The notes beneath the pieces are model-generated. The model was not told where the DNA came from. It worked only from the letters and a program-made list of their open reading frames with translations, and did no database searches. DNA of 63,848 nucleotides from Candidatus Zixiibacteriota bacterium (GTDB lineage: Bacteria; Zixibacteria; MSB-5A5; GN15; FEB-12), in the NCBI GenBank assembly GCA_040756055.1, contig JBFLZR010000001.1, positions 1 to 63,848 on the forward strand, in the 5' to 3' direction. This document shows positions 1-63,848 of this stretch, piece by piece. Position 1 is the first letter of the stretch; each line of letters opens with the position of its first letter. The position numbers and the translations under genes are program-made.

Positions 1-151
1 ATTTGAAAATGACCAGCGATGAATCCGGATTACCGGCAACTGACAGAGCTTCAGCCTGATCAAAAAGACCCTCCCGATCAAACGACCAAACCTGGCCGCA
101 AACAAGGAAAAGGGCAACGAGGAGAATTGCCCTCAGCGATTTTCTGCGCAA
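1..151 (-). CDS. Partial exported protein of unknown function (5' end only)
   Basis: Only the first 50 codons are in the window. They run from a TTG start at 151 off the left edge. AGGTGG lies six bases upstream of the TTG, which supports this start; an in-frame TTG 18 bases further up is an alternative. The N-terminus is a clear signal peptide: basic residues, then a hydrophobic stretch ending near VWSF. The short remainder (FDQAEALSVAGNPDSSLVIF) looks like the first helix of a tetratricopeptide repeat. It follows the anti-sigma gene by 69 bases on the same strand, so it is probably the third gene of the sigma/anti-sigma operon. TPR-containing partners are common in that position, but the body of the protein is not visible and I do not assign a function. 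Confidence 0.6.
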   Translation of the reverse strand, partial: MRRKSLRAILLVALFLVCGQVWSFDREGLFDQAEALSVAGNPDSSLVIFK

Positions 152-220
152 TGTGAGTCCACCTTTCAAAATGCGGTGGCACCTTCGGTCCCGTCCGAAT
201 GCTGGCCGGGTACCGCCTTG

Positions 221-910
221 TTACTTTATATCAAAGACATATACCTGCTCGTTCTGGCTATCAGTGGCGTTGACACTACTGATTACCAGCCGGAAAGTAC
301 CCTCCCCAAGTCTGTCTATTGGAATTACTATTCGACCCGTTTCGTACTCGTCAAAGCCGGCGAATGAATCATCCGACATAAGTATCTTTCCATCCTCGGA
401 CTCAATTACCAGCCGATATGCTTCTCCCACTTCAGCTCCGGGATACACGAACGAAATCAGCCCGTCCTGCCCCGATGACGCCTTCAATACCGCCCCCATC
501 GAGGCCCGGGTCGGAATCAAACTTATCGATTGAATCTGACGCATCCCGGCTCCATCACCGGAACCCTTCATGCCCAGGTAAGCCGGGTAGATCAAAAGAG
601 CCATAACAAAAAACGCCACCGCCGGCTTGAATACAAACGGCGTCTGGGGCCAAAGATACCCGAGCAGACTGCCAACCATCGACGGCCGCCGCGAAAGACT
701 GTCTACGGCCGTCCGTACATCCTGACGAACCTCCATATCCGTCCGTATCATGTTCGCGGCTTGCTCAAACTCACGCACCTCACTGAAACAGCGCTCGCAT
801 TCCAACATGTGTATCTCAAACCGTTCAGTATCCTCCGCCGACAACGCCCCAAGCTCGTAGGCATGCTTCAACTTGCCCACCATTTCGTTAGTACACTTCA
901 CTTCACTCAC
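221..910 (-). CDS. Zinc-finger anti-sigma factor (membrane-anchored)
   Basis: 229 residues. The N-terminal cytoplasmic part carries H34-x3-C38-x2-C41 (HMLECERC), the zinc-binding signature of anti-sigma domains that sequester ECF sigma factors. A single hydrophobic segment near residues 92-112 would anchor it in the inner membrane. The remaining C-terminal 110 residues would be periplasmic and look beta-rich, a possible signal-sensing domain. Its start codon overlaps the stop codon of the upstream sigma gene by 4 bases, so the two are translationally coupled. Coupling to an ECF sigma gene and the zinc motif together make the role as its specific inhibitor likely. The signal sensed is unknown. 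Confidence 0.85.
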   Translation of the reverse strand: MSEVKCTNEMVGKLKHAYELGALSAEDTERFEIHMLECERCFSEVREFEQAANMIRTDMEVRQDVRTAVDSLSRRPSMVGSLLGYLWPQTPFVFKPAVAFFVMALLIYPAYLGMKGSGDGAGMRQIQSISLIPTRASMGAVLKASSGQDGLISFVYPGAEVGEAYRLVIESEDGKILMSDDSFAGFDEYETGRIVIPIDRLGEGTFRLVISSVNATDSQNEQVYVFDIK

Positions 911-1452
911 TTCGCGTCTCCTCCGCTAAGACAATCACCGAGCATCCTGCGGCCCCGATTCAGCATGACATACAAATGATTTGACTTCAGCTCCATCCTC
1001 CGACAAATCTCATCGGTGTCATACCCCTGATGAGTGAAATTCAGTACCCGGGCATACCTCGGATAAGATCTGACAAGCTTCTTCAAACAGTCCCTGAGCC
1101 GACGCTTCAAAGTCGGATCCGGCTCATCCATCGATGGCCTGTCAAGATATTCCATGTGCTCCGAGTGTATCATCGTCTTCTGCCGCAAGCTATTGCTCTG
1201 CATAAAGTTACCAATTTTATTCCGGAGTATGCGGTATGCCCAGGCCTCAAACATGTCTGTTGGAGAGTCCGTTTTCAATTTCTCCAACACCGTTATACAG
1301 GCGTCCTGAGCGATATCCTCGCTATACTCCCCTCCAACCCTTCGTTTGGCCAGAAGAACAAATCTTACTCGAAGATACTCGAAAACCTCCTTTTCGGCAG
1401 TCTTATCCCCTTGTTTAGCCTTGATTACTAATGACGTAAGGTGCTCACCCAT
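907..1452 (-). CDS. ECF-type RNA polymerase sigma factor
   Basis: 181 residues with the two-domain layout of ECF sigma factors. Region 2 lies in about residues 10-85 (YSEDIAQDACITVLEKL, then FEAWAYRILRNKIGNF, the -10 recognition helix). Region 4 lies in about residues 115-175, with a helix-turn-helix around DTDEICRRMELKSNHLYVMLNRGRRML. It would direct RNA polymerase to a small regulon, held in check by the coupled anti-sigma protein. A promoter with TTGACA, a 16-base spacer and TATATT lies just upstream (1486-1513). That is a housekeeping-type promoter rather than the AAC-type promoter typical of autoregulated ECF genes. Confidence 0.9.
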   Translation of the reverse strand: MGEHLTSLVIKAKQGDKTAEKEVFEYLRVRFVLLAKRRVGGEYSEDIAQDACITVLEKLKTDSPTDMFEAWAYRILRNKIGNFMQSNSLRQKTMIHSEHMEYLDRPSMDEPDPTLKRRLRDCLKKLVRSYPRYARVLNFTHQGYDTDEICRRMELKSNHLYVMLNRGRRMLGDCLSGGDAK

Positions 1453-1485
1453 TGCTTACTTTCCTGCACACAATAACTTAAAGAG

Positions 1486-1513
1486 AATATAACGCCGCTG
1501 AATTCGATGTCAA
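1486..1513 (-). promoter_or_regulatory. Sigma-70 promoter of the ECF sigma operon
   Basis: On the minus strand TTGACA (1513-1508) is followed after 16 bases by TATATT (1491-1486). The start of transcription would fall near 1479, leaving a leader of about 27 bases before the sigma-factor ATG at 1452. Confidence 0.75.
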
Positions 1514-1738
1514 TAAGGCCGTCCGAGACATAGCGACACAAACGGTTAAATCACCTGTAATATTCGACTTACTTGACAAACTATAATTGTGACGACGGCT
1601 TGTTTCGGGATTTACAGGGCATGGCGCCTCGCGGGGAGGGGCGTCATTACCAGGTCGTTGACCGGCTTCTCCTCGCGAAGAAGTCAACCAGCTTCCGAAA
1701 CAGCCGTTTCTTTTGCGTATAACTCCCCGATTTAATGG

Positions 1739-2131
1739 TCACTCCTCCCCTATGTCCACCAGCCGGGATCGCTCCCATTCCTCGCCCAGGATAGCCTGTC
1801 CCTCCCGATCGGCATCAACTACGAAATCTTCCGGAACAACCACCGAATAAGCGCCATCTATCGGGCGATAAGAACTCGGCCCCATCTGACCGGTCAATCC
1901 AAAATGCCCCGCCCCGGACAAAATCACCGCCGGTATATCTTTCTCGCGAAGCACCTCCAGAATCATAGCCGCCGACTGTTGCGATGTTAACCGCGCGAGC
2001 TGCACCCAATCTTCATAGCCCTCACCATCATCCGCATCCTCCACCGGCAATGACGCCACCAGAGGTTCATCACAATCGGGACAGACTTCCACTCCCGCTT
2101 CGTATTCATATCTGCATTTCGGACAAAACAT
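1739..2131 (-). CDS. Zinc-ribbon protein with DUF2007-like domain
   Basis: 130 residues from the ATG at 2131, which has GAGGAG eight bases upstream; a longer reading frame exists but lacks such a site. The N-terminus is a two-knuckle zinc ribbon (MFCPKC and CPDC). It is followed by about 70 residues resembling the DUF2007 putative signal-transducing fold: LARLTSQQSAAMILEVLREKDIPAVILSG, then a VVVPEDF strand. No transmembrane segment is seen. It stands alone, 72 bases after the DUF2461 gene on the same strand. The cellular role is unknown; zinc binding is inferred from the four cysteines. Confidence 0.7.
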   Translation of the reverse strand: MFCPKCRYEYEAGVEVCPDCDEPLVASLPVEDADDGEGYEDWVQLARLTSQQSAAMILEVLREKDIPAVILSGAGHFGLTGQMGPSSYRPIDGAYSVVVPEDFVVDADREGQAILGEEWERSRLVDIGEE

Positions 2132-2203
2132 CACCGGCTCCTCTTTTTCCAATATACTAAAAAATGCGCCGAGCATTCAATAAAATCGCGGCTCCTGCTT
2201 TTC

Positions 2204-2896
2204 TCACGACCTGAGTTTCCAAAGAAAACGATAAAGTGGCGCCAACATCACGAAACCATCCGCGAGATCATCGGCAATCCGACGGCTAAACAGCCGCTTG
2301 TTCACCTTCCTGTTACAAACCAGATACAGACTGCGCTTCTGATACCACAAATTGATCCTATCCGGCCTATCCGCATCGAAAAGTCTCTGATACTGCTCTC
2401 CCTCCAAAGTAAACGTCTTCTGCCCGTCATAAAAGGCTATAGCCTTAGCAAACTCTTTTGGTCTTGTATTAATGGCGTTACGAAACCTGCTCATGGTCGC
2501 CGGCGATGCACTGTAATAGCCCATACCATATCGATACCAGTCCGAAAACAACTCAAAAAAATACGCCGGCGCATCCTTCCAATCCTTACCCGGACGCTTG
2601 AACGTAACCCACACGCTTTCCTTGAAAAGAGATTTGTCCCGCGAAAATCGCGTATCCCGATATATCTTCGATATCGTCTTATTGACCGCCGGAGTGGTCT
2701 CGATATAAGGGTCAATCGATACCATCAGGTCTCCCAGCTCCACCACCAGCGCCCTCAACGGCTGCATCAGGTGCGTTTCATAATCGTCGCGGTGCCGCTC
2801 GAGCCACGGCTTTGAATTATTGGCCGCGAGATTCTTCAAAAACTCAAGCGTCTGCTTGGAAAATCCGCTGAATCTGACAATATCAGGCTTTTTCAT
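2204..2896 (-). CDS. DUF2461 family protein
   Basis: 230 residues. The start at 2896 is chosen because GGGAG lies nine bases upstream. The sequence follows the TIGR02453/DUF2461 pattern: FSKQTLEFLKNLAANNSKPW near the N-terminus, a central RDTRFSRDKSLFKESVWVTF segment, and a hydrophilic C-terminal half ending in LAPLYRFLWKL. The family is widespread and soluble, but its biochemical function is not established. Neighbours give no functional clue: the next gene downstream is a zinc-ribbon protein and the upstream gene is divergent. Confidence 0.8.
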   Translation of the reverse strand: MKKPDIVRFSGFSKQTLEFLKNLAANNSKPWLERHRDDYETHLMQPLRALVVELGDLMVSIDPYIETTPAVNKTISKIYRDTRFSRDKSLFKESVWVTFKRPGKDWKDAPAYFFELFSDWYRYGMGYYSASPATMSRFRNAINTRPKEFAKAIAFYDGQKTFTLEGEQYQRLFDADRPDRINLWYQKRSLYLVCNRKVNKRLFSRRIADDLADGFVMLAPLYRFLWKLRS

Positions 2897-3064
2897 ACCG
2901 TGCTCCCTTCTACGAGTCAATTAATCCAAAGTTCTCACCCGCAAGAAAGATAAAAGCGGCACCACCGGTGTTTATCACATTTGCGCCGCATTCGCCACTT
3001 GACCGGTCACACCAAAAAACTATACCTATCTAAAAACACACTCAATTTCACGGGAGAAACCCAA

Positions 3065-3469
3065 ATGACCCCCAAACAGGTCGCTCTCAGGTTCGCCGAG
3101 GCTATCAGCAAACGCGATGTTGACGCGCTCTATGATCTTATGACCGATGACCACACGTTCATCGATGGTATGGGCGAGCAAATCTCGGGAAAAGAACGCA
3201 TGCGCGATGGATGGCGCGGTTACTACACTATGGTCCCTGACTACGCGATCGAGGTTACCGAATCTTTCGAATCCGGCAACATCGTGGCCATGCTGGGCGA
3301 AGCGTTCGGGACATTTACCACCGACGGCAATCTCAAGAAGGAGAATTTCTGGAAAGTCCCGGCCGCCTGGCGGGCGGTTATCGATGGTGACAAGATCCGC
3401 CAGTGGCAGGTCTACGCCGACAACGAGCCGATTCGCATTATCATGCGCCGCGAAGGCGTGCTGGAGTAG
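3065..3469 (+). CDS. SnoaL/NTF2-like ester-fold protein
   Basis: 134 residues from the ATG at 3065, preceded by GGGAGA. The sequence has the cone-shaped alpha+beta (NTF2-like, SnoaL) signature: MTPKQVALRFAEAISKRDVDAL, then YDLMTDDHTFID, then GWRGYYTMVPDYAIEV, and a C-terminal strand pattern IRQWQVYADNEPIR. Such proteins bind small hydrophobic molecules and often act as ketosteroid-isomerase-like enzymes or cyclases, but substrate cannot be read from sequence. It is transcribed alone, divergent from the DUF2461 gene. Confidence 0.75.
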   Translation: MTPKQVALRFAEAISKRDVDALYDLMTDDHTFIDGMGEQISGKERMRDGWRGYYTMVPDYAIEVTESFESGNIVAMLGEAFGTFTTDGNLKKENFWKVPAAWRAVIDGDKIRQWQVYADNEPIRIIMRREGVLE

Positions 3470-3595
3470 CATTACGTCGTCCGGAAGGTCGGGTTCGGAC
3501 CTGCCCCGCACTTCGGCGGATTCCAAAAAAATATAATCGTGAGAGCAAACCCGACATCTTTCCGTCATCTCCAGCTGCCTTCGCGATCTTCGTGC

Positions 3596-3631
3596 AAAAA
3601 AAAGCGACCGATCCCAAAAAGACCGGCCGCT
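3596..3631 (-). terminator. Intrinsic terminator after the fasciclin gene
   Basis: On the minus strand an 11-pair stem with two G-U pairs (3631-3621 with 3613-3603) and a 7-base loop is followed by eight consecutive T residues. It sits 26 bases downstream of the fasciclin stop codon. Confidence 0.9.
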
Positions 3632-3657
3632 CTCCACACTATAGCATGATTTTTGTG

Positions 3658-4242
3658 TTAGCTCTTCGACTCCGGCAAAATCACCTGGTCGATAACGTGA
3701 ATCACTCCGTTGGAGCATTCGATATCGGTGGCCACCACCGAGGCATCGTTGATCTTGACGCCATCGTCTTTCTTTTTAATCATCACTTCCTGACCGTTGA
3801 GGGTCGTGGCCTTATCCAGTCCCACCACCTGTTCGGCTTTCACTTTGCCGTTGAGGACGTGGTAAGTGAGGATCGATGTCAACTTCTCTTTATCTTTGAG
3901 AAGTGATTCCAGGGTACCTTTCGGAAGAGCCTCGAAAGCTTTGTTGGTCGGGGCGAACACCGTGAACGGACCATCGCCGTTTAAGGCCGACTCCAGCCCG
4001 GCGGCCTGAACAGCCTGAACCAGAATCGAGAAATCTTCATTGCTGGCGGCGGTTTCGACGATTGTCATTTTCTTGGTATCGTCCATTTTATCCTTGGTCA
4101 TTTTATCCATGGACGCGCTGGCTTTGTCGGCTTTCATATCTGTTTTGGAGTGATCATCGCCCACACCGCACGCGCCGCAATGGGCCTGAGCCGATACTGC
4201 TGCGAAAACTATAACGGCGAGTAATACGAAAAGCTGTTTCAT
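3658..4242 (-). CDS. Secreted fasciclin (FAS1) domain protein
   Basis: 194 residues. A signal peptide (about residues 1-20, cleaved after AQA) is followed by a short HCGACG cysteine motif and a charged, Met/Lys/Asp-rich linker to about residue 58. A single FAS1 domain then runs to the end. The domain hallmarks are visible: FSILVQAVQAAGL, GPFTVFAPTNKAFEALP, LTSILTYHVLNGKV and the H2-type ending NGVIHVIDQVILP. FAS1 proteins act in adhesion or surface interactions. GAGAGG lies about eight bases before the ATG. It is monocistronic, with a strong terminator after it. Confidence 0.9.
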   Translation of the reverse strand: MKQLFVLLAVIVFAAVSAQAHCGACGVGDDHSKTDMKADKASASMDKMTKDKMDDTKKMTIVETAASNEDFSILVQAVQAAGLESALNGDGPFTVFAPTNKAFEALPKGTLESLLKDKEKLTSILTYHVLNGKVKAEQVVGLDKATTLNGQEVMIKKKDDGVKINDASVVATDIECSNGVIHVIDQVILPESKS

Positions 4243-4513
4243 CTGTCTTGCCTCTCAGAATTGTGTTACGATTGTTTGCATTTGGTTTAGCGTTTATAAC
4301 ACAAAACTGGACTGTTCTTGTTCCCCTTTTCGGTACTAATCGGCTTGGATTCGCCCTGATCTGTTGGCGCGCTGGGGCTTACGCCCTTGATGGCCACCTC
4401 TATGATAAGCCAACTAGCTTGTCATTTCGGGCCTTGCGAGAAATCTTTCCGTCACGATTCACACTTGAGCCTCTGCGAATCTATTTGGCAATCCAGTCAA
4501 TTGCGCGCACAGA

Positions 4514-5566
4514 TCATTCAAACGTGTCCGTTGGAAAGCATCCTTCGGGATTTCTTACCTTTAGCCATAACGCTGCATCACCATAGAGGCCATCAAGGGC
4601 TTCGTTTATCTTGGATATGAGGCGGACCACTACGTCGCACAGATCCCCTATCATTGAAAAATCGGACGGACTGAGAAAGACAGACTCCCGAAGAAAAATG
4701 CTGCTCTCACCCTCAAGTTGCGGCATTGGTGTTGGATGAATCAACGAGTGACGTAACTTCTTTTCAAATTGGAGTAATTCCTTCATATCAATACAACTAT
4801 TTTCGTCGAATAGCGGGTGTTCCTTGCCCATGGCAATTTTTGGATAAAGTAGGAGCTTGTCTCTGAGACTTTTGCGCACGGCACATTGTCTGTCAACATC
4901 CCATTCAGTCACGATCGTCAGATACTTCTTACTGAGTTTCTGACTCAGTGCTATGTCCCACCCTAAGCCATTGATGTATCCTTCGATGAGACAGAAAGCT
5001 GACCGAGCGGTTGCCCGCATGAGACTTAGAAGGAGTTTCGCCTCCTCGGCACTTGCCGTTTGCTCGTCGCAAGACTCATATAGCTCTGAAGTGTGGTTCC
5101 AAAGGGCAGTCATATCTTCATACAATGCGGCCTCAACTATAAAGTAATGAGCCTTCCCCTTCCTCTCAAAAGCATTGTGAATATCGACCCCGATGCGCGC
5201 ATGCGGAGGAAGTCGGTCAAAAATGGGCATCGCATTGTCGTACCGCGAAAATAGCCTCTGTAAATGGGTCTTTTTCGCCCAAAGGATCAATGATTTTTTG
5301 TCTTTTGTCTCGTTAAGATACATCTCGATATCATTTGATGTGCCTTTCCACCCATAATGGTCAGAAAGATTTCTCACCAAGTCCGTTAAGCGCTCCATAT
5401 GACGGCGAATCTCGTTACGCGATAGATTCGATAGAGTATCAAACTGCCGGTCAATAACATCTTGCTCAGCATTGTCGCAGGCGCCGGTGAGCAGACTTAT
5501 GACCCGATATTTCTTATACAGTGCGGTAAAACGCTTTCTCAGGCCAGATTCAAGATCGATTATCAT
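4514..5566 (-). CDS. Unknown helical protein with a HEPN-like RX4H motif
   Basis: 350 residues, not recognised as a named family. The sequence is soluble and strongly helical, without signal peptide or membrane segment. The C-terminal half has a helix LSLMRATARSAFCLIEGYI and, around residues 267-280, FEKKLRHSLIHPTP. There R272 and H277 form an R-x4-H motif of the kind used by HEPN ribonucleases, preceded by a helix as in HEPN folds. This is a motif-level resemblance only. The gene stands alone between a fasciclin gene and a lipoprotein gene, and the region looks more AT-rich than its neighbours, which may mean recent acquisition. No partner nucleotidyltransferase (MNT) gene is adjacent. Confidence 0.6.
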   Translation of the reverse strand: MIIDLESGLRKRFTALYKKYRVISLLTGACDNAEQDVIDRQFDTLSNLSRNEIRRHMERLTDLVRNLSDHYGWKGTSNDIEMYLNETKDKKSLILWAKKTHLQRLFSRYDNAMPIFDRLPPHARIGVDIHNAFERKGKAHYFIVEAALYEDMTALWNHTSELYESCDEQTASAEEAKLLLSLMRATARSAFCLIEGYINGLGWDIALSQKLSKKYLTIVTEWDVDRQCAVRKSLRDKLLLYPKIAMGKEHPLFDENSCIDMKELLQFEKKLRHSLIHPTPMPQLEGESSIFLRESVFLSPSDFSMIGDLCDVVVRLISKINEALDGLYGDAALWLKVRNPEGCFPTDTFE

Positions 5567-5768
5567 TTTTCAGAGTTACCCTTACTTTCTTGACAGTACA
5601 ATTTAAGGCTGTGAAAAGAAAGACTTACTCACGTAAACCTCCTCAACTAAAGAAGTGTCTATCCAAAGGGGCAAATTTCATGCTGTATTCATCAAAATAA
5701 CTGAAGACGTAGGGCAGAACCCTATTCCACAAAAGACTACAATCGCGAGCGGTTCTGCCACACAGTCA

Positions 5769-6278
5769 TCATTGCTCGTTCAATTCATCCCGCTTGACTT
5801 CCTTGAGAGTCATCTCTGACCAGGGAAGTTCCGGTCCGCCTGATTCCTCCGTGTATGTGCCCCAGCCATCGAACTGACAATCGTGGTCGAATGCAAGCCG
5901 ACACATTTCGGCACTCCAATCGATAACTACCGAGTCCGACATCAGAATGTCCGTCGTCCAGCCCGTAACCAAAAAAAGACCGCTCTGTTCATCCGCGGGA
6001 CCATAAGCCCCCGCGTATCCCTTGCCCGCCAGTGCGGCCGCCAGATCGGAGGCATTTGTTTCAGTATTGGTATAGAAGAAATACTCGAGTTTGCGCTCCA
6101 TCTGGTCTGTAACCCCGGCCTGCCGCAACTGCGCCAATACTTCTCGAGCGCCACTAGCCTGCTGTTGGATAGTCTCGTTCAACTGCACCTGGGGGTCCGA
6201 CGCCTCATCTTGCTTTCCACATCCAAATAGTGCTGAGAAAAATCCCATTGTTAGTACCACCTGCCTTATGAACTTCAC
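5769..6278 (-). CDS. RraB-like domain lipoprotein
   Basis: 169 residues from a GTG at 6278. This start yields a short lipoprotein signal with the lipobox LFGC at residues 17-20. An in-frame ATG at 6320 would give an unusually long N-region before the lipobox. The mature part resembles the RraB fold (PF06877): a helix REVLAQLRQAGVTDQM, the strand KLEYFFYTNTETNASDLAAAL, and the typical ending DCQFDGWGTY. RraB proper is a cytoplasmic inhibitor of RNase E in gammaproteobacteria. A lipid-anchored version would sit on the other side of the membrane, so only the fold, not the function, is transferred here. Confidence 0.65.
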   Translation of the reverse strand: MKFIRQVVLTMGFFSALFGCGKQDEASDPQVQLNETIQQQASGAREVLAQLRQAGVTDQMERKLEYFFYTNTETNASDLAAALAGKGYAGAYGPADEQSGLFLVTGWTTDILMSDSVVIDWSAEMCRLAFDHDCQFDGWGTYTEESGGPELPWSEMTLKEVKRDELNEQ

Positions 6279-6429
6279 TACCTTAGAACCCTTGATATCT
6301 TGTTCCGCGCATTTTGACATCACAAACTGTGATCTCTAACTTTTACTTCCCCGAAGATAAGAAACCGATTGAACGTAAATGCTGCTGAAACCAATTCCGA
6401 TCTCCCCGAACGATGAAAATTATCTAAAG

Positions 6430-6514
6430 CGGAGAGGTAGGGATTCGAACCCTAGGTACCCGAAGGTACAACGGTTTTCGAGACCGCCGCTTTCGACCAC
6501 TCAGCCACCTCTCC
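6430..6514 (-). tRNA. tRNA-Ser (anticodon CGA)
   Basis: Complete 85-base class II tRNA on the minus strand. The acceptor arms GGAGAGG and CCTCTCC pair. The D arm GGCTGAGTGGTCGAAAGC is followed by an anticodon stem GGCGGT with loop CTCGAAA (anticodon CGA, reading UCG). There is a long variable arm with stem GTACC/GGTAC and a T arm with GGTTCGAATCC. The discriminator base is G, as expected for serine. The 3' CCA is not encoded. Confidence 0.95.
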
Positions 6515-6527
6515 GATATCGATATAA

Positions 6528-6598
6528 GGGGCAGATGAGGACATCTACCGCCCACAACAGGGGCAGATGAAGATTCCGCGTTTCGCGGGACCGCCCAC
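6528..6598. repeat. Two tandem copies of a GGGGCAGATG...CCGCCCAC repeat
   Basis: Copy one is 6528-6555 and copy two is 6560-6598. Both begin GGGGCAGATG and end CCGCCCAC. Copy one folds through AGATG/CATCT; copy two holds the hairpin CCGCG-TTT-CGCGG. Related copies lie at 7336-7372 and 9248-9267. Confidence 0.7.
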
Positions 6599-6692
6599 AT
6601 GTCAACCCGCCCAAAGCGGGCCGACGTAAATGTACGAAATTCCCGCCGTTTGTAAAGACTCAAACTCCAAAACCTGTCGACACCAGGCTTTC

Positions 6693-6720
6693 GTAGGCTC
6701 ACGCCGCGGCGCGAGCCTAC
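6693..6720. repeat. 28-base palindromic repeat, GTAGGCTC family, copy 1
   Basis: Arms GTAGGCTC and GAGCCTAC flank a central CGCCGCGGCG; 13 of 14 positions pair. An identical 28-base copy lies at 6965-6992. Confidence 0.85.
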
Positions 6721-6733
6721 CAGCAATCCGGTT

Positions 6734-6762
6734 CCCCACCCCGCCTTTGGCGGGGCTGTGGG
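6734..6762. repeat. GC-rich nested hairpin
   Basis: CCCCGCC (6739-6745) and GGCGGGG (6749-6755) pair around a TTT loop, with outer CCCA/TGGG pairs. No T-run follows on either strand, so it is not an obvious terminator. Confidence 0.6.
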
Positions 6763-6843
6763 ATCATCCCAACGTCCGCAATTTCCCTACAACTTCCCAC
6801 CAAAACACCACCGCCGAAACCTTATTGAACAACACCGGGTGGG

Positions 6844-6865
6844 AGGCTCAAACCTGTTTGGGCCT
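6844..6865. repeat. Palindromic repeat, CAGGCTCAAAC family, copy 1 (variant first base)
   Basis: AGGCTCAAAC and GTTTGGGCCT form an imperfect palindrome with a central CT. It is preceded by CGGGTGG, as in the other copies. Confidence 0.75.
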
Positions 6866-6914
6866 GACGTTGACAGCCAGATTACCCCACCCTTCCGGTG
6901 GATTTTTCGGGTGG

Positions 6915-6938
6915 CAGGCTCAAACTCGTTTGGGCCTG
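6915..6938. repeat. Palindromic repeat, CAGGCTCAAAC family, copy 2
   Basis: Arms CAGGCTCAAAC and GTTTGGGCCTG surround TC. The upstream flank, a CCACCC...TTTCGGGTGG stretch, is shared with copy 3 at 8986, so the whole repeat unit is longer than the palindrome itself. Confidence 0.8.
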
Positions 6939-6964
6939 ACAGCCCGACAATGATATCTGCGTTC

Positions 6965-6992
6965 GTAGGCTCACGCCGCGGCGCGAGCCTAC
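6965..6992. repeat. 28-base palindromic repeat, GTAGGCTC family, copy 2
   Basis: Identical to 6693-6720. One further flanking base pair (C at 6964, G at 6993) extends the palindrome. Confidence 0.85.
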
Positions 6993-7335
6993 GATGAGCG
7001 AAAAATCGAATCGAAAAAATATGAAATCTGAGCAAACGAAGCCAAACCCGGGTAAGTAAAATGCGGATATATGATTACAGTGAATTTTCCACAGCATAAC
7101 CATAGGCGTTTGATTAATCAAACGCGACAGGGTATGCCAAACATCATCGACTCTTGTTCCGTCAGATCTTGCGACCTGTTGAGGGCGTGTGACCTGACGG
7201 TTATCCGAACTCCTCTGCGTCGGGTCACAATCCCCTGGCGGGGCTCAAGACCCAACGCAACATCGAAGAATAAGGAAACGAACCCAAATAGGCGTAACAG
7301 AATGGCAGACAGAAAAATACGGCCGATTATCAACA

Positions 7336-7372
7336 GGCAGATGAGAATCCCGCGCTTCGCGGGACCACGCAC
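7336..7372. repeat. GGCAGATG repeat, copy 3
   Basis: GGCAGATGAGAATC is followed by the hairpin CCCGCG-CTT-CGCGGG and then CACGCAC, parallel to copy two at 6560-6598. It lies just downstream of the 7383 gene on the minus strand, but no T-run follows. Confidence 0.7.
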
Positions 7373-7382
7373 AAAACGGGCC

Positions 7383-7895
7383 CTAGTCGCGGATCACAAC
7401 ACCCTTCTCGACCAGCTCCTTCTGGGCCTTAATCAGACTGCGCGCGAACCCGAACCGCGGCCTTACCACCTGGAAAACCACGAACGAGAAAAGCACAATC
7501 ATCAGCGTTTCTTCAAACCGGGCCGTGAAATAAAAGTAAGCGAAACCCCACAAAGCGATCAGGGCGATCAGGTAAAAAATCGGTTTCGAGCGGGCCACCA
7601 GCGAATGAACCAGATCATCCTCAAATGTCTCTTTCGACCGCACCATCGGCTTTTTCATCATCTGGGTTCGCCACCACAGCGCCACCGCCGCCTGCGCCAG
7701 CGACACCGCCACGATCGCGTAGAAAAGTGTGTTGGCGCCCTCGCCGATCCGGTTAAACCAGCTCTGGTTTTTGTCCAGGAAATAGCAGACCAGCAAAATA
7801 GCCATCGGGACCAGCACATTGACCACCAGGCCAAGATACAGCGGTTTGATTATGATCCGGTTGAGATCAAATTCGTCATCCAGTATAGGGGACAT
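7383..7895 (-). CDS. Four-helix membrane protein of unknown function (A of a pair)
   Basis: 170 residues with about four hydrophobic helices: residues 18-40, 55-75, 103-121 and 128-146. It ends in a basic cytoplasmic-looking tail, RPRFGFARSLIKAQKELVEKG. It overlaps the upstream gene by 20 bases. That gene shows the same helix layout and a matching second helix (LFYAIVAVSLAQAAVALWW here, MFYILLAVAIIEPAMAIFI there). The two look like diverged copies that may work as a heterodimer. I do not recognise the family. Confidence 0.7.
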   Translation of the reverse strand: MSPILDDEFDLNRIIIKPLYLGLVVNVLVPMAILLVCYFLDKNQSWFNRIGEGANTLFYAIVAVSLAQAAVALWWRTQMMKKPMVRSKETFEDDLVHSLVARSKPIFYLIALIALWGFAYFYFTARFEETLMIVLFSFVVFQVVRPRFGFARSLIKAQKELVEKGVVIRD

Positions 7896-8349
7896 TGCTT
7901 TCTATCCTTTGAATAAAACTTTCATACGTCGATTTCTTCGGCCAGTAAACGAACGTCCAGGCGATACCAATCGGGTAAAAGTAAAGCATGCTCGCTCTAT
8001 CGCCCGACAGAAGATACACCACCAGCCCGAAAAGATAACTCATCTCGACAAACGCGAACTTGATAACGCTCATCGTGAAAAAGACATTGTCCGGCGTCAT
8101 CTGCGACTGTTGGCTCGCCTTGAAACTGCTGATCTGGAATCGTTCGATAAATATCGCCATCGCCGGCTCGATAATGGCCACGGCCAGAAGAATATAAAAC
8201 ATCATCTCGATCTGCCCGCCCTGCTGGCCCGCCGCCTTTATAACATAGGTCATCCCCAGATAGATAATGGGCGCGACGACGAGCATGGCCACCGCTATCA
8301 TTCGGATTTTGCCGAACCACGCCTGCTTTTTTTCGTCCCACACTATCAA
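7876..8349 (-). CDS. Four-helix membrane protein of unknown function (B of a pair)
   Basis: 157 residues with four predicted membrane helices: about residues 14-36, 46-66, 88-112 and 118-136. A charged N-terminus WDEKKQAWFGKIR precedes the first. Its start overlaps the end of tadA by four bases and its end overlaps the next membrane gene by 20 bases, so the three genes form a translationally coupled unit tadA-B-A. Similarity to the neighbour is seen by eye in helix two and in the general plan. No catalytic or transport signature is visible. Confidence 0.7.
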   Translation of the reverse strand: MIVWDEKKQAWFGKIRMIAVAMLVVAPIIYLGMTYVIKAAGQQGGQIEMMFYILLAVAIIEPAMAIFIERFQISSFKASQQSQMTPDNVFFTMSVIKFAFVEMSYLFGLVVYLLSGDRASMLYFYPIGIAWTFVYWPKKSTYESFIQRIESNVPYTG

Positions 8350-8822
8350 TTGATATTCTCCTTGTTGTTTCTGACCTGCCGGAAAAAATCTTTCATCAGC
8401 GCGGACACTTCATCTGAAAGCACGCCGCTGACTATTTCGATATTATGGTTCAGCCTTTTGTCGGACGGAAGATTAAAAATCGAGCCGCAGGCTCCGAATT
8501 TCGGGTCGTGCGCCCCGAACACGATTGTCTTGATTCGCGACAAGATGGCCGCTCCGGCGCACATGGCGCACGGCTCCAGGGTCGAGAACAAGATGCAGTT
8601 CTCCAAACGCCAGTCGCCGAAATGGTTGTATGCCGCCGACAGCGCTATTATCTCCGCGTGCGAGGTAGCATCGTGGAAACTCTCGGTCTGGTTGAAACCG
8701 CGCCCAATCACACGATCCTCGAACACCACAATCGCCCCGACCGGAACTTCCCCTTTCTCGAAAGCTTCCTGTGCCTCGCGAAGCGCGATCGCCATAAACT
8801 GCGGATATTTCTCAGGATTCAT
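8346..8822 (-). CDS. tadA: tRNA-specific adenosine deaminase
   Basis: 158 residues from the ATG at 8822. It shows the zinc-dependent cytidine/adenosine deaminase core: HAEIIAL (zinc ligand His and catalytic Glu) and EPCAMCAGA (two zinc-ligand cysteines), with the helix IALREAQEAFEKGEVPVGAIVV before them. TadA converts adenosine 34 of tRNA-Arg(ACG) to inosine. An upstream TTG start would add 19 residues without improving the fit. No strong Shine-Dalgarno sequence precedes the chosen ATG, so the start is moderately certain. It leads a three-gene unit with two membrane proteins. Confidence 0.92.
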   Translation of the reverse strand: MNPEKYPQFMAIALREAQEAFEKGEVPVGAIVVFEDRVIGRGFNQTESFHDATSHAEIIALSAAYNHFGDWRLENCILFSTLEPCAMCAGAAILSRIKTIVFGAHDPKFGACGSIFNLPSDKRLNHNIEIVSGVLSDEVSALMKDFFRQVRNNKENIN

Positions 8823-8985
8823 ACGGGAGCAATATAGACTGTTTGGCTTTTGTAACAACGTTTTTTTGTGCGGGACCAATGACGTCTTCGTTTGCGTGTA
8901 CTATTGTGGGCGGGTCTGTCCCTGTCCGCCTTCGGATGATTCGAACCCGCATCCGGCGGCCCACCCTCTTGGGTTTTCCGGGTGG

Positions 8986-9009
8986 CAGGCTCAAACTTGT
9001 TTGGGCCTG
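8986..9009. repeat. Palindromic repeat, CAGGCTCAAAC family, copy 3
   Basis: Arms CAGGCTCAAAC and GTTTGGGCCTG around TT, with the same GGGTGG flank as copy 2. Confidence 0.8.
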
Positions 9010-9024
9010 ATTAACCGAATGCTT

Positions 9025-9054
9025 TGTAGGGGTTCAAAATTTTGAACCCCTACA
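9025..9054. repeat. Perfect 30-base palindrome
   Basis: TGTAGGGGTTCAAAA is followed directly by its exact reverse complement, with no loop. No T-run follows. It resembles a REP-type element or a recombination or protein-binding site more than a terminator. Confidence 0.85.
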
Positions 9055-9080
9055 TGAAGAAAGAACATCTGGCCTTGTAG

Positions 9081-9104
9081 GGCGGGTCCGTCTTCGAACC
9101 CGCC
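9081..9104. repeat. Short inverted repeat GGCGGGT/ACCCGCC
   Basis: A 7-base stem with a 10-base spacer (CCGTCTTCGA). A related GCGGGTCTGTCC...GAACCCGC arrangement occurs near 8909-8950. Confidence 0.55.
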
Positions 9105-9126
9105 ATCAGGCTTGTTTGAGCCTGAT
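9105..9126. repeat. Palindromic repeat, short variant of the CAGGCTCAAAC family
   Basis: ATCAGGCT and AGCCTGAT pair around TGTTTG. It looks like a contracted relative of the copies at 6844, 6915 and 8986. Confidence 0.6.
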
Positions 9127-9196
9127 ATACACCTGTACCCCACCTAGAGCGTCAGCGGCAGGTGGGAAATTGTCCAAGCTGTGAACGTTTCGCTAG

Positions 9197-9231
9197 ATAG
9201 GTAACAGAATAGACTCAGCACATAGGTAACA
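9197..9231. repeat. Direct repeat of ATAGGTAACA
   Basis: ATAGGTAACA occurs at 9197-9206 and again at 9222-9231, a 25-base period. This could be a pair of binding sites or the remnant of a transposon end; no transposase gene is nearby. Confidence 0.5.
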
Positions 9232-9247
9232 CCTTTTTTCTGTGCGC

Positions 9248-9267
9248 GGCAGATGTCCTCATCTGCC
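9248..9267. repeat. GGCAGATG hairpin, copy 4 of the family
   Basis: GGCAGATG and CATCTGCC pair perfectly around TCCT, 13 bases downstream of the hemW stop on the minus strand. No T-run follows, so it may protect transcript ends rather than terminate. Confidence 0.6.
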
Positions 9268-9279
9268 CGTCATCGGACC

Positions 9280-10419
9280 CTACTCAATCAAGCGCCGCGT
9301 GATCTCGTCAGCCAGAAGAATCCCCTCGTCGGAGAGACGAAGTTTCCCTTTGTCGGGAATGAGATGTCCGGATTCCACCAGCATCTCGTATTGACGGCGG
9401 TTCAGCTTCGTTTCGAGCGCCACCCCGAACCGCTCCGAAAATTGCGACCGGCTGATTCCCTCGCTCGTGCGAAGACCGAGCATGATCGCCTCGACCATCC
9501 GCTGCTCGAGCCCGGATTGGTCGATCTCGCGCGGAAGCTTTCCGACGGTGAGCAGTTCGATATACTCTCCGAGGTTCGAGCGGTTCATAAACCGCGTGCC
9601 GTTAATGAATGAATGCGCCGATGGTCCCAGGCCGAGATAGTCGCCGCCCAGCCAGTACTGTAAATTGTGACGGCACTCGTGGCCCGGTTTGGCAAACGAT
9701 GATACCTCGTAGCGGGTGTACCCGGCCTGTTTGAACCTTTCGCATCCGCCGCGGTACATCGCCAGCATCAGTTCCTGATCCGGCATCTGCACCGCTTCGG
9801 CATCGACCATTCCGGCCAGCGGCGTGCCCGGCTCCACCGTGAGCTGGTAAAGCGATATGTGCGGCGGGTCGAGATCGATAAGCTGATCGAGATCATCCGA
9901 AAGCATCCGGCTGGTCTGTCGCGGCAGACCGAAAATGAGGTCGACACCGAATGTCGGAAAATCCAGAGCGTTGGCAAAATAAATCGCGCGCTGGCTGTCG
10001 TGCGGATCGTGCTCGCGTCCGAGCAGCTTGAGAAGTTTGCGGTTGAACGACTGAATGCCGAAGACCGGACGGTTCACGCCGAGCCTCTTGAGCGACTCGA
10101 GCGTTTCCAGGCTGACCGATTCGGGATTGGTTTCGATCGAGAACTCGAGATCATCGGCAAGGGTGCACTCCCCTCGAACGATATCGAGCCACCGGGAGAA
10201 CCGTTCGATATTTACCAGCGATGGCGTCCCGCCGCCGACAAAGATAGTGCTGATCGTTCGCTCGCGCCCGGCGATTTGATCCAGGGCCAAACGGGTTTCG
10301 ATCTCGAGGGCATCGAAGAAACGCGACTCATGCGATGGTTCATAAAGCTCTTTATAGAAATCGCAATAGGAGCAACGGTTCTTGCAAAACGGAAAATGTA
10401 GATAGAGAGAAAAAGGCAT
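9280..10419 (-). CDS. hemW: HemW-like radical SAM protein (coproporphyrinogen III oxidase family)
   Basis: 379 residues. C12-x3-C16-x2-C19 in FCKNRCSYCDF binds the 4Fe-4S cluster that cleaves S-adenosylmethionine. FVGGGTPSL (glycine-rich SAM site), SIETNPESV and FGIQSFN follow in the expected order, and a winged C-terminal HemN domain ends the protein (YEMLVESGHLI). The CxxxCxxC followed by DF and the lack of the longer HemN N-terminus favour HemW, a heme-trafficking protein, over the oxygen-independent oxidase. It begins three bases after lepB ends, an operon pairing. Confidence 0.9.
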   Translation of the reverse strand: MPFSLYLHFPFCKNRCSYCDFYKELYEPSHESRFFDALEIETRLALDQIAGRERTISTIFVGGGTPSLVNIERFSRWLDIVRGECTLADDLEFSIETNPESVSLETLESLKRLGVNRPVFGIQSFNRKLLKLLGREHDPHDSQRAIYFANALDFPTFGVDLIFGLPRQTSRMLSDDLDQLIDLDPPHISLYQLTVEPGTPLAGMVDAEAVQMPDQELMLAMYRGGCERFKQAGYTRYEVSSFAKPGHECRHNLQYWLGGDYLGLGPSAHSFINGTRFMNRSNLGEYIELLTVGKLPREIDQSGLEQRMVEAIMLGLRTSEGISRSQFSERFGVALETKLNRRQYEMLVESGHLIPDKGKLRLSDEGILLADEITRRLIE

Positions 10420-10422
10420 CGA

Positions 10423-11148
10423 TTATAGCGAAGTGCCGAGGCGCTCCCAGCGGATGTGCGACGGGAAATTGAAAAGCCCGAAGCCTATCCATTGGATAGC
10501 GTCGACAATGTACGGGAACTCCCAACCAGGGGCGCTTGCGTCCGGTGTCCATGACCAGTACACGAAAACCGCTTTGCCGATTATGTTCTCGCGGGGCACC
10601 GCCCCCCAGAACCGGCTGTCGCGGCTGTCATCGCGGTTGTCGCCCATCACGAAATACCCGTCGATCGGCACCTCATACGGCCCGAAATTATCCCGGAAAG
10701 AAAGATCCCCGGGGATAATCCGTTTGTCGATGTGCTTGACGTGGGGAGGTATAGGGGCGACTTCCTCATCGACATAGACGATTTTATCGGCCACCTCCAC
10801 GAACTGGGTCTCCATCGCCACGATTCGCTTGATGTATTCCTTCTCCGGGTTGTTGGGATATTTGAATACAATTATATCCCCGACTTTCGGATCGCTGCCG
10901 AAATCGTAGGCCATCTTGTTGACGAAGATATAGTCGCCTTCGAAGAGGCAATCTTCCATCGAGGCCGAACTCACCCGGTAGGCGGATACCACGAATATGC
11001 GCAGAACCAGCGCGGCAACCAGCGCGATGATAGCGGTCTCGAGGTACTCTCTCCAGAGCGGCTTGCGCTCTTTCTGGTTGAGTACTTTGCTGACATGCTC
11101 GTCGCGCTCAGCTTTGGTTATATCCTGAATTAGGAAGTCCTGATCCAT
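10423..11148 (-). CDS. lepB: Signal peptidase I
   Basis: 241 residues. A transmembrane segment (about residues 36-56) is followed by the catalytic serine S63 in SSASMED, where many homologues have SGSMEPT. K107 in EYIKRIVA is the general base. GDNRDDSRDSRFWGAVP is the conserved box E. The enzyme removes signal peptides from exported proteins on the outer face of the inner membrane. It is first in a two-gene operon with hemW. Upstream, TTGCCG and TAAAAT spaced by 18 bases on the minus strand (about 11195-11225) could be its promoter, but this is weak. Confidence 0.95.
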   Translation of the reverse strand: MDQDFLIQDITKAERDEHVSKVLNQKERKPLWREYLETAIIALVAALVLRIFVVSAYRVSSASMEDCLFEGDYIFVNKMAYDFGSDPKVGDIIVFKYPNNPEKEYIKRIVAMETQFVEVADKIVYVDEEVAPIPPHVKHIDKRIIPGDLSFRDNFGPYEVPIDGYFVMGDNRDDSRDSRFWGAVPRENIIGKAVFVYWSWTPDASAPGWEFPYIVDAIQWIGFGLFNFPSHIRWERLGTSL

Positions 11149-11353
11149 ACGATTAAAGTTATCGGTTTAACCCCGCAATACTTTAGCACGGGGGACTACA
11201 ATTTTACGGTAAATATAGGCCAAACGGCAACTTATATAAAGCCAAAAACCCGCCCTAGGTCGGCCGGCGCCGTTTTGGCAACCTGTCTGCCCGGCACTGA
11301 ATCTTACGGGCACTTGGTCCGTTTCCAAGGCAAAATCGGTATTCCCTTTGTCC

Positions 11354-11382
11354 TTGACAGCCACCACGCGGGCCAATATAAT
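11354..11382 (+). promoter_or_regulatory. Perfect consensus sigma-70 promoter of the 6S RNA
   Basis: TTGACA (11354-11359), a 17-base spacer and TATAAT (11377-11382) match the bacterial consensus at all twelve positions. Transcription should start near 11389-11391. Confidence 0.92.
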
Positions 11383-11389
11383 CATTGTA

Positions 11390-11610
11390 TACTTTGACGA
11401 GAGGCTTCCGCAGCATGTTGTCCGAAAGCCGAATATACCGCGGCCGACCCGGAAGCACAAAATTTTGCATTTTTGACTTCTCCTCACCGTCTTTAGTACA
11501 AACCGCCTGAGGGAACCTTAAAACATGGAGGGCTGCTAATATGTGGAGTACTGTCCACCGCAGTCTCAGGGAGTTTGAGACGGGCGTGGGCATCCTCGAA
11601 AAAAACTCTT
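11390..11610 (+). ncRNA. ssrS: Probable 6S RNA
   Basis: The segment right after the consensus promoter has no reading frame and carries the sequence landmarks of 6S RNA, compared with E. coli ssrS from memory. AAAGCCGAATATACC matches the 5' side of the central bubble (GAGCCGATATTTCATACC in E. coli), and GAACCTTAAAAC matches its 3' side (GAAGCCTTAAAAC). The end GGGCATCCTCG parallels GGCATCTCGG. The 5' GACGAGAGG and 3' CCTCGAAA regions can pair as the closing stem. A length near 215 bases suits the family. 6S RNA mimics an open promoter and sequesters housekeeping RNA polymerase in stationary phase. The exact ends are inferred. Confidence 0.75.
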
Positions 11611-11702
11611 AAGCCGAAAAGTACATCCTTAATTCCCCCAACTGATCGAACACCCAGGTTGGCATAATTGGGGCTGTACAGAGAAAAATGTGTGTAATAC
11701 GA

Positions 11703-11739
11703 ATCCCCGGTTCGGGCACCTCCGGCCGGGGTTTTTATT
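11703..11739 (+). terminator. Terminator of the 6S RNA transcription unit
   Basis: CCCCGG (11705-11710) pairs with CCGGGG (11726-11731) and is followed by TTTTTATT. It lies about 95 bases beyond the expected mature 3' end of the 6S RNA. Confidence 0.8.
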
Positions 11740-11887
11740 GCCAACAGACTATTGGCTCCCTCCACCAAAAACAGCCTTTCAGAGCTATGGGAAAATCGTT
11801 CCGTGCTGTTCATTAACCGCACAATTATCAGGTAAATCTGTTGCTATTAAACAACTTGCAATTACCCGTCAACATACACCCCAATAA

Positions 11888-11903
11888 TGGCACTCGTCTT
11901 GCA
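11888..11903 (+). promoter_or_regulatory. Sigma-54 (-24/-12) promoter 1
   Basis: TGGCAC-N5-TTGCA places GG (11889-11890) exactly ten bases from GC (11901-11902), the invariant geometry of sigma-54 promoters. Transcription would begin near 11914, giving a 38-base leader before the ATG at 11952. Confidence 0.8.
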
Positions 11904-11951
11904 ATTTGTCAGAGTGAACAGTTTGAAAACACTTCAGCAGGACGGTACGTT

Positions 11952-12185
11952 ATGAAAGTGAAGTTCGTTCTCACCATGGATGATGTAGAGATCAATGACC
12001 GCAAGATAGATCAGGTGATACTCGATTGGGAGACTGATATAAACCAGGAAGAAATCCTGGAGCTCTCTCACAAGTGGATTACCTCTAAAAACTTCCTGAC
12101 GACCAGGATGGAAGGTCTAACCCGCGTCGGCGAATCCTCGCTGATGATCGAGCCGCTGGAAGAGGACCAAAATGTCGAATGGTGA
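11952..12185 (+). CDS. Small protein of unknown function behind a sigma-54 promoter
   Basis: 77 residues, beginning MKVKFVLTMDDVEINDRK. It is acidic and soluble, with a predicted beta-beta-alpha start and a central helix QEEILELSHKWITSKNF; no known motif. The start is fixed by the sigma-54 promoter position and by the sequence CGGTACGTTATG, which is identical at the start of the gene at 12716. Its end overlaps the next gene by 14 bases, so the two are co-expressed. I do not recognise the family. Confidence 0.7.
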   Translation: MKVKFVLTMDDVEINDRKIDQVILDWETDINQEEILELSHKWITSKNFLTTRMEGLTRVGESSLMIEPLEEDQNVEW

Positions 12186-12507
12186 TCTGTTAATGCAGGC
12201 GAAAGCTCTCGCCGACGATGCTGCCCGGAGAATCGATGAGTATTCCGGCGTGGTCGGCTCGGTCCAGCGTGTTATCGTGGAACACTTCGGACAAAACGGG
12301 CTCTATGCTGCTTACGTGGTAGTCGCCGCCTTAATCCTTCTGGTAGCCGCCAAGCTGGCAAAAATCACCTTTTCCACGCTCAAGTATGTTGTCGTGCCGT
12401 CACTGGCTCTCGCCTTTCTCGGTACTTTCTTTGTGCCTTATTCGTTCACTTCGTTGCTCCCTGTGACGGTTACCTGTTGCTCTTTGGTTTTGCTGTTTAA
12501 GGGCTAA
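12172..12507 (+). CDS. Small two-helix membrane protein of unknown function
   Basis: 111 residues. A hydrophilic N-terminus (about 40 residues, helical, ALADDAARRIDEY) leads into two strongly hydrophobic stretches: about residues 44-64, and 75-108 which may be one or two helices. It overlaps the preceding gene by 14 bases and so belongs to the same sigma-54 driven unit. A strong hairpin terminator follows 42 bases after the stop. A second in-frame ATG seven codons in is also possible. No family is recognised. Confidence 0.7.
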   Translation: MSNGDLLMQAKALADDAARRIDEYSGVVGSVQRVIVEHFGQNGLYAAYVVVAALILLVAAKLAKITFSTLKYVVVPSLALAFLGTFFVPYSFTSLLPVTVTCCSLVLLFKG

Positions 12508-12549
12508 TCCCACACCTGTTTGTAAAATCCCATAATTGACGATATTATC

Positions 12550-12592
12550 AGGGCCCGACGTCTTCCCGGCGCGGGCCCTATCGTTTTGTGTG
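12550..12592 (+). terminator. Terminator after the first sigma-54 unit
   Basis: AGGGCCCG (12550-12557) pairs perfectly with CGGGCCCT (12572-12579), followed by ATCGTTTTGTG. The T-run is modest, but the stem is strong. Confidence 0.75.
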
Positions 12593-12619
12593 TCAGCATG
12601 TTACGCTAAAATCGCGCGC

Positions 12620-12636
12620 TCGGCAACATCCTTGCA
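12620..12636 (+). promoter_or_regulatory. Sigma-54 (-24/-12) promoter 2
   Basis: TCGGCAACATCCTTGCA keeps GG (12622-12623) and GC (12634-12635) ten bases apart, with TTGCA at -12. The start of transcription would be about 12647, so translation must begin downstream of that, consistent with the ATG at 12716. Confidence 0.75.
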
Positions 12637-12715
12637 ATTGTAATCTGTGAAACTAATCGAAAAGCTTTCCCTCGCTAAACATGGAATGCCGGGGAATCAA
12701 CGGAGGCGGTACGTT

Positions 12716-13168
12716 ATGCAAAGCGACAATACCTGCATTCACTGCGGACGCAGACTCGTCCTCGAAAAGGGCATCAGGCTGTGCCCGAACTGCAACAGTA
12801 AAGACCTGCAGTACACCCGACTTTTTATCGAAGAAAAAGAAGACGATGAATATGTATTCATCGAGTGCCCGGGAGCCACACTCTACGAGGATGGCACCGA
12901 TGAAATCAAAGCCGGGGCGAGATTCATCGATGACAACGATCCCCAAAAGGGCTACGAGATAGTCGAGCATCCTGTCTATGCACCCAATCACACCAAACGA
13001 CGCAGGATAAAAAGAGAGGCTCTGGGGAGCATCCGTCGCTGCCAGGCCTGCCAGGACTATACGGTCCGTATGCGGCGACGCGAAGGTCCCGACTTTTTCA
13101 TACCCTCGGTCAAACACCCCAAGCGCAAGAAGCTGAAATCGGTCGAATACGTGACCTACGAACCATAG
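12716..13168 (+). CDS. Zinc-ribbon protein of unknown function behind a sigma-54 promoter
   Basis: 150 residues. The N-terminus has two CxxC knuckles, CIHC and CPNC, 17 residues apart; a third, CQAC, lies near residue 108 within a basic segment (RRCQACQDYTVRMRRREGPD). The C-terminus is Lys/Arg-rich, suggesting nucleic-acid or acidic-protein contact, though no fold is recognised. GGAGG lies ten bases before the ATG, and the 12 bases CGGTACGTTATG repeat those of the gene at 11952. It has its own sigma-54 promoter and terminator. A longer upstream GTG start would coincide with the transcription start and is rejected. Confidence 0.75.
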   Translation: MQSDNTCIHCGRRLVLEKGIRLCPNCNSKDLQYTRLFIEEKEDDEYVFIECPGATLYEDGTDEIKAGARFIDDNDPQKGYEIVEHPVYAPNHTKRRRIKREALGSIRRCQACQDYTVRMRRREGPDFFIPSVKHPKRKKLKSVEYVTYEP

Positions 13169-13181
13169 CCTTCCAAACTCA

Positions 13182-13217
13182 GGCCCGCCGGATACTCAAG
13201 CCGGCGGGCCGGTTTAT
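13182..13217 (+). terminator. Terminator after the zinc-ribbon gene
   Basis: GGCCCGCCGG (13182-13191) and CCGGCGGGCC (13201-13210) form a perfect 10-pair stem with a 9-base loop, followed by GGTTTATCTT. Confidence 0.8.
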
Positions 13218-13380
13218 CTTACGCCGTATAGCGGGCCGAATTTCCCACCAGAAATGCCCGTACGCTTCAAATCCCCGTTTATCGGGGCATTTGTTGTGGC
13301 TTGCGCAACTTTTCGTTTTAACCGACGTAATCCAAAACATACTGCTGCTTTGCAATCATTACAGAGGTGATACAAAAGGT

Positions 13381-14064
13381 ATGACAAAGACCAAAAGAAC
13401 CTTTTTTCTGCTGAGCCTGATCATCTTGCTTGCCACATCAGTTTCCGCCGACAACATCTGGAGTATTCTCCGGGGGCGTGATTGTATCGATGGATCCGGT
13501 GAGATCGTTACTCAGACCCGCGACCTCGGTGAATTCACGAGGATTGAATCCTCCGGGTCGTTTGATATTTACGTTTATGTCGGCTCCAAGCAGGAAGTGA
13601 CGATCACTTTCGACGACAACTTGATAGACCTCGTAGAGACCAGAGTGCACGGCAAAACACTCGACATTTTCTGTGAAGAGACCTTCCGCACAAGACGCGA
13701 TTGCCGCATTGAGATACACATTCCCGAGCTAAGGGCCGTCAAGATATCTGGCAGCGGCGATGTGGAGGTGTATGACCTCAAGGGCGATGCGTTCGAATAC
13801 GAGGTTTCGGGATCGGGAGACATGAGAGCCGAAGGCGCGGTTGGCGAAGTGGAAATTAAAGTGTCGGGGTCGGGCGATGTTGATCTGCGTGATCTGATGG
13901 CCCAGGATGCTTATATCAAGGTCAGTGGCTCCGGTGATGTCAAAGTTTATGCTTCTGAAAGCCTGACGGGGCGCGTTTCAGGCAGCGGCGATATCCAGTA
14001 TTACGGCGATCCGCAACATGTGTCGAGGCATGTATCCGGGTCCGGAAGCATCCGCAAGAAATGA
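13381..14064 (+). CDS. Exported GIN-domain (DUF2807) auto-adhesin-like protein
   Basis: 227 residues. A signal peptide (about residues 1-23) is followed by the GIN/DUF2807 domain, a right-handed beta-solenoid common in FCB-group bacteria. The turn motif SGSGD recurs at residues 123, 143, 162, 182 and 200, with SGSGS at 219, a spacing of 18-20 residues per coil. Three cysteines lie earlier in the protein. The start has GAGGTG upstream. The gene is monocistronic, between the zinc-ribbon gene and dciA. Its function in the family is unproven; a cell-surface or periplasmic location is expected. Confidence 0.88.
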   Translation: MTKTKRTFFLLSLIILLATSVSADNIWSILRGRDCIDGSGEIVTQTRDLGEFTRIESSGSFDIYVYVGSKQEVTITFDDNLIDLVETRVHGKTLDIFCEETFRTRRDCRIEIHIPELRAVKISGSGDVEVYDLKGDAFEYEVSGSGDMRAEGAVGEVEIKVSGSGDVDLRDLMAQDAYIKVSGSGDVKVYASESLTGRVSGSGDIQYYGDPQHVSRHVSGSGSIRKK

Positions 14065-14121
14065 AGACCACTCCCTCGACTTCATACTATCTCGTCTGCT
14101 GAGCACAGCAGCACTCCTGTG

Positions 14122-14147
14122 GCGGCGGGCTTCTTAAAGCCCGCCGT
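14122..14147. repeat. Palindrome GGCGGGCTT/AAGCCCGCC
   Basis: A 9-pair perfect stem (14124-14132 with 14137-14145) around CTTA, extended by one C-G and one G-T pair. It lies 58 bases after the GIN-domain gene. No T-run follows, so it is a weak terminator candidate or a REP-type element. Confidence 0.55.
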
Positions 14148-14293
14148 CACCCCTCATTTGACTGTTCCTCAAGTCCTCAAAAAACAGGCCAAAAACTCAC
14201 CATAAGCCATTTATTTACAACAAGATAGATTGTGTTTTTTGCTTGCCAAACGATTTAAAAACGGCTATTTTTCCACAAGACAGAAAACGAGAA

Positions 14294-16586
<2,293 letters not shown>

Positions 16587-16612
16587 TCAAAATAGAGTGA
16601 CATTGTGCCACG

Positions 16613-16644
16613 AGCCGCCGCATGTAAACGGCGGCTTCTTTTTT
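16613..16644 (+). terminator. gyrB terminator
   Basis: AGCCGCCG (16613-16620) pairs with CGGCGGCT (16629-16636), followed by TTCTTTTTT. Confidence 0.92.
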
Positions 16645-16730
16645 GCAACTTTCCTAAGACAGCGGGTGTTATGCAGAGCAAACAGTGACTGATAGATAAC
16701 CAGGAGCAATCTCCCTCTACTCCTATTACA

Positions 16731-16770
16731 AAAGAGGCGGCCCCTTTTTAGAGAGGCCGCCTTTAATTTT
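16731..16770. terminator. Bidirectional terminator between gyrB and the convergent operon
   Basis: AGGCGGCC (16735-16742) and GGCCGCCT (16755-16762) pair. A TTTAATTTT run follows on the plus strand and CTCTTTTG on the minus strand, where it would end the 23.3-16.8 kb operon. Confidence 0.85.
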
Positions 16771-16814
16771 CACATCGACATGTATTCGCCAAAATCCCAC
16801 GCGCATCCGGGGGG

Positions 16815-17285
16815 TTACTTGTGGTCCGGCTCCGACTCGCCGGGTTCGTCAGGGGGGTTGAGAACTTCCTCGGGTATTTTGACTTTCGGAAGGAAAATTC
16901 CCAGATATTTCTGATACCAGGTCCAGTCCTTCTTGACATCTTTCATGTAGGCCTTGATTCGCTTCTCGCGGGCGAGTGTGACGGCGTCATATTTCTCGAT
17001 CTTCAAAAGTAGAATCTCGACCGATTCGCGCTTCTCCAGCGCGCTGCGAAGCGAATTGTAGTCTTTGAAGTTGAAAACCGTCTGAATGATCGGCTCAAAG
17101 AAGACCATCACCTGAGAGGCGATAAAATTCAGGGGCTTTATGGACTCCAGAAAGAGAATTGCCGGAACCGACATGCCTCGCTCCACCGCTTTGCGCGCCA
17201 GCTTATCCAGTACCGCGTCTTCTTCCTCGCCAAGCAGATTTTTATCAGGGTCGGGAAGTCCCGAGCTGCCCTTGAACAGACTCAT
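16815..17285 (-). CDS. Unknown protein, last gene of the ribosomal-protein operon
   Basis: 156 residues, not recognised. It starts MSLFKGSSGLPDPDKNLLG and has an amphipathic to hydrophobic central helix (VPAILFLESIKPLNFIASQVMVFFEPIIQTVF, written here in part) that could touch the membrane. A charged helical part and an acidic, proline-rich end (PPDEPGESEPDHK) follow. Its start overlaps the preceding gene by four bases, and a bidirectional terminator follows. The hydrophobic centre and coupling to a membrane protein suggest peripheral membrane location. Confidence 0.65.
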   Translation of the reverse strand: MSLFKGSSGLPDPDKNLLGEEEDAVLDKLARKAVERGMSVPAILFLESIKPLNFIASQVMVFFEPIIQTVFNFKDYNSLRSALEKRESVEILLLKIEKYDAVTLAREKRIKAYMKDVKKDWTWYQKYLGIFLPKVKIPEEVLNPPDEPGESEPDHK

Positions 17286-17788
17286 TTGTCGCTCTCTTTC
17301 ACCGGCACATCTTCTTTGCCGCTCTGGCCTATGCGCTTTTTGATGAACGCGATTACCTCGTCGCGATTATTGTCGAAGATAAGATAGATGCCGCGAAAAT
17401 TCTCAAGCCGCGATGGCTGCAGGAAAGGTGACATCAAAACACCGTTCCTATCGGGATAGTAGCTGCGAAACTGCGACCAGTTCTTCCGGATAGTCTGAGT
17501 GGTGGTCTTGACTTTTATGCATTTGTCCGAGAGAAGGTATCGGGTGGGCAGGTAGAATTTTGCCAGCGAAGCGAAAAGCACCACCAGAGCCAGCGTGCCG
17601 AAGGCCTTTGATTCGGTCGACGCGTACACGAGAAAACCCACCATCAGGATGAACACCGTCACAAGAACCGCCGCGAGAGGTCTGCGACGCAAAGGATGAG
17701 TTGTCCACTGAAGCACCTCGCCTTCGTCACCCGAAGACATCCCGGCCGGTTGAGGGTTTTCGCGATCAACTTCGGACATCGCCGTCAT
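17282..17788 (-). CDS. Two-helix membrane protein with a possible PH-like domain
   Basis: 168 residues. Two hydrophobic helices (about residues 38-56 and 62-78) are followed by a soluble region with a beta-rich pattern: TRYLLSDKCIKVKTTTQTIRKNW, then FRSYYPDRNGVLMSP and LENFRGIYLIFDNNRDEVIAFIKKRI. Two helices plus such a domain resemble bacterial PH-like membrane proteins, and the terminal helix fits that fold. It lies four bases after the small gene at 17793 and overlaps the next by four, within the operon. The assignment is structural only. Confidence 0.6.
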   Translation of the reverse strand: MTAMSEVDRENPQPAGMSSGDEGEVLQWTTHPLRRRPLAAVLVTVFILMVGFLVYASTESKAFGTLALVVLFASLAKFYLPTRYLLSDKCIKVKTTTQTIRKNWSQFRSYYPDRNGVLMSPFLQPSRLENFRGIYLIFDNNRDEVIAFIKKRIGQSGKEDVPVKESDK

Positions 17789-17792
17789 CTGC

Positions 17793-17999
17793 TCACTTAT
17801 CTTCGATGTGACGGTAGCGCTCCTTCTTGACCGTCTCCATCATCTCGAGCAGCTCCTTTGGCGTTATTAGCTTCTTGTCGATAAGCACCCGCACCAAAGC
17901 TTCCTGCGCCAGATTATTGGATAAAGCCAGCTCTTCGAAAGAAATATCTTTCTCTTTACCGTCGATTATCATCTTCAGCGCTACTCTTTTCTCTTCCAT
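17793..17999 (-). CDS. Small soluble protein of unknown function
   Basis: 68 residues from the ATG at 17999, beginning MEEKRVALKMIIDGKEKDIS. The pattern is a beta hairpin followed by helices (FEELALSNNLAQEALVRVLIDKKLITPKELLEM) typical of a small helix-turn-helix or three-helix fold. The upstream in-frame extension overlaps the preceding gene and lacks a ribosome site, so the short form is preferred. It sits 76 bases after the periplasmic-binding protein gene. Confidence 0.6.
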   Translation of the reverse strand: MEEKRVALKMIIDGKEKDISFEELALSNNLAQEALVRVLIDKKLITPKELLEMMETVKKERYRHIEDK

Positions 18000-18075
18000 A
18001 TTGAAATCCCGGGCTAAAGGTTTGCGGCCGTGCTCCTGTTCAGGACGAGCACAACCGGTGAAATACATCTGTCGA

Positions 18076-19878
18076 TTACGGACCGCTGGAGGTGGCATCG
18101 TCGGAAATATCCTGACGACCTGACAGCAGAACCGCCCGCTCAGACTCGATTCGATAGAGCGGCATTTCGGTATTTTCTCTGTGCTCGCCGAATGAGACCC
18201 GGCCGGAAGCGCCTTCATACTCGCTGACCGCGGCGAGGCGGTTTAGAATCTCGTCACGACCGGTGGCGCCTGCGCCGGCAGCCATTGTCACCAGCGTGAC
18301 GGCATCGTAACCGAGCGCCGACAATCTTGACGGGCGACTACCATAACGGCTGTCATATGCGACCGCCAGTTTGAGGTACTGGTCGGACTGACGTCCTTCG
18401 AGGAAAGGAGAACTGAACACAGCCCCCTTGGTGATATTATCGCCCAGCTTGTAAACGGCGTCATCACCCCAACCATCCGACCCGAGATACTGACCATTGA
18501 GGTTATAGAAATTTATCTGCGGCAAAAGTTGTCTCAACTGTCTTGAGTCGCCGGGCAAAAACAGACAGTCCACAGTGGCGGGAATAATATCCAGGTCCAG
18601 CGTGTCACCGTTGGCATTGATGTAATATGTCGAGTCATCATGTTGCCCGATGAGGATCGACTTGATATCCCTTATATAGGCGCCAAAGTCCGTATCACGC
18701 GACCGGTAATACTCTGTCGCTACCACCGTACCGCCCATCTTGCGAAAATGCTCCGCAAACGCCCGCGTCATCCGCAAGTGGTCATCTGCCGTCGATGATA
18801 TGATCGCCACCGAATCGGCGCCAAGGTTACGCATGGCAAAGGTAGCCAGCGTGACGCCCTGGAGATCGATGTTGGGGGCCAGTTGAAACGATACCGACGA
18901 GAGCTTCGTAAGTCCGGCCTCGGTTGCGGCCGGGGCTATCAGCGGCAAAGACGAACAATTCAGCACCGCCGAGGCGACCATTGACTCGTCACTGGTGAGC
19001 GGACCTATGACCACATCGGTCGTTGTCGCACGCGACAGTTCTCCCACTATACGGGCAGCTTCTACCGGGTCTCCTTTGGTATCGTAAGGTGTCAGTTTCA
19101 GACGGCGTCCCGTCTCCTCGCGATAAAGCTCGGCCGCTATGACAGCGCCGTTGTAAATCTCCTGCCCGAAATTCTGCAATTCGCCGGACATCGGCAGCAC
19201 CAGCGCTATCTCAAGTCGCTTATCGGGCAATTGAGCCGCACCGGGCTGCTGTGTAACATCGAGCTGCTCGCCGCAGATCGACATCAACTCCCCGGCTCGC
19301 CCCAGCTCGCCGCGCTGAACGTGTATGTCGGCAAGCGGTTTGATGAGAGCGCAGGCTCTGTCCTTTGGCAGATCCTCAAAGTCGGCCTCACTCAAATTGA
19401 CGGAGTTCGCGCTGCGAAACGCCCCCGTAAGTGAAGCCAGCAAGAGATCATCGAGCTCTTTGGAGCGCGACATTTCATATGCCGTCAGATAGGACCGAAT
19501 CGAACGGTTTACATCGCCGCCGAGATAAAGGGCGTCTCCGAGGAAATAATAGGCATACGGTAAAAAAGATGAATTGGTAAATCTCGTTACAAAGTGATTG
19601 AATCCGGCCGCGGCCTCGCTGTACTCGCCCAGATAAAGCCGGGCCTTCGCCCGATTGAATACGAACAGGTCCAGGTTGGGAGAGCCGGGGAAGCGTGTTT
19701 CAAGCTCACCGAAGACATTGGCGGCATCGAACCAGTTATTCTCCCGAAGCAGTCGCTTGCCTTTGGCATAAAGCGACACCGCCTCCGGAGAATCTTCGAT
19801 ATCCTCCGCGGCGACACTGAGCGTCAGGACAAGAGCGAGAATTAGCGATACGGCAAACCTGTAATAGCCTGTGGACAT
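18076..19878 (-). CDS. TPR plus periplasmic-binding (Leu/Ile/Val-type) fusion protein
   Basis: About 600 residues. A signal peptide precedes two or three tetratricopeptide repeats (residues about 35-180: AVSLYAKGKRLLRENNWFDA, FNRAKARLYLGEYSEAAAGF). A type-1 periplasmic binding domain (Peripla_BP_6) follows to the end: LEIALVLPMSGELQNFGQEI, VDVVIGPLTSDESM-like strands, and LGYDAVTLVTMAAGAG near the C-terminus. The TPR/binding-domain order recalls LpoA, the outer-membrane activator of PBP1a, but no lipobox is seen. ATG 19878 lies one base after the upstream stop; a TTG at 19899, with GGAAG before it, is an equal alternative. Substrate or partner is unknown. Confidence 0.8.
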   Translation of the reverse strand: MSTGYYRFAVSLILALVLTLSVAAEDIEDSPEAVSLYAKGKRLLRENNWFDAANVFGELETRFPGSPNLDLFVFNRAKARLYLGEYSEAAAGFNHFVTRFTNSSFLPYAYYFLGDALYLGGDVNRSIRSYLTAYEMSRSKELDDLLLASLTGAFRSANSVNLSEADFEDLPKDRACALIKPLADIHVQRGELGRAGELMSICGEQLDVTQQPGAAQLPDKRLEIALVLPMSGELQNFGQEIYNGAVIAAELYREETGRRLKLTPYDTKGDPVEAARIVGELSRATTTDVVIGPLTSDESMVASAVLNCSSLPLIAPAATEAGLTKLSSVSFQLAPNIDLQGVTLATFAMRNLGADSVAIISSTADDHLRMTRAFAEHFRKMGGTVVATEYYRSRDTDFGAYIRDIKSILIGQHDDSTYYINANGDTLDLDIIPATVDCLFLPGDSRQLRQLLPQINFYNLNGQYLGSDGWGDDAVYKLGDNITKGAVFSSPFLEGRQSDQYLKLAVAYDSRYGSRPSRLSALGYDAVTLVTMAAGAGATGRDEILNRLAAVSEYEGASGRVSFGEHRENTEMPLYRIESERAVLLSGRQDISDDATSSGP

Positions 19879-19879
19879 C

Positions 19880-20374
19880 CTAAAGTGAATACTTCCCAAA
19901 ATCTTCCGGGTTAATTCTTCTGAGCCTCTCCCTCAACGATTCCGGATCGGTCGGCATCGAAGGCTTTTCAGCGGATTCGTCTTCGTTGATGCTGAAAAGC
20001 TCCTCGTTGACGTAGATCTGCGCTTTCACTTTAAGGGCCAGTGCGATAGAATCCGAGGGCCGGGCATCGATTTCAAGGTTCTCTCCATTCACCGAAAGAT
20101 GGATCCGGGCGTAAAACGTCTGCTCCTTGAGCTCGGTTATTTCCACTCGTTCCACCCTGGCATGGAGGGTACCGATAACTTCCTTAAGCAAATCGTAGGT
20201 GAGGGGTCGCTTGGATTTCACCCCCGATAGTTCCATAGCAATGCCCCACGCCTCGGCGTGACCGATCCAGATCGGCAGCACCTTGTTGAGACCGTCGGGA
20301 GCCAGGATAACAACCGGGGAATTGGTGGTCATATCCAGAGCAAGACCTTCTACTTTCGCTTCAAGCATCTTCAT
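19880..20374 (-). CDS. Bifunctional nuclease family (DUF151) protein
   Basis: 164 residues. It follows the BFN/DUF151 pattern closely: EGLALDMTTNSPVVILAPDG at the N-terminus, VLPIWIGHAEAWGIAMELSG, then RPLTYDLLKEVIGTL and the hallmark IDARPSDSIALALKVKAQIYV. Family members in plants and some bacteria show nuclease activity, while others seem regulatory. A C-terminal tail of about 35 charged residues (NEDESAEKPSMPTDPESLRERLRR, written in part) is typical. It lies two bases after rplI and just before the binding-protein gene. Confidence 0.9.
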   Translation of the reverse strand: MKMLEAKVEGLALDMTTNSPVVILAPDGLNKVLPIWIGHAEAWGIAMELSGVKSKRPLTYDLLKEVIGTLHARVERVEITELKEQTFYARIHLSVNGENLEIDARPSDSIALALKVKAQIYVNEELFSINEDESAEKPSMPTDPESLRERLRRINPEDFGKYSL

Positions 20375-20376
20375 CG

Positions 20377-20823
20377 TTACGACTTCTTAACAACCCAGAG
20401 CTTAAGATTAGCGGCAATATCCTTGTCTATTTTGACAGGCACGGTGTACACGCCGAGAACCTTGATCGGCGCCTCGAGCAAAATAGCCCTCTTATCTACG
20501 AGAACATTTTGCTTTTCGAGCAGTTCCGCGATATCCGACGATGTCACTGAACCGAACAACTTTTCGTCTTCGCCCACGAGTACCTCGGTCGACAGTTCCA
20601 GTTTTTCAATGCGGTCTTTGATGACCTCGGCTTCGCGACGGCGTTTGCGATCGGCCAATTCTTTCTGCTTATTTATTTCACCAACAGCCTTCAAGTTGGC
20701 TCTGGTGGCCGGGATTGCCAGATTGCGCGGAATCAGATAGTTGCGGCCGAATCCGGCCTTGACTTCAATTGTCTGTCCGGCGCGACCCAGATCCGGCACA
20801 TCCTCGCGTAGAATCACTTTCAT
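20377..20823 (-). CDS. rplI: Ribosomal protein bL9
   Basis: 148 residues from the ATG at 20823, with AAGGA six bases upstream. MKVILREDVPDLGRAGQTIEVKAGFGRNYLIPRNLAI is the L9 N-terminal domain (written here in full only to show the conserved GFGRNYLIP). A long connecting helix and the C-terminal domain (SDIAELLEKQNVLVDKRAI) follow. It binds 23S rRNA at the L1 stalk base. It stands after DUF2232, in the rpsF-rpsR-rplI cluster. Confidence 0.97.
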   Translation of the reverse strand: MKVILREDVPDLGRAGQTIEVKAGFGRNYLIPRNLAIPATRANLKAVGEINKQKELADRKRRREAEVIKDRIEKLELSTEVLVGEDEKLFGSVTSSDIAELLEKQNVLVDKRAILLEAPIKVLGVYTVPVKIDKDIAANLKLWVVKKS

Positions 20824-20856
20824 AACAATTCCTTTCAATCGACTTTATAAAATACG

Positions 20857-21819
20857 TTATTTCTCTTCCAAACTCAACTGCTGAACTTTTCTCCAATCGA
20901 GAAAGCTGTCAATAAATCCCAGCAAGGCAATAATCAGCAGCATGATAGCGGAAAACAGCAGCCCGATAAACTGGGATATAAAAAACGAAATATAGAACAT
21001 AACCCGCAGAAAATTGGGAAGATACCTCCGCAGGTAATACTCCATCAGAGCCAGGCCCGTGATGACATAGTAAAATGCCAGGCACGCCAGAATGTTGTCG
21101 GCCACCAGAGCGATGGTACCGGAGCTCAACAGCCTCAGCAACACGGCAACAATGACCACCGGCATCACCGCAAACGGCATCTTCCAGCGCTCAAAGACGG
21201 TCAGCTTTTCGGCAGCGCCACCTTTTCGACCCTCGCGATAAGCGAATACAAGGTAGCCGATGGAATAAGGAAGTACCGCGCTTAGAATCAGCATCGCCGG
21301 TATGACGCGCACCACCGCTTTCAACATCTCTTTCGTGCTTTGCATATTCTGCCGAACCGCGTCGGCTCCGTACCCGAGGTTGATAAGCCCCCGGGTAATC
21401 TCTTCGACGAACGTTTCGGTCCATTCGGAAACAGCCGTCATCATCGGTCTGAACTGGGGAGCATAATGAACCACAGCGAACAGTACCGCTACGGCGAGGC
21501 CGGTCAGGTAGACCCGAAAGGGCCTGCTTCCGGCGGCTGTCATCCGTCCGGCAATCACACCGGCAAACAGAATCAGACTGAAAGCCGTTATGAGCGGCCA
21601 GAGTGCGCCGACGCCGGTAATGAGATACCCGGCTATGAGCGCCACTGCAGCCACGCCCCAGAGCAGGTAATTACGCCCCGCGGAGGCGAATCGAGCAATG
21701 CCATATACCGTGTAAATGGAAAGCATATACGCAAAAGTACTGGCTGCCATCGCCACAGCGCCTGGTGAACTCAGGGCCAACCCCGCCAGAACCGGGTAAA
21801 AAACGATAGAAGCCGCCAT
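20857..21819 (-). CDS. DUF2232 (YybS-like) polytopic membrane protein
   Basis: About 320 residues with eight or so hydrophobic helices. GAGAGG lies eight bases before the ATG at 21819. A GTG at 21903 would overlap rpsR and lacks a proper ribosome site. Helical segments such as IVFYPVLAGLALSSPGAV, LWGVAAVALIAGYLITG and the C-terminal FLRVMFYISFFISQFIGLLF fit DUF2232. Proteins of this family are often encoded between rpsR and rplI in Firmicutes and FCB bacteria. An energy-coupling or transport role has been guessed but not shown. Confidence 0.8.
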   Translation of the reverse strand: MAASIVFYPVLAGLALSSPGAVAMAASTFAYMLSIYTVYGIARFASAGRNYLLWGVAAVALIAGYLITGVGALWPLITAFSLILFAGVIAGRMTAAGSRPFRVYLTGLAVAVLFAVVHYAPQFRPMMTAVSEWTETFVEEITRGLINLGYGADAVRQNMQSTKEMLKAVVRVIPAMLILSAVLPYSIGYLVFAYREGRKGGAAEKLTVFERWKMPFAVMPVVIVAVLLRLLSSGTIALVADNILACLAFYYVITGLALMEYYLRRYLPNFLRVMFYISFFISQFIGLLFSAIMLLIIALLGFIDSFLDWRKVQQLSLEEK

Positions 21820-21886
21820 CAAATATGCCTCTCGCCCCAAATCCGGCGACGAGGCGGTCAGCCCGGTACTGTTGTCTAAAGTTTCG

Positions 21887-22114
21887 TTATCTGTATGATT
21901 CACTCTCAAAGGCCACGATTGCGAGAATCCGACCACGCTTGATGGCCGTAGTCACTTTCCTCTGGTGCATGGCACAGTTTCCCGAGATACGTCGGGGAAT
22001 GATTTTACCCCGCTCATTGGTAAAACGCTTAAGGATTCTTTCATCCTTATAGTTTACGTAGTTGATCTTGTTCTCGCAAAAGCGACAGATCTTTTTGCCT
22101 CTTACTACCGGCAT
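21887..22114 (-). CDS. rpsR: Ribosomal protein bS18
   Basis: 75 residues from the ATG at 22114, with GAGGA nine bases upstream. [19 protein letters not shown] and [30 protein letters not shown] are diagnostic (written in parts). Three cysteines (CRFC and GNC) suggest the zinc-binding form of S18. It partners with bS6 in the small-subunit platform and follows rpsF directly, without the ssb gene found between them in many genomes. Confidence 0.97.
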
Positions 22115-22195
22115 ATTGTAAATCCTCAATTGTTAGTTTACATCACCATAACTACCGGGTACAACCACTGGGGCCATCCCCGGAGTCGAAACACC

Positions 22196-22684
22196 TTACA
22201 GCTCCTTCTCATCCTGCTGCTGGGGTTCGTCGCTTAAGCCCGCCGCGTCAGACTGCGCTTCCTGTTCGTCCTTAGAAGACGATTCCGCGACTTGTCGCTG
22301 AGTTTCCGGTCTGGAAGACTTCTGCTCACCGGAGGACTCGGTCCGCCCTTCGGAACCGGAGGCGTCATAATCCATGCGCTGCAAGAGCTTCTCAAGGTCT
22401 CCTTCGAACCGAACAGTGAGATACCGGATATAAGATTCGTTGAGTTTGAAATGCCGGTCCAGTTTCCGCATCAGCGAGGTCGGCGCGTCGAAAATGAAGC
22501 TGGCGTAATAGCCCTGATTCAAGCCCTGAATTTCATATGCGAGACGACGCGTCCCCATGTGATCTTCGAACTTGATCGCGCCACCGTTGGTGGTGATAAG
22601 GTCAGCGACTGAACGGACATGACGGTCGATCGTCGCGTCGTCAGTCTGCGGGTTGATGATAAAAGTTGTCTCGTAAAGGTTCAT
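22196..22684 (-). CDS. rpsF: Ribosomal protein bS6 with long acidic C-terminal tail
   Basis: 162 residues. The S6 fold fills residues 1-104 (MNLYETTFIINP, GTRRLAYEIQGLNQGYY, ESYIRYLTVRFEG). A further 58 residues rich in Ser, Glu, Gln and Asp form a disordered tail. Related FCB and proteobacterial S6 proteins also have variable tails; in E. coli, C-terminal glutamates are added by RimK. It binds bS18 and 16S rRNA. GGGAGGA precedes the ATG. Confidence 0.96.
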   Translation of the reverse strand: MNLYETTFIINPQTDDATIDRHVRSVADLITTNGGAIKFEDHMGTRRLAYEIQGLNQGYYASFIFDAPTSLMRKLDRHFKLNESYIRYLTVRFEGDLEKLLQRMDYDASGSEGRTESSGEQKSSRPETQRQVAESSSKDEQEAQSDAAGLSDEPQQQDEKEL

Positions 22685-22748
22685 TCAATATCCTCCCTAC
22701 GGACGTTGGTTAGAGGTTAAACGGCCCAGCCGGGGATATCGGTTCCGG

Positions 22749-23321
22749 CTAAGCAGGGTTTTGGTTATATTGTGACATCGCCTCGTCAAGCCCGTGCTTG
22801 ATAGCCACCAGCACTGCCTCTGACGCGGTGATGATCATGTTTTCGACAATCTCAATTTCGCTCTTCTCGAAATCTCCTAAAACAAATTCGACCTGGTCGG
22901 CATGCTCCGGCAACGGACCTATTCCGAGCCGAAGACGAGGAAAGTCCTCCGTCTGCAACTCTTCAATGATCGATGCCAGGCCGTTGTGCCCGCCATCGGT
23001 CCCCGATGAACGCAGCCTGATTTTTCCCAGCGGCAGGTTGATATCGTCAACGACAACCAGCATCTGAGCGGGACCAAGGTCATTCTCTTGTAAAAGAGCG
23101 CTTGCGGCCAGGCCGGAACGATTCATATACGTTTTCGGCATAGCCAGAATAATTTTAGCCGATCCTACTTTCTTTTCGAACCAGCGAAACTCGCAGGCTT
23201 CACGGCCACAGCTGTGAACATCGGACCCAATCAGCCGCTCAACTACCCGGAATCCAAGATTGTGGCGACTGTTTCTGTAACGTTCGCCGATGTTCCCTAA
23301 CCCAAGTACAAGTGACAACAT
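22749..23321 (-). CDS. pth: Peptidyl-tRNA hydrolase
   Basis: 190 residues. GLGNIGERYRNSRHNLGF carries the catalytic His in the SRHNLGF motif. VVDDINLPLGKIRLR supplies the Asp partner, and SGTDGGHNGLASIIEEL the tRNA contact. LRLGIGPLP is also conserved. The enzyme cleaves peptidyl-tRNA that drops off the ribosome. It is the first gene of the operon that continues into rpsF, and a promoter with a perfect TATAAT precedes it. Confidence 0.96.
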   Translation of the reverse strand: MLSLVLGLGNIGERYRNSRHNLGFRVVERLIGSDVHSCGREACEFRWFEKKVGSAKIILAMPKTYMNRSGLAASALLQENDLGPAQMLVVVDDINLPLGKIRLRSSGTDGGHNGLASIIEELQTEDFPRLRLGIGPLPEHADQVEFVLGDFEKSEIEIVENMIITASEAVLVAIKHGLDEAMSQYNQNPA

Positions 23322-23351
23322 TAGTTGTAGCCGTTCATCCGGCAGGCGAAT

Positions 23352-23379
23352 ATTATAATGAATGCCTGATATAAGTCAA
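23352..23379 (-). promoter_or_regulatory. Promoter of the pth-rpsF-rpsR-rplI operon
   Basis: On the minus strand TTGACT (23379-23374), a 16-base spacer and TATAAT (23357-23352), leaving a leader of about 24 bases to the pth ATG at 23321. Confidence 0.82.
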
Positions 23380-23455
23380 GCACTATTATGGCCCGACCGT
23401 GAGAGACAAGTCTATACAAATCAAGCTCTTAAGCTTCTCACTCCCGCCGATCTAC

Positions 23456-24169
23456 TCATTTCCGGCCGTTTCCGGGCTTACCCAGTGTAAAACGGTAGCC
23501 AACGCCGCGGACGGTTTCGATATATTTCGGGTCTCCCGGATCGTCTTCAAACACCTTGCGCAGCTTCAATATGAAGTTGTCTATGGTTCTGTTGGTTGGA
23601 TAGATATGATATCCCCAGACAGCGTCAAGAAGCTGATCACGACTGACGACCTCGTTTGTCCGCTCCACGAGGTATTTCATCACCATGCATTCCTTCCGGG
23701 TGAGGTCGTACGAACCCGATGGGCCTTTCGCTTCGTAGATCTTGAAATCAATACTGCGCCCATCGAATTCGAAACGATCCGGAGCCGATTCGCCCGATGC
23801 CAGCCAGGCCTGGCGACGGAATATGCCCTGGATTCTCGCCATAAGTTCACCGACATCGAAGGGCTTGGTGATGTAGTCATCACCACCGGCCAACAGCCCT
23901 TCGACTTTCTGTTCGGTTTGGTCCCGCGCCGTGATAAACAGGATGGGAACCGTCGAACCCGAGTCTCGGATATTCTTGCAGATTGTCAGCCCGTCCATGC
24001 CCGGAAGCATTATATCCAGCAGAACAAGGTCGTAATTTCCTCGTTGAAATTCATCGAGGGCCTGACGACCGTGTTCAATGTGAACGACTTCATAGCCATC
24101 GGCTTCGAGATTCATCAGAAGACCATCGGCCAGATTGGGGTCATCCTCAACGAGCAGTATTCTTTTCAT
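23456..24169 (-). CDS. OmpR/PhoB-family response regulator
   Basis: 237 residues. The receiver domain has the acidic pair D9/D10, phospho-acceptor D52 (LLDIMLPGMDG), T80 and K102 (ITKPFD). The winged-helix DNA-binding domain follows from about residue 140 to 230 (LTRKECMVMKYLVERTNEVV, then TNRTIDNFILKLRKVFEDD and IETVRGVGYRF). It is encoded just after and overlapping its histidine kinase by 23 bases, so they form one two-component system. The signal and regulon are unknown. Confidence 0.95.
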   Translation of the reverse strand: MKRILLVEDDPNLADGLLMNLEADGYEVVHIEHGRQALDEFQRGNYDLVLLDIMLPGMDGLTICKNIRDSGSTVPILFITARDQTEQKVEGLLAGGDDYITKPFDVGELMARIQGIFRRQAWLASGESAPDRFEFDGRSIDFKIYEAKGPSGSYDLTRKECMVMKYLVERTNEVVSRDQLLDAVWGYHIYPTNRTIDNFILKLRKVFEDDPGDPKYIETVRGVGYRFTLGKPGNGRK

Positions 24170-25148
24170 CGGATGTCTCCACTTTCAATTCTATATCGAA
24201 CCTCGCGCCGCTGCCGGGTCCCTCCGAATGAACCGCAATTCGGCCACCATGAGCCACGACAATCTCGCGACAGAGATACAAACCCAGCCCGCTGCCGGGC
24301 ACACTGTGATTTATGTCTGCTTCCGCGCGAAAGAACCGTTCAAACACGCGGGCGGCATCCTTTCGGGAAAGACCGACACCGTTATCTGAGATCTGAAGGC
24401 ACGCTTTGCCGTCGTTTCGCTTCAGGCTGACATCGACCTCAATGGAGTCTTTGTCGTTGTATTTGACGGAGTTCTCCATTACGGCATCTATGGCGCGCTT
24501 GAGCGCCGACCGATCGCCATAAACCATGACCCTCTCATCGAAACTTCCCCTGCGGACAGTCACCGCCGTCTCCGACGGGTACTTGCTCAGAGTGGCAATA
24601 CATTCATCGACCAGTTTACTGAAATTGAATATTTCTCTGCTGAGATGAAAGCCGCTCCGCTCGAAACGTCCCGCTTCCAGCACATTTTCCACGAGCTTCT
24701 CCAGCCGATTGGCATCCATCTTCAAACGCGGAACTATCGAGGCTTTCTTATCCTGTGGAATCTTCGTCGATTCGAGACTGTCGAGATATATCTTCATCGA
24801 CGCCAGCGGGGTCTTGAGCTCGTGCGTCACAGCCATGAGGAAATTCTGTTGCTGGTACTTCAGTTCATCGGCTCTAACCAGAGCACGGTAGATCAGCCAG
24901 GCGCCGAAACCGACCAGGACCAGCATAAACAAGCCTTCCAGACCTACCATGATCTGGCGGCCGATTTCCTGCTCGTGGATATGGTCGACAAACTCCTGCG
25001 TGGCTCCCAGTTCAATCGCCATCTGGACCTTTTCATCCACCAGCCGCGCCATGAAGACTATCCACCAGACCGCCAGCGCCACGAGTGTAACAGTCATGGC
25101 AATGAACAGTACCAGCGCCCTTTTGGGGGTTATTTCAAATCTTAACAT
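24147..25148 (-). CDS. Sensor histidine kinase
   Basis: 333 residues. Two transmembrane helices (about residues 12-34 and 67-88) bracket a very short periplasmic loop of some 30 residues. A HisKA domain follows with phospho-accepting H109 (AVTHELKTPLASMK), then the ATPase domain with N box AVMENSVKYND, G1 ISDNGVGL, F box FERFFRA and G2 GSGLGLYLC. The tiny outer loop suggests sensing within the membrane or through a partner rather than a large ligand domain. It precedes and overlaps the response regulator gene. Confidence 0.95.
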   Translation of the reverse strand: MLRFEITPKRALVLFIAMTVTLVALAVWWIVFMARLVDEKVQMAIELGATQEFVDHIHEQEIGRQIMVGLEGLFMLVLVGFGAWLIYRALVRADELKYQQQNFLMAVTHELKTPLASMKIYLDSLESTKIPQDKKASIVPRLKMDANRLEKLVENVLEAGRFERSGFHLSREIFNFSKLVDECIATLSKYPSETAVTVRRGSFDERVMVYGDRSALKRAIDAVMENSVKYNDKDSIEVDVSLKRNDGKACLQISDNGVGLSRKDAARVFERFFRAEADINHSVPGSGLGLYLCREIVVAHGGRIAVHSEGPGSGARFDIELKVETSDEKNTAR

Positions 25149-25301
25149 GCTGCAACTATGCTCCCGGTTGTCGTAATTTATACAATTTCGCCCTGCCGTC
25201 CAACCTATTTCGGAGCGCGGGAAAAACGGCTAATTGCGGCGGACATGTGCACGATTGAGCGCACCTGTGTCTGTCAGTACGGACGCCGATTAAGGAAATA
25301 T

Positions 25302-25320
25302 TGCGGCTAAACCAGCCGCA
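25302..25320 (-). terminator. Possible terminator after the second ECF sigma gene
   Basis: On the minus strand TGCGGCT and AGCCGCA pair around GGTTT, followed by ATATTTCCTTAA. The stem is short and the T-run weak. Confidence 0.45.
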
Positions 25321-25394
25321 GGGTACGACATCCATACGAAGAGACTGAACCCGCCCAATCACGTCCTTTGAAGAGATGGCGATTTTTGTTGCGG

Positions 25395-26072
25395 CTATTT
25401 GATACCGAGCATGAGCAGCAACTGCGGGCAATTGCGCATCAGCTCCTTGCGCACCTTGCTGCGGGCGCGATGCAGATACCACCGCACAGTAGCCTCGGGC
25501 ATGTTCATGATGTTGGCCACATCGTCAATCTTGCACCCCTCGACATCACGCAGGATGAACGCGGAGCGCTGCTTGTCGTTAAGCGACTTCGTGGCCTCGG
25601 AGATGTAACCGCTTATCTGCTGCCGGCGGAAATGGAACTCCGGATCCGCGTTAATGTTCTCGATAGATTCCCGGAAATTCTCGAGAGGCTCATGACGGTG
25701 ACGCCTGTGCTTGCGAATGTAATCGATAGCCGCATTCACCGTTATCCGGTACAACCAGGTGTAAAATTTCTTGCTCTCATCGTACCGCCAGATGTTGTTC
25801 GACATCTTGACAAAAACGATCTGAGCTATATCCGCCGCCTCGTCGTAATCGTTAACCATCTTGTAGGCGAGCGCGGCAACCTGGCTGCGATAACGGTTGA
25901 CCAGTTCCGTAAAGGCGAGCTTGTTGCCTTTCTTGATTTCGGCAACGAGCCTCTTTACATCCTGTTCATCGTCATCATTGTTGGGTAGGACCGTGGATTT
26001 AATTTTGGTGTTGTGTTTTTTCACTTTCCCAACCTGAGCTTTGTTACTTTGAAAACAGAGCACCGAGCACAT
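25395..26072 (-). CDS. ECF-type RNA polymerase sigma factor (RpoE-like)
   Basis: About 225 residues. Region 2 shows LAFTELVNRYRSQVAALAYK, then DYDEAADIAQIVFVKMSNNIW and FYTWLYRITVNAAIDYIRKH. Region 4 shows LNDKQRSAFILRDVEGCKIDDVANIMNM and ATVRWYLHRARSKVRKEL (in parts), the helix-turn-helix that binds the -35 box. The start is uncertain: ATG 26072 has GGAA upstream; an ATG further up (26117) or a GTG near 26024 are alternatives, all leaving an unusual hydrophilic N-terminal extension of 20-50 residues. No anti-sigma gene is adjacent. Confidence 0.9.
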   Translation of the reverse strand: MCSVLCFQSNKAQVGKVKKHNTKIKSTVLPNNDDDEQDVKRLVAEIKKGNKLAFTELVNRYRSQVAALAYKMVNDYDEAADIAQIVFVKMSNNIWRYDESKKFYTWLYRITVNAAIDYIRKHRRHRHEPLENFRESIENINADPEFHFRRQQISGYISEATKSLNDKQRSAFILRDVEGCKIDDVANIMNMPEATVRWYLHRARSKVRKELMRNCPQLLLMLGIK

Positions 26073-26274
26073 GTGTTCCGATTTCTTTTCACGTTTGAGT
26101 TGATTATCAAGTTGCACTGCGATAATCGACTCCGCAAGTCTTTTTTGTCCGCTTTTTGCTTAAATTTTGTTTAGGGAGTTGTTCCGTTCTGAGCGTATTT
26201 TCGGACATTGCGCAAATCGTTTGTTTGGCAATAAGATAGGTCGGGGGCCGGCCATCAGCGGGAAATCTTCGTAT

Positions 26275-26311
26275 TGAAAAACAAAAAGGCCGCCGGAAAC
26301 CGGCGGCCTTT
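26275..26311. terminator. Strong terminator after the M23 peptidase gene
   Basis: GGCCGCCGG (26288-26296) and CCGGCGGCC (26300-26308) with flanking AAA/TTT pairs form a long stem with a three-base loop. On the minus strand TTTTTGTTTTT follows; on the plus strand TTTATTATAAAT. Confidence 0.92.
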
Positions 26312-26332
26312 ATTATAAATCTTATGCTTCAG

Positions 26333-27217
26333 TTATCGATTCATGTCATTTAGTATGAACTGACTGGGGGCGAAAAATTTACCGTTACGAATGACCTCAT
26401 AATGAAGGTGCGGACCGGTCGAATAACCCGTCGAACCCATCAAAGCGATCACATCCCCTCTTTTCACCTTCTGACCTTGCTTGACCTTAAATTGCGACAG
26501 ATGTCCGTATCGGGTCTTGAAACCGTATCCGTGGTCTATGACAACGTATTTACCCATCATGTTGTCGGTGCTGATTGATTTGACTACACCATCGGCAGTG
26601 GCGATAATCGGCGTACCGGTTCTGCTGGCAATGTCAATACCCCGGTGCATCTGCTTGTAACCGGTGAACGGGTCAAACTTCATCCCGAAACCACGCGAAA
26701 CCCATCCCTTGGTCGGCCAAATCGAGGGGGTATGATCCAGACGGTCCTTGATATTGGTAAGGGCGTCTTGAACTTCTCCGTATTTCTCCAATTCGTATCG
26801 AGACAGACGAAGCAGGCGATCGACCTCAAGTTCGGTAGACATCGCATCCTTTTCCAAATCAGATACTTCCTGGAGCTGCGCCGCCGCCGGACCACCGATA
26901 CCAAGTTGTCTTTCTTCGAGGTCAATTTCGGGCAAGTCAAAGATGGAGCGGATTTTGATTTCCTTTTGGACCAGCTCACTATATCGGTCGCTCACCTCGG
27001 CCAGGTTCCATCTCAACTGCTCATATTTCTCCTGAAGACGGGTGTTTTCGGTGCGGAGCCGCTCGAGTTCAGACTGGTCAACCTTAGTGGAGAAAAAATG
27101 AGCCGAAAGGAAAAAGGTGGCGATAAGCAAAATGATAACGCCGAGGGCCCCAAAATAAATGAGAGCCACCGGGATACTGAGCTGTTTTAGAATTCCCATT
27201 GAATTGGGAATTAACAT
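26333..27217 (-). CDS. M23-family murein peptidase with coiled coil and membrane anchor
   Basis: About 294 residues. A transmembrane helix near residues 15-40 is followed by a coiled coil (LERLRTENTRLQEKYEQLRW). The LytM/M23 domain follows in the last 120 residues: MHRGIDIASRTGTPI supplies the zinc-binding HxxxD, TRYGHLSQF the catalytic His, and STGPHLHYEV the HxH pair. All expected residues are present, so an active glycyl/D-Ala endopeptidase of peptidoglycan is likely. The start is ATG 27217, with GGAAG somewhat far upstream. The gene is monocistronic with a strong terminator. M23 proteins with this topology often act in cell division or elongation. Confidence 0.92.
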   Translation of the reverse strand: MLIPNSMGILKQLSIPVALIYFGALGVIILLIATFFLSAHFFSTKVDQSELERLRTENTRLQEKYEQLRWNLAEVSDRYSELVQKEIKIRSIFDLPEIDLEERQLGIGGPAAAQLQEVSDLEKDAMSTELEVDRLLRLSRYELEKYGEVQDALTNIKDRLDHTPSIWPTKGWVSRGFGMKFDPFTGYKQMHRGIDIASRTGTPIIATADGVVKSISTDNMMGKYVVIDHGYGFKTRYGHLSQFKVKQGQKVKRGDVIALMGSTGYSTGPHLHYEVIRNGKFFAPSQFILNDMNR

Positions 27218-27371
27218 CAATGTTAATTTCTTCCTAAGCACTCTTATACTCTTCCAAAATACTTAAAAACGTAAGAAAATTGGAGACGAACAGGCGTCCT
27301 GCCCCAAATCTCAACTAGCTCGGGCAGAAGTTATGACTGATGGTGAAGACTGTCAAGCTTTAATTACCAGC

Positions 27372-27566
27372 CTATTTTATCAGTACGTATTCTTTCTTCA
27401 GGACCTTGTTGACTATGCGAGCCAGTTTTTCCGATTCGAGACTCTGAAGGCTGTAAAGGTGCCAGTAGGTCTTTTTGGGCCTGCTCGGTCTGATCAACTC
27501 CTGTTTCTTTTCAATGTCCGCCACTTTGGGTTCCTCCGCGTGCTGACTGTCACCCGAAGGAGCCAT
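27372..27566 (-). CDS. Possible small protein of 64 residues
   Basis: Begins MAPSGDSQHAEEPKVADIEK. It is hydrophilic, with a Lys/Arg-rich centre (RPSRPKKTYWHLYSLQ) and a helical C-terminal end (SEKLARIVNKVLKKEY). Composition looks protein-like rather than random, and GGTGA lies eight bases before the ATG. No family, partner gene or terminator supports it, so it may be spurious. Confidence 0.4.
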   Translation of the reverse strand: MAPSGDSQHAEEPKVADIEKKQELIRPSRPKKTYWHLYSLQSLESEKLARIVNKVLKKEYVLIK

Positions 27567-27874
27567 GGACTATTCACCATATTAATATCGGGCGGCAGCC
27601 GTACAAAATTTAGGCTAGTTTCATGTCCAATGACTCTGCAGATTATGTGCCGACAGCCATTACCGACAATAACGGCAGCAAAATATTCTAAGTTATTGTA
27701 CAGCAATATCATAATATTGAGGAAAAACGGGCCATTCAGGAACGGTTTAGCTGACAGAGCAATCATTGTGTCGATTGTGTCCTATAGTCAGTCAGGTAAA
27801 GACCACACCGGCAGATATTCTCAGCGAATACGGTCATGATTGTAACGTTGAGCAAATCTTGAGCAGTAAAGTGT

Positions 27875-27903
27875 TTGACTGAACCAAAATCAGGGCCTAG
27901 ATT
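27875..27903 (+). promoter_or_regulatory. Promoter of the SDR gene
   Basis: TTGACT (27875-27880), a 17-base spacer and TAGATT (27898-27903), 34 bases before the ATG. Confidence 0.55.
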
Positions 27904-27937
27904 CGGAAAAACTACATTGTACAAAAGGTGATTCGAT

Positions 27938-28699
27938 ATGACAGATCTGAAAAACAAAATCGTACTCGTCACCGGAGCCTCGTCGGGCATAGGCCAAGCG
28001 TGCGCCCGGCGCTTCGCGGCCAAAGGCGCGAGGGTTATCCTGGCGGCGAGGAGAAAAGAAAAACTGAACGCTCTCATTGCTGAACTCGAAACGGATTGTC
28101 AGATTCTACCACTTGATATCCGCGATCGCGAGGCGGTCGAGCGTGCCATCGCCGGACTTTCGCCGCAATGGAAAGATATCGACATCCTCGTTAACAACGC
28201 CGGCCTGAGCCGCGGACTGGATAAGTTTCACGAAGCGAAACTGCAAGACTGGGAAGAAATGATCGATACCAACATCAAGGGACTTCTATACATAAGCCGG
28301 GCAATAATCCCTCATATGATTGCCAGGGGGAGCGGCCATATTATCAATATTGGCTCCATTGCCGGACACGAGGTTTACCCGCGCGGCAACGTGTATTGCG
28401 CCACCAAACACGCCGTTGACGCTCTAACGAAGGGCATGCGACTGGATCTGGTGGACACGCCGGTCAAAGTATCGACGGTCGATCCGGGCCTGGTGCAGAC
28501 GGAGTTCTCCGAAGTGCGGTTCCGCGGTGATAAAGAGCGCGCCGCCTCGGTTTACAAAGGATTCAAACCTCTTACGGGAGATGATGTTGCCGACGCCGTA
28601 GTCTGGATTGCCAGTCGGCCCGATCATGTTCAGGTGGCCGAGATAATCATATTTCCCAAAGCGCAAGCTTCGGCAATGATTACCCACAAGTCCGAATAG
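27938..28699 (+). CDS. Short-chain dehydrogenase/reductase (YdfG-like)
   Basis: 253 residues, a classical SDR. The dinucleotide site is TGASSGIG at residues about 13-20. Following are RRKEKL (a basic patch after strand 2 that suggests NADP preference), NNAGLSRGLD, and the catalytic Ser of NIGSIAGHEVYPRGNVYCATKHA, where Y and K form the YxxxK pair (written in part). The closest general resemblance is to the YdfG group, which oxidises L-serine or L-allo-threonine and also reduces malonic semialdehyde; the true substrate is unknown. It is monocistronic, with a bidirectional terminator after it. Confidence 0.9.
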   Translation: MTDLKNKIVLVTGASSGIGQACARRFAAKGARVILAARRKEKLNALIAELETDCQILPLDIRDREAVERAIAGLSPQWKDIDILVNNAGLSRGLDKFHEAKLQDWEEMIDTNIKGLLYISRAIIPHMIARGSGHIINIGSIAGHEVYPRGNVYCATKHAVDALTKGMRLDLVDTPVKVSTVDPGLVQTEFSEVRFRGDKERAASVYKGFKPLTGDDVADAVVWIASRPDHVQVAEIIIFPKAQASAMITHKSE

Positions 28700-28736
28700 C
28701 AAACGCCCGCTTGAGAAGAAATTGAGTCGGTTAAAC

Positions 28737-28768
28737 AAAAAGTCAGGTCAAAACGGCCTGACTTTTTT
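28737..28768. terminator. Bidirectional terminator between SDR and the KamA-like gene
   Basis: AGTCAGG (28741-28747) and CCTGACT (28757-28763) pair. T-runs follow on both strands (TTTTTT on plus, TTTTTGTTT on minus). Confidence 0.88.
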
Positions 28769-28806
28769 ACATCTATCCCGGCGGGACATTCATCGGCAGT
28801 CTAATT

Positions 28807-29991
28807 TCACGCCATGAAATCGCGCGGCGCCTGACGGTCATAAGTGGAGCGATAATAGTCATTTCGATAACCTTCCACCGGCCGCAATTGATCCAGCCAC
28901 ACGGCTCGATCATCGCGATAACACACCACCAGGCGTTGCTCATCGACCACATGCTTGGCCCGATGATATTTCAAATAGATGTGGTGGTAGTCAACTCCCG
29001 CCACCTCTATCTTGCCCGATTCATGCGACATGCCGTATTTCAGTCTTTTTGCCAGACCCGAGCACTTCCTTTTCGCCTGCTCGATCTTCCGGTAGGCTTC
29101 GACGATCGGTATCGCGTACGGTTCATTTCCCCGGGTAGGTCGGCATTGAAAAACATAGTACTGGGGCACACCGATATAAGACAACTCGTTCCACAACTCA
29201 GCCATCGTATCGGCATCGTCCGATATTCCCCTGATTATGGGATTTTGGTTGACACAAATCACGCCGGCCCGCAAGAGCCGATCGATTGCCTCACGCGCTT
29301 CTTCGGTAAGCTCGCGCGGATGGTCAAAATGGCACATCATGTAGATTCGGCGATCCCGCAACGAATATCTGCGGAACACCTCCATAAGGTGATCGTCGTC
29401 AAGAAATCTGAACGGATTGAAAGCTGTCATTTTCGACCCGAGGCGGATAATGCGCACATGCTCGATATGCCGCAAACTCGCCAGTATCTTCTCGATACGA
29501 TGAGTCGGAAGAATCATCGGGTCGCCGCCGGTCAAAAGTACGTTATTGACCTCCGGATGATGTCTGATATAATCGATGCCGGCCTCAATATCATAGGTTG
29601 CTTCATCGTTATCGTTCATAAACAGACGCTTACGAAAACAATACCGGCAGTACGACGCGCACACCTCATTGACCAGCAGTAGTACCGTCGAGGCATACTT
29701 GTGCTGAACCCCCTTACGAACCGTAACAGCTTTTTCTTTCGACGCATCCAGCTCCCCCCACGCTTTTAACTCGTGAAGATGCGGAATTATCAGCCGTCGG
29801 ATAGGGTCATAAGGGTCGTTCCAATCAATCAAATTCAGGTAATACTCACTCGCCCTGAAAGGATACCGACCGGTTACTTCCTTTAAAGCGGCCTTTTCCT
29901 CGTCCGAAAGGTGGGGAAGCTTTTCAATGCCGAGTACGAGCCTGGGCCGTCTCTTTCGGCCGGACAGGCTTAACTGTTGTCTGGTTTCCAT
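28807..29991 (-). CDS. KamA/lysine 2,3-aminomutase-like radical SAM enzyme
   Basis: 394 residues. C111-x3-C115-x2-C118 in EVCASYCRYCFRK binds the radical SAM cluster. VLLTGGDPMIL, IIRLGSKMTAFNPFR and GVICVNQNPIIRGISDD follow in the order of the KamA/EpmB family. The usual PLP-lysine region with a glycine-rich GGGGK is replaced by HESGKIEVAG, and the C-terminal segment differs. So PLP binding, and a simple lysine 2,3-aminomutase function, is doubtful. AAGGAGG precedes the ATG. It is alone in its unit. It may be a specialised aminomutase or an EF-P lysine-modification relative. Confidence 0.8.
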   Translation of the reverse strand: METRQQLSLSGRKRRPRLVLGIEKLPHLSDEEKAALKEVTGRYPFRASEYYLNLIDWNDPYDPIRRLIIPHLHELKAWGELDASKEKAVTVRKGVQHKYASTVLLLVNEVCASYCRYCFRKRLFMNDNDEATYDIEAGIDYIRHHPEVNNVLLTGGDPMILPTHRIEKILASLRHIEHVRIIRLGSKMTAFNPFRFLDDDHLMEVFRRYSLRDRRIYMMCHFDHPRELTEEAREAIDRLLRAGVICVNQNPIIRGISDDADTMAELWNELSYIGVPQYYVFQCRPTRGNEPYAIPIVEAYRKIEQAKRKCSGLAKRLKYGMSHESGKIEVAGVDYHHIYLKYHRAKHVVDEQRLVVCYRDDRAVWLDQLRPVEGYRNDYYRSTYDRQAPRDFMA

Positions 29992-30536
29992 AACCCGCCT
30001 CCTTGCTCCTGAACAGGACTCACCGTAGAGGCAAATACCAGATTTAGAGAGCTAAAACTCGCAGTTGTGTTGAGGTTGCTTAGCGGATATAACCAAAGGC
30101 CATGCAGGCAGAATCCAAAAACGATCTTGAGGAGCTATAACAGCTTTACAGCTTCGTCCGCAACCTCTCTCCATTCAAAATACGAAAATAAAACGCCTCT
30201 GGCAAGGCATCAACCGTCAAAAAAGGCATGAAAACACCCATTCGGCACCACCTCCGCAAGTTAACCAGCTTTATTACAATTACTTAGCCTGTCTGGCGCA
30301 CATCGGGCCGGGAACTATTTTGATGACACCTCAAAGCCGGATTTTCCAACCATTTCCCGGTTTTCGTGCTAAAACTCAGCCGGCCCCGGAAATGCCCGTG
30401 TCAGCTCCTGCGGATGAGTGACTGACTGAAGATGAGCGTCATTGCGAATAAAATACCGAATTGTACCAAAATATACTTGACAATACCATTGCGCGAGCCC
30501 TTATTCCCACAATATTATTTACTAAGGAACATGAAA
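29992..30536. other. 545-base intergenic interval
   Basis: Between the divergent KamA-like and DUF2087 genes I see no gene, clear repeat or RNA structure, apart from a candidate promoter at 30477-30505 for the rightward gene. Confidence 0.6.
30477..30505 (+). promoter_or_regulatory. Candidate promoter of the DUF2087 gene
   Basis: A perfect TTGACA (30477-30482) is followed after 17 bases by CTTATT, a weak -10. It stands 32 bases before the ATG. Confidence 0.4.
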
Positions 30537-31010
30537 ATGGAATACAAAGAAGGTTTGATCAAGACCACTGAGTTTTTCACTACTTCTGAACTGGCCGAAA
30601 AGCTAAAAATGAATGTCCAGGTTATTACCCGGAAGGTGCAATCCGGCGAGATCGAGGCATACAAAATCGGCAAAGACTGGCGTATACCCGAAGTTTCGGT
30701 TCACGGTTGGCTCGAAAAGCACTCCAATCAAAACGGCCATACCAAGCGCGACAAGGTTGTCTCCAATTTCGTTAAGGACGAGCATATCGACACTCTGCCG
30801 GCGCAGCGGAGCAAGCGCAAATACCTATTGGAGTACATTCTGGCCCAGTTTGAACCAAACCGGGTCTATACTGAAGACGAGGTCAACCGCATAATCGGCC
30901 GCTACCACAGCGACTACTGCACCGTCCGGCGGGAGTTCATCTGTGAGAAGATGATGGACCGGGTAGAAGGCAAATACCGTCGCCGAACCGAGTACCGTCT
31001 TTCCGACTGA
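30537..31010 (+). CDS. Excisionase-type HTH plus DUF2087 protein
   Basis: 157 residues from the second of two close ATGs, which has AAGGA eight bases upstream. Residues about 12-55 form an excisionase/MerR-like helix-turn-helix (TTSELAEKLKMNVQVITRK, KIGKDWRIPEVSVHGWLEKH). Residues about 90-155 form DUF2087 (RKYLLEYILAQFEP, YTEDEVNRIIGRYHSDYCTV, RREFICEKMMDRVEGKY). It is probably a transcriptional regulator, with DUF2087 as a dimerisation or second DNA-contact unit. The target is unknown. A good terminator follows. Confidence 0.85.
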   Translation: MEYKEGLIKTTEFFTTSELAEKLKMNVQVITRKVQSGEIEAYKIGKDWRIPEVSVHGWLEKHSNQNGHTKRDKVVSNFVKDEHIDTLPAQRSKRKYLLEYILAQFEPNRVYTEDEVNRIIGRYHSDYCTVRREFICEKMMDRVEGKYRRRTEYRLSD

Positions 31011-31047
31011 TTTTTTGAAAACATACCGTCGACGAAGAGAAATAAAT

Positions 31048-31090
31048 AAGGCTCCTCGCCCGCCAGAGCGAATGAGGAGCCTTTGCTTTT
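31048..31090. terminator. Bidirectional terminator, DUF2087 and DUF2723 genes
   Basis: AAGGCTCCTC (31048-31057) and GAGGAGCCTT (31074-31083) form a perfect 10-pair stem. TTTGCTTTT follows on plus and TTATTTATTT on minus. Confidence 0.85.
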
Positions 31091-31110
31091 AGACAGAATT
31101 CAGCCAGTCA

Positions 31111-33879
31111 TCAGTAATCGTCCGGGGTGAGCCCGGTGGGATGGGTAATCCCCAGCAATCGCTGAACCCAGGGATCTTCCAGATTTCGTTTGTACGTGGC
31201 AAATTCCTGCACCACCGTCCGAATATCCTGCGTTCTACCCTGCTGCAGCAAAACAGTGACAAGTTTACGGAAACCAAACGGATTGTTGGGGAAAAGCTCG
31301 AAAGCGTGGTACAACAGACGGATGCCTTCTTCGATCATCGCCTGATCGCCCGTCCGACGGCCGATCTCCGCTTTCGTTAACCCCAGATCCTGCATGTAGA
31401 ACACGTTCTCCCGATTGCTTTCGAAAAACGCGGTGAGAGTATCGTGAAGTTCGGTAAGCAAGGACATGACTTGTGCCGTATCTCCCTGCCTTTCCAAAAC
31501 TTCTATTCGAAGAACATACATCTGCCAGTATTCCGGATACACGGTGTTTATCTTCTGTGCAAGCTGCATGGCTGAATCCACCATGTTTTGACGAGCCATT
31601 TCATTGAACACCTGTGATGCGGCCATTCCCAGACCCATGAAAACGCCGGTGGCGTTTTCATCGCGATAGACAACCGAGTTTTCAAACCCATCATAATTGT
31701 AGTGATTCATAAACAGGTTCCAGGAAGATGGTATATCTACCCTCGAAGAATCCGGCTGACGATCCAAACGCATCAAGATACCGTCAATCGTCACTCTCTC
31801 ACGGAGTTTCAAGTCCGAATCCCACGGCGTGGAGCTGAAGTAGATCGGCCTCTGCCACTTGTTTTCCAGAACGATTTCGTCGACCATCATATCCTGCACC
31901 CGAATGACCCGGCCCTGCAGCGGATACGGATTGAGAACCGTCCTTATCCCCCGGGGTCGATCCACGAACGACTCACGGGGTCGGTGCACCTCTATTCCGG
32001 GACGGATCTCCTCCGGATACCACAGAATCTGCTCGTCGGTCAACGATATAGGTACACCGTAGCGGTTTTTCATCTGCTCGACATACCAGTCCGTGTTCAA
32101 CAGCGACAGATTAACGACCGTAACATCTTTTCGATAATCGTAAACCTCCTGAATGGCCCAAAGCGGAAAAGTGTCGTTGTCACCGGCCGTGAACAAAATC
32201 GCGTTGGGAGCACAGGTGTCGAGCATATTCGCCGCGTAGTTGTAGGGAATATTGTTTTTCGAACGGTCATTTATGCGGTAACTGTGCGCCAGTGATACCG
32301 CCGGCAACAAAACCAGAGCTGAAGAAGCGATTGTCACCAACCGTTGGCGCTTCGAGTTTTCCCCGCCTACAGCCTCCCGCAGGTACTGCATCACCGAAGC
32401 CACACCCATTCCCATAGCTATGCCGAAAAAGACAAATGCCGGCGTGAAGAAGTAGTCACGGTTACGCACCTCCAGATAGGCATCCCGGGTCTGGTAATCA
32501 TACTGGGTGCCGTCAGCGAAATTCATATACAAGATCAAGCCCACCGAACATATCAAAAAGAGCGTGAGATAAGGCAGCCCTATCTCCAGACGTTTTTTGA
32601 TGGCAGTGTATACCCCCATCAGACCAAGGCCGAAAAACGGCAGGATAAAGCGCCATCCGCCCGATGAATACTGCTCTTCGAAATACGACCAGAAACCCAT
32701 GTGAGGATGCCGGCCGAACTGATTCTCCCACGTTCCCCGGCGTTTGAACATCCGTTCAAACATCGACATCTGACCATACTGCTTGCGGTCCAGAAAGCTT
32801 ACAAAAGTGTGCCAGTCGCGTGACGGGTTGTTTTCATCGATGCGCGGGTTAAGTGAAGACCGGATAGGTACCATCAAGTGAATCGATATCCCGATAAAAG
32901 CGATTATCACCAGCGTGAGACCGGTCTTCCAATGCAAATTCCACTTCCGCTGCTTCGAGATAAGCCCGAGAATAACCAGAACAGCCAGCGCTATCGGGGT
33001 AATTACGAGGTAGTCGGAGAATGCCACCATTATCGAACTGGCCGAGGCTACGGCAACAAGAATGGCCCAGTTGATTTTCTTGTACAGCATCACCACCAGA
33101 GCTATGCCCAAAACAGCTGTAAAGACAAAGAACATGGTTGAGCCGCGACTGGTATCGGCGAAAGCATTGGCCAGAAGGAATATCAAAGCCAGCTCTACGA
33201 TTATGAACAGACATACCAAAAGCCAGTCCCGTTTGGTGGCCTCCTTCTTGAGCACGAAAAATATGGCGCAAATGGGCACAACGAGAAAAACAGTCATGTG
33301 AATCCCGACTCCCAGCAATGCCAGATAGAAAGCCAGTATCATTGTCCGGGTGCCCGATGGCGTCCCGCGTCTTTCAAAATATCTCACCGTCAGCCACACG
33401 ATGGCCACCGAAAGAGCCAGCGCCAGGCCGTAAACCTCGGCCTCTACAGCGTTGGCCCAGTTGGTCTGAGAAAAGGCCACAAACAGACCGCCGGCTATAC
33501 CCCCGATATAGGCAATCAGCCGGTTAAGCGGATTATCGCGGTCCTCTTTTTTGAAGAAAAACCGAACCAGCTTCACCGTCAGAAGGTAGCTGAACATGGC
33601 TGTGACGGCTGAAGAAAGGACCGATATGTAGTTGACCCGGTAGGAGATATCTTCGACAAAGGGAATGATCGAAAATATGCGCCCAATCAAGATAAACAGC
33701 GGAAAGCCGGGAGGATGGGGAATGCCCAGAATATACGAGCAGGCAATAAACTCCCCGCAATCCCAGAAGGAAAATGACCGTTGGACCGTCAGGGCATAAA
33801 CAACAAAGGCAATCAGAAAGACCACTCCCGCCAAAATGGCGTTGGTCTTATCAAAGGTCTCTTTATGATTGTGATTCAT
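31111..33879 (-). CDS. DUF2723 polytopic membrane protein (glycosyltransferase-like)
   Basis: 922 residues. The N-terminal two thirds carry about a dozen membrane helices of the DUF2723 family. Its hallmark WDCGEFIACSYILGIPHPPG contains the conserved Asp and Glu, in the position of the catalytic acids of GT-C glycosyltransferases. A large exported domain follows (TAGDNDTFPLWAIQEVYDYRKD). The last 200 residues look like TPR helices (AMQLAQKINTVYPEYWQMYV). The family is typical of Bacteroidetes and other FCB phyla and is proposed to transfer sugar from a lipid carrier, unproven. A perfect TATAAT sits at 33918-33913, with AGGAG before the start. Confidence 0.9.
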   Translation of the reverse strand: MNHNHKETFDKTNAILAGVVFLIAFVVYALTVQRSFSFWDCGEFIACSYILGIPHPPGFPLFILIGRIFSIIPFVEDISYRVNYISVLSSAVTAMFSYLLTVKLVRFFFKKEDRDNPLNRLIAYIGGIAGGLFVAFSQTNWANAVEAEVYGLALALSVAIVWLTVRYFERRGTPSGTRTMILAFYLALLGVGIHMTVFLVVPICAIFFVLKKEATKRDWLLVCLFIIVELALIFLLANAFADTSRGSTMFFVFTAVLGIALVVMLYKKINWAILVAVASASSIMVAFSDYLVITPIALAVLVILGLISKQRKWNLHWKTGLTLVIIAFIGISIHLMVPIRSSLNPRIDENNPSRDWHTFVSFLDRKQYGQMSMFERMFKRRGTWENQFGRHPHMGFWSYFEEQYSSGGWRFILPFFGLGLMGVYTAIKKRLEIGLPYLTLFLICSVGLILYMNFADGTQYDYQTRDAYLEVRNRDYFFTPAFVFFGIAMGMGVASVMQYLREAVGGENSKRQRLVTIASSALVLLPAVSLAHSYRINDRSKNNIPYNYAANMLDTCAPNAILFTAGDNDTFPLWAIQEVYDYRKDVTVVNLSLLNTDWYVEQMKNRYGVPISLTDEQILWYPEEIRPGIEVHRPRESFVDRPRGIRTVLNPYPLQGRVIRVQDMMVDEIVLENKWQRPIYFSSTPWDSDLKLRERVTIDGILMRLDRQPDSSRVDIPSSWNLFMNHYNYDGFENSVVYRDENATGVFMGLGMAASQVFNEMARQNMVDSAMQLAQKINTVYPEYWQMYVLRIEVLERQGDTAQVMSLLTELHDTLTAFFESNRENVFYMQDLGLTKAEIGRRTGDQAMIEEGIRLLYHAFELFPNNPFGFRKLVTVLLQQGRTQDIRTVVQEFATYKRNLEDPWVQRLLGITHPTGLTPDDY

Positions 33880-34039
33880 ATAGCCAGAATACTCCTTCTA
33901 AAGCGGCTAACCATTATACCGATAAAGTCTTAATAGTACCAGTCTCTTCTGAGATTGAAAGAAAAAATATATAAATAATGGATTAATCACAACCTATTAT
34001 TTCAAAGCTTATTCGCCCCCAATGTGGAGGGAGTAAACA

Positions 34040-34288
34040 ATGTTTGTCTGGTGTAGCGTATTATTCGTGCTCGGAATACTGGCGTTCGCGGACTCGATTT
34101 TCAACATGGGTGAAATTTTCCGCCAGGTGAATTCCGTAATGTTCATGCTCATCTCCCTGGCTCTACTCGTCAGGACCACAACCAAAGCGCGCGCAAAAAA
34201 GAAAGAACAGTACGAGCAAAAGATCTTCGATCTCCAGCAGCAGGTCAAGGGTCTCGAAATGACCAAAAAGAAATTGAGTACCTTTTAA
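34040..34288 (+). CDS. Small membrane-anchored coiled-coil protein
   Basis: 82 residues. GGAGGGAG precedes the ATG. An N-terminal hydrophobic hairpin (WCSVLFVLGILAFADSIF, then SVMFMLISLALLV) leads into a basic coiled coil (AKKKEQYEQKIFDLQQQVKGLE). No family is recognised. It is divergent from the DUF2723 gene, and its stop overlaps the convergent TPR gene by four bases. Confidence 0.65.
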   Translation: MFVWCSVLFVLGILAFADSIFNMGEIFRQVNSVMFMLISLALLVRTTTKARAKKKEQYEQKIFDLQQQVKGLEMTKKKLSTF

Positions 34289-36120
34289 GCGGAACCCGAA
34301 ATTTCCTGAAGCTCTCTCATCTTCTTTCTGACCGCGGGTATGAACGGATAATTGGCGTGCTTCTCCAGTAAAGATCGGTAAATCTCTACTGCCTGCCCGC
34401 GCAGCTCAACCGTCTCGGCGAAAATATCCGCTTTCAGTTTAAGCCCGTAAGGCCGGTAATAAGAATCTTCGAAACGGATCGACAGACTGTCAATATATCT
34501 CACCGCCGCAAGTGAGTCAGCCTGACTCAAACTCAATTCCGCCAGACCCAGCAAGGCGATATCGGCCAGTACCGCGTCAGGATCGTTCGCTATCTTAGAC
34601 AGGCCGGCCATCGCTGAATCGCTCATACGACGCTCCTCGAACAACAGCGCGTTGGAATAATCATAAAGCTGCTCGGGCGAATCACCGGCCTCGTCAATGA
34701 TCACCATCATCCTGACAGCGTCATTGACATACAATCCGCGGGGATGATCCACCAGGAGCTTTTTGAGAGCCACATGCGAGGAATCGTATTGTTTCTCGAA
34801 AAACAGAATCAGCGCCTTGTAATACTCCGCCCTCTCCCGAACTTCATCGGGAGGGTTCAGCTTCAAACCGGCATCGAAATCTTCCGCCGCCTTCTGAAGC
34901 TCGCCTTTCCGCAGATAGCAAATCGGTCTGGTCATCATGGCGGCCAGATAGGCGGGGTTGCGCGAATAGAAAAACTGAGCCGAGTCAAAATAGTCTATCG
35001 CCCTATCATTGTCACCGAGGGCATCAAGATGAATCAGTCCCAGCGCGTAGAGAGCCTCCACCCTGACACCATCCTCCTGGGCCGTGGCGAAAAGATCGTC
35101 CAACACCGCGATAGCCTCATCGTAACGGTGAAGCCGCACGAGGGCATCAGCATAAACAAGATAAACCTCCGAGCCCGGCCGATAAATCTCTCTGCGTCCG
35201 AAGAGATACTCCCCCATGCGCGCCGCCTGCTGATACAGCTTTCGTTCCAAGCACGTTTGCATGTATGAAAGAAGTGTCCCGCCGTCGAACCCTTCGAGAG
35301 AATCGCGGCTTACCGTAAAGTCGAACGCTTCATCAAACCGCCCGGACTTAAGGTAATAAGTCGAGAGAATTTTCAGGGCGCGGGCATTTTCAGGCAGATC
35401 GGACTGCGCGAGCAGGCCCTCCTCGGCCTGCTGTTGGGAATCGGCGAAATCCAGAAGGTCCATTATGCGCTTTTCGGCATCGTTGCCGGTGCGCGACGTA
35501 TCTCTCAGCAGCGGATAGTATTCGAGCACCGCCTCCCTGTAAAGTTTTTTGCTTTCGAGCACCGAACCACGCTGGATGGCGAACAACGTGCTGTCGGAAG
35601 CAAGCGCCCGCAGACTGTCAATAAACAATATTATCCGGTCTCCGAGGTTGTGACGCACCATACTCTGGACTATCGCCTGCAGGCGGATTACGTTCGAGAC
35701 CGCGATCGACTCAGCCACCTGCCGGTAGATATCTTCCGATCTGTCAAGCTCACCCTGCTTGGCAAGAACCTCGGCATACAAGAGTCGCATGTTGAAATTG
35801 TCGGGGTAATTCTTCAGGTAACGCTGGATTATCTCTGCCGCCTTCGTGTAGTACTGAAGTTGATCGTAGCACTGAATCAGCAGGCTTATAACGACGGTAT
35901 TATCGGGATATTTTTCATAAAGAGTCTCAAGCAGCGCCGAAGCTCCCTCGTAGTTGCGTTCCCGCATCAGCCCGCGGCAGAAGTTTATATTGGCGTTGAG
36001 TTCCGCCTGGCCAATTTCAGTTTCGGCCGTACCCTGCTCCTGCTGTGCGGAGATATCGACTGAGGCCAAAAGCAGGATCGACAAAAGCACAACTGCCGCG
36101 GTGAACCTAATGCTCGTCAT
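34285..36120 (-). CDS. Exported TPR protein
   Basis: 611 residues. A signal peptide (about residues 1-25, ending ISAQ) is followed by a continuous array of tetratricopeptide-like helical pairs through most of the length (ARALKILSTYYLKSGRFDEAF, ALYALGLIHLDALGDNDRAIDYF, LRKGELQKAAEDFDAGLKL). No catalytic domain is visible. It would be a periplasmic scaffold. It overlaps the DUF4175 gene by four bases and is the last gene of the DUF4159-DUF4175-TPR unit, which suggests a shared function with those proteins. Confidence 0.8.
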   Translation of the reverse strand: MTSIRFTAAVVLLSILLLASVDISAQQEQGTAETEIGQAELNANINFCRGLMRERNYEGASALLETLYEKYPDNTVVISLLIQCYDQLQYYTKAAEIIQRYLKNYPDNFNMRLLYAEVLAKQGELDRSEDIYRQVAESIAVSNVIRLQAIVQSMVRHNLGDRIILFIDSLRALASDSTLFAIQRGSVLESKKLYREAVLEYYPLLRDTSRTGNDAEKRIMDLLDFADSQQQAEEGLLAQSDLPENARALKILSTYYLKSGRFDEAFDFTVSRDSLEGFDGGTLLSYMQTCLERKLYQQAARMGEYLFGRREIYRPGSEVYLVYADALVRLHRYDEAIAVLDDLFATAQEDGVRVEALYALGLIHLDALGDNDRAIDYFDSAQFFYSRNPAYLAAMMTRPICYLRKGELQKAAEDFDAGLKLNPPDEVRERAEYYKALILFFEKQYDSSHVALKKLLVDHPRGLYVNDAVRMMVIIDEAGDSPEQLYDYSNALLFEERRMSDSAMAGLSKIANDPDAVLADIALLGLAELSLSQADSLAAVRYIDSLSIRFEDSYYRPYGLKLKADIFAETVELRGQAVEIYRSLLEKHANYPFIPAVRKKMRELQEISGSA

Positions 36121-39100
36121 TGTCCGCCCTCAGCCGGATTGACGCCTTCCGGATTTTGCTGCATGACACCGGTTTCTTTCTGAAGCAGAGCTTTGAAATA
36201 GGCCTTGATTTGCTGCTCGTATTGCGGCGGATAATCATCTCCGAGGTAGCGGCGCAGACGATCCTCCAGATTGAGACGATCATCGAGTATCTCGCGGGAC
36301 AACTCCGGCGGCACGTAGAAGGCCTGACTGGTGGCTGTTTTGGACTGGCGTTCTTCCGAAAAATCCTTCCGATAGAGCGAACGGCTCGCTTCGAGCATTC
36401 TCGAGAATATTTTGAGCTGCTGCTCGGTAACGTTGCTTCCGGGGTTCCCCGAACTCAAAGCCTCTTCGACTTCTTTCATCTCTTTCGCGATATCATCGAG
36501 ACGTCCGAGTATCTGGCGCGAGCCTCCGAATTCACGGCCGAGATCTTCGAGCGACTTGCGGATAGACCCCTGCTCGCCGGCCATACGCTGCAGCGCCTCG
36601 CGAAACGCTGCCCCCTGCCCTTCAGAAGGCATCGTTCCCATTCCCCCAAGCATCTGCTGCGTCTGCTGATTGAGATTGTTCTGCTGATCGGACAAAGCCT
36701 GAAGCGCCGAGACGCCGTTGGAGCAGTTCGCGCCGCTTTGCGACTGCTGTTGCTGGTTGAGCGATTCCATCAGACGAATAGACGCCCGATTGAGATTATA
36801 CATGGCCTCGCGCTGGAAGTGCATGGCGGCGCTGCCGTTCTTGCTGTCAAACTCTCGCATCGCCATATCCATAAGCTGTCCGGCCTGATCCACCAGCTCT
36901 CTCAACTCGGCGGCTATATAAGGCGACTGCTTGCCCAGTTCGTTGATTCTGGCCTGAAGACCGGCCACGGTGCCGGACAGATCCTGTTGACCGGAAGCCA
37001 TCTCACGAAGCATCAGCGACTGTGAACCGATATCCGACGCCTCCATAAGAAGCTCCTCCTGGCTTCGCGAAATCTGGTTGGCGTCCTGCAGCGCCATCCG
37101 CATCTCTTTCAGGGTGGCTTCATTCTGCCCGCCCTTCATCGCCATCATCTGCTGCTGCATATTGCCCAGCATCTCCATCACCGAACTGAGCGCTTTCTGC
37201 CCCTCCGACACAGCCTGCGGCTGGTCCTGCTCGTTCAAGGCGCCGGTCATATTGTCCATATGCTCCCCGGCTTTTGTCTGCTCAAGCGCCTTCTTGAACT
37301 CGCCGAACTCCTCGGATTGCTCCATCTCGGCCATACGCGCCAGCTCATCGAGTTGATCCGCCTGCTCTCTTACATTGTCCAGAGACTCTTTGATACCCTC
37401 TTCCTCCGGGCTTAGCTTCGGCAGATTATCGGACGAACTCGACTCCGCGCGCTCATTCATGTTTTCCTGTTTCTTGGCGATATCCTCCACCTGCCGAATC
37501 ATCGCCTCCAGCTTCTGCTCCAACTGCATCTTCTTCAAAAGCACCAGGGTACGCTCCAGGCGATCCAGCAACTCATCCTGAGACATCTCAAAATCGTTTA
37601 TAGCCTGTTGAAGTTGCGTTGGATCCATGGTCTGAAGCGCCTCGAAAAGCTTGCGCTGTGCTTCTTTCATCTCCGGCGTGGCTACTTCTTCGAAGAGCTT
37701 CTGTACCTCCATTAACTTCTCGATAAGCTCCCGGCCCAGAAGCGCCTTGTCGTTGAGTTCTTCGACAGATTTCTCCATCTGCTCGGCCAGCTCCTCAATC
37801 TGCTCGACCACCTCGACATTCTTGTCCAAAACGGCTTCGAGTTCTTTCTGATTCTGCCAGTCGCCACTCTGAAGCTCGTTGTTTTGAGCCTGAAGTTTGC
37901 GGGCGGCGTTCTTCAAACGCTGAGCCAGGTCCTGGCCGGTTCGCAACAGACTCTCGGCGTTGTTGATTCGTCGGGCATTCTCCGCCTCGCTATCGGCGAT
38001 TATTTCGTCAAGCGAAGGAAGCCGGGCTATAAACGCCCGGCTCCGGCTGACCCTCGGGCCGGAAATGCGGTCATTATCCGCCACCTCGAAATAATAGCTG
38101 ACATAATCTCCCGGGAAAAGATTCATCTGGTTGAGATCCCAGTTGAAGTCAATGTCGCCTTCCGTCTTGATTCTGTCAGAGAAATGCAGCACCGCCACAT
38201 TCTCAGCAGACTGCCTTCCCTGAGAGACAACCGAGTATTTCAGCACCAGCGATGAGAAGCCATAGTCGTCGAAAATTCGCACCTGCACCGGCAGCATCAT
38301 TTCGTCGTTGAGATTGACGTCGAACCCCGGGCGGATGACATCGATCGAGGGATACTCGTCCGGTACGGCGGTTATATAATATTCGATTGGGTCCGGATTC
38401 TTTTCGCCAAGATGATCGAGCAGATAAATGGTGTACGGTTTCGATTTCTCGACAACCAGTGCCGCCGATGCTGTCTTGCCTTCGATTCCCATGGGCAGAC
38501 GGCTTGAATCCGCGAAAACAAGTTCCGCTGTTTGCACCGGCAGGTTGGTCGTCACGTTCATGTTGACGCGGCTTCCCATCAGAGCCGAAAACGAGCCGTT
38601 GTTTTCATCTATCACGGTCGGCGGCAACGAAGTATACTCGGGATAGAAAACGGAGAGTCTGATGCCGGTCACTCTGGGGCGATCAACGACATCGATCGAC
38701 TGAACCTCGGTCTTCACCCGTCCCGCCTCGACATAGTAATCAAACGACCTGTTTATCTGACGCAACGTCATGCTCACCATCAACGAATCGCCAAAGTCGA
38801 GCCGGGATCTTCTGACTTTCGCCAGATCCACTTCTGTTTCCTGCCAGGCGCCCTGCGCAAGCCGGTGGCGAATGACCGCTTTTTCGGGAAGCTTGTCGCC
38901 AACTATGGCGGCGCCTATTTCGATATCGCGCCACTTGACCCACTCGACCGAGCCCGGCACGGGGATCACCTGATAACCAAGCGGCGGCGCCACCACAACC
39001 GATGGATTGGAGTAGACTTCAAGCGAGTAACTAAACAGTCCCGGCATCAAAAGCACCAGAACAACAGCCACAACCAGCGCGGCACCGAAAAACTTGCCGG

Positions 39101-39554
39101 CCCTGATAGCCGGATACCAACCGACGGCGCGGTTGAAATCAACTCTCTTAGCTCTCTCGAAGGCCTGCTGTTGCGTCTGCGCGATAAGGTCCCCTGAATA
39201 ACCCGGCGTACGCGTCATGCGGGCGAACTCGATAGCCGCGATGAGACGCCCCTTGAGTTCGGGGTATTTCGTCTCCAGATCGACAGCAACCGATTCCACC
39301 GAACCATGCCTCAGTTTCCTGGCAGCGAACCATACAAACACCGCCAGAGTTATCAGTCCCGATTTGATCAGAAGGCCGATCTTGACCGGCACTGACAGAA
39401 CAGCTATACCGGCAATGGCCGACAAAATGACAGATACGACCAGTACTACCGCTCCGGTAAGCAGCAATCCGGCCGCAAACAGCGCCAGCCGCTTTTTGAG
39501 AAGAGTTCCCTTCAGCCTGGCGCAAAGAGTATTATTGAGTTCGGTCAATTCCAT
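36117..39554 (-). CDS. DUF4175 family protein, large membrane and coiled-coil protein
   Basis: 1145 residues. Two or three helices near residues 20-65 and one near 150-175 anchor the N-terminus. A periplasmic beta-rich part (about 190-520: SVFYPEYTSLPPTVIDENNG, DEYPSIDVIRPGFDVNLNDE) follows. Then comes about 600 residues of Gln/Glu/Met/Leu-rich coiled coil (LEAVLDKNVEVVEQIEELAEQM, MLGNMQQQMMAMKGGQNEA). The arrangement matches DUF4175 proteins found beside MoxR/DUF58/DUF4159 genes in many bacteria. It is first of an overlapping pair with the TPR gene, 27 bases after DUF4159. The function is unknown; the MoxR and DUF58 partners are not in the window. Confidence 0.85.
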   Translation of the reverse strand: MELTELNNTLCARLKGTLLKKRLALFAAGLLLTGAVVLVVSVILSAIAGIAVLSVPVKIGLLIKSGLITLAVFVWFAARKLRHGSVESVAVDLETKYPELKGRLIAAIEFARMTRTPGYSGDLIAQTQQQAFERAKRVDFNRAVGWYPAIRAGKFFGAALVVAVVLVLLMPGLFSYSLEVYSNPSVVVAPPLGYQVIPVPGSVEWVKWRDIEIGAAIVGDKLPEKAVIRHRLAQGAWQETEVDLAKVRRSRLDFGDSLMVSMTLRQINRSFDYYVEAGRVKTEVQSIDVVDRPRVTGIRLSVFYPEYTSLPPTVIDENNGSFSALMGSRVNMNVTTNLPVQTAELVFADSSRLPMGIEGKTASAALVVEKSKPYTIYLLDHLGEKNPDPIEYYITAVPDEYPSIDVIRPGFDVNLNDEMMLPVQVRIFDDYGFSSLVLKYSVVSQGRQSAENVAVLHFSDRIKTEGDIDFNWDLNQMNLFPGDYVSYYFEVADNDRISGPRVSRSRAFIARLPSLDEIIADSEAENARRINNAESLLRTGQDLAQRLKNAARKLQAQNNELQSGDWQNQKELEAVLDKNVEVVEQIEELAEQMEKSVEELNDKALLGRELIEKLMEVQKLFEEVATPEMKEAQRKLFEALQTMDPTQLQQAINDFEMSQDELLDRLERTLVLLKKMQLEQKLEAMIRQVEDIAKKQENMNERAESSSSDNLPKLSPEEEGIKESLDNVREQADQLDELARMAEMEQSEEFGEFKKALEQTKAGEHMDNMTGALNEQDQPQAVSEGQKALSSVMEMLGNMQQQMMAMKGGQNEATLKEMRMALQDANQISRSQEELLMEASDIGSQSLMLREMASGQQDLSGTVAGLQARINELGKQSPYIAAELRELVDQAGQLMDMAMREFDSKNGSAAMHFQREAMYNLNRASIRLMESLNQQQQSQSGANCSNGVSALQALSDQQNNLNQQTQQMLGGMGTMPSEGQGAAFREALQRMAGEQGSIRKSLEDLGREFGGSRQILGRLDDIAKEMKEVEEALSSGNPGSNVTEQQLKIFSRMLEASRSLYRKDFSEERQSKTATSQAFYVPPELSREILDDRLNLEDRLRRYLGDDYPPQYEQQIKAYFKALLQKETGVMQQNPEGVNPAEGGQ

Positions 39555-39581
39555 AGCGATGTAAATCAGCGATCATGTATC

Positions 39582-40325
39582 CTAATATAACAAGGCGTAC
39601 GTAAGGATGTTAACACCCATCCGAAAAGCCTCCCGGCGTTTCTCTTCGGGGTCATTGTGAACCTGGGGATCCTCCCACCCGTCTCCTATATCGGACTCCA
39701 CGAGAAAATAGACGACAGCCCTGCCGTTGACTATCAAGGCATAACCTCGCGGTGGTTTGTTATCGTGCTCGTGAATCTTCGGCGGACCATTGGGAAAATC
39801 ATAAAAGCAATGGTATATCGGATGTTCAAAGGGAAGTTCCACCACCTCACGTTCCGGGAAAAGTCGCGCCAACTCTTCGCGGAAGTTCGGGTCCATGCCA
39901 TAGGAATCGTTCACGAAGAGAAACCCTCCGCCTGTCAGATATTGCCTCAGCCGTTCACGTTCATCCGATGAGAAGCTGATTACCCCGTGACCGGTGGCGA
40001 ACAAGAACGGAAAGCGAAACAACTCGGGATCCATGATGGTTATTTCATGTTCCGTAGTATCCACCGGGAAATCGGTGTTTTCATTGATGAAACTCAGGAA
40101 ATTCGGCACAGCCGAACGTCCCCAGTACCAATCCCCGCCGCCGCCGTAATGTAACCGCGCGACCTTAACGACCGATGGATTGATTTGCTCTGACTGCGAA
40201 CTGCGGCGTCCCAATAAGCTGAAGGGGGACAACGGCTGGCTCTGCTGAGCCGCCATACCGCCACAGAGAACAAGCACAATTGCGGCTACAAGCGGATATC
40301 TAACATAGACTTTTCCCATATACAT
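39582..40325 (-). CDS. Exported DUF4159 protein
   Basis: 247 residues with an N-terminal signal segment. The DUF4159 core is clear: VARLHYGGGGDWYWGRSAVPNFL, LFRFPFLFATGHGVISFS, LRQYLTGGGFLFVNDSYG and ELPFEHPIYHCFYDF (in parts). The fold is ThuA/glutamine-amidotransferase-like and probably non-enzymatic. DUF4159 is usually encoded with DUF4175, as here. No Shine-Dalgarno is seen near the ATG. A second in-frame ATG two codons later is possible. It lies 54 bases after the TonB receptor gene and may share its transcript. Confidence 0.85.
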   Translation of the reverse strand: MYMGKVYVRYPLVAAIVLVLCGGMAAQQSQPLSPFSLLGRRSSQSEQINPSVVKVARLHYGGGGDWYWGRSAVPNFLSFINENTDFPVDTTEHEITIMDPELFRFPFLFATGHGVISFSSDERERLRQYLTGGGFLFVNDSYGMDPNFREELARLFPEREVVELPFEHPIYHCFYDFPNGPPKIHEHDNKPPRGYALIVNGRAVVYFLVESDIGDGWEDPQVHNDPEEKRREAFRMGVNILTYALLY

Positions 40326-40379
40326 AATATACAGTAAAACCGCCGTTTTTGATGAAAAAACATGAGGCGGGCGCGGAAT

Positions 40380-42254
40380 CTAATATACCTGCAGACTGAT
40401 TCGGCCACGGAAGGTTATTCCGGGCATCGGGTAACCATGAACCACCTGGTAATCGCGGTCGAACAGGTTTTCTATTCGCAAAGTAAGATCGGCAAGGCTG
40501 CTGATACTATACCGGCCATCAACGTTGACCACCATGTAATCATCAAGAATAACAGGTACCCCAGCCGAATCCGACGCCGTATTGAAGGCTGCCACCGCCT
40601 CGAGGTTCAGCCGAAAATTCCTCATGGTTAGACTGCCAGCCGCAACGAACTTGTCTTCCGGAACCGACAGGTTCAGGTCTTTCTGATTTAGATGGGTAAA
40701 AGACGGGTTGAATGCGACCGCCCCCGTGGCGTAGCGCAACGACGCCTCCCAGCCGCGGTGTCTGTAGCTGCCGGCGTTTTGATAGAGCGACAGAGGCGGC
40801 GGCGATGGATTGGTTACCACGGCGATGAGATTCTCTCCCTCTCGCCAGAAAAGAGCTCCTTCTACCGAAAGTGTAGACATAACTCGCTTGAAATATCCAA
40901 TCTCGTAAAAAACTCCCTCTTCAGGCTTCAGCGACTCAGCATTCGAAATCGCAAACAACTGTGATTCGCTGACTGTAGGATTGCGATAGGCAGTACCAAT
41001 CGACAACTTGATCGACCCTGCTTTCTTTGGTGATACCACGACTCCTGCCTGATAGACGATATGACTCCCATAACGCTCGTGCTCGATAAGCCTCCCGCCT
41101 ACCGTAAGATCAACCAGTTGATGAATATCGTATTCGACCTGAAAATGTCCGGCATACTCGGTCTCACTGAAATCGCCGCCGTGGATAGATGAAGTACCGT
41201 TGTGCGCTGAACCGCCGAGGTAATTGAACGAAAACCCACCCGATACGGACAGTCCCTCATCACCCAGGCCCTTTACCCTGCCAAACAGGTCAATCCCATT
41301 GTTGCGGTCCACCGAATTGAAGCCATCGGAGAAAGAATGCTCGCCATAGCTGTTGTACAAGCGTGCCGACAAAGAATACCGGGCGACTCTCTTGTCAATT
41401 CCGAGGGTCAACCCCGACCGCTGAACGTCGCCCGTAAATCTAGACGGGCTATACACCGGTCCGGCATCCGTATAATCAAAAGAAGTGTACCGTCCGCTCA
41501 GAAACCACTCTAATCCGCCGTCACTCTGATGGTGCAGTCGAAATCCACCGCTGCGATTGAAATACTCGCTATTGTCGCGGTGATTATCCGACTCCACGTA
41601 TTCGTACCATCCCGCCGCGATCATGTTGCCGAATCTACGGGAATGTCGAAAGGAACCGTCAAGGGTGGCGTAACTTCCACCGCTCAGCTCTATCGATGTA
41701 AACCTTTCGAGGTCCGGACGGTAAAACGACTGAAGGTCCAACACTCCGGCAATAGCATTGGAACCATAAAGAGTCGAGGCGCCACCTTTGACCAGTTCGG
41801 CCGAATACAAGCCCGCCTTCCGATAAGTATCCGGCAATGGATGTCCGAAGAGTCCCGCGATATCCGGCCGGCCGTCAATCAAAACCAGCGAGCCCCGGTT
41901 GGGACTGAAACCAAGGCCGCGTATGAGGAGTTTACCCTGACCGCGGGACCCGAGGCCGAATCCGGTGCCGGTAACGCTCGTTATCGATATCGATGAATGA
42001 TTAAAGGCGAGATGGCTCAGCAGATTGTCTTCAGACGATGCGTTCATCTTCTCGGGTGATACGGATATGGCGGAATTGACCATGCGCGAGAGCCGCTCCG
42101 GCTCCCTCTTACCTACTACCACTATTGGATCAACCTGTACAGGGTTGTCCTCGTATACGGTCGTATCACCGGAGACCGTAGCGGCCAGAAACAGGAGCAT
42201 TGCGGGTAACATCGAGCAGAATACCTTTTTCCAATCCCCTCCGACGCATTTCAA
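40380..42254 (-). CDS. TonB-dependent outer-membrane receptor
   Basis: 624 residues. A signal peptide is followed by a TonB-box-like DPIVVVGKREPERLSR and a plug domain (GQGKLLIRGLGFSPNRGSLVLIDGRPDIAG in part, LVKGGASTLYGSNAIAGVL). A 22-stranded barrel pattern follows to the terminal aromatic residue after FRGRISLQV. The length is that of BtuB or siderophore receptors. No cobalamin riboswitch is seen upstream; TTGACA at 42290-42285 lacks a well-spaced -10. Substrate is unknown. Whether it works with the following DUF4159-DUF4175-TPR genes is open. Confidence 0.9.
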   Translation of the reverse strand: MKCVGGDWKKVFCSMLPAMLLFLAATVSGDTTVYEDNPVQVDPIVVVGKREPERLSRMVNSAISVSPEKMNASSEDNLLSHLAFNHSSISITSVTGTGFGLGSRGQGKLLIRGLGFSPNRGSLVLIDGRPDIAGLFGHPLPDTYRKAGLYSAELVKGGASTLYGSNAIAGVLDLQSFYRPDLERFTSIELSGGSYATLDGSFRHSRRFGNMIAAGWYEYVESDNHRDNSEYFNRSGGFRLHHQSDGGLEWFLSGRYTSFDYTDAGPVYSPSRFTGDVQRSGLTLGIDKRVARYSLSARLYNSYGEHSFSDGFNSVDRNNGIDLFGRVKGLGDEGLSVSGGFSFNYLGGSAHNGTSSIHGGDFSETEYAGHFQVEYDIHQLVDLTVGGRLIEHERYGSHIVYQAGVVVSPKKAGSIKLSIGTAYRNPTVSESQLFAISNAESLKPEEGVFYEIGYFKRVMSTLSVEGALFWREGENLIAVVTNPSPPPLSLYQNAGSYRHRGWEASLRYATGAVAFNPSFTHLNQKDLNLSVPEDKFVAAGSLTMRNFRLNLEAVAAFNTASDSAGVPVILDDYMVVNVDGRYSISSLADLTLRIENLFDRDYQVVHGYPMPGITFRGRISLQVY

Positions 42255-42353
42255 GGCTCCAAAGAAGATACTTCAGAAGCATCTTGTCAAGTGTTATGCG
42301 TCGATAGAAATGATCTCTTCGGGGCAGCTTGCACCCGTACAATGAGCATTAAG

Positions 42354-42387
42354 AAAGCCCGCCGGCAAAGGCCGGAGGGCTTTCAGT
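42354..42387 (-). terminator. secF terminator
   Basis: AAAGCCC/GGGCTTT and CCGGC/GCCGG form a stem with one G-A mismatch, loop CAAAG-like, followed on the minus strand by TTTCTTAA. It separates secDF from the TonB receptor gene. Confidence 0.75.
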
Positions 42388-42406
42388 GCTCGATATTAAG
42401 CTACTT

Positions 42407-43333
42407 CTATTTAAAGCGTTTCGGCGAACGGGCTTCCCACTCAACCACAATCGGGCTGGCGACAAAAACGGAACTGTAGGTTCCCACTATCACCCCGAGC
42501 ATCAGCGCCAGGGCAAAGTAGTGAATAACCTCACCCCCGAAGAAAAATAGCGCGGCGATCACAATCAGAGTTGTCATCGACGTGTTAAAAGTCCTCGAAA
42601 GCACTTCATTGATAGACATATTCACGCAATTGGTAAATTCCCCCTTGGTGCGGAATTTCTTCAGGTTCTCACGGATACGGTCAAAAACGACCACCGTATC
42701 GGTCAGCGAATAACCCGCCAGGGTCAAAAGCGCCGTCACCAGCAAAAGGTCGAACTCGAGATTCAAAATATAAAATATGCCGAGCACCGCCAGCACATCA
42801 TGGAAGGTCGCGATTGTCGCGGCGATTCCGCTGCGGAAATCGAAACGAACCCAGATGTAAATAATGATGCCAATTAGCGACAGAAGCACCGCTTTCTGGG
42901 CGTCACCTCGAAGAGTCTCTCCCACGGCGGGACCGATAGTATGTTCGGACACGACCGTGAAAGCATTACCCTCGAACCTCTCTGAAATGATCGACTTTAA
43001 ACCGGCCAGCCGCTCCTTGCTTTCCGTCTCCGATTCGGGCCGCTTGGTCTTGATAATAAAAGCGTTGCCGTATTCGAAATCATGCATGCGTGTTATCGCG
43101 GCATCCGGAAATGTCCCTGAGATCGCCGAGCGAAGATCCTCGGTGGCAACTTCATTGTCGAAATAACCGGTCAACATGACGCCGCCGGCGAAGTCGATGC
43201 CGAGATTCGCCTTGCCCGTCGCAACCATCACGAAGGCAAAAATGCCCAGGGCCACCAAGGCAGCGGAAATCACAAACGCAATCTTCCGCAGCCCGATGAA
43301 ATTGATATTGGTATCTGGTATTATTCTAAACAT
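42407..43333 (-). CDS. secF: Protein translocase subunit SecF
   Basis: 308 residues, the usual length. Transmembrane helix 1 is followed by the hallmark NLGIDFAGGVMLTGYF, a periplasmic domain, and five more helices with SLTDTVVVFDRIRENL and LSRTFNTSMTTLIVI. With SecD it uses the proton gradient to pull translocated proteins through SecYEG. It starts 19 bases after secD, so they form an operon. Confidence 0.97.
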   Translation of the reverse strand: MFRIIPDTNINFIGLRKIAFVISAALVALGIFAFVMVATGKANLGIDFAGGVMLTGYFDNEVATEDLRSAISGTFPDAAITRMHDFEYGNAFIIKTKRPESETESKERLAGLKSIISERFEGNAFTVVSEHTIGPAVGETLRGDAQKAVLLSLIGIIIYIWVRFDFRSGIAATIATFHDVLAVLGIFYILNLEFDLLLVTALLTLAGYSLTDTVVVFDRIRENLKKFRTKGEFTNCVNMSINEVLSRTFNTSMTTLIVIAALFFFGGEVIHYFALALMLGVIVGTYSSVFVASPIVVEWEARSPKRFK

Positions 43334-43352
43334 TTCTTTGTTCCCCCTTCTC

Positions 43353-45071
43353 CTATATACTCAAAGTCCGATAAGCCTTGCGGATATCGAAAATCTGTTT
43401 GGTTATTATGTACGCGGTATAAAGGGAAATCGTAACACCCCAGAACAACGTCACCGCGAATCCCTTGATGGGCCCGGAGCCCAGAAGGAACAGCGCACCG
43501 GCGGTGATCATGGTAGTTACGTGCGAATCGAAGATAGCCACGAAAGCACGGCTGTAGCCGGCGTCGATTGACGCCCTCACGGTCTTGCCCGTTCGAAGCT
43601 CCTCGCGAATACGCTCAAAAATGAGAATATTCGAATCCACCGAAATACCTATTGTCAGAATGATACCGGCAATACCCGGCATCGTAAGTGTGGCTCCCAG
43701 CCCGGCCATAACCGCCAGAAGGAAAAAGAGGTTGAAGAGCAAACCGAGATCGGCAATCACACCCGAAACGCGGTAGTAGAACCCGACATACAAGAGCACC
43801 AGCGCCAGACCGATAAGCGAAGCGTAAAATCCCTTGCGAATGGAGTCCGCGCCGAGAGTGGCGCCAACCACGTTCTTCTCGATAATTTCCACGGGAGCCG
43901 GAAGAGCGCCGGCCTTCAGTACGATTTCCATATTGCGGGCGTCCTGAACGCTCGCCGAGCTACCCATGGTAATCTTACCGGAACCGCGAATCTTGGAATT
44001 CACAAACGGGGCCGACTCAACCTTGTCGTCAATCACGATCGCCAGCGGCTTGTTCACGTTGGCACCCGTCAACTGGGCAAATCGCGCCAGACCGTCACCG
44101 GACACCTTAAAATTAACCGCGTAACCGCCGTATTCTCCCTGCGACAGCGCGATACTCTCAAGAAACTTTCCTACAAACTCGACCTTTCTCTTGAGAATAT
44201 ACAGGTAATACATCTCGCGCTGATCGCGAATCTCCGGACGGGTCGACCAGGCGAACTGAATATCTATGGGAATAAGATTCTTCACCTGAGGAAGACTCAA
44301 CCACTTGTCGATCAGCTCACGATCCTTCTTGTTAACCGCATACCCCGGCCAATTGGTATTGGTCTCACGAGAATAAAGGATCGGCTCCAGGCGTGAGGTC
44401 AAAGGACGGTCACTTACCGTGAGCTCGCTCTCATCGAAATCGAACATCGCTGCCGTATCGATAGCGGAATCGCCCATCAACTCGGCCAGCATCTCCAGAT
44501 CCGTTTCTTTCGGCGTCGCGGCGCTGTCCACCGCCGGGGCGGCGGCTTCGGCGGTCTCACCGGATGCTTCCTGGAGCGACTTCTCGTAATCATAAACCAC
44601 AGAATCCATCCGGCTGAGAATCCGGTTGGCGTCATCAAAGGTGGCCATCAGCTTGAATTCAAGAAGCGCCGTCTGACCGATAAGGTCTTCCGCGCGGTCG
44701 GCATCGGTGTAACCCGGAAGGTCCACCACGATGCGGTCATTACCCTGCTTGACAATCACCGGTTCAGCTACACCGAGACCATCGATACGATTTCTGATAA
44801 TCTGAATAGCCCTGTCAACCGCCTCGTCGCGAGAGGCTTCGTCAAGCTCCTCGAGCTTCACCCGAAGGACAACGTGAATTCCGCCCTGAAGATCAAGACC
44901 GAGTCGAATCGCTTTTTGCTGAAGCTGCAAAAGCGCACCGGGATCTTTCTCCTGCAGCGCTGTCTTGTCAGCATCGCTCATCGTCCACAGTTTGAACGTA
45001 TTCCAGAAAGCCACTATCGCCAGTACGACTAGCAGGGCTGTCAGGATAAAACGCCAGTTTTGTTTGGACAT
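43353..45071 (-). CDS. secD: Protein translocase subunit SecD with an Ala/Glu/Asp-rich insertion
   Basis: 572 residues. N-terminal helix, then GLDLQGGIHVVLRVKLEEL (residues 58-76) and NDRIVVDLPGYTDADRAEDLIGQTALLEF (in parts) of the P1 domain. A segment at about residues 165-215, rich in Ala, Glu, Asp, Ser and Thr (SGETAEAAAPAVDSAATPKE), interrupts P1. C-terminal helices contain TLTMPGIAGIILTIGISVDSN and FERIREELRTG. All core motifs are present. AAAGG lies eight bases before the ATG. It cooperates with SecF. Confidence 0.97.
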   Translation of the reverse strand: MSKQNWRFILTALLVVLAIVAFWNTFKLWTMSDADKTALQEKDPGALLQLQQKAIRLGLDLQGGIHVVLRVKLEELDEASRDEAVDRAIQIIRNRIDGLGVAEPVIVKQGNDRIVVDLPGYTDADRAEDLIGQTALLEFKLMATFDDANRILSRMDSVVYDYEKSLQEASGETAEAAAPAVDSAATPKETDLEMLAELMGDSAIDTAAMFDFDESELTVSDRPLTSRLEPILYSRETNTNWPGYAVNKKDRELIDKWLSLPQVKNLIPIDIQFAWSTRPEIRDQREMYYLYILKRKVEFVGKFLESIALSQGEYGGYAVNFKVSGDGLARFAQLTGANVNKPLAIVIDDKVESAPFVNSKIRGSGKITMGSSASVQDARNMEIVLKAGALPAPVEIIEKNVVGATLGADSIRKGFYASLIGLALVLLYVGFYYRVSGVIADLGLLFNLFFLLAVMAGLGATLTMPGIAGIILTIGISVDSNILIFERIREELRTGKTVRASIDAGYSRAFVAIFDSHVTTMITAGALFLLGSGPIKGFAVTLFWGVTISLYTAYIITKQIFDIRKAYRTLSI

Positions 45072-45152
45072 AAAACTACCTTTCTGATTCTATATTCGAA
45101 TTGATTATTTTTGAGTGAAAGTGCACGGATGGCGCCAAGCGCCCGGATGTCT

Positions 45153-45599
45153 TTAACTGGTGCCGGAGGGTTTGGCTCCCACCAGCGTAAACTGGATACC
45201 CAGCCGCGAAGATACTTGATAAGCAGTCGATTTAATCGAGCGAGTAAGACTTCTCCCCGATTCACCGGCATCGATCGCCCGGCTAAGGTCGCAACCGTAG
45301 TTTATTCGATTTTGACTGCTGCCGAAGTCAATCGCCAGCGACGCCGTCAGATATGCCGATGGCTCACCGTTGGGCTTGCCCGATGGTTTCATATTGCCGG
45401 GAGCAGAATCATCGGGCAACGGCGGACCGGGCAGAAGCTGGGCATGCTGAGATTCCGTCTCAGCCTTTTCCAGTCCCATACCATAGGCGTTCAACAGCCT
45501 GTAACCGGCTTCCGCCCCGCTGATAGTCAACGAAAACAAGGCAACAATGACAGCCAGCCATCTGCCTGTCGTAACCGCTTTTCTGATAAGCCTTTTCAT
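45153..45599 (-). CDS. Exported small protein of unknown function
   Basis: 148 residues from the ATG at 45599. A signal peptide (about residues 1-30, ending SGAEA) is followed by a hydrophilic, proline- and glycine-rich sequence (LLPGPPLPDDSAPGNMKPSG) and a beta-like C-terminal part (YLTASLAIDFGSSQNRINYG, VSSRLGIQFTLVG). The latter ends in a pattern resembling outer-membrane beta strands, but it is too short for a barrel. A strong promoter lies only about 13 bases upstream of the ATG, so its transcript would be nearly leaderless. No family is recognised. Confidence 0.65.
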   Translation of the reverse strand: MKRLIRKAVTTGRWLAVIVALFSLTISGAEAGYRLLNAYGMGLEKAETESQHAQLLPGPPLPDDSAPGNMKPSGKPNGEPSAYLTASLAIDFGSSQNRINYGCDLSRAIDAGESGRSLTRSIKSTAYQVSSRLGIQFTLVGAKPSGTS

Positions 45600-45611
45600 A
45601 AATTGTCCACG

Positions 45612-45639
45612 AATATAGCACATACTTGCTGCTTGTCAA
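45612..45639 (-). promoter_or_regulatory. Strong promoter abutting the start of the 45599 gene
   Basis: On the minus strand TTGACA (45639-45634), a 16-base spacer and TATATT (45617-45612). The transcription start would be about 45604-45606, five to seven bases before the ATG. Confidence 0.78.
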
Positions 45640-45749
45640 TTCAATTTTTACGAGGTTGACAACCTCCGCCCCCAGGCGTTATTTAAGTGACTGAAAGCTA
45701 TACAAATATGCCATCACGGCGAAATAACCGCCAATCCCGGGAGCTAAAT

Positions 45750-48506
45750 ATGTGGCCAGTCAAGATATTACGAGTAACATTTACCGCACTAATATTCACA
45801 GTCAGCGCCATCATTGCAGCCTCAAATTGCCTCGCCAACGACACCGTCTACTGGCTCGACAACGGCATGGAGGTCATTCTAGTGGAAAACCACTCCTCCC
45901 CCATGATCGCCTCCATAATCTTTGTTAAATCTGGAAGCAAATATGAGTCCGAATTCGAAAACGATATGACCCATTTTCTGGAACATCTGCTTTTCGATGG
46001 TACTGTCAACCTCTCCCGGCAAGAATTGGATCAGTCAATCCGCGACCTTGGGGGTTATATTAATGCCTTCACCCGCAAGGAACTTACCGCCTACCTTGTA
46101 CTGATGCCAAAACAATACATCAATTACGGCCTGACGGTTCAGGCGGACATGCTTTTCAACTCGATATTTCCCGAAGACGAATTAGCCAAGGAGCGCCGGG
46201 TCGTCCTCGAAGAAATAAAAAAAGACATGGATTCCCCAACCTTCGCCGCCGAAGAGTTCTTCACGGAAAAAGCGTATGCCGGTACTCCCTATAATTGCCC
46301 GGTGCTCGGCTACGAAGCCTTCATCGAAAATATCCCCCGGGATGCCATCATCGATTACTGGAAAAGATACTACACCCCCGGCAATATGACCGTCCTGATA
46401 ATAGGAGATTTCGAAACCGATAGGCTGAAAAACAGCCTGCAGAGAATTTTCGGCTCCATACCGGATTCCGCCAACGTCCCACCGGCCGCAGATACCACTC
46501 TCCCGACGATGCCGACGCCAACGGGCGCAATCGAGGGGCAAAACGTGTTCGACACAATAGCCGGCGTCACCTCTACCCACATAAACTGCTCCTTCGCAGC
46601 GCCGCGTTTTTCCGATGATGACTACCTGGCTGTCGATCTGCTGAGTCAGTACCTCGGCATGGATGATATTTCTCCTCTCATGATAGATCTCAAAGGCGGC
46701 GCCGACCCGATCGCTTCCGAAGCGTATGTTTCGCTCAACACGACCGCCGAGTTCTCTCGCCTCGAAATCTCAGCCATAACGGAAAATCCGGCCAATGTTG
46801 ACAGAATCATTCAGACAATCCTTGGTAACCTGAAAGCAATACCATCACACCTGGCCGATAACGAGGCTATCGATGGCATCAAAACATCGGTCAAGTGCCA
46901 GAACATATACAATGCGGAGAAACTACACTACCTGGGATTCATGATTGCCCCCATGATGGGCTCTGCGGGATGGGACTTTATCCAGTCATACCCGGAGAAT
47001 CTCGCCAAGGTACAATGGAGCGACTGCCGCCAGGCCGCGGCAAAATGGCTTTTTGAGCCGAACTATATCGCCACCATCGTCCGTCCGGTTACCGACTCCG
47101 CCCAGGTCCCCTACCGTCCCGGCGGCCCATCAGCCGAACAGGTTACCGCCTACTTTGACACCACACGGTTCGCGCAGTATGACCTGAGTAAGGGATACCC
47201 TCTTGAATACGAAGTAACCGACTCGGTAACCTTCGAACTGGAAGATCACGCGCGATACGTCAGCGAAGTCCTCGATAACGGCCTGACTGTAATTATCAAA
47301 TCCAACCCCGATACGCGTGTGTTCGCCATGAATATCATAGGTAAGAACAGAACGGCCAGCGAGCCCGACGGTAAAGCCGGCATCACCGACTTCGTTAATC
47401 GATGCATCGAGAAAGGCACTCTCACCCGCAATTCCGCCGAGTTGTCCAGAGATCTTGCCAGGATCGGGGCCAACGTCACTCTCTACGATAATCCGTGGAT
47501 ACCTTATGACGACCGATACACTCAACGACCCTATTCCTTCATGAAGTTTGAGACTATCGATGATTTCGCCGAGAAGGGGTTCAACCTTTTCACCGAGATG
47601 ATCCTGTATCCGTCTTTTGACTCGACCGATGTTGAAAACGTGAGAAATTCCATGCTGGGATTGCTCGGCCGCAACGCCTCTTCGCCGCGAGAGGTCGCCC
47701 TCAACGCGTTTCACTCCACCCTGTTTGAGGGTGAGGCCTATGCCAAACCCATTATGGGCAGCCCGATGACAGTCTCGTCAATCACCGCCGAAGAGCTAAG
47801 AAATTACCATGCCATGTTTTACTCGCCTTCAAATATGATTCTTTCGATTGTCACCAACCTGCCGGCGGATCAGGTGAAGCAATGGGTCGACAATCGCTTT
47901 GGAAGGCTGAGCTATCCGCCGTTCTCCTCGCCCGAAGCGCAGCGGCCGGAACCATTCTTTAAGACAAAGATCAATCACACCGAACTTGAAAAGCAGCAGA
48001 TCTATCTTTATATGGGATGTGTCCTGCCGGAAGTTGGCAGCCCCGATGCTGCCGCTATTGATGTCGCCACTACTATTCTCAATAATCGATTGTACCTCAA
48101 TCTTCGCGAAAAACAGGGTCTCGCTTATACCGTCGGCGCCGCGTCGTCTTTCGACCGCAATTTCGGCTGGTTCTACACTGTGATGGGAACCGGCTCGGAG
48201 AATTATCAGACGGCGATTGACGGTATTATTCTGCAGATTGACAAGTTGTCGCTCGATGGGCCAATGACCGACGAAGTAATCGCGGCGAGAAACCAACTGT
48301 GGGGAAGTCTGATGCGGGCCAAGCTTTCGAGTATCAATCAGGCCTATTATCTTGGCGTTGACAACTTTCTCGGCCGCGGTTTACGCTATGATTCTGAGCT
48401 GATAGCGTCTCTTGCCCGAATTGACATCGCTGCGGTTCGACGGGTCGCGTCAAAATATTTCCGCACGGATATCTACGTGTTGGCCTCAGCTGGTAAGAAG
48501 CAGTAA
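45750..48506 (+). CDS. M16-family zinc metallopeptidase (two tandem M16 domains)
   Basis: 918 residues from the ATG at 45750, with GGGAG six bases upstream. A signal peptide (about residues 1-30) precedes the first M16 domain, with the inverted zinc motif HFLEHLLFDGT (H75, E78, H79) and the third ligand region RVVLEEIKKDMDSP. The second domain begins near residue 515 (LDNGLTVIIKSNP) but has GITDFVNRCIEKGT at the site of HxxEH, so it is catalytically dead, as in many bacterial M16 proteins. The enzyme would process peptides in the periplasm. It is the only gene of its unit. Confidence 0.93.
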   Translation: MWPVKILRVTFTALIFTVSAIIAASNCLANDTVYWLDNGMEVILVENHSSPMIASIIFVKSGSKYESEFENDMTHFLEHLLFDGTVNLSRQELDQSIRDLGGYINAFTRKELTAYLVLMPKQYINYGLTVQADMLFNSIFPEDELAKERRVVLEEIKKDMDSPTFAAEEFFTEKAYAGTPYNCPVLGYEAFIENIPRDAIIDYWKRYYTPGNMTVLIIGDFETDRLKNSLQRIFGSIPDSANVPPAADTTLPTMPTPTGAIEGQNVFDTIAGVTSTHINCSFAAPRFSDDDYLAVDLLSQYLGMDDISPLMIDLKGGADPIASEAYVSLNTTAEFSRLEISAITENPANVDRIIQTILGNLKAIPSHLADNEAIDGIKTSVKCQNIYNAEKLHYLGFMIAPMMGSAGWDFIQSYPENLAKVQWSDCRQAAAKWLFEPNYIATIVRPVTDSAQVPYRPGGPSAEQVTAYFDTTRFAQYDLSKGYPLEYEVTDSVTFELEDHARYVSEVLDNGLTVIIKSNPDTRVFAMNIIGKNRTASEPDGKAGITDFVNRCIEKGTLTRNSAELSRDLARIGANVTLYDNPWIPYDDRYTQRPYSFMKFETIDDFAEKGFNLFTEMILYPSFDSTDVENVRNSMLGLLGRNASSPREVALNAFHSTLFEGEAYAKPIMGSPMTVSSITAEELRNYHAMFYSPSNMILSIVTNLPADQVKQWVDNRFGRLSYPPFSSPEAQRPEPFFKTKINHTELEKQQIYLYMGCVLPEVGSPDAAAIDVATTILNNRLYLNLREKQGLAYTVGAASSFDRNFGWFYTVMGTGSENYQTAIDGIILQIDKLSLDGPMTDEVIAARNQLWGSLMRAKLSSINQAYYLGVDNFLGRGLRYDSELIASLARIDIAAVRRVASKYFRTDIYVLASAGKKQ

Positions 48507-48555
48507 TGGCAGGGGCAGAACCTGACAATATCCTGACAAAATCCTAACAATAGGC

Positions 48556-48584
48556 TTGACCGGCTCTGCCGTCAGGCCTATATT
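48556..48584 (+). promoter_or_regulatory. Promoter of the Na/Pi cotransporter-PhoU operon
   Basis: TTGACC (48556-48561), a 17-base spacer and TATATT (48579-48584). Transcription would start near 48591, 35 bases before the ATG. Confidence 0.8.
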
Positions 48585-48625
48585 CTCCGCAATTATCAGC
48601 ACAGAACACTGGGTCAATAGAGATT

Positions 48626-49750
48626 ATGGCTCAAAAAGCCGCTTATCTTCCTACTTTCGAAATCCCCGGCCCTTCCCGGGCGAGCATCGTTCTCAGAATT
48701 TTAGTCCTTTTTGGCCTGGTCTATATTTTCATTCTGTCTATTTGCCTTCTGGGTGATGCTTTTAAGCTCTTCGGAAAAGAATTCGCCCTGACCATCTTTC
48801 AGGCCACCTCCAACCCTGTGGTGGGCCTTATGATCGGCCTTTTGTCAACAGCCGTTATCCAGTCCTCTTCTACTACCACTTCTCTGATTGTCGGCTTGGT
48901 AGCGACTGGTGTTCTTTCCTTCGAGTCCTCAATCACCATGGTAATGGGAGCCAATATCGGAACATCGGTAACCAATACAATTGTCTCCATGGGACATATC
49001 TCGCGCGGCGATGAATTCAAAAGAGCTTTCGCGGGCGCCATGCTCCATGATTTTTTCAATGTTTGCTCTGTGATAGTATTGATGCCCCTTCAGCTGAAAT
49101 TCAACATTATAGGTCGCTCGGCCCATGAACTGGAAAAGGTCTTTGCCGATTTCGGAGGGCTTAAGTTCAGTTCTCCACTAAAGACAATCACCAAACCGGT
49201 CGCCGAACAAATTATCAGTCTTACCGGCGACTCGGGCTGGATTACGGCAATTCTGTCGTTCATATTTCTTTTCGTCGCTTTGAGATACATTGTCAAAGTT
49301 CTTAAATCGATGGTCCTCGCGAAGGTTGAGAAATTCTTCCAGCGCTATGTCTTCCGCACCCCGGTGCTCAGTCTCCTGTTGGGCCTCAGCCTCACCGTGC
49401 TGGTTCAGTCCTCATCCATCACAACCTCTATGGTGGTGCCATTGATCGGGGCGGGCGTCATCTCCATACCGCAAATATATCCTTATCTGCTGGGAGCAAA
49501 TGTGGGTACCACCATAACCGCTTTTCTGGCCTCGTTTGTCACCGGGTCCCACGAGGCTGTGGCGGTGGCTTTCGGACATCTGCTTTTTAACGTGTACGGC
49601 ATGTGTATATTTTGGCCCCTCAAGAGAATCCCTATCTGGATGGCCACCACCCTCAGCACTATCACCCAGAGATCCAAGCTTTACCCGATTCTGTATGTGC
49701 TTTTCGCGTTTTTTATAATACCGGCTATCGTCATATATCTGTATAATTAG
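48626..49750 (+). CDS. Na+/phosphate cotransporter family protein (NptA/PF02690)
   Basis: 374 residues with about eight membrane helices. The family's duplicated QSSS signature is present twice: AVIQSSSTTTSLIVGLVATG and VLVQSSSITTSMVVPLIGAG. Each is followed by a GANIGT/GANVGT motif. It should couple inward sodium flux to phosphate uptake. The start has only a weak ribosome site. A PhoU gene follows 14 bases later, consistent with phosphate-linked control. Confidence 0.93.
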   Translation: MAQKAAYLPTFEIPGPSRASIVLRILVLFGLVYIFILSICLLGDAFKLFGKEFALTIFQATSNPVVGLMIGLLSTAVIQSSSTTTSLIVGLVATGVLSFESSITMVMGANIGTSVTNTIVSMGHISRGDEFKRAFAGAMLHDFFNVCSVIVLMPLQLKFNIIGRSAHELEKVFADFGGLKFSSPLKTITKPVAEQIISLTGDSGWITAILSFIFLFVALRYIVKVLKSMVLAKVEKFFQRYVFRTPVLSLLLGLSLTVLVQSSSITTSMVVPLIGAGVISIPQIYPYLLGANVGTTITAFLASFVTGSHEAVAVAFGHLLFNVYGMCIFWPLKRIPIWMATTLSTITQRSKLYPILYVLFAFFIIPAIVIYLYN

Positions 49751-49764
49751 TGAGAGGTGATTGT

Positions 49765-50433
49765 ATGTTTAATAAATTCAAAGAACTGTTCAGCTCCGAG
49801 AATCTGCTGCAGACCGCTTTTGCTACCACGCTTACAATGCTCGACTTCGATTACAAAATGTATGACGCTTCGCGAAAAGTCCTCCGTGATTCCGACACCT
49901 CGGAGCTTCCTTTCGACATCCGTCAGACCGACCGAAAGATAAACAAGTACGAACGGGAGGTCCGCCGCAAAGTCCTTACGCATCTTACTATCGCCGGTAC
50001 CCAGAATCTTGTCCCCGGCCTGGCATTGGTCTCGATCGTCATCGATGTCGAACGCATCGGTGACTACACAAAAAATATCGCCGGGCTGGCCAACACGCAC
50101 CCGACCAAACTCCACGGCGGCAAACAGGAGGCTCGAATCAAATCTATCGAGGATGTCATCGAGCAGCATTTCCCCACCGTAATCGAGGTTCTCAAAACAC
50201 AGGACAAGGAAAAAGCGCGCAAAATCCTGAGAGCTGAAGAGGAAATCGGAAAACTGAGCGACGAAATCGTCAACGACTTGATTCTCGAGAAGGACAAAAA
50301 AATGTCCACTTCGGATTCGGTCAGTCTGGCGATGTACGCCCGCTATCTAAAACGCATCAACGCCCACCTGACCAATATCGCCAGCTCTATCGTAAATCCT
50401 TTTCCGAGAATAGGTTTCAGGGAGAAAAAATGA
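49765..50433 (+). CDS. PhoU-domain protein
   Basis: 222 residues from the ATG at 49765, with GAGAGGTGA upstream. Two three-helix PhoU repeats are seen: residues about 15-110 (LTMLDFDYKMYDASRKVLR, then SIVIDVERIGDYTKNIAGLA, the E-R-x-D metal motif) and about 120-215 (SLAMYARYLKRINAHLTNIAS). In the second repeat the usual ERIGDH metal motif reads KRINAH. Paired with an NptA-type transporter it probably adjusts phosphate uptake to need. A strong terminator follows. Confidence 0.9.
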   Translation: MFNKFKELFSSENLLQTAFATTLTMLDFDYKMYDASRKVLRDSDTSELPFDIRQTDRKINKYEREVRRKVLTHLTIAGTQNLVPGLALVSIVIDVERIGDYTKNIAGLANTHPTKLHGGKQEARIKSIEDVIEQHFPTVIEVLKTQDKEKARKILRAEEEIGKLSDEIVNDLILEKDKKMSTSDSVSLAMYARYLKRINAHLTNIASSIVNPFPRIGFREKK

Positions 50434-50453
50434 CGCTGCCGGACAGGCGGTTG

Positions 50454-50492
50454 AATAAAGGTGTTCCTGTGCGGGGGACACCTTTATTTTTT
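50454..50492. terminator. Bidirectional terminator between PhoU and the exchanger operon
   Basis: AATAAAGGTGT (50454-50464) pairs with ACACCTTTATT (50478-50488), extended by TCC/GGG; TTTTTTT follows on plus. On the minus strand the A-rich arm supplies a TTTATT run. Confidence 0.88.
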
Positions 50493-51683
50493 TAGGTTGA
50501 GACCTATCTTAAGCGCCGGTATCAGATCCTTACGGTGCAGGATGTGAAACACGATAGCAAGTATGACATAAGCCACCGTGACCTCGATTCTTATTTGCTC
50601 CACAATCAACTGCGCCAGAAAAAGCGCGAGCAGAAGAAGTCCATCCGTACGATTCAACTTGAGATTAACCAGCACCGCCACCGCGAATAAAGACTGGGCC
50701 GCCGTGAGTATCAGTTCGTGCTGCTGGAGGTCATCGAGAATGAACGGCCTGATGGCTCCGCCGGAAATGGCATACACGAGGGGAATCGTACCCACAAGCA
50801 AAGTCCACTGATTGACCTTCGATGATATCAGCGCCTTCAGCGCCGAACCCGCCGCCCCGCGGAGAGTCCAGGTCGCCGCCACGATAAACTCGGGCGACTC
50901 GGAGGCGATAGGAGCCAGCCACTGCACCAGCAAAAACTCGTCAATCCCCAGATGCGCTCCGGTGGCCACCAGCGACTCGGCGAACGGTTCGGCCACGAAG
51001 AAAATCACCGCCCCGGAGAACAAAAACAGCAGCGCCGTCACCAGACGGCGAGGACCGTCATTAAGGTTGGCCACAATCTTGACCGGACCGACAAGCTCCG
51101 GTTCCTCGGTGGGCATCTGCGCTATGCGTCGAGTATAAAGCCCGAAAAGAGTGACCAGAATGACAGTGTCGATCAGATTAAGCTGGCCTTTGAGCGGAAT
51201 GGAAAAAGAATAGATGGTGGCCATCGCCAGGTAGAAAATCTCCACCCGTTGCGTTTTATCGAGCGTGATTTCTTTTCTTTTCTTGACGAGTATGAACAAA
51301 AACAGAATCAGCGGCCATCCCAGCCCCACGAGCAAGCGGTTGGCCCCGGTCATATTGGCGATGGCATAGTGCGCCTGAGAGGGATCATGCGCGCTCTTCC
51401 ACGTAAAAACAAAATCCACCGCGTATTCCGGCAGCACGGCCAGCAGCGCCAGTATCGCTACCGCCAGTGATTCGGATATGTCAATCTGCACCGCCTCGGC
51501 CGCCCACGACAAAATGAAAGCCCCGGCAAAAATCGCAATACCGAACGTAAGGCTGCCCATCAGGGGGGCCAGATGCACTCCGAGCATCCCGCACAAGGCC
51601 CCCGGAAGGGCGGCCATGAACATAAGTACGAGGATTACGTACAGGTAGGGATCGATTTCGTACTTTTTGGCGGCGTGACTCAT
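50484..51683 (-). CDS. Cation exchanger of the Na+/Ca2+ antiporter (CaCA) superfamily
   Basis: 399 residues with about eleven membrane helices in two inverted halves. Each half contains an alpha-repeat: SESLAVAILALLAVLPEYAVD with following GANRLLVG, and APIASESPEFIVAATW with SSKVNQWTLLVGTIPL. The conserved acidic residues in LPEYAVD and SESPEF would bind the cations. Ion specificity is not decidable. It ends 30 bases after the PTS-IIA/CBS gene on the same strand. Confidence 0.88.
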   Translation of the reverse strand: MSHAAKKYEIDPYLYVILVLMFMAALPGALCGMLGVHLAPLMGSLTFGIAIFAGAFILSWAAEAVQIDISESLAVAILALLAVLPEYAVDFVFTWKSAHDPSQAHYAIANMTGANRLLVGLGWPLILFLFILVKKRKEITLDKTQRVEIFYLAMATIYSFSIPLKGQLNLIDTVILVTLFGLYTRRIAQMPTEEPELVGPVKIVANLNDGPRRLVTALLFLFSGAVIFFVAEPFAESLVATGAHLGIDEFLLVQWLAPIASESPEFIVAATWTLRGAAGSALKALISSKVNQWTLLVGTIPLVYAISGGAIRPFILDDLQQHELILTAAQSLFAVAVLVNLKLNRTDGLLLLALFLAQLIVEQIRIEVTVAYVILAIVFHILHRKDLIPALKIGLNLKK

Positions 51684-51713
51684 CTGTCAGTCAGGTATCT
51701 CCAAATGCGGCTG

Positions 51714-52622
51714 CTAACCGCGAATTATCATATTGACAATGTCTTTGCGCAGCAGCACTCCCACGAGGTCATTCTCTTTGGTAGTGACAAATACTCTTCT
51801 GATATCCTTAAAAATCATCATCGCGGCCACTTCCACTATCCGTGTGTCCGGAGTCGTCACTTCATAGTCGGTGCGGTACAACTGTGATACCTTTATCTTA
51901 TCTTCCTGCTTGAGCAGTTCCTCGAACGGTTCTACTTCCATGGAGTAATTAAGATTCGATATCAGCGATTTGTAGTCAGGCAGCGCCGCCTTGATAAGAT
52001 CGCGGTCATTAATCACCCCCACCAGTTTATTATCGTGATCAACCACCGCCAGGGCGGACAGCCGGTGCCGGAACATCTGGTTCGCTACTTCTTTCAAGCT
52101 GTGATCCCGATTCACCGTCGCCACGTCATGCCGCATCACGTCCTTGACCATCAGATCCTTATCAACCGTAATATTGGCGTCGGCAATCAGCTTCACCAGA
52201 TCCGCTTTATGAGTGATGGCCAGCATTCTTTCGAGATTACCGGGTATTCTTCCGAACGCCGCCAGGCCGGACAGGGTCTGAAGGTACAGTTTGGCTATGG
52301 TGGCCGGCGTCAGCAGCAGACAAACCACGTGCACCGGGATTCCATCGGGCGTCTTTTCTTCGAGCCCCTTTTTGGAAATCCCTATCAGAATATAAAGCTC
52401 GTTCACGGCGTCGGTGCGGGCATGCGGGAAAGCGAAGCCATGACCGTACGACGTATTCTCAACTTCCTCTCGCTCACGGATCGATCTGATTACCGCATCC
52501 CAATCAAGCTTTACACCCTCAGCCTTGATCATGTTAACCAGCTCCAGCATGGCGTCGTCTTTGGTCCGGGACTGAAGGTCAATGTTGATGCGACGTTCCA
52601 TTATCAGATTAGCGAGTTTCAC
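51714..52622 (-). CDS. PTS EIIA (PtsN-like) and CBS-pair fusion protein
   Basis: 302 residues. Residues about 1-150 are an EIIA-Ntr domain with H67 in GFAFPHART, the phosphorylated His. Residues about 155-300 are two CBS domains (VKDVMRHDVATVNRDHSLKE, ALAVVDHDNKLVGVINDRDLIK; VFVTTKENDLVGVLLRKDIV), which bind adenine nucleotides. No EI or HPr is nearby. The fusion may regulate the cation exchanger encoded next to it, similarly to PtsN control of potassium transport. It overlaps DUF502 by 14 bases. Confidence 0.9.
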   Translation of the reverse strand: MKLANLIMERRINIDLQSRTKDDAMLELVNMIKAEGVKLDWDAVIRSIREREEVENTSYGHGFAFPHARTDAVNELYILIGISKKGLEEKTPDGIPVHVVCLLLTPATIAKLYLQTLSGLAAFGRIPGNLERMLAITHKADLVKLIADANITVDKDLMVKDVMRHDVATVNRDHSLKEVANQMFRHRLSALAVVDHDNKLVGVINDRDLIKAALPDYKSLISNLNYSMEVEPFEELLKQEDKIKVSQLYRTDYEVTTPDTRIVEVAAMMIFKDIRRVFVTTKENDLVGVLLRKDIVNMIIRG

Positions 52623-53271
52623 CTAATACCCCTTGATCGTTATTGTGACCGGCGCTCCTTTTCGGTTTTAACGTCTCCGGGGACGCCACCCCTCCGGAAA
52701 CGATAAACTTGACTCCCTCCTCGATACTCATATCAACCGGAATCACTTCGTCGTCAGGAAACAGGACAACCATCCCCGATATTGGTGTCGGTGTCGAAGG
52801 TAAGAAGACGGCCGCGCACATTTTCGCGGTACCGTCAATATAACAGCTAACCCGGTTCGAAATAAAACCAACCGCCCAGGCTCCCTTCCGCGGGTACTCC
52901 ACCAGCGCCACTTCTTTGAAGGAATTCATTGATGGCATCGTGACGGCCTCCAGAAGCTGCTTGGCTGCGGAATAAACCGGCCTGATAATCGGCATCTTGA
53001 TGAGCACCTTCTCCCCCACGCCATACAGACGGGCGCCGATAAAATTGCGCGTGAGAATCCCGGCCAGTATTATCAGAAGCAGGGTCGTGATAACGCCCAG
53101 CCCATAAACATAGTACCCCAGTACCTTGAAAAGAATCGGCTGCAAAATCCCGTCGATTGCCTCGAACAGGAATTTCAGTACGATATAGGTCAGGATAATC
53201 GGAACTACGACCAGAACGCCGGAAACGAAGTGGACTCTTATCGTATGCAGTATTCTGTTTACTATAGACAT
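52609..53271 (-). CDS. DUF502 membrane protein
   Basis: 220 residues from the ATG at 53271, with GGTGG upstream. Two membrane helices (about residues 12-35 and 55-80) are followed by the DUF502 signature: RPVYSAAKQLLEAVTMPS, EVALVEYPRKGAWAVGFIS, VFLPSTPTPISGMVVLFP and DMSIEEGVKFIVSGG. The family is common in Gram-negative bacteria and plants, without an assigned function. It is the first gene of a three-gene operon driven by a perfect promoter. Confidence 0.92.
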   Translation of the reverse strand: MSIVNRILHTIRVHFVSGVLVVVPIILTYIVLKFLFEAIDGILQPILFKVLGYYVYGLGVITTLLLIILAGILTRNFIGARLYGVGEKVLIKMPIIRPVYSAAKQLLEAVTMPSMNSFKEVALVEYPRKGAWAVGFISNRVSCYIDGTAKMCAAVFLPSTPTPISGMVVLFPDDEVIPVDMSIEEGVKFIVSGGVASPETLKPKRSAGHNNDQGVLGETR

Positions 53272-53304
53272 AGAACCACCCGGATACAAGTCATCCGCAA
53301 CCGG

Positions 53305-53333
53305 ATTATATCCGCCCCTGAAGCTAATGTCAA
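53305..53333 (-). promoter_or_regulatory. Perfect consensus promoter of the DUF502 operon
   Basis: On the minus strand TTGACA (53333-53328), exactly 17 bases, then TATAAT (53310-53305). Transcription starts near 53298, immediately after nuoN ends. Confidence 0.9.
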
Positions 53334-53346
53334 TACTTTTGGTGAC

Positions 53347-54855
53347 TTAGTGGGCGATAAAGCCGAAGCCTTTGGAAATCTCGTCTGCGAATCTCAGGAC
53401 CGGCTCAGGATAAAGGCCGAACAGGAAAATACCAATCAGCCCAATGGCAATGACCGTAACAGCCGGCAAAGAAAGACCGATTTTGTAAGGCGAGTCTTCC
53501 TTTGAGAAGTACATTTGCTTGATCACATTGGCATAGTAAAACAGCGAGAATACGGCGGTTAAAAGACCAACGCCGACCAGCCAGTAGAGCCAGTCGAAGG
53601 AAGTATCCGCCGAAGCCAGGCTGATGGCGGCCGCGAAGACTTTATACTTTGCCAGAAAACCAGCGAGCGGCGGGATACCGGCCAGCGACAACAAGAACAA
53701 AGCCAGCGAAAGCGCAAGAAACGGCGAACTCTTGGCCAGCCCGCGGTAGCTCTCGATCTGGCAGGAGCCGGTCTTATCCTCGAAAATCGCGACAATCGCG
53801 AATGCCCCCATGTTGGCAAACATGTATGCGAAAATATAGTATGCCACCGAAGAAAGGCCATGCTGATTCATCGACACCATACCGATCATGATATAACCGG
53901 CCTGGGCGATCGATGAATATGCCAGCATTCTTTTGATATTCGTCTGACGAATAGCAACCACATTGCCGAGTATCAACGCCAGAATTGCCAGGAAAGCCAC
54001 CAGCTTGCCCCAGTCATTCGGAGCCATCTCCGGCCCATAGAACGCATAAAGGCCGTTGACAAACACTTTGGCGAATGCCACCAGTCCGGCGGCCTTGGAA
54101 CCGACCGACAGAAACGCCGCAACCGGCGTGGGGGAACCCTCGTAAACATCAGGAACCCACTGGTGAAACGGCGGCAAAGCCAGCTTAAACCCGATTCCGG
54201 CCACCACCATGATGATCGCAACGATAAGAATAACGCCGATTTCCCGGAAAGCGAGATGCGTTACCGCGAGATTTATCTTCATCTGAAGCAGATCTGTCGT
54301 CCCGGACATCCCATAGAGGAAAGAGATGCCGTACAAAAGCAGCGCCGATGAGAACGCGCCGATAACGAAATATTTCATACCGGCTTCCACCGACAGCTTG
54401 TCATCCTTGAAAAACGCCGCCAGAACGAAAAGCGGAATGGTCGTCAACTCCAGGCCGATATAAAGCGACAGCAGTTCATTCGACGACGCCAGGAACATCA
54501 TGCCGACCGTTGACAGAAGAATCAGTCCGTAGAACTCGCCGCGATGATTGACTATTTTCTGCCTGGTTAATCCAAAAGAGCTACCGATAGCCATAAAGGC
54601 CGCGCCGAGGAAGATGAATTTGAAGAATACGGCCATCGGATCGTTGTAGAACATGCTTCCAAATCCGCGACCATATCCCGTGAAAGCCCAGATAGCCACC
54701 GTTATCAGGATACCGATAAGCGCCAGGTACCCGACCGCGCTTTCCTTGCTGCGCTTGGTGACGAGGTCAAACGTGAAAACGACCAGGGCCCACACGAACA
54801 AAAACAGCTCGGGGAGCATCAGGCTAATGTTATATTCGGGTAGCTGGAATTCCAT
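53347..54855 (-). CDS. nuoN: NADH-quinone oxidoreductase subunit N
   Basis: 502 residues with about 14 helices, a Mrp-type antiporter-like proton channel of complex I. Family signs include ELLSLYIGLELTTIPLFVLAAF (key Glu), KYFVIGAFSSALLLYGIS, LPPFHQWVPDVYEGSPTPVAAFLSVGSKAAG (in parts) with the key lysine, and MLAYSSIAQAGYIMIG. It is the last gene of the nuo operon, four bases after nuoM. A perfect promoter for DUF502 follows at once. Confidence 0.96.
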   Translation of the reverse strand: MEFQLPEYNISLMLPELFLFVWALVVFTFDLVTKRSKESAVGYLALIGILITVAIWAFTGYGRGFGSMFYNDPMAVFFKFIFLGAAFMAIGSSFGLTRQKIVNHRGEFYGLILLSTVGMMFLASSNELLSLYIGLELTTIPLFVLAAFFKDDKLSVEAGMKYFVIGAFSSALLLYGISFLYGMSGTTDLLQMKINLAVTHLAFREIGVILIVAIIMVVAGIGFKLALPPFHQWVPDVYEGSPTPVAAFLSVGSKAAGLVAFAKVFVNGLYAFYGPEMAPNDWGKLVAFLAILALILGNVVAIRQTNIKRMLAYSSIAQAGYIMIGMVSMNQHGLSSVAYYIFAYMFANMGAFAIVAIFEDKTGSCQIESYRGLAKSSPFLALSLALFLLSLAGIPPLAGFLAKYKVFAAAISLASADTSFDWLYWLVGVGLLTAVFSLFYYANVIKQMYFSKEDSPYKIGLSLPAVTVIAIGLIGIFLFGLYPEPVLRFADEISKGFGFIAH

Positions 54856-54859
54856 CTTT

Positions 54860-56341
54860 CTACCTTGTCATCAAAGTTACCAGGTGTTCCAGGGTCGCCG
54901 TCATCAAATCGGTGAGCGGTTTGGGATAAACACCAACGGCAATAGTAAGCACCGCCAGCGGAGCGACCGAGATGATTTCACGAAGGTTGATATCGGTCAA
55001 GCCACCCCATTTGGCCATGTTGAACTCACCGAGGAATACCTTCTGAACCATGCGAAGCATATAGGTCGCGCCCAGCACCACACCGAGCACCGAAATGCCC
55101 ACCAGCACTTTATTGAGGACGCCGAACGCGCCCACAAAAATCATGAATTCGGATACGAAACCGGACATACCCGGAAGCCCCAGCGCCGCCATCGAGAACA
55201 TCACCATTATACCGGTATAAACCGGAAGCTTGGCGCCAAGACCGCCGAACGCGGCTATTTCACGGGTATGCGCCCGGTCATAAATTACGCCGACCAAAAT
55301 AAATAGTGCGCCCGTGATAAGACCGTGCGAAACCATCTGGAACATACATCCCGCGATGGCGCTCACCGACGAGAACGCCGCCAGGGCCACCATGCAGTAA
55401 CCCATGTGCGACACCGATGAATACGCTACCAGCTTCTTGAGATCCTTCTGAGCCATCGACACCAGAGCGCCATAGATAATTGCAATCACGCCCAGAACGG
55501 CGATCCAGAACGACAACTCTCTGAGCGCCGAAGGGAACATCGGCCAGTTGATGCGAAGCATCGCGTACGTTCCCATCTTAAGCAGGACGCCCGCAAGGAT
55601 GACCGACACCGCCGTCGGCGCCTCCACGTGAGCGTCGGGAAGCCACGTATGGAACGGCCACACCGGTACCTTGATGGCGAAGGCGATAAAGAAGAATATG
55701 AAACAGACCATCTGAAGCGTGTGCGTCATGGTCGGACCATGCTCGAGAAGCGTAATCATATTAAGCGAGTGCGGCTCCGACGTGAAGTACATGATAAGTA
55801 TCGCCACCAGCATGAAAATCGAGCCGAACAACGTGTACAGGAAGAACTTGATAGCCGCGTACTCTTTGCGCGGTCCGCCCCAGACGCCGATCAGGAAATA
55901 CATCGGAACCAGCATGATCTCCCAGAACACGTAAAAGAGGAAGAAGTCGAGCGCCACGAAAACGCCCATCATTCCCGCTTCCAAAAGCAAAAAGAACGCG
56001 AAATACTCCTTCACGCGATTATTGATCCCGAACGAAGCGATCAGCGACAGGGTCGACAGAAGACCGGTCAAAAACAGCATCGGCACCGAAATTCCGTCCA
56101 CACCCAGGTAATACTGAATATTCAGCGACGGAATCCAGTCAAATGGTCCTTCCACATAAGCCATCATGGCCGTTCCGGAGAAATTGAAGAAATAGTCCCA
56201 GGTCAACCAGAAGGATGTGACCATCGGCACAAGGCTGATGATCACTGATGTCCACTTGATGACATCGAATTTATCTTTAGGAAGGAACATCACGATTATC
56301 ATTCCCAGCAGGGGAACAAAAACAAGAGAGCTCAAAATCAT
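54860..56341 (-). CDS. nuoM: NADH-quinone oxidoreductase subunit M
   Basis: 493 residues with about 14 helices. LFYVFWEIMLVPMYFLIG holds the conserved Glu. KVPVWPFHTWLPDAHVEAPTAVSVILAGVLLKMGTYAMLR (in parts) holds the key Lys. VAYSSVSHMGYC follows. It is one of three antiporter-like proton channels of complex I. It lies 25 bases after nuoL. Confidence 0.97.
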   Translation of the reverse strand: MILSSLVFVPLLGMIIVMFLPKDKFDVIKWTSVIISLVPMVTSFWLTWDYFFNFSGTAMMAYVEGPFDWIPSLNIQYYLGVDGISVPMLFLTGLLSTLSLIASFGINNRVKEYFAFFLLLEAGMMGVFVALDFFLFYVFWEIMLVPMYFLIGVWGGPRKEYAAIKFFLYTLFGSIFMLVAILIMYFTSEPHSLNMITLLEHGPTMTHTLQMVCFIFFFIAFAIKVPVWPFHTWLPDAHVEAPTAVSVILAGVLLKMGTYAMLRINWPMFPSALRELSFWIAVLGVIAIIYGALVSMAQKDLKKLVAYSSVSHMGYCMVALAAFSSVSAIAGCMFQMVSHGLITGALFILVGVIYDRAHTREIAAFGGLGAKLPVYTGIMVMFSMAALGLPGMSGFVSEFMIFVGAFGVLNKVLVGISVLGVVLGATYMLRMVQKVFLGEFNMAKWGGLTDINLREIISVAPLAVLTIAVGVYPKPLTDLMTATLEHLVTLMTR

Positions 56342-56366
56342 TGTAATCTATCCTCCAATATCGAAA

Positions 56367-58460
56367 CTATTCTTCACCTTCGGAATCCTGATCGGCCTTC
56401 ACGCCAACCGACAGAATGCGCGTCAGAAGCGCCAGCAGCGAGACTCCCAGGACGAACACAATCGTTACCGTCGGCCAATCCAGAGCCAGGAATGATTTAT
56501 CGAATTTATATATACCAAACAGAACCAGCACAGTCAGAATGAAGAGAGTATAGAATTGCATGGAACCGGTCTGGACGAAGCGAAGGATATTCGCACCCTG
56601 CCGGACAACCCAGCCCGAACCGTTAACCGCACCGTCGACAATCCACACATCGAACCACTGTTTGACATCGGCCCACTTGACCGTCAGCCAGCCGGTGAAA
56701 TTGACCAACCCGTCAATCACGTTGGCATCGAACTTCCACATGAATCCGGCAATCGCCATCACCGGGTCGAGAATCACCTTCTGATAAATCTCGTCGAAGT
56801 AATATTTGTTATACAGAAGCTTGTACAGCGGACGGAACTTCTCGGCCAGAGCATCAGCCGATATCGACTTCTTGTAATACATCAGATAAGCCAGATAAAT
56901 GCCACTCAAGCCAACCAGCGTCGCGATAAGAGCCATGATCCAACTGAAATGCGGATAGTACGGCTCGCCGTGATACACGAAACTCGCGAAACTCGGCAAA
57001 TGGAACCATCCCGGAGCGCCTGCCCAACCCGCCACAACAGCGAGAATGCCCAGAAACACCAGCGGATAGGTCATGTTCTTCGGCGACTCGTGAGCATGAT
57101 CATATCGGTGTTCATCGCGTGGCTTGCCAAAGAACGTCAGGAAACACAGCCGCCACATATAAAACGCCGTCATGAACGCAATACCGAGCGTGCCGACCAA
57201 GAACACCGGATGATGCGAAGCTGCCGCGACAATCTCGTCCTTCGAGAAAAACCCCGAAAACGGCGGAATGCCGGCGATTGACAGCGATGCTATCATAAAT
57301 GTGACCGCCGTGATTTTCATCTTTTTGAGCAGTCCGCCCATCTCCTGAATATCGTTGGTGTGCACCGCGTGAATCACCGAACCCGCGCCAAGGAACAACA
57401 GGCCCTTGAAGAAAGCGTGCGTGTACAGATGGAATGTACCGGCATAAAATCCCGGCGAATGATGGCCGTGGGCCGTGTCGAAACCGTAAAGGCCCAGCGC
57501 CATTATCATATATCCAAGCTGACTCACCGTCGAGTAAGCCAGAATGCGCTTAATATCATTTTGAACCAGACCAATCGAGGCCGCCATAAACGATGTTATC
57601 AAGCCAATAATCGCCACCACCATCGAGGCATCAGCCGAAGTAACAAACAAAGGCATCGAGCGAGCCACCAGATATACACCGGCGGCAACCATCGTGGCAG
57701 CGTGAATCAAAGCCGAAACCGGTGTCGGCCCTTCCATAGCATCCGGCAGCCACACATGAAGCGGGAACTGAGCTGATTTACCCACCGCTCCGCAAAAGAC
57801 ACCCACAGCCGCCATTGTCAAAATTCCCGCGGGTATCGCACCCGATTTGGCTATGTCGAAAACTCCATGATAATTGAAAGTTCCGAAATAGACACCAATC
57901 ATGAATAAACCGACCAGGAACCCGAGGTCACCCACACGAGTCGTGATAAACGCTTTCTTGCAGGCGTCGGCCGCCGACTTCTTCTCGAACCAGAAGCCGA
58001 TCAAAAGGTACGATGTCAGACCAACCAATTCCCAGAAGATGAAGATCATGAAGAAGTTGTTCGCGACCACCAGTCCGAGCATCGAAAACAAAAACAGCGA
58101 CAAGTACGCGAAGAACCGGCTGAAACGCGGGTCGTTGTGCATGTACCCGACCGAATAAATTTGCACACACGCGCCAACCGTTGTGACCACAACCAGCATA
58201 ATCGCCGTCAGCGGATCGACCAGGATGCCGATCTCAAGGATGAAATTAGGAAGGTCCACAAACCTGTAAAAAGCCTCGAAACTGGTCTCTCCGCCGGCCG
58301 CTATTCTCTCAAACAGGATAATCACCGACATCACCCAGGCCGCCAGAATCATCGAGATCGAAAAGACAGCCGAAACCATCTCTTTCCAACGAAGGAAAAA
58401 GACAATCATCACGAACGAGAACAGAGGCAGCAGCGGAATAAGATATGCTAATTCGGTCAT
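56367..58460 (-). CDS. nuoL: NADH-quinone oxidoreductase subunit L
   Basis: 697 residues. The antiporter-like core shows IFWELVGLTSYLLIGFWF, KSAQFPLHVWLPDAMEGPTPVSALIHAATM (in parts) and LAYSTVSQLGYMIMA. A C-terminal extension supplies the long lateral helix that spans the membrane arm of complex I (about residues 550-620), ending with a further transmembrane segment. Length is in the normal range. It lies ten bases after nuoK. Confidence 0.97.
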   Translation of the reverse strand: MTELAYLIPLLPLFSFVMIVFFLRWKEMVSAVFSISMILAAWVMSVIILFERIAAGGETSFEAFYRFVDLPNFILEIGILVDPLTAIMLVVVTTVGACVQIYSVGYMHNDPRFSRFFAYLSLFLFSMLGLVVANNFFMIFIFWELVGLTSYLLIGFWFEKKSAADACKKAFITTRVGDLGFLVGLFMIGVYFGTFNYHGVFDIAKSGAIPAGILTMAAVGVFCGAVGKSAQFPLHVWLPDAMEGPTPVSALIHAATMVAAGVYLVARSMPLFVTSADASMVVAIIGLITSFMAASIGLVQNDIKRILAYSTVSQLGYMIMALGLYGFDTAHGHHSPGFYAGTFHLYTHAFFKGLLFLGAGSVIHAVHTNDIQEMGGLLKKMKITAVTFMIASLSIAGIPPFSGFFSKDEIVAAASHHPVFLVGTLGIAFMTAFYMWRLCFLTFFGKPRDEHRYDHAHESPKNMTYPLVFLGILAVVAGWAGAPGWFHLPSFASFVYHGEPYYPHFSWIMALIATLVGLSGIYLAYLMYYKKSISADALAEKFRPLYKLLYNKYYFDEIYQKVILDPVMAIAGFMWKFDANVIDGLVNFTGWLTVKWADVKQWFDVWIVDGAVNGSGWVVRQGANILRFVQTGSMQFYTLFILTVLVLFGIYKFDKSFLALDWPTVTIVFVLGVSLLALLTRILSVGVKADQDSEGEE

Positions 58461-58470
58461 TTTACCAGCC

Positions 58471-58770
58471 TTACCACTTCATCACACTGACATTGTCAGC
58501 TTTGATACCCTGCCAGTTGCGATACAACAACAGGACGATGGCCAGTCCCACCACCGCTTCAGCGGCGGCAACGACAATAATGAAAATGGCGAACATCTGT
58601 CCCACCATGCCATCGGCCCATACGAATTTATTAAAGGCCACGAAATTAATATTCGCGGCATTGAACATCAATTCCAGAGACATCAAAATTCCAATAACAT
58701 TCCTGCGGGTGAGCACCCCGAACAACCCGATGGCAAACAGTATCGATGCCAGCGTCAAATACGATAACAT
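58471..58770 (-). CDS. nuoK: NADH-quinone oxidoreductase subunit K
   Basis: 99 residues with three membrane helices. GVLTRRNVIGILMSLELMFNAANINFVAF contains the conserved Glu of helix 2 (in parts), and VVAAAEAVVGLAIVLLLYRN the second Glu of helix 3. It starts within the end of nuoJ by one base. Confidence 0.96.
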   Translation of the reverse strand: MLSYLTLASILFAIGLFGVLTRRNVIGILMSLELMFNAANINFVAFNKFVWADGMVGQMFAIFIIVVAAAEAVVGLAIVLLLYRNWQGIKADNVSVMKW

Positions 58771-59318
58771 CAGGAACGCTCCTTTCTGGCCAGCACGATA
58801 GCGCCGATCATGGCCGCCAGAAGCAGCACGGAGACTACTTCGAAAGGCAACATATAATCCGTCATAAGATATTTACCGAGCGTTGCCACATTATCTACCG
58901 GAAGCGTCCCCTTGGTCTGTCCCCAGAGTGAAATAATCCCGCCGCCGTCGGTAGTCTGCGTAAGCTGCCTGTTGGTCAGCCAGATAAGCCACGGCACGCC
59001 GGCTCCGAGAAGCAGACAGACAAAGAACGACACCAGCACATTCTCGTTCGACTGCCGTATCTTTTTCGATGCCAGGTTGGAGGTCAACATGATGGCGAAT
59101 ATCATGAGGATTGCCACCGCGCCGACATATATAAGCACCTGCGCCGCCGCCAAAAATTCCGCATCGAGCAAAATGAAAATGCCGGCCACCGAAAACAGGC
59201 ACAAAATCAAAAAGAGGGCGCTGTGGAAAATATTCTTCAGCGTCACCACCATAAAACCGGAGACAACGATGACTACCGAGAGAATCCAGAACACTATTGA
59301 AGTGTGCGGTTCAGTCAT
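58770..59318 (-). CDS. nuoJ: NADH-quinone oxidoreductase subunit J
   Basis: 182 residues with five membrane helices: VVVSGFMVVTLKNIFHSALFL, LDAEFLAAAQVLIYVGAVAI (typical NuoJ signature with EFL/QVLIYVGAV), and a C-terminal FEVVSVLLLAAMIGAIVLAR. It forms the hinge of the proton path near the quinone module. It starts two bases after nuoI stops. Confidence 0.96.
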   Translation of the reverse strand: MTEPHTSIVFWILSVVIVVSGFMVVTLKNIFHSALFLILCLFSVAGIFILLDAEFLAAAQVLIYVGAVAILMIFAIMLTSNLASKKIRQSNENVLVSFFVCLLLGAGVPWLIWLTNRQLTQTTDGGGIISLWGQTKGTLPVDNVATLGKYLMTDYMLPFEVVSVLLLAAMIGAIVLARKERS

Positions 59319-59320
59319 GA

Positions 59321-59896
59321 CTACGCCTCTCCCTCTTTTTTATCGTCGCTTCCACCCTGCTCGGGTTTTTGTTCTGCGGCTTTTTCCGCGCCGGGATTTG
59401 CGGCAGCTGCGGCCGGTTGGTTCTCCGGCTTGGGCGCCGGCTTCTTCTTGGGCTTCGCTTCGTAGGCGACATCGCGCCCTACCTCCTGAAGCCTGTTCAT
59501 ATCCCACATAAGATCGTCTTTATTCTCGGTGGAAAACTCGTACTTCGGCGCCAGCTTAATGGCCGAGAAATTACACGCCTCCTCACACAGACCGCAGAAA
59601 CAGCAGATACCCAGATCGACATTGAAAACCTTGAGCTGGCGCTTTTTGTCCTCACCGCGCGGAGCATCGATAAAAATCGCCGCCGTCGGACAGGCCCGCA
59701 TACAGAGCATACATGCCGTACAATTGAGTTCGCCGGTCTCTTTATCGGAAAGAAGAACCACGATCCCGCGCGAGCGCTCGGGCATCGGCCACTTCTCTTC
59801 AGGGTACTGCAGCGTCACAGCATGTTTGCCGAGATGCTTGCCGGTAATTCCCAGCCCGGCAATAAGCTCTTTCAATCCTTTTAACAAACTCAGCAT
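59321..59896 (-). CDS. nuoI: NADH-quinone oxidoreductase subunit I with charged C-terminal tail
   Basis: 191 residues. Two 4Fe-4S motifs: C59-x2-C62-x2-C65-x3-C69 (CTACMLCMRACP) and C98-x2-C101-x2-C104-x3-C108 (CCFCGLCEEACNF, with an extra C99 and Asn in place of the usual Pro after the last Cys). These clusters (N6a, N6b) pass electrons to NuoB. From residue 146 on, the sequence is a low-complexity Lys/Pro/Ala/Glu tail of about 45 residues, longer than usual. The absence of nuoE, nuoF and nuoG makes this subunit the probable docking point for the electron donor. Confidence 0.95.
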   Translation of the reverse strand: MLSLLKGLKELIAGLGITGKHLGKHAVTLQYPEEKWPMPERSRGIVVLLSDKETGELNCTACMLCMRACPTAAIFIDAPRGEDKKRQLKVFNVDLGICCFCGLCEEACNFSAIKLAPKYEFSTENKDDLMWDMNRLQEVGRDVAYEAKPKKKPAPKPENQPAAAAANPGAEKAAEQKPEQGGSDDKKEGEA

Positions 59897-59909
59897 CCGC
59901 TATCCTGTC

Positions 59910-60977
59910 CTACCAATACCACCCGGCATACTTCATTACAGCCGCGAGGATCAAGTTGGCAAATGTAATCGGCACCAAAATCTTCCACGCGAATTCCATC
60001 AACTGGTCCACGCGCAAGCGCGGATAAGTCCACCTGAAAAGCATAAGAAGCAAAACAACCATCATCGTCTTGCCCAAAAACCATATCCACGACGGTATGA
60101 ATCCGAATCCGTTCCAGCCGCCGAAGAAAAGCGTGACGGCAATCGCCGATACCGTGAACATATTCACGAATTCAGCCAGGAAAAACATCGCGAACTTCAT
60201 ACCGGAATACTCAACGTTGAATCCCGCCACCAACTCCTGCTCGGCCTCGGGAATATCAAACGGCGTGCGGTTGGCCTCCGCCGTCGCGGCGATAATATAA
60301 GTGATGAAAGCTATCGGGCCGAACGGCACCCTGAATACAAACCAGTTGTAAAACCAGCCGGACTGCGATTCGACTATATCCACCATCGACATCGAACCGA
60401 CAAACAAAACCACCGCCAGAATCGATCCGACCATCGGAACTTCATAACTGACGACCTGCGCCGCCGAACGCATTCCGCCCAGCAAGGCGTACTTGTTATT
60501 GGAGCCCCATCCCGCCATCAACAGCGATATAATGGTGAAAGTCGTAATCGCGATTACATAAAGAATACCGATACTGAGGTCAGCGACAATCAGCCCCTCA
60601 CCGAAAGGTATCACCACATAAGCCGCAAAGGCCGCCACGAAAGCTATGATAGGCGCCCAGAAAAAGACCGGCTTATCACGAGTTACGACGAGGACGTCTT
60701 CTTTCTGTAGCAGCTTTAAGCCATCCATCAGCGTTTGGTACCATCCGTGCCAGCCGTTGCGCATCGGGCCGAATCTCTGCTGCATGTGCCCGGCGATCTT
60801 GCGTTCCCACCACACCAGAAACAGCGCCAGCACCGCCAGCACACCGAACATCATCACGCCGAGACCCGTATACACGACCACCGTGAGCCACGCCCCTTTA
60901 AGCCCCAGCCCCCGAAGCAAATCCAGTATCCACAGGAAGACCGGCTGAAGTTCGATAGCCATGAGCGGAGTAGCCAT
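59910..60977 (-). CDS. nuoH: NADH-quinone oxidoreductase subunit H
   Basis: 355 residues with eight or nine membrane helices. WWERKIAGHMQQRFGPMRNGWHG and LLQKEDVLVVTRDKP are typical of the quinone-channel subunit. Further signatures are RSAAQVVSYEVPM, EANRTPFDIPEAEQELVAGFNVEYSGMKFAMFFLAEF (in parts) and RWTYPRLRVDQLMEFAWKIL. It shares one base with the end of nuoD. Confidence 0.97.
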   Translation of the reverse strand: MATPLMAIELQPVFLWILDLLRGLGLKGAWLTVVVYTGLGVMMFGVLAVLALFLVWWERKIAGHMQQRFGPMRNGWHGWYQTLMDGLKLLQKEDVLVVTRDKPVFFWAPIIAFVAAFAAYVVIPFGEGLIVADLSIGILYVIAITTFTIISLLMAGWGSNNKYALLGGMRSAAQVVSYEVPMVGSILAVVLFVGSMSMVDIVESQSGWFYNWFVFRVPFGPIAFITYIIAATAEANRTPFDIPEAEQELVAGFNVEYSGMKFAMFFLAEFVNMFTVSAIAVTLFFGGWNGFGFIPSWIWFLGKTMMVVLLLMLFRWTYPRLRVDQLMEFAWKILVPITFANLILAAVMKYAGWYW

Positions 60978-62080
60978 TACCTATCCACCTCCGGCATGAT
61001 CACATCGAACGATGCGAATATCGCTACCAGGTCGGCGATGAGGCCTCCGGTCGCGAAATGCGGCAGTGCCTGAAGATGATTGTACGACCCGCCGCGCGTC
61101 TTGACACGAACCGGCTTCTCGCTGCCATCGGAAAGAATATAGACACCCATCTCGCCGCGCGAGTTTTCGATTCTGCTGTAAACTTCGCCCGCCGGCGGTT
61201 TGAATTTCATCGGCACTTTGGCCGTGATGTCCCCTTCCGGAAGTCCGTCAAGAGCCTGGCTGATAATCTTTATTGACTGCTTGATTTCATCAAGACGAAG
61301 CATATACCGGTCGAACACATCACTGTTGTGGCGAACCGGGATCTCAAAATCAAATCTATCATATATCGAATATGGGTCATCCCGCCTCAAATCAAAATCT
61401 ACACCCGCTGCCCGGAGAATAGGACCCGATACGGCGTAGTCTATCGCCAGTTGTTTTGGAAGATGACCGATACCTATCGTGCGCGCCTTCCAGATCGGGT
61501 TACCGTTCAACAACGCTTCATATTCCAGCACTTTTTCGCCAATAATCTTGATGGCTTCACGGCACTTCGGCACGAACTCGGCGGGAATGTCCCTTGATAC
61601 GCCGCCGATACGGATATAATTGTAGGTCAACCTCTGGCCGCACGTCATCTCGAACAGATCCATGATATATTCCCGCTCGCGAAGCGCGTACAGAAACGGC
61701 GTCAGAGCGCCAATATCCATGGCCGTGGTGCCGAAGAAAATCAGGTGCGAAGCGATACGATTCAACTCGAGCATGATCACGCGGAGATATTCGGCGCGCT
61801 CCGGGACTTCAATCTGCGCCAGCTTCTCGGCCGCCAGCGCGAAAACGTAATTGCACGACATCGCCGTCACGTACTCGAATCGGTCAAGAATGGGAATACA
61901 CTGATGATAGGTGCGGTTTTCGCAGATCTTCTCGATGGCGCGATGGAGATAACCGATATACGGCTCAATCGCCATCACCTTCTCACCATCCATCGTCAAC
62001 AACAGGCGGCACACGCCGTGGGTCGACGGGTGGTGCGGCCCCATATTGACGACAAATTCTTCAGTGCGCAGCGCTGCCAT
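60977..62080 (-). CDS. nuoD: NADH-quinone oxidoreductase subunit D
   Basis: 367 residues. VNMGPHHPSTHGVCRLLL has the quinone-head His, and YLHRAIEKICENRTYHQ and LDRFEYVTAMSCNYVFALAAEKL follow (in parts). The end SFDVIMPEVDR is typical. It forms the quinone site with NuoB. It is separate from nuoC, which ends two bases before it starts; there is no nuoCD fusion. Confidence 0.97.
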   Translation of the reverse strand: MAALRTEEFVVNMGPHHPSTHGVCRLLLTMDGEKVMAIEPYIGYLHRAIEKICENRTYHQCIPILDRFEYVTAMSCNYVFALAAEKLAQIEVPERAEYLRVIMLELNRIASHLIFFGTTAMDIGALTPFLYALREREYIMDLFEMTCGQRLTYNYIRIGGVSRDIPAEFVPKCREAIKIIGEKVLEYEALLNGNPIWKARTIGIGHLPKQLAIDYAVSGPILRAAGVDFDLRRDDPYSIYDRFDFEIPVRHNSDVFDRYMLRLDEIKQSIKIISQALDGLPEGDITAKVPMKFKPPAGEVYSRIENSRGEMGVYILSDGSEKPVRVKTRGGSYNHLQALPHFATGGLIADLVAIFASFDVIMPEVDR

Positions 62081-62082
62081 CC

Positions 62083-62550
62083 TTAAAGCTCCGGAAAACG
62101 AATAAAGTCGGGGGCATCCCAGTCTTTACGCATCGGATGACCCTGGTCCCAGTCATCAGGAAGAAGGAACCGTTTCAGGTTGTTGTGATTTCTGACATTG
62201 ATACCGTACAGCTCCCACATTTCACGCTCATACCATCCGGCGGCCGGCCAAACCGGCTGCACCGAGTCAACCTCGGCTTTGTCGTACGGCAGCTTGAACT
62301 TAAAATCCAGTCTGAGCTTGTTGTCAATGGAAGCTATTGAATAGACGACTTCGAAATTTTCTTTCGTATCCTGACCGTGCATGTTGCAAAGGAAATCGAA
62401 CTTGAGCTTTTCATCATCGTGAAGCGCCCTGGCAACTTCGAGCAGCTTGGCCGGATTAATCTCATACAGCGGGTCGAAACGTCCCGTTTCCAGAAGCGTC
62501 ATGGCCGGAAAATTACTGCTGATATAACTCTTGAGCTCGTCTTTTGTCAT
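62083..62550 (-). CDS. nuoC: NADH-quinone oxidoreductase subunit C
   Basis: 155 residues. FDFLCNMHGQDTKENFEVVYSI and the diagnostic WPAAGWYEREMWELYGINVRNHNNLKRFLLPDDWDQGHPMRKDW are visible (in parts). It is a peripheral-arm subunit next to NuoD. It starts one base after nuoB's stop. Confidence 0.96.
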   Translation of the reverse strand: MTKDELKSYISSNFPAMTLLETGRFDPLYEINPAKLLEVARALHDDEKLKFDFLCNMHGQDTKENFEVVYSIASIDNKLRLDFKFKLPYDKAEVDSVQPVWPAAGWYEREMWELYGINVRNHNNLKRFLLPDDWDQGHPMRKDWDAPDFIRFPEL

Positions 62551-62551
62551 C

Positions 62552-63064
62552 TTACTTTTCCTGCCAATCGCTCAGTTTTTGCCGACGAATCTTTTCCTGG
62601 AGATGCAGGCATCCCTCCATCAGCGACTCCGGACGGGGCGGACAGCCGGGGATATAAATATCGACCGGCACGATGTGGTCGATACCTTTTTCCACGGCAT
62701 AGCTGTCATAATAAAAGGGGCCACCCTTTACGGTACACCCGCCCATTGCTATAACATACCGCGGCTCGGCCATCTGGTCATACAGCCGGCGAAGTCGCGG
62801 CGCCATCTTTTTGGTAATGGTCCCGGCGGCGAGAATCAAATCGGACTGCCGGGGAGAGGCGCGGAAAATCATACCAAGACGGTCAAAATCATAACGGGAG
62901 GCGCCGGTGCACATCAGCTCTATCGCGCAACAGGCGGTGCCAAACAACAGGTACCAAAGCGACTTGGCCTGAGCGAAATGTAAAACTGTCTCCACAGATG
63001 TCGTAACAATGGCGCCACCCGGAATTTTCTCAGCATAAACCGGCAGCTTCTTGATTAAACCCAT
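62552..63064 (-). CDS. nuoB: NADH-quinone oxidoreductase subunit B
   Basis: 170 residues. The N2 cluster ligands are present: [19 protein letters not shown] gives the adjacent cysteines, [16 protein letters not shown] the third, and [15 protein letters not shown] the fourth. [21 protein letters not shown] is also conserved (in parts). It overlaps nuoA by ten bases. Confidence 0.97.
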
Positions 63065-63408
63065 TTCAGGGCTCCCTTCCTCCAGGCATAGAAGATACCA
63101 AAGAAAAGAATGGCGATAAATATGACCATCTCAATCAGAGCATAAAGACCCAACTGCCCGAAAGCCACAGCCCACGGGAACAAGAAGATCACCTCAACAT
63201 CAAAAATCACAAATATGAGAGCGAAAATATAGAAACGGTTGTTAAACCTTATCCATGAGGTACCTATCGGCTCCTCGGCGCACTCATAATTGATTGTCTT
63301 GGCGGGGTAGGGGTTGGATGGTCTAATCAGGCGGGCCAGCAGAAAGGTAAACAGAACAATCCCGATCCCTGCAAAGATGAAGATTAAAACTGCTAAATAC
63401 TCTGTCAT
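63055..63408 (-). CDS. nuoA: NADH-quinone oxidoreductase subunit A
   Basis: 117 residues with three membrane helices. [41 protein letters not shown] (in parts) carries the invariant YECG-like loop (here YECA) and DVE. It is the first gene of the 11-gene nuo operon. A CRP-type dyad lies 35 bases upstream of its ATG. Confidence 0.96.
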
Positions 63409-63442
63409 TGTCTCAATCTGCGGTCACAGACTCCGGTGCCCA

Positions 63443-63458
63443 TGTGATGAAATTCACA
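63443..63458. promoter_or_regulatory. CRP-type binding site upstream of nuoA
   Basis: TGTGA (63443-63447), six bases, TCACA (63454-63458) is an exact match to the CRP half-site consensus, and a flanking A/T pair extends the symmetry. On the minus strand it lies just downstream of an AT-rich TATTTA stretch, so it could cover the transcription start or belong to an activator-dependent promoter. Confidence 0.65.
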
Positions 63459-63499
63459 TTTTTTAAATATTTTCCCAAGAAACTCCGTTTTCGGGCTTT

Positions 63500-63516
63500 G
63501 TCAAGATTTTTTTGAC
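63500..63516. promoter_or_regulatory. GTCAA-N7-TTGAC inverted repeat upstream of nuoA
   Basis: A perfect 5-base dyad. The minus-strand half also reads TTGACA and could be a -35 element, though no -10 is found at 16-18 bases. It may be an operator half-site pair. Confidence 0.35.
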
Positions 63517-63635
63517 TTTTCGCATTGAAGCCGCGGCGACGAGCACTACCGGATCGAAAAATACTCTATCGTAGACAATACTATCGGAGAACCATTCCCT
63601 AACGACAAGTCAGACAATGATGGTCACAAGGTGAG

Positions 63636-63644
63636 TTATCCACA
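63636..63644 (+). promoter_or_regulatory. Single DnaA-box match
   Basis: TTATCCACA matches the strong E. coli DnaA box exactly. It stands alone between nuoA and the right-edge gene, so it may be chance or a DnaA-regulated site rather than part of an origin. Confidence 0.3.
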
Positions 63645-63679
63645 TTAATATAGTGATGCTTAGTGAAACCGGGTTTCAA

Positions 63680-63848
63680 TTACCTCGAATACAGCCGATT
63701 GTCAACCCGCCTGATCTTGATATACAGAGCGACCACCAGAATCGTGATGAAAATCGTGGCAAGACCCAGCCCCCTCCGCCGAAAATGATATTCATCTATC
63801 AGGGCAACCGAGTTGCTCTTCACCTCATCGGCTTTCTCGATCCCCTCC
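63680..63848 (-). CDS. 3' end of a membrane-anchored protein (partial)
   Basis: The last 55 codons of a gene entering from the right edge, stopping at TAA 63680. The visible part has a hydrophilic helix (KADEVKSNSVALIDEYHF), then one membrane helix (LGLATIFITILVVALYI) and a basic end (KIRRVDNRLYSR). This is a C-terminal anchor with the bulk of the protein outside the window. Its family cannot be told from this piece. It lies 271 bases upstream of nuoA on the same strand. Confidence 0.6.
   Translation of the reverse strand, partial: EGIEKADEVKSNSVALIDEYHFRRRGLGLATIFITILVVALYIKIRRVDNRLYSR

Follow-up and report, generated by a model that had tools for sequence, protein, structure and literature searches.

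The locus examined here raises the question of whether three small genes preceded by two sigma-54 promoters are controlled together and, if so, with which other genes of the cell. It lies in a stretch of 63,848 nucleotides of Candidatus Zixiibacteriota DNA, hereafter referred to as the window; the features of the A-B and C units described below are located on its forward strand and are given in window coordinates. A preliminary description of this DNA had proposed a co-regulated response of three small genes, here called A, B and C, and had drawn attention to an identical translation start in front of A and C. We have followed up these proposals by comparing the locus across the Zixibacteria.

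The A, B and C genes

Gene A (11,952-12,185) encodes an acidic, probably soluble protein of 77 residues, in agreement with what had been described, with 18 aspartate and glutamate residues against 8 lysine and arginine residues. Gene B (12,172-12,507) adjoins A in a conserved manner, its first 14 bases overlapping the end of A, and encodes a protein of 111 residues. The hydropathy profile confirms that this is a membrane protein, to which two helices had initially been assigned, and shows two or three hydrophobic segments. With regard to gene C (12,716-13,168, 150 residues), the frame in the list of open reading frames opens at 12,647, which coincides with the predicted transcription start, and 12,716 is therefore the likely start codon. 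The C-terminal part of the protein is basic, and a zinc-ribbon-like CxxC...CxxC motif occupies residues 7-28 at the N-terminus; the alignment showed it to be missing from one family (f4). C had been presented as a three-knuckle zinc ribbon: the N-terminal ribbon stands, but the knuckle count is loose. C51, H92, C109 and C112, which are invariant in the conserved core, could provide a second metal site.

Searches of Pfam, NCBIfam and PHROG with the three proteins gave no match that was above the cut-off or convincing. Protein C remained below the gathering cut-off of the Pfam zinc-ribbon families HypA, DZR and A2L, the best score being 17.8 bits against the 28.9 bits set for HypA. Nothing convincing was found in a sequence search against solved structures, no match to protein C was found in plasmid records, and an Rfam scan of 11,150-14,300 gave no match. 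The AF2 models were fair for A (pLDDT 77.0) and poor for C (pLDDT 66.5). The fold search returned weak and mixed matches only with the A model (best Z 4.6) and none with a Z of at least 2 with the C model, neither of which implies a new fold.

Counting only phylum genomes at least 80% complete, A was present in 98 of the 110 Zixibacteria genomes searched (18 families), and C was found in 53 of 61 closer relatives. The named genomes carrying A are mostly labelled Candidatus Zixiibacteriota, while some have another phylum label or none. A 231-kb contig (L177) from a genome labelled Komeilibacteria holds A at 54% identity and represents either a misbinned contig or a gene transfer. The order A-B-C is kept across the family, and in many genomes it is followed by a DUF721 (DciA-type) gene and gyrB; in the window, a DUF2807 (GIN) protein, the DUF721/DciA-type gene and gyrB are encoded at 13,381-16,586. 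Outside the window's family, C often lies close behind B without a promoter of its own, or on a separate contig. Distant second copies of A (29-42% identity) were observed at four loci (L081, L091, L093 and L094, in genomes G048, G057, G058 and G055, respectively). Neither B nor C adjoins them, and at three of these loci a sigma-54 element with a score of at least 15 lies at a similar distance from the start.

Conservation of the sigma-54 promoters

The -24/-12 promoter of A-B (11,888-11,903, TGGCACTCGTCTTGCA, TGGCAC-N5-TTGCA) is a perfect match to TGGCAY-N5-TTGCW, the sole one within the window, and that of C (12,621-12,636, CGGCAACATCCTTGCA) reads CGGCAA-N5-TTGCA. Sigma-54 transcription should begin about 12 bases past the GC of such an element, and GAA(A)C is conserved at about this distance in both the A and the C promoter sets. 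The predicted starts, each 12 bases past the GC, are GTGAAC at 11,914-11,919 for A-B and GTGAAAC at 12,647-12,653 for C, where the conserved sequence is GAAAC. The bare pattern GGCA-N6-TTGCA is not rare, with 21 matches in the genome against 18 for a reversed control, so that conservation is the test, and the promoters pass it. Promoters were called by a simple weighted -24/-12 score with a threshold of at least 15, which had been chosen after a first look at the A promoters. An upstream element was found for 84% of the 116 distinct A genes, which share ancestry and hence are not independent samples, and for 47% of the 74 distinct C genes, mostly from the window's own family, against only 1.9% of 263 control genes (other genes of the same loci). 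Most C genes of the window's family possess their own promoter. The distance from the GC to the start codon of A is mostly 38-60 bases. Both promoters of the preliminary description were recovered, with a conserved geometry, and its remark that they need an enhancer-binding activator is borne out by the genome, which contains a single copy of rpoN, a gene present in 22 of 22 genomes tested, and 17 full activator genes with strong AAA+ matches, 13 of them with a GAFTGA or GSFTGA pattern.

Between B and C, a strong, terminator-like hairpin is found at 12,549-12,585 (-24.7 kcal/mol for 12,541-12,600), followed by a T-rich stretch. It was not listed by a terminator scan with a loop limit of 8, its loop being larger.

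A phased palindrome upstream of A

A gapped-dyad search of the regions upstream of A returned TATGG-N8-CCATA and overlapping forms, which correspond to a conserved palindrome, TATGGG-N6-CCCATA, that precedes the -24 element by about 137 bases. When the 14 positions of GTATGGG-N6-CCCATAC were scored, 77 of 97 A promoters exhibited a site with at least 10 of 14, whereas about 4.4 were expected after shuffling. The palindrome was first found in A upstream regions already used for the promoter score; independent evidence comes from the scan of the phylum and from the link to other genes, both described below. Most of the sites are found 134-138 bases upstream of the -24 element; smaller groups are displaced by one turn, to 123-127 and 146-148 bases, and a period of 11 fits best among those tested (vector length 0.73). 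Such a helical register is expected of a protein that has to face the polymerase, and we infer that the palindrome is the site of the activator. Its left flank, CC-ACA, is conserved too.

In the window, the palindrome is degenerate. The probable activator site (UAS) spans 11,741-11,768 and comprises CTATTGGCTCCCTCCACCAA with the left flank CCAACA, the palindrome itself (11,749-11,768) matching at 8 of 14 positions. Its distance of 137-138 bases from the -24 element is that observed in most Zixibacteria, and in three sister species the site is likewise degenerate yet in place (9 of 14). The activator presumably still acts on this site in the window's genome. Upstream of C, only a weak half-site is present (TCCCATAA, 12,516-12,535, 9 of 14); among 35 C promoters, 11 have a palindrome with at least 10 of 14, against 2.5 expected.

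A second palindrome, GGAA-N5-TTCC, is located at 11,788-11,802 and is shared by several members of the window's family; it occurs in 16 of 97 A upstream regions, with 0.3 expected. At 11,788-11,824, between the first palindrome and the promoter, it is followed by TG-TTCA and GCACAAT, an arrangement that recurs upstream of A in this family, as does, by eye, an IHF-like CAANNNNTTR. In two other families (f14 and f15, L251-L258), the -12 element of A is TTGAT, TTGTT or similar and not TTGCA, with the spacing kept; the palindrome upstream of A is still present in most, and so is rpoN. This change may reflect either a variant recognition by sigma-54 or a weakened promoter.

Genes preceded by the palindrome across the phylum

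By our own tally, 186 exact copies of TATGGG-N6-CCCATA occur in 132 genomes, against 16 of the reversed pattern. A sigma-54 site lies 40-150 bases downstream of the exact copy at 20 of 30 loci, whereas 1.8% of positions drawn at random from these loci are followed by one in this way, and the same was found for 23 of 40 exact copies in further loci. The genes behind these paired sites include those for prepilins with an N-methylation motif, GspH-like proteins, flagellin, PEP-CTERM proteins, a lipoprotein with the motif QCTVKKPE, C25 and M6 peptidases and multihaem cytochromes, in addition to A-B. DUF4402 (below cut-off) is also found among the genes behind the palindrome, as is PorV (above cut-off), although without a clear sigma-54 site. 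The lipoprotein-like family with QCTVKKPE or a similar motif is a recurrent target (L289, L306, L358, L360-L363, L367 and L370), and two members that were scanned gave no Pfam match. In the window's own genome, near-copies of the palindrome precede flagellin (L305, where the match is near-perfect), prepilins (L304 and L311) and a lipoprotein (L306), the sigma-54 site of the L304 prepilin scoring below the threshold. The recurrence of one palindrome at all these promoters suggests that a single activator reads them.

A probable common regulon and its alternatives

The conserved promoters and the shared palindrome place A-B, and probably C, in a phylum-wide sigma-54 regulon for surface structures. 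We estimate at about three in four the probability that A-B and C are two sigma-54-dependent units of a Zixibacteria-wide regulon in which one activator reads the palindrome. The co-regulated response of the preliminary description is thereby supported, and the pairing of palindrome and sigma-54 promoters at surface genes extends it to the whole phylum. A putative sigma-54 activator would bind TATGGG-N6-CCCATA, loop the DNA and open RNA polymerase-sigma-54 at the -24/-12 elements. Its targets would be A-B, prepilins, flagellin, PEP-CTERM proteins, surface lipoproteins and secreted proteases; C probably belongs to the same surface-structure regulon, to which it would be joined through its own weaker palindrome site. 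At the sequence level, the comparison shows conserved promoters, a conserved phased palindrome and the pairing of this palindrome with surface-gene promoters, which is a joint promoter architecture and not a function.

Several observations count against this regulon. About one third of the exact copies examined have no clear sigma-54 site nearby, the window's genome contains no exact copy anywhere, and its copies with two mismatches number 50 against 106 for the control. The low score of its A palindrome and the weakness of the sites upstream of C point in the same direction. A palindrome beside an activator gene was looked for as a sign of self-control, and none was convincing.

The degenerate A palindrome of the window's genus and the lack of a strong copy at C would also fit a different explanation, in which the sigma-54 promoters are genuine, yet A-B and C respond to another activator than the pilus and flagellin genes, the A palindrome being read by a separate regulator such as a repressor. 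The presence of a second palindrome upstream of A is compatible with this, as is the spacing at A, which at about 137 bases exceeds that of most other targets (about 55-147, mostly 80-130). Nevertheless, the same palindrome is found phylum-wide upstream of the sigma-54 promoters of both A and the surface genes, and at A it is placed in helical register, which makes separate activators rather improbable.

We consider it far less probable that we are dealing with the PEP-CTERM regulon already described, with PrsK and PrsR as kinase and activator. In Proteobacteria, PEP-CTERM genes exhibit the same layout, with an activator motif, a spacer and a -24/-12 element (PMC1569441). In both cases, the sigma-54 promoter and its upstream motif stand in front of genes for surface or exopolysaccharide-linked secreted proteins, among them PEP-CTERM proteins, and some copies of our palindrome precede PEP-CTERM genes. 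However, the published motif 1 ends in TTTACA and has a mean spacer of 63 bases; as described in the text of that study, it differs in sequence from the palindrome, and the target set found here is wider. In addition, none of the 17 activators of the window's genome reaches the cut-off for PrsR (TIGR02915, 502.6 bits), the best, L196, scoring 450.5 bits.

The regulon proposed here resembles the RpoN regulons for flagella and type IV pili in its -24/-12 promoters, its upstream palindrome in helical register, the presence of rpoN and many activators, and its flagellin and pilin-type targets. In contrast to them, its palindrome and activator are unmatched to a described system, and its targets include the families A, B and C. 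Among the papers searched, none links Zixibacteria to sigma-54 or to type IV pili. The phage-shock (Psp) operon under PspF is likewise a sigma-54-driven set of small proteins, one of them in the membrane, whereas A, B and C have no Pfam or NCBIfam match above cut-off. No activator of the window's genome reaches the cut-off for PspF (TIGR02974, 443.55 bits; best listed score 307.7 bits, L195), and none of the 17 reaches that for NtrC.

The shared 12-base start

The start of A comprises an AGGA ribosome site and the 12-base sequence CGGTACGTTATG (11,939-11,954), and that of C a GGAGG ribosome site and the same 12 bases (12,702-12,718). The reported identity is exact, CGGTACGTTATG being present at 11,943-11,954 and 12,707-12,718 and nowhere else in the 3.3-Mb genome. 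The shared start had led to the proposal that it marks a joint translational control of A and C, or an ancestral cassette whose coding parts were swapped. In 61 related genomes, however, the sequence gave 13 matches, compared with 16 for the reversed control. Five of the 13 are at A and five elsewhere, while the three at C all come from the window's genus. The A version of the leader is widespread in the family, GGACGGTACGTT being present without change in 5 of 28 distinct members, the similar leader of C is limited to the window's genus, and in three sister species of that genus the A leader is unlike the C leader. In the 9 bases that precede the start, the leaders of A and C are hardly more similar within genomes (2.77 positions in agreement) than between genomes (2.52), and the order A-B-C, which is kept across the family, gives no sign of swapped coding parts. 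Of the two features whose conservation the preliminary description had made its test, the promoter geometry is conserved, but the identical start is not. We regard the identity as most likely a coincidence within a single genus to which similar ribosome sites contributed, and shared translational control or an exchanged cassette is highly improbable. The 5' leader of C (12,666-12,706, CCTCGCTAAACA...ATGCCGGGGAA) is conserved in the genus, with CTAAACA also present in some other genera, and is a possible RNA element.

Possible roles and significance

With regard to function, we tentatively suggest, at less than even odds, that soluble A and membrane-bound, translationally coupled B form a small membrane complex supporting the assembly or control of surface structures, and that C may be a metal-binding nucleic-acid or adaptor protein. 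This suggestion is derived from the co-regulation, the overlap of A and B and the basic, cysteine-rich make-up of C; neither homology nor fold supports it. Our guess is that all three would be expressed when surface structures are built. More speculative, and on balance doubtful, is the idea that A, B and C constitute a phylum-wide accessory or checkpoint module which senses or gates how pili and related surface structures are assembled and which answers to an as yet undescribed master sigma-54 activator of the Zixibacteria cell surface.

Zixibacteria are known mainly from metagenome assemblies, and A, B and C are widespread among them yet were previously without a functional clue. The comparison of promoters and palindromes provides the first testable clue to their role, as the conserved sigma-54 promoter and the common palindrome tie A-B, and probably C as well, to the genes for pili, flagellin and other surface components. 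TATGGG-N6-CCCATA offers a sequence handle with which the regulon may be listed in any Zixibacteria genome and its activator found.
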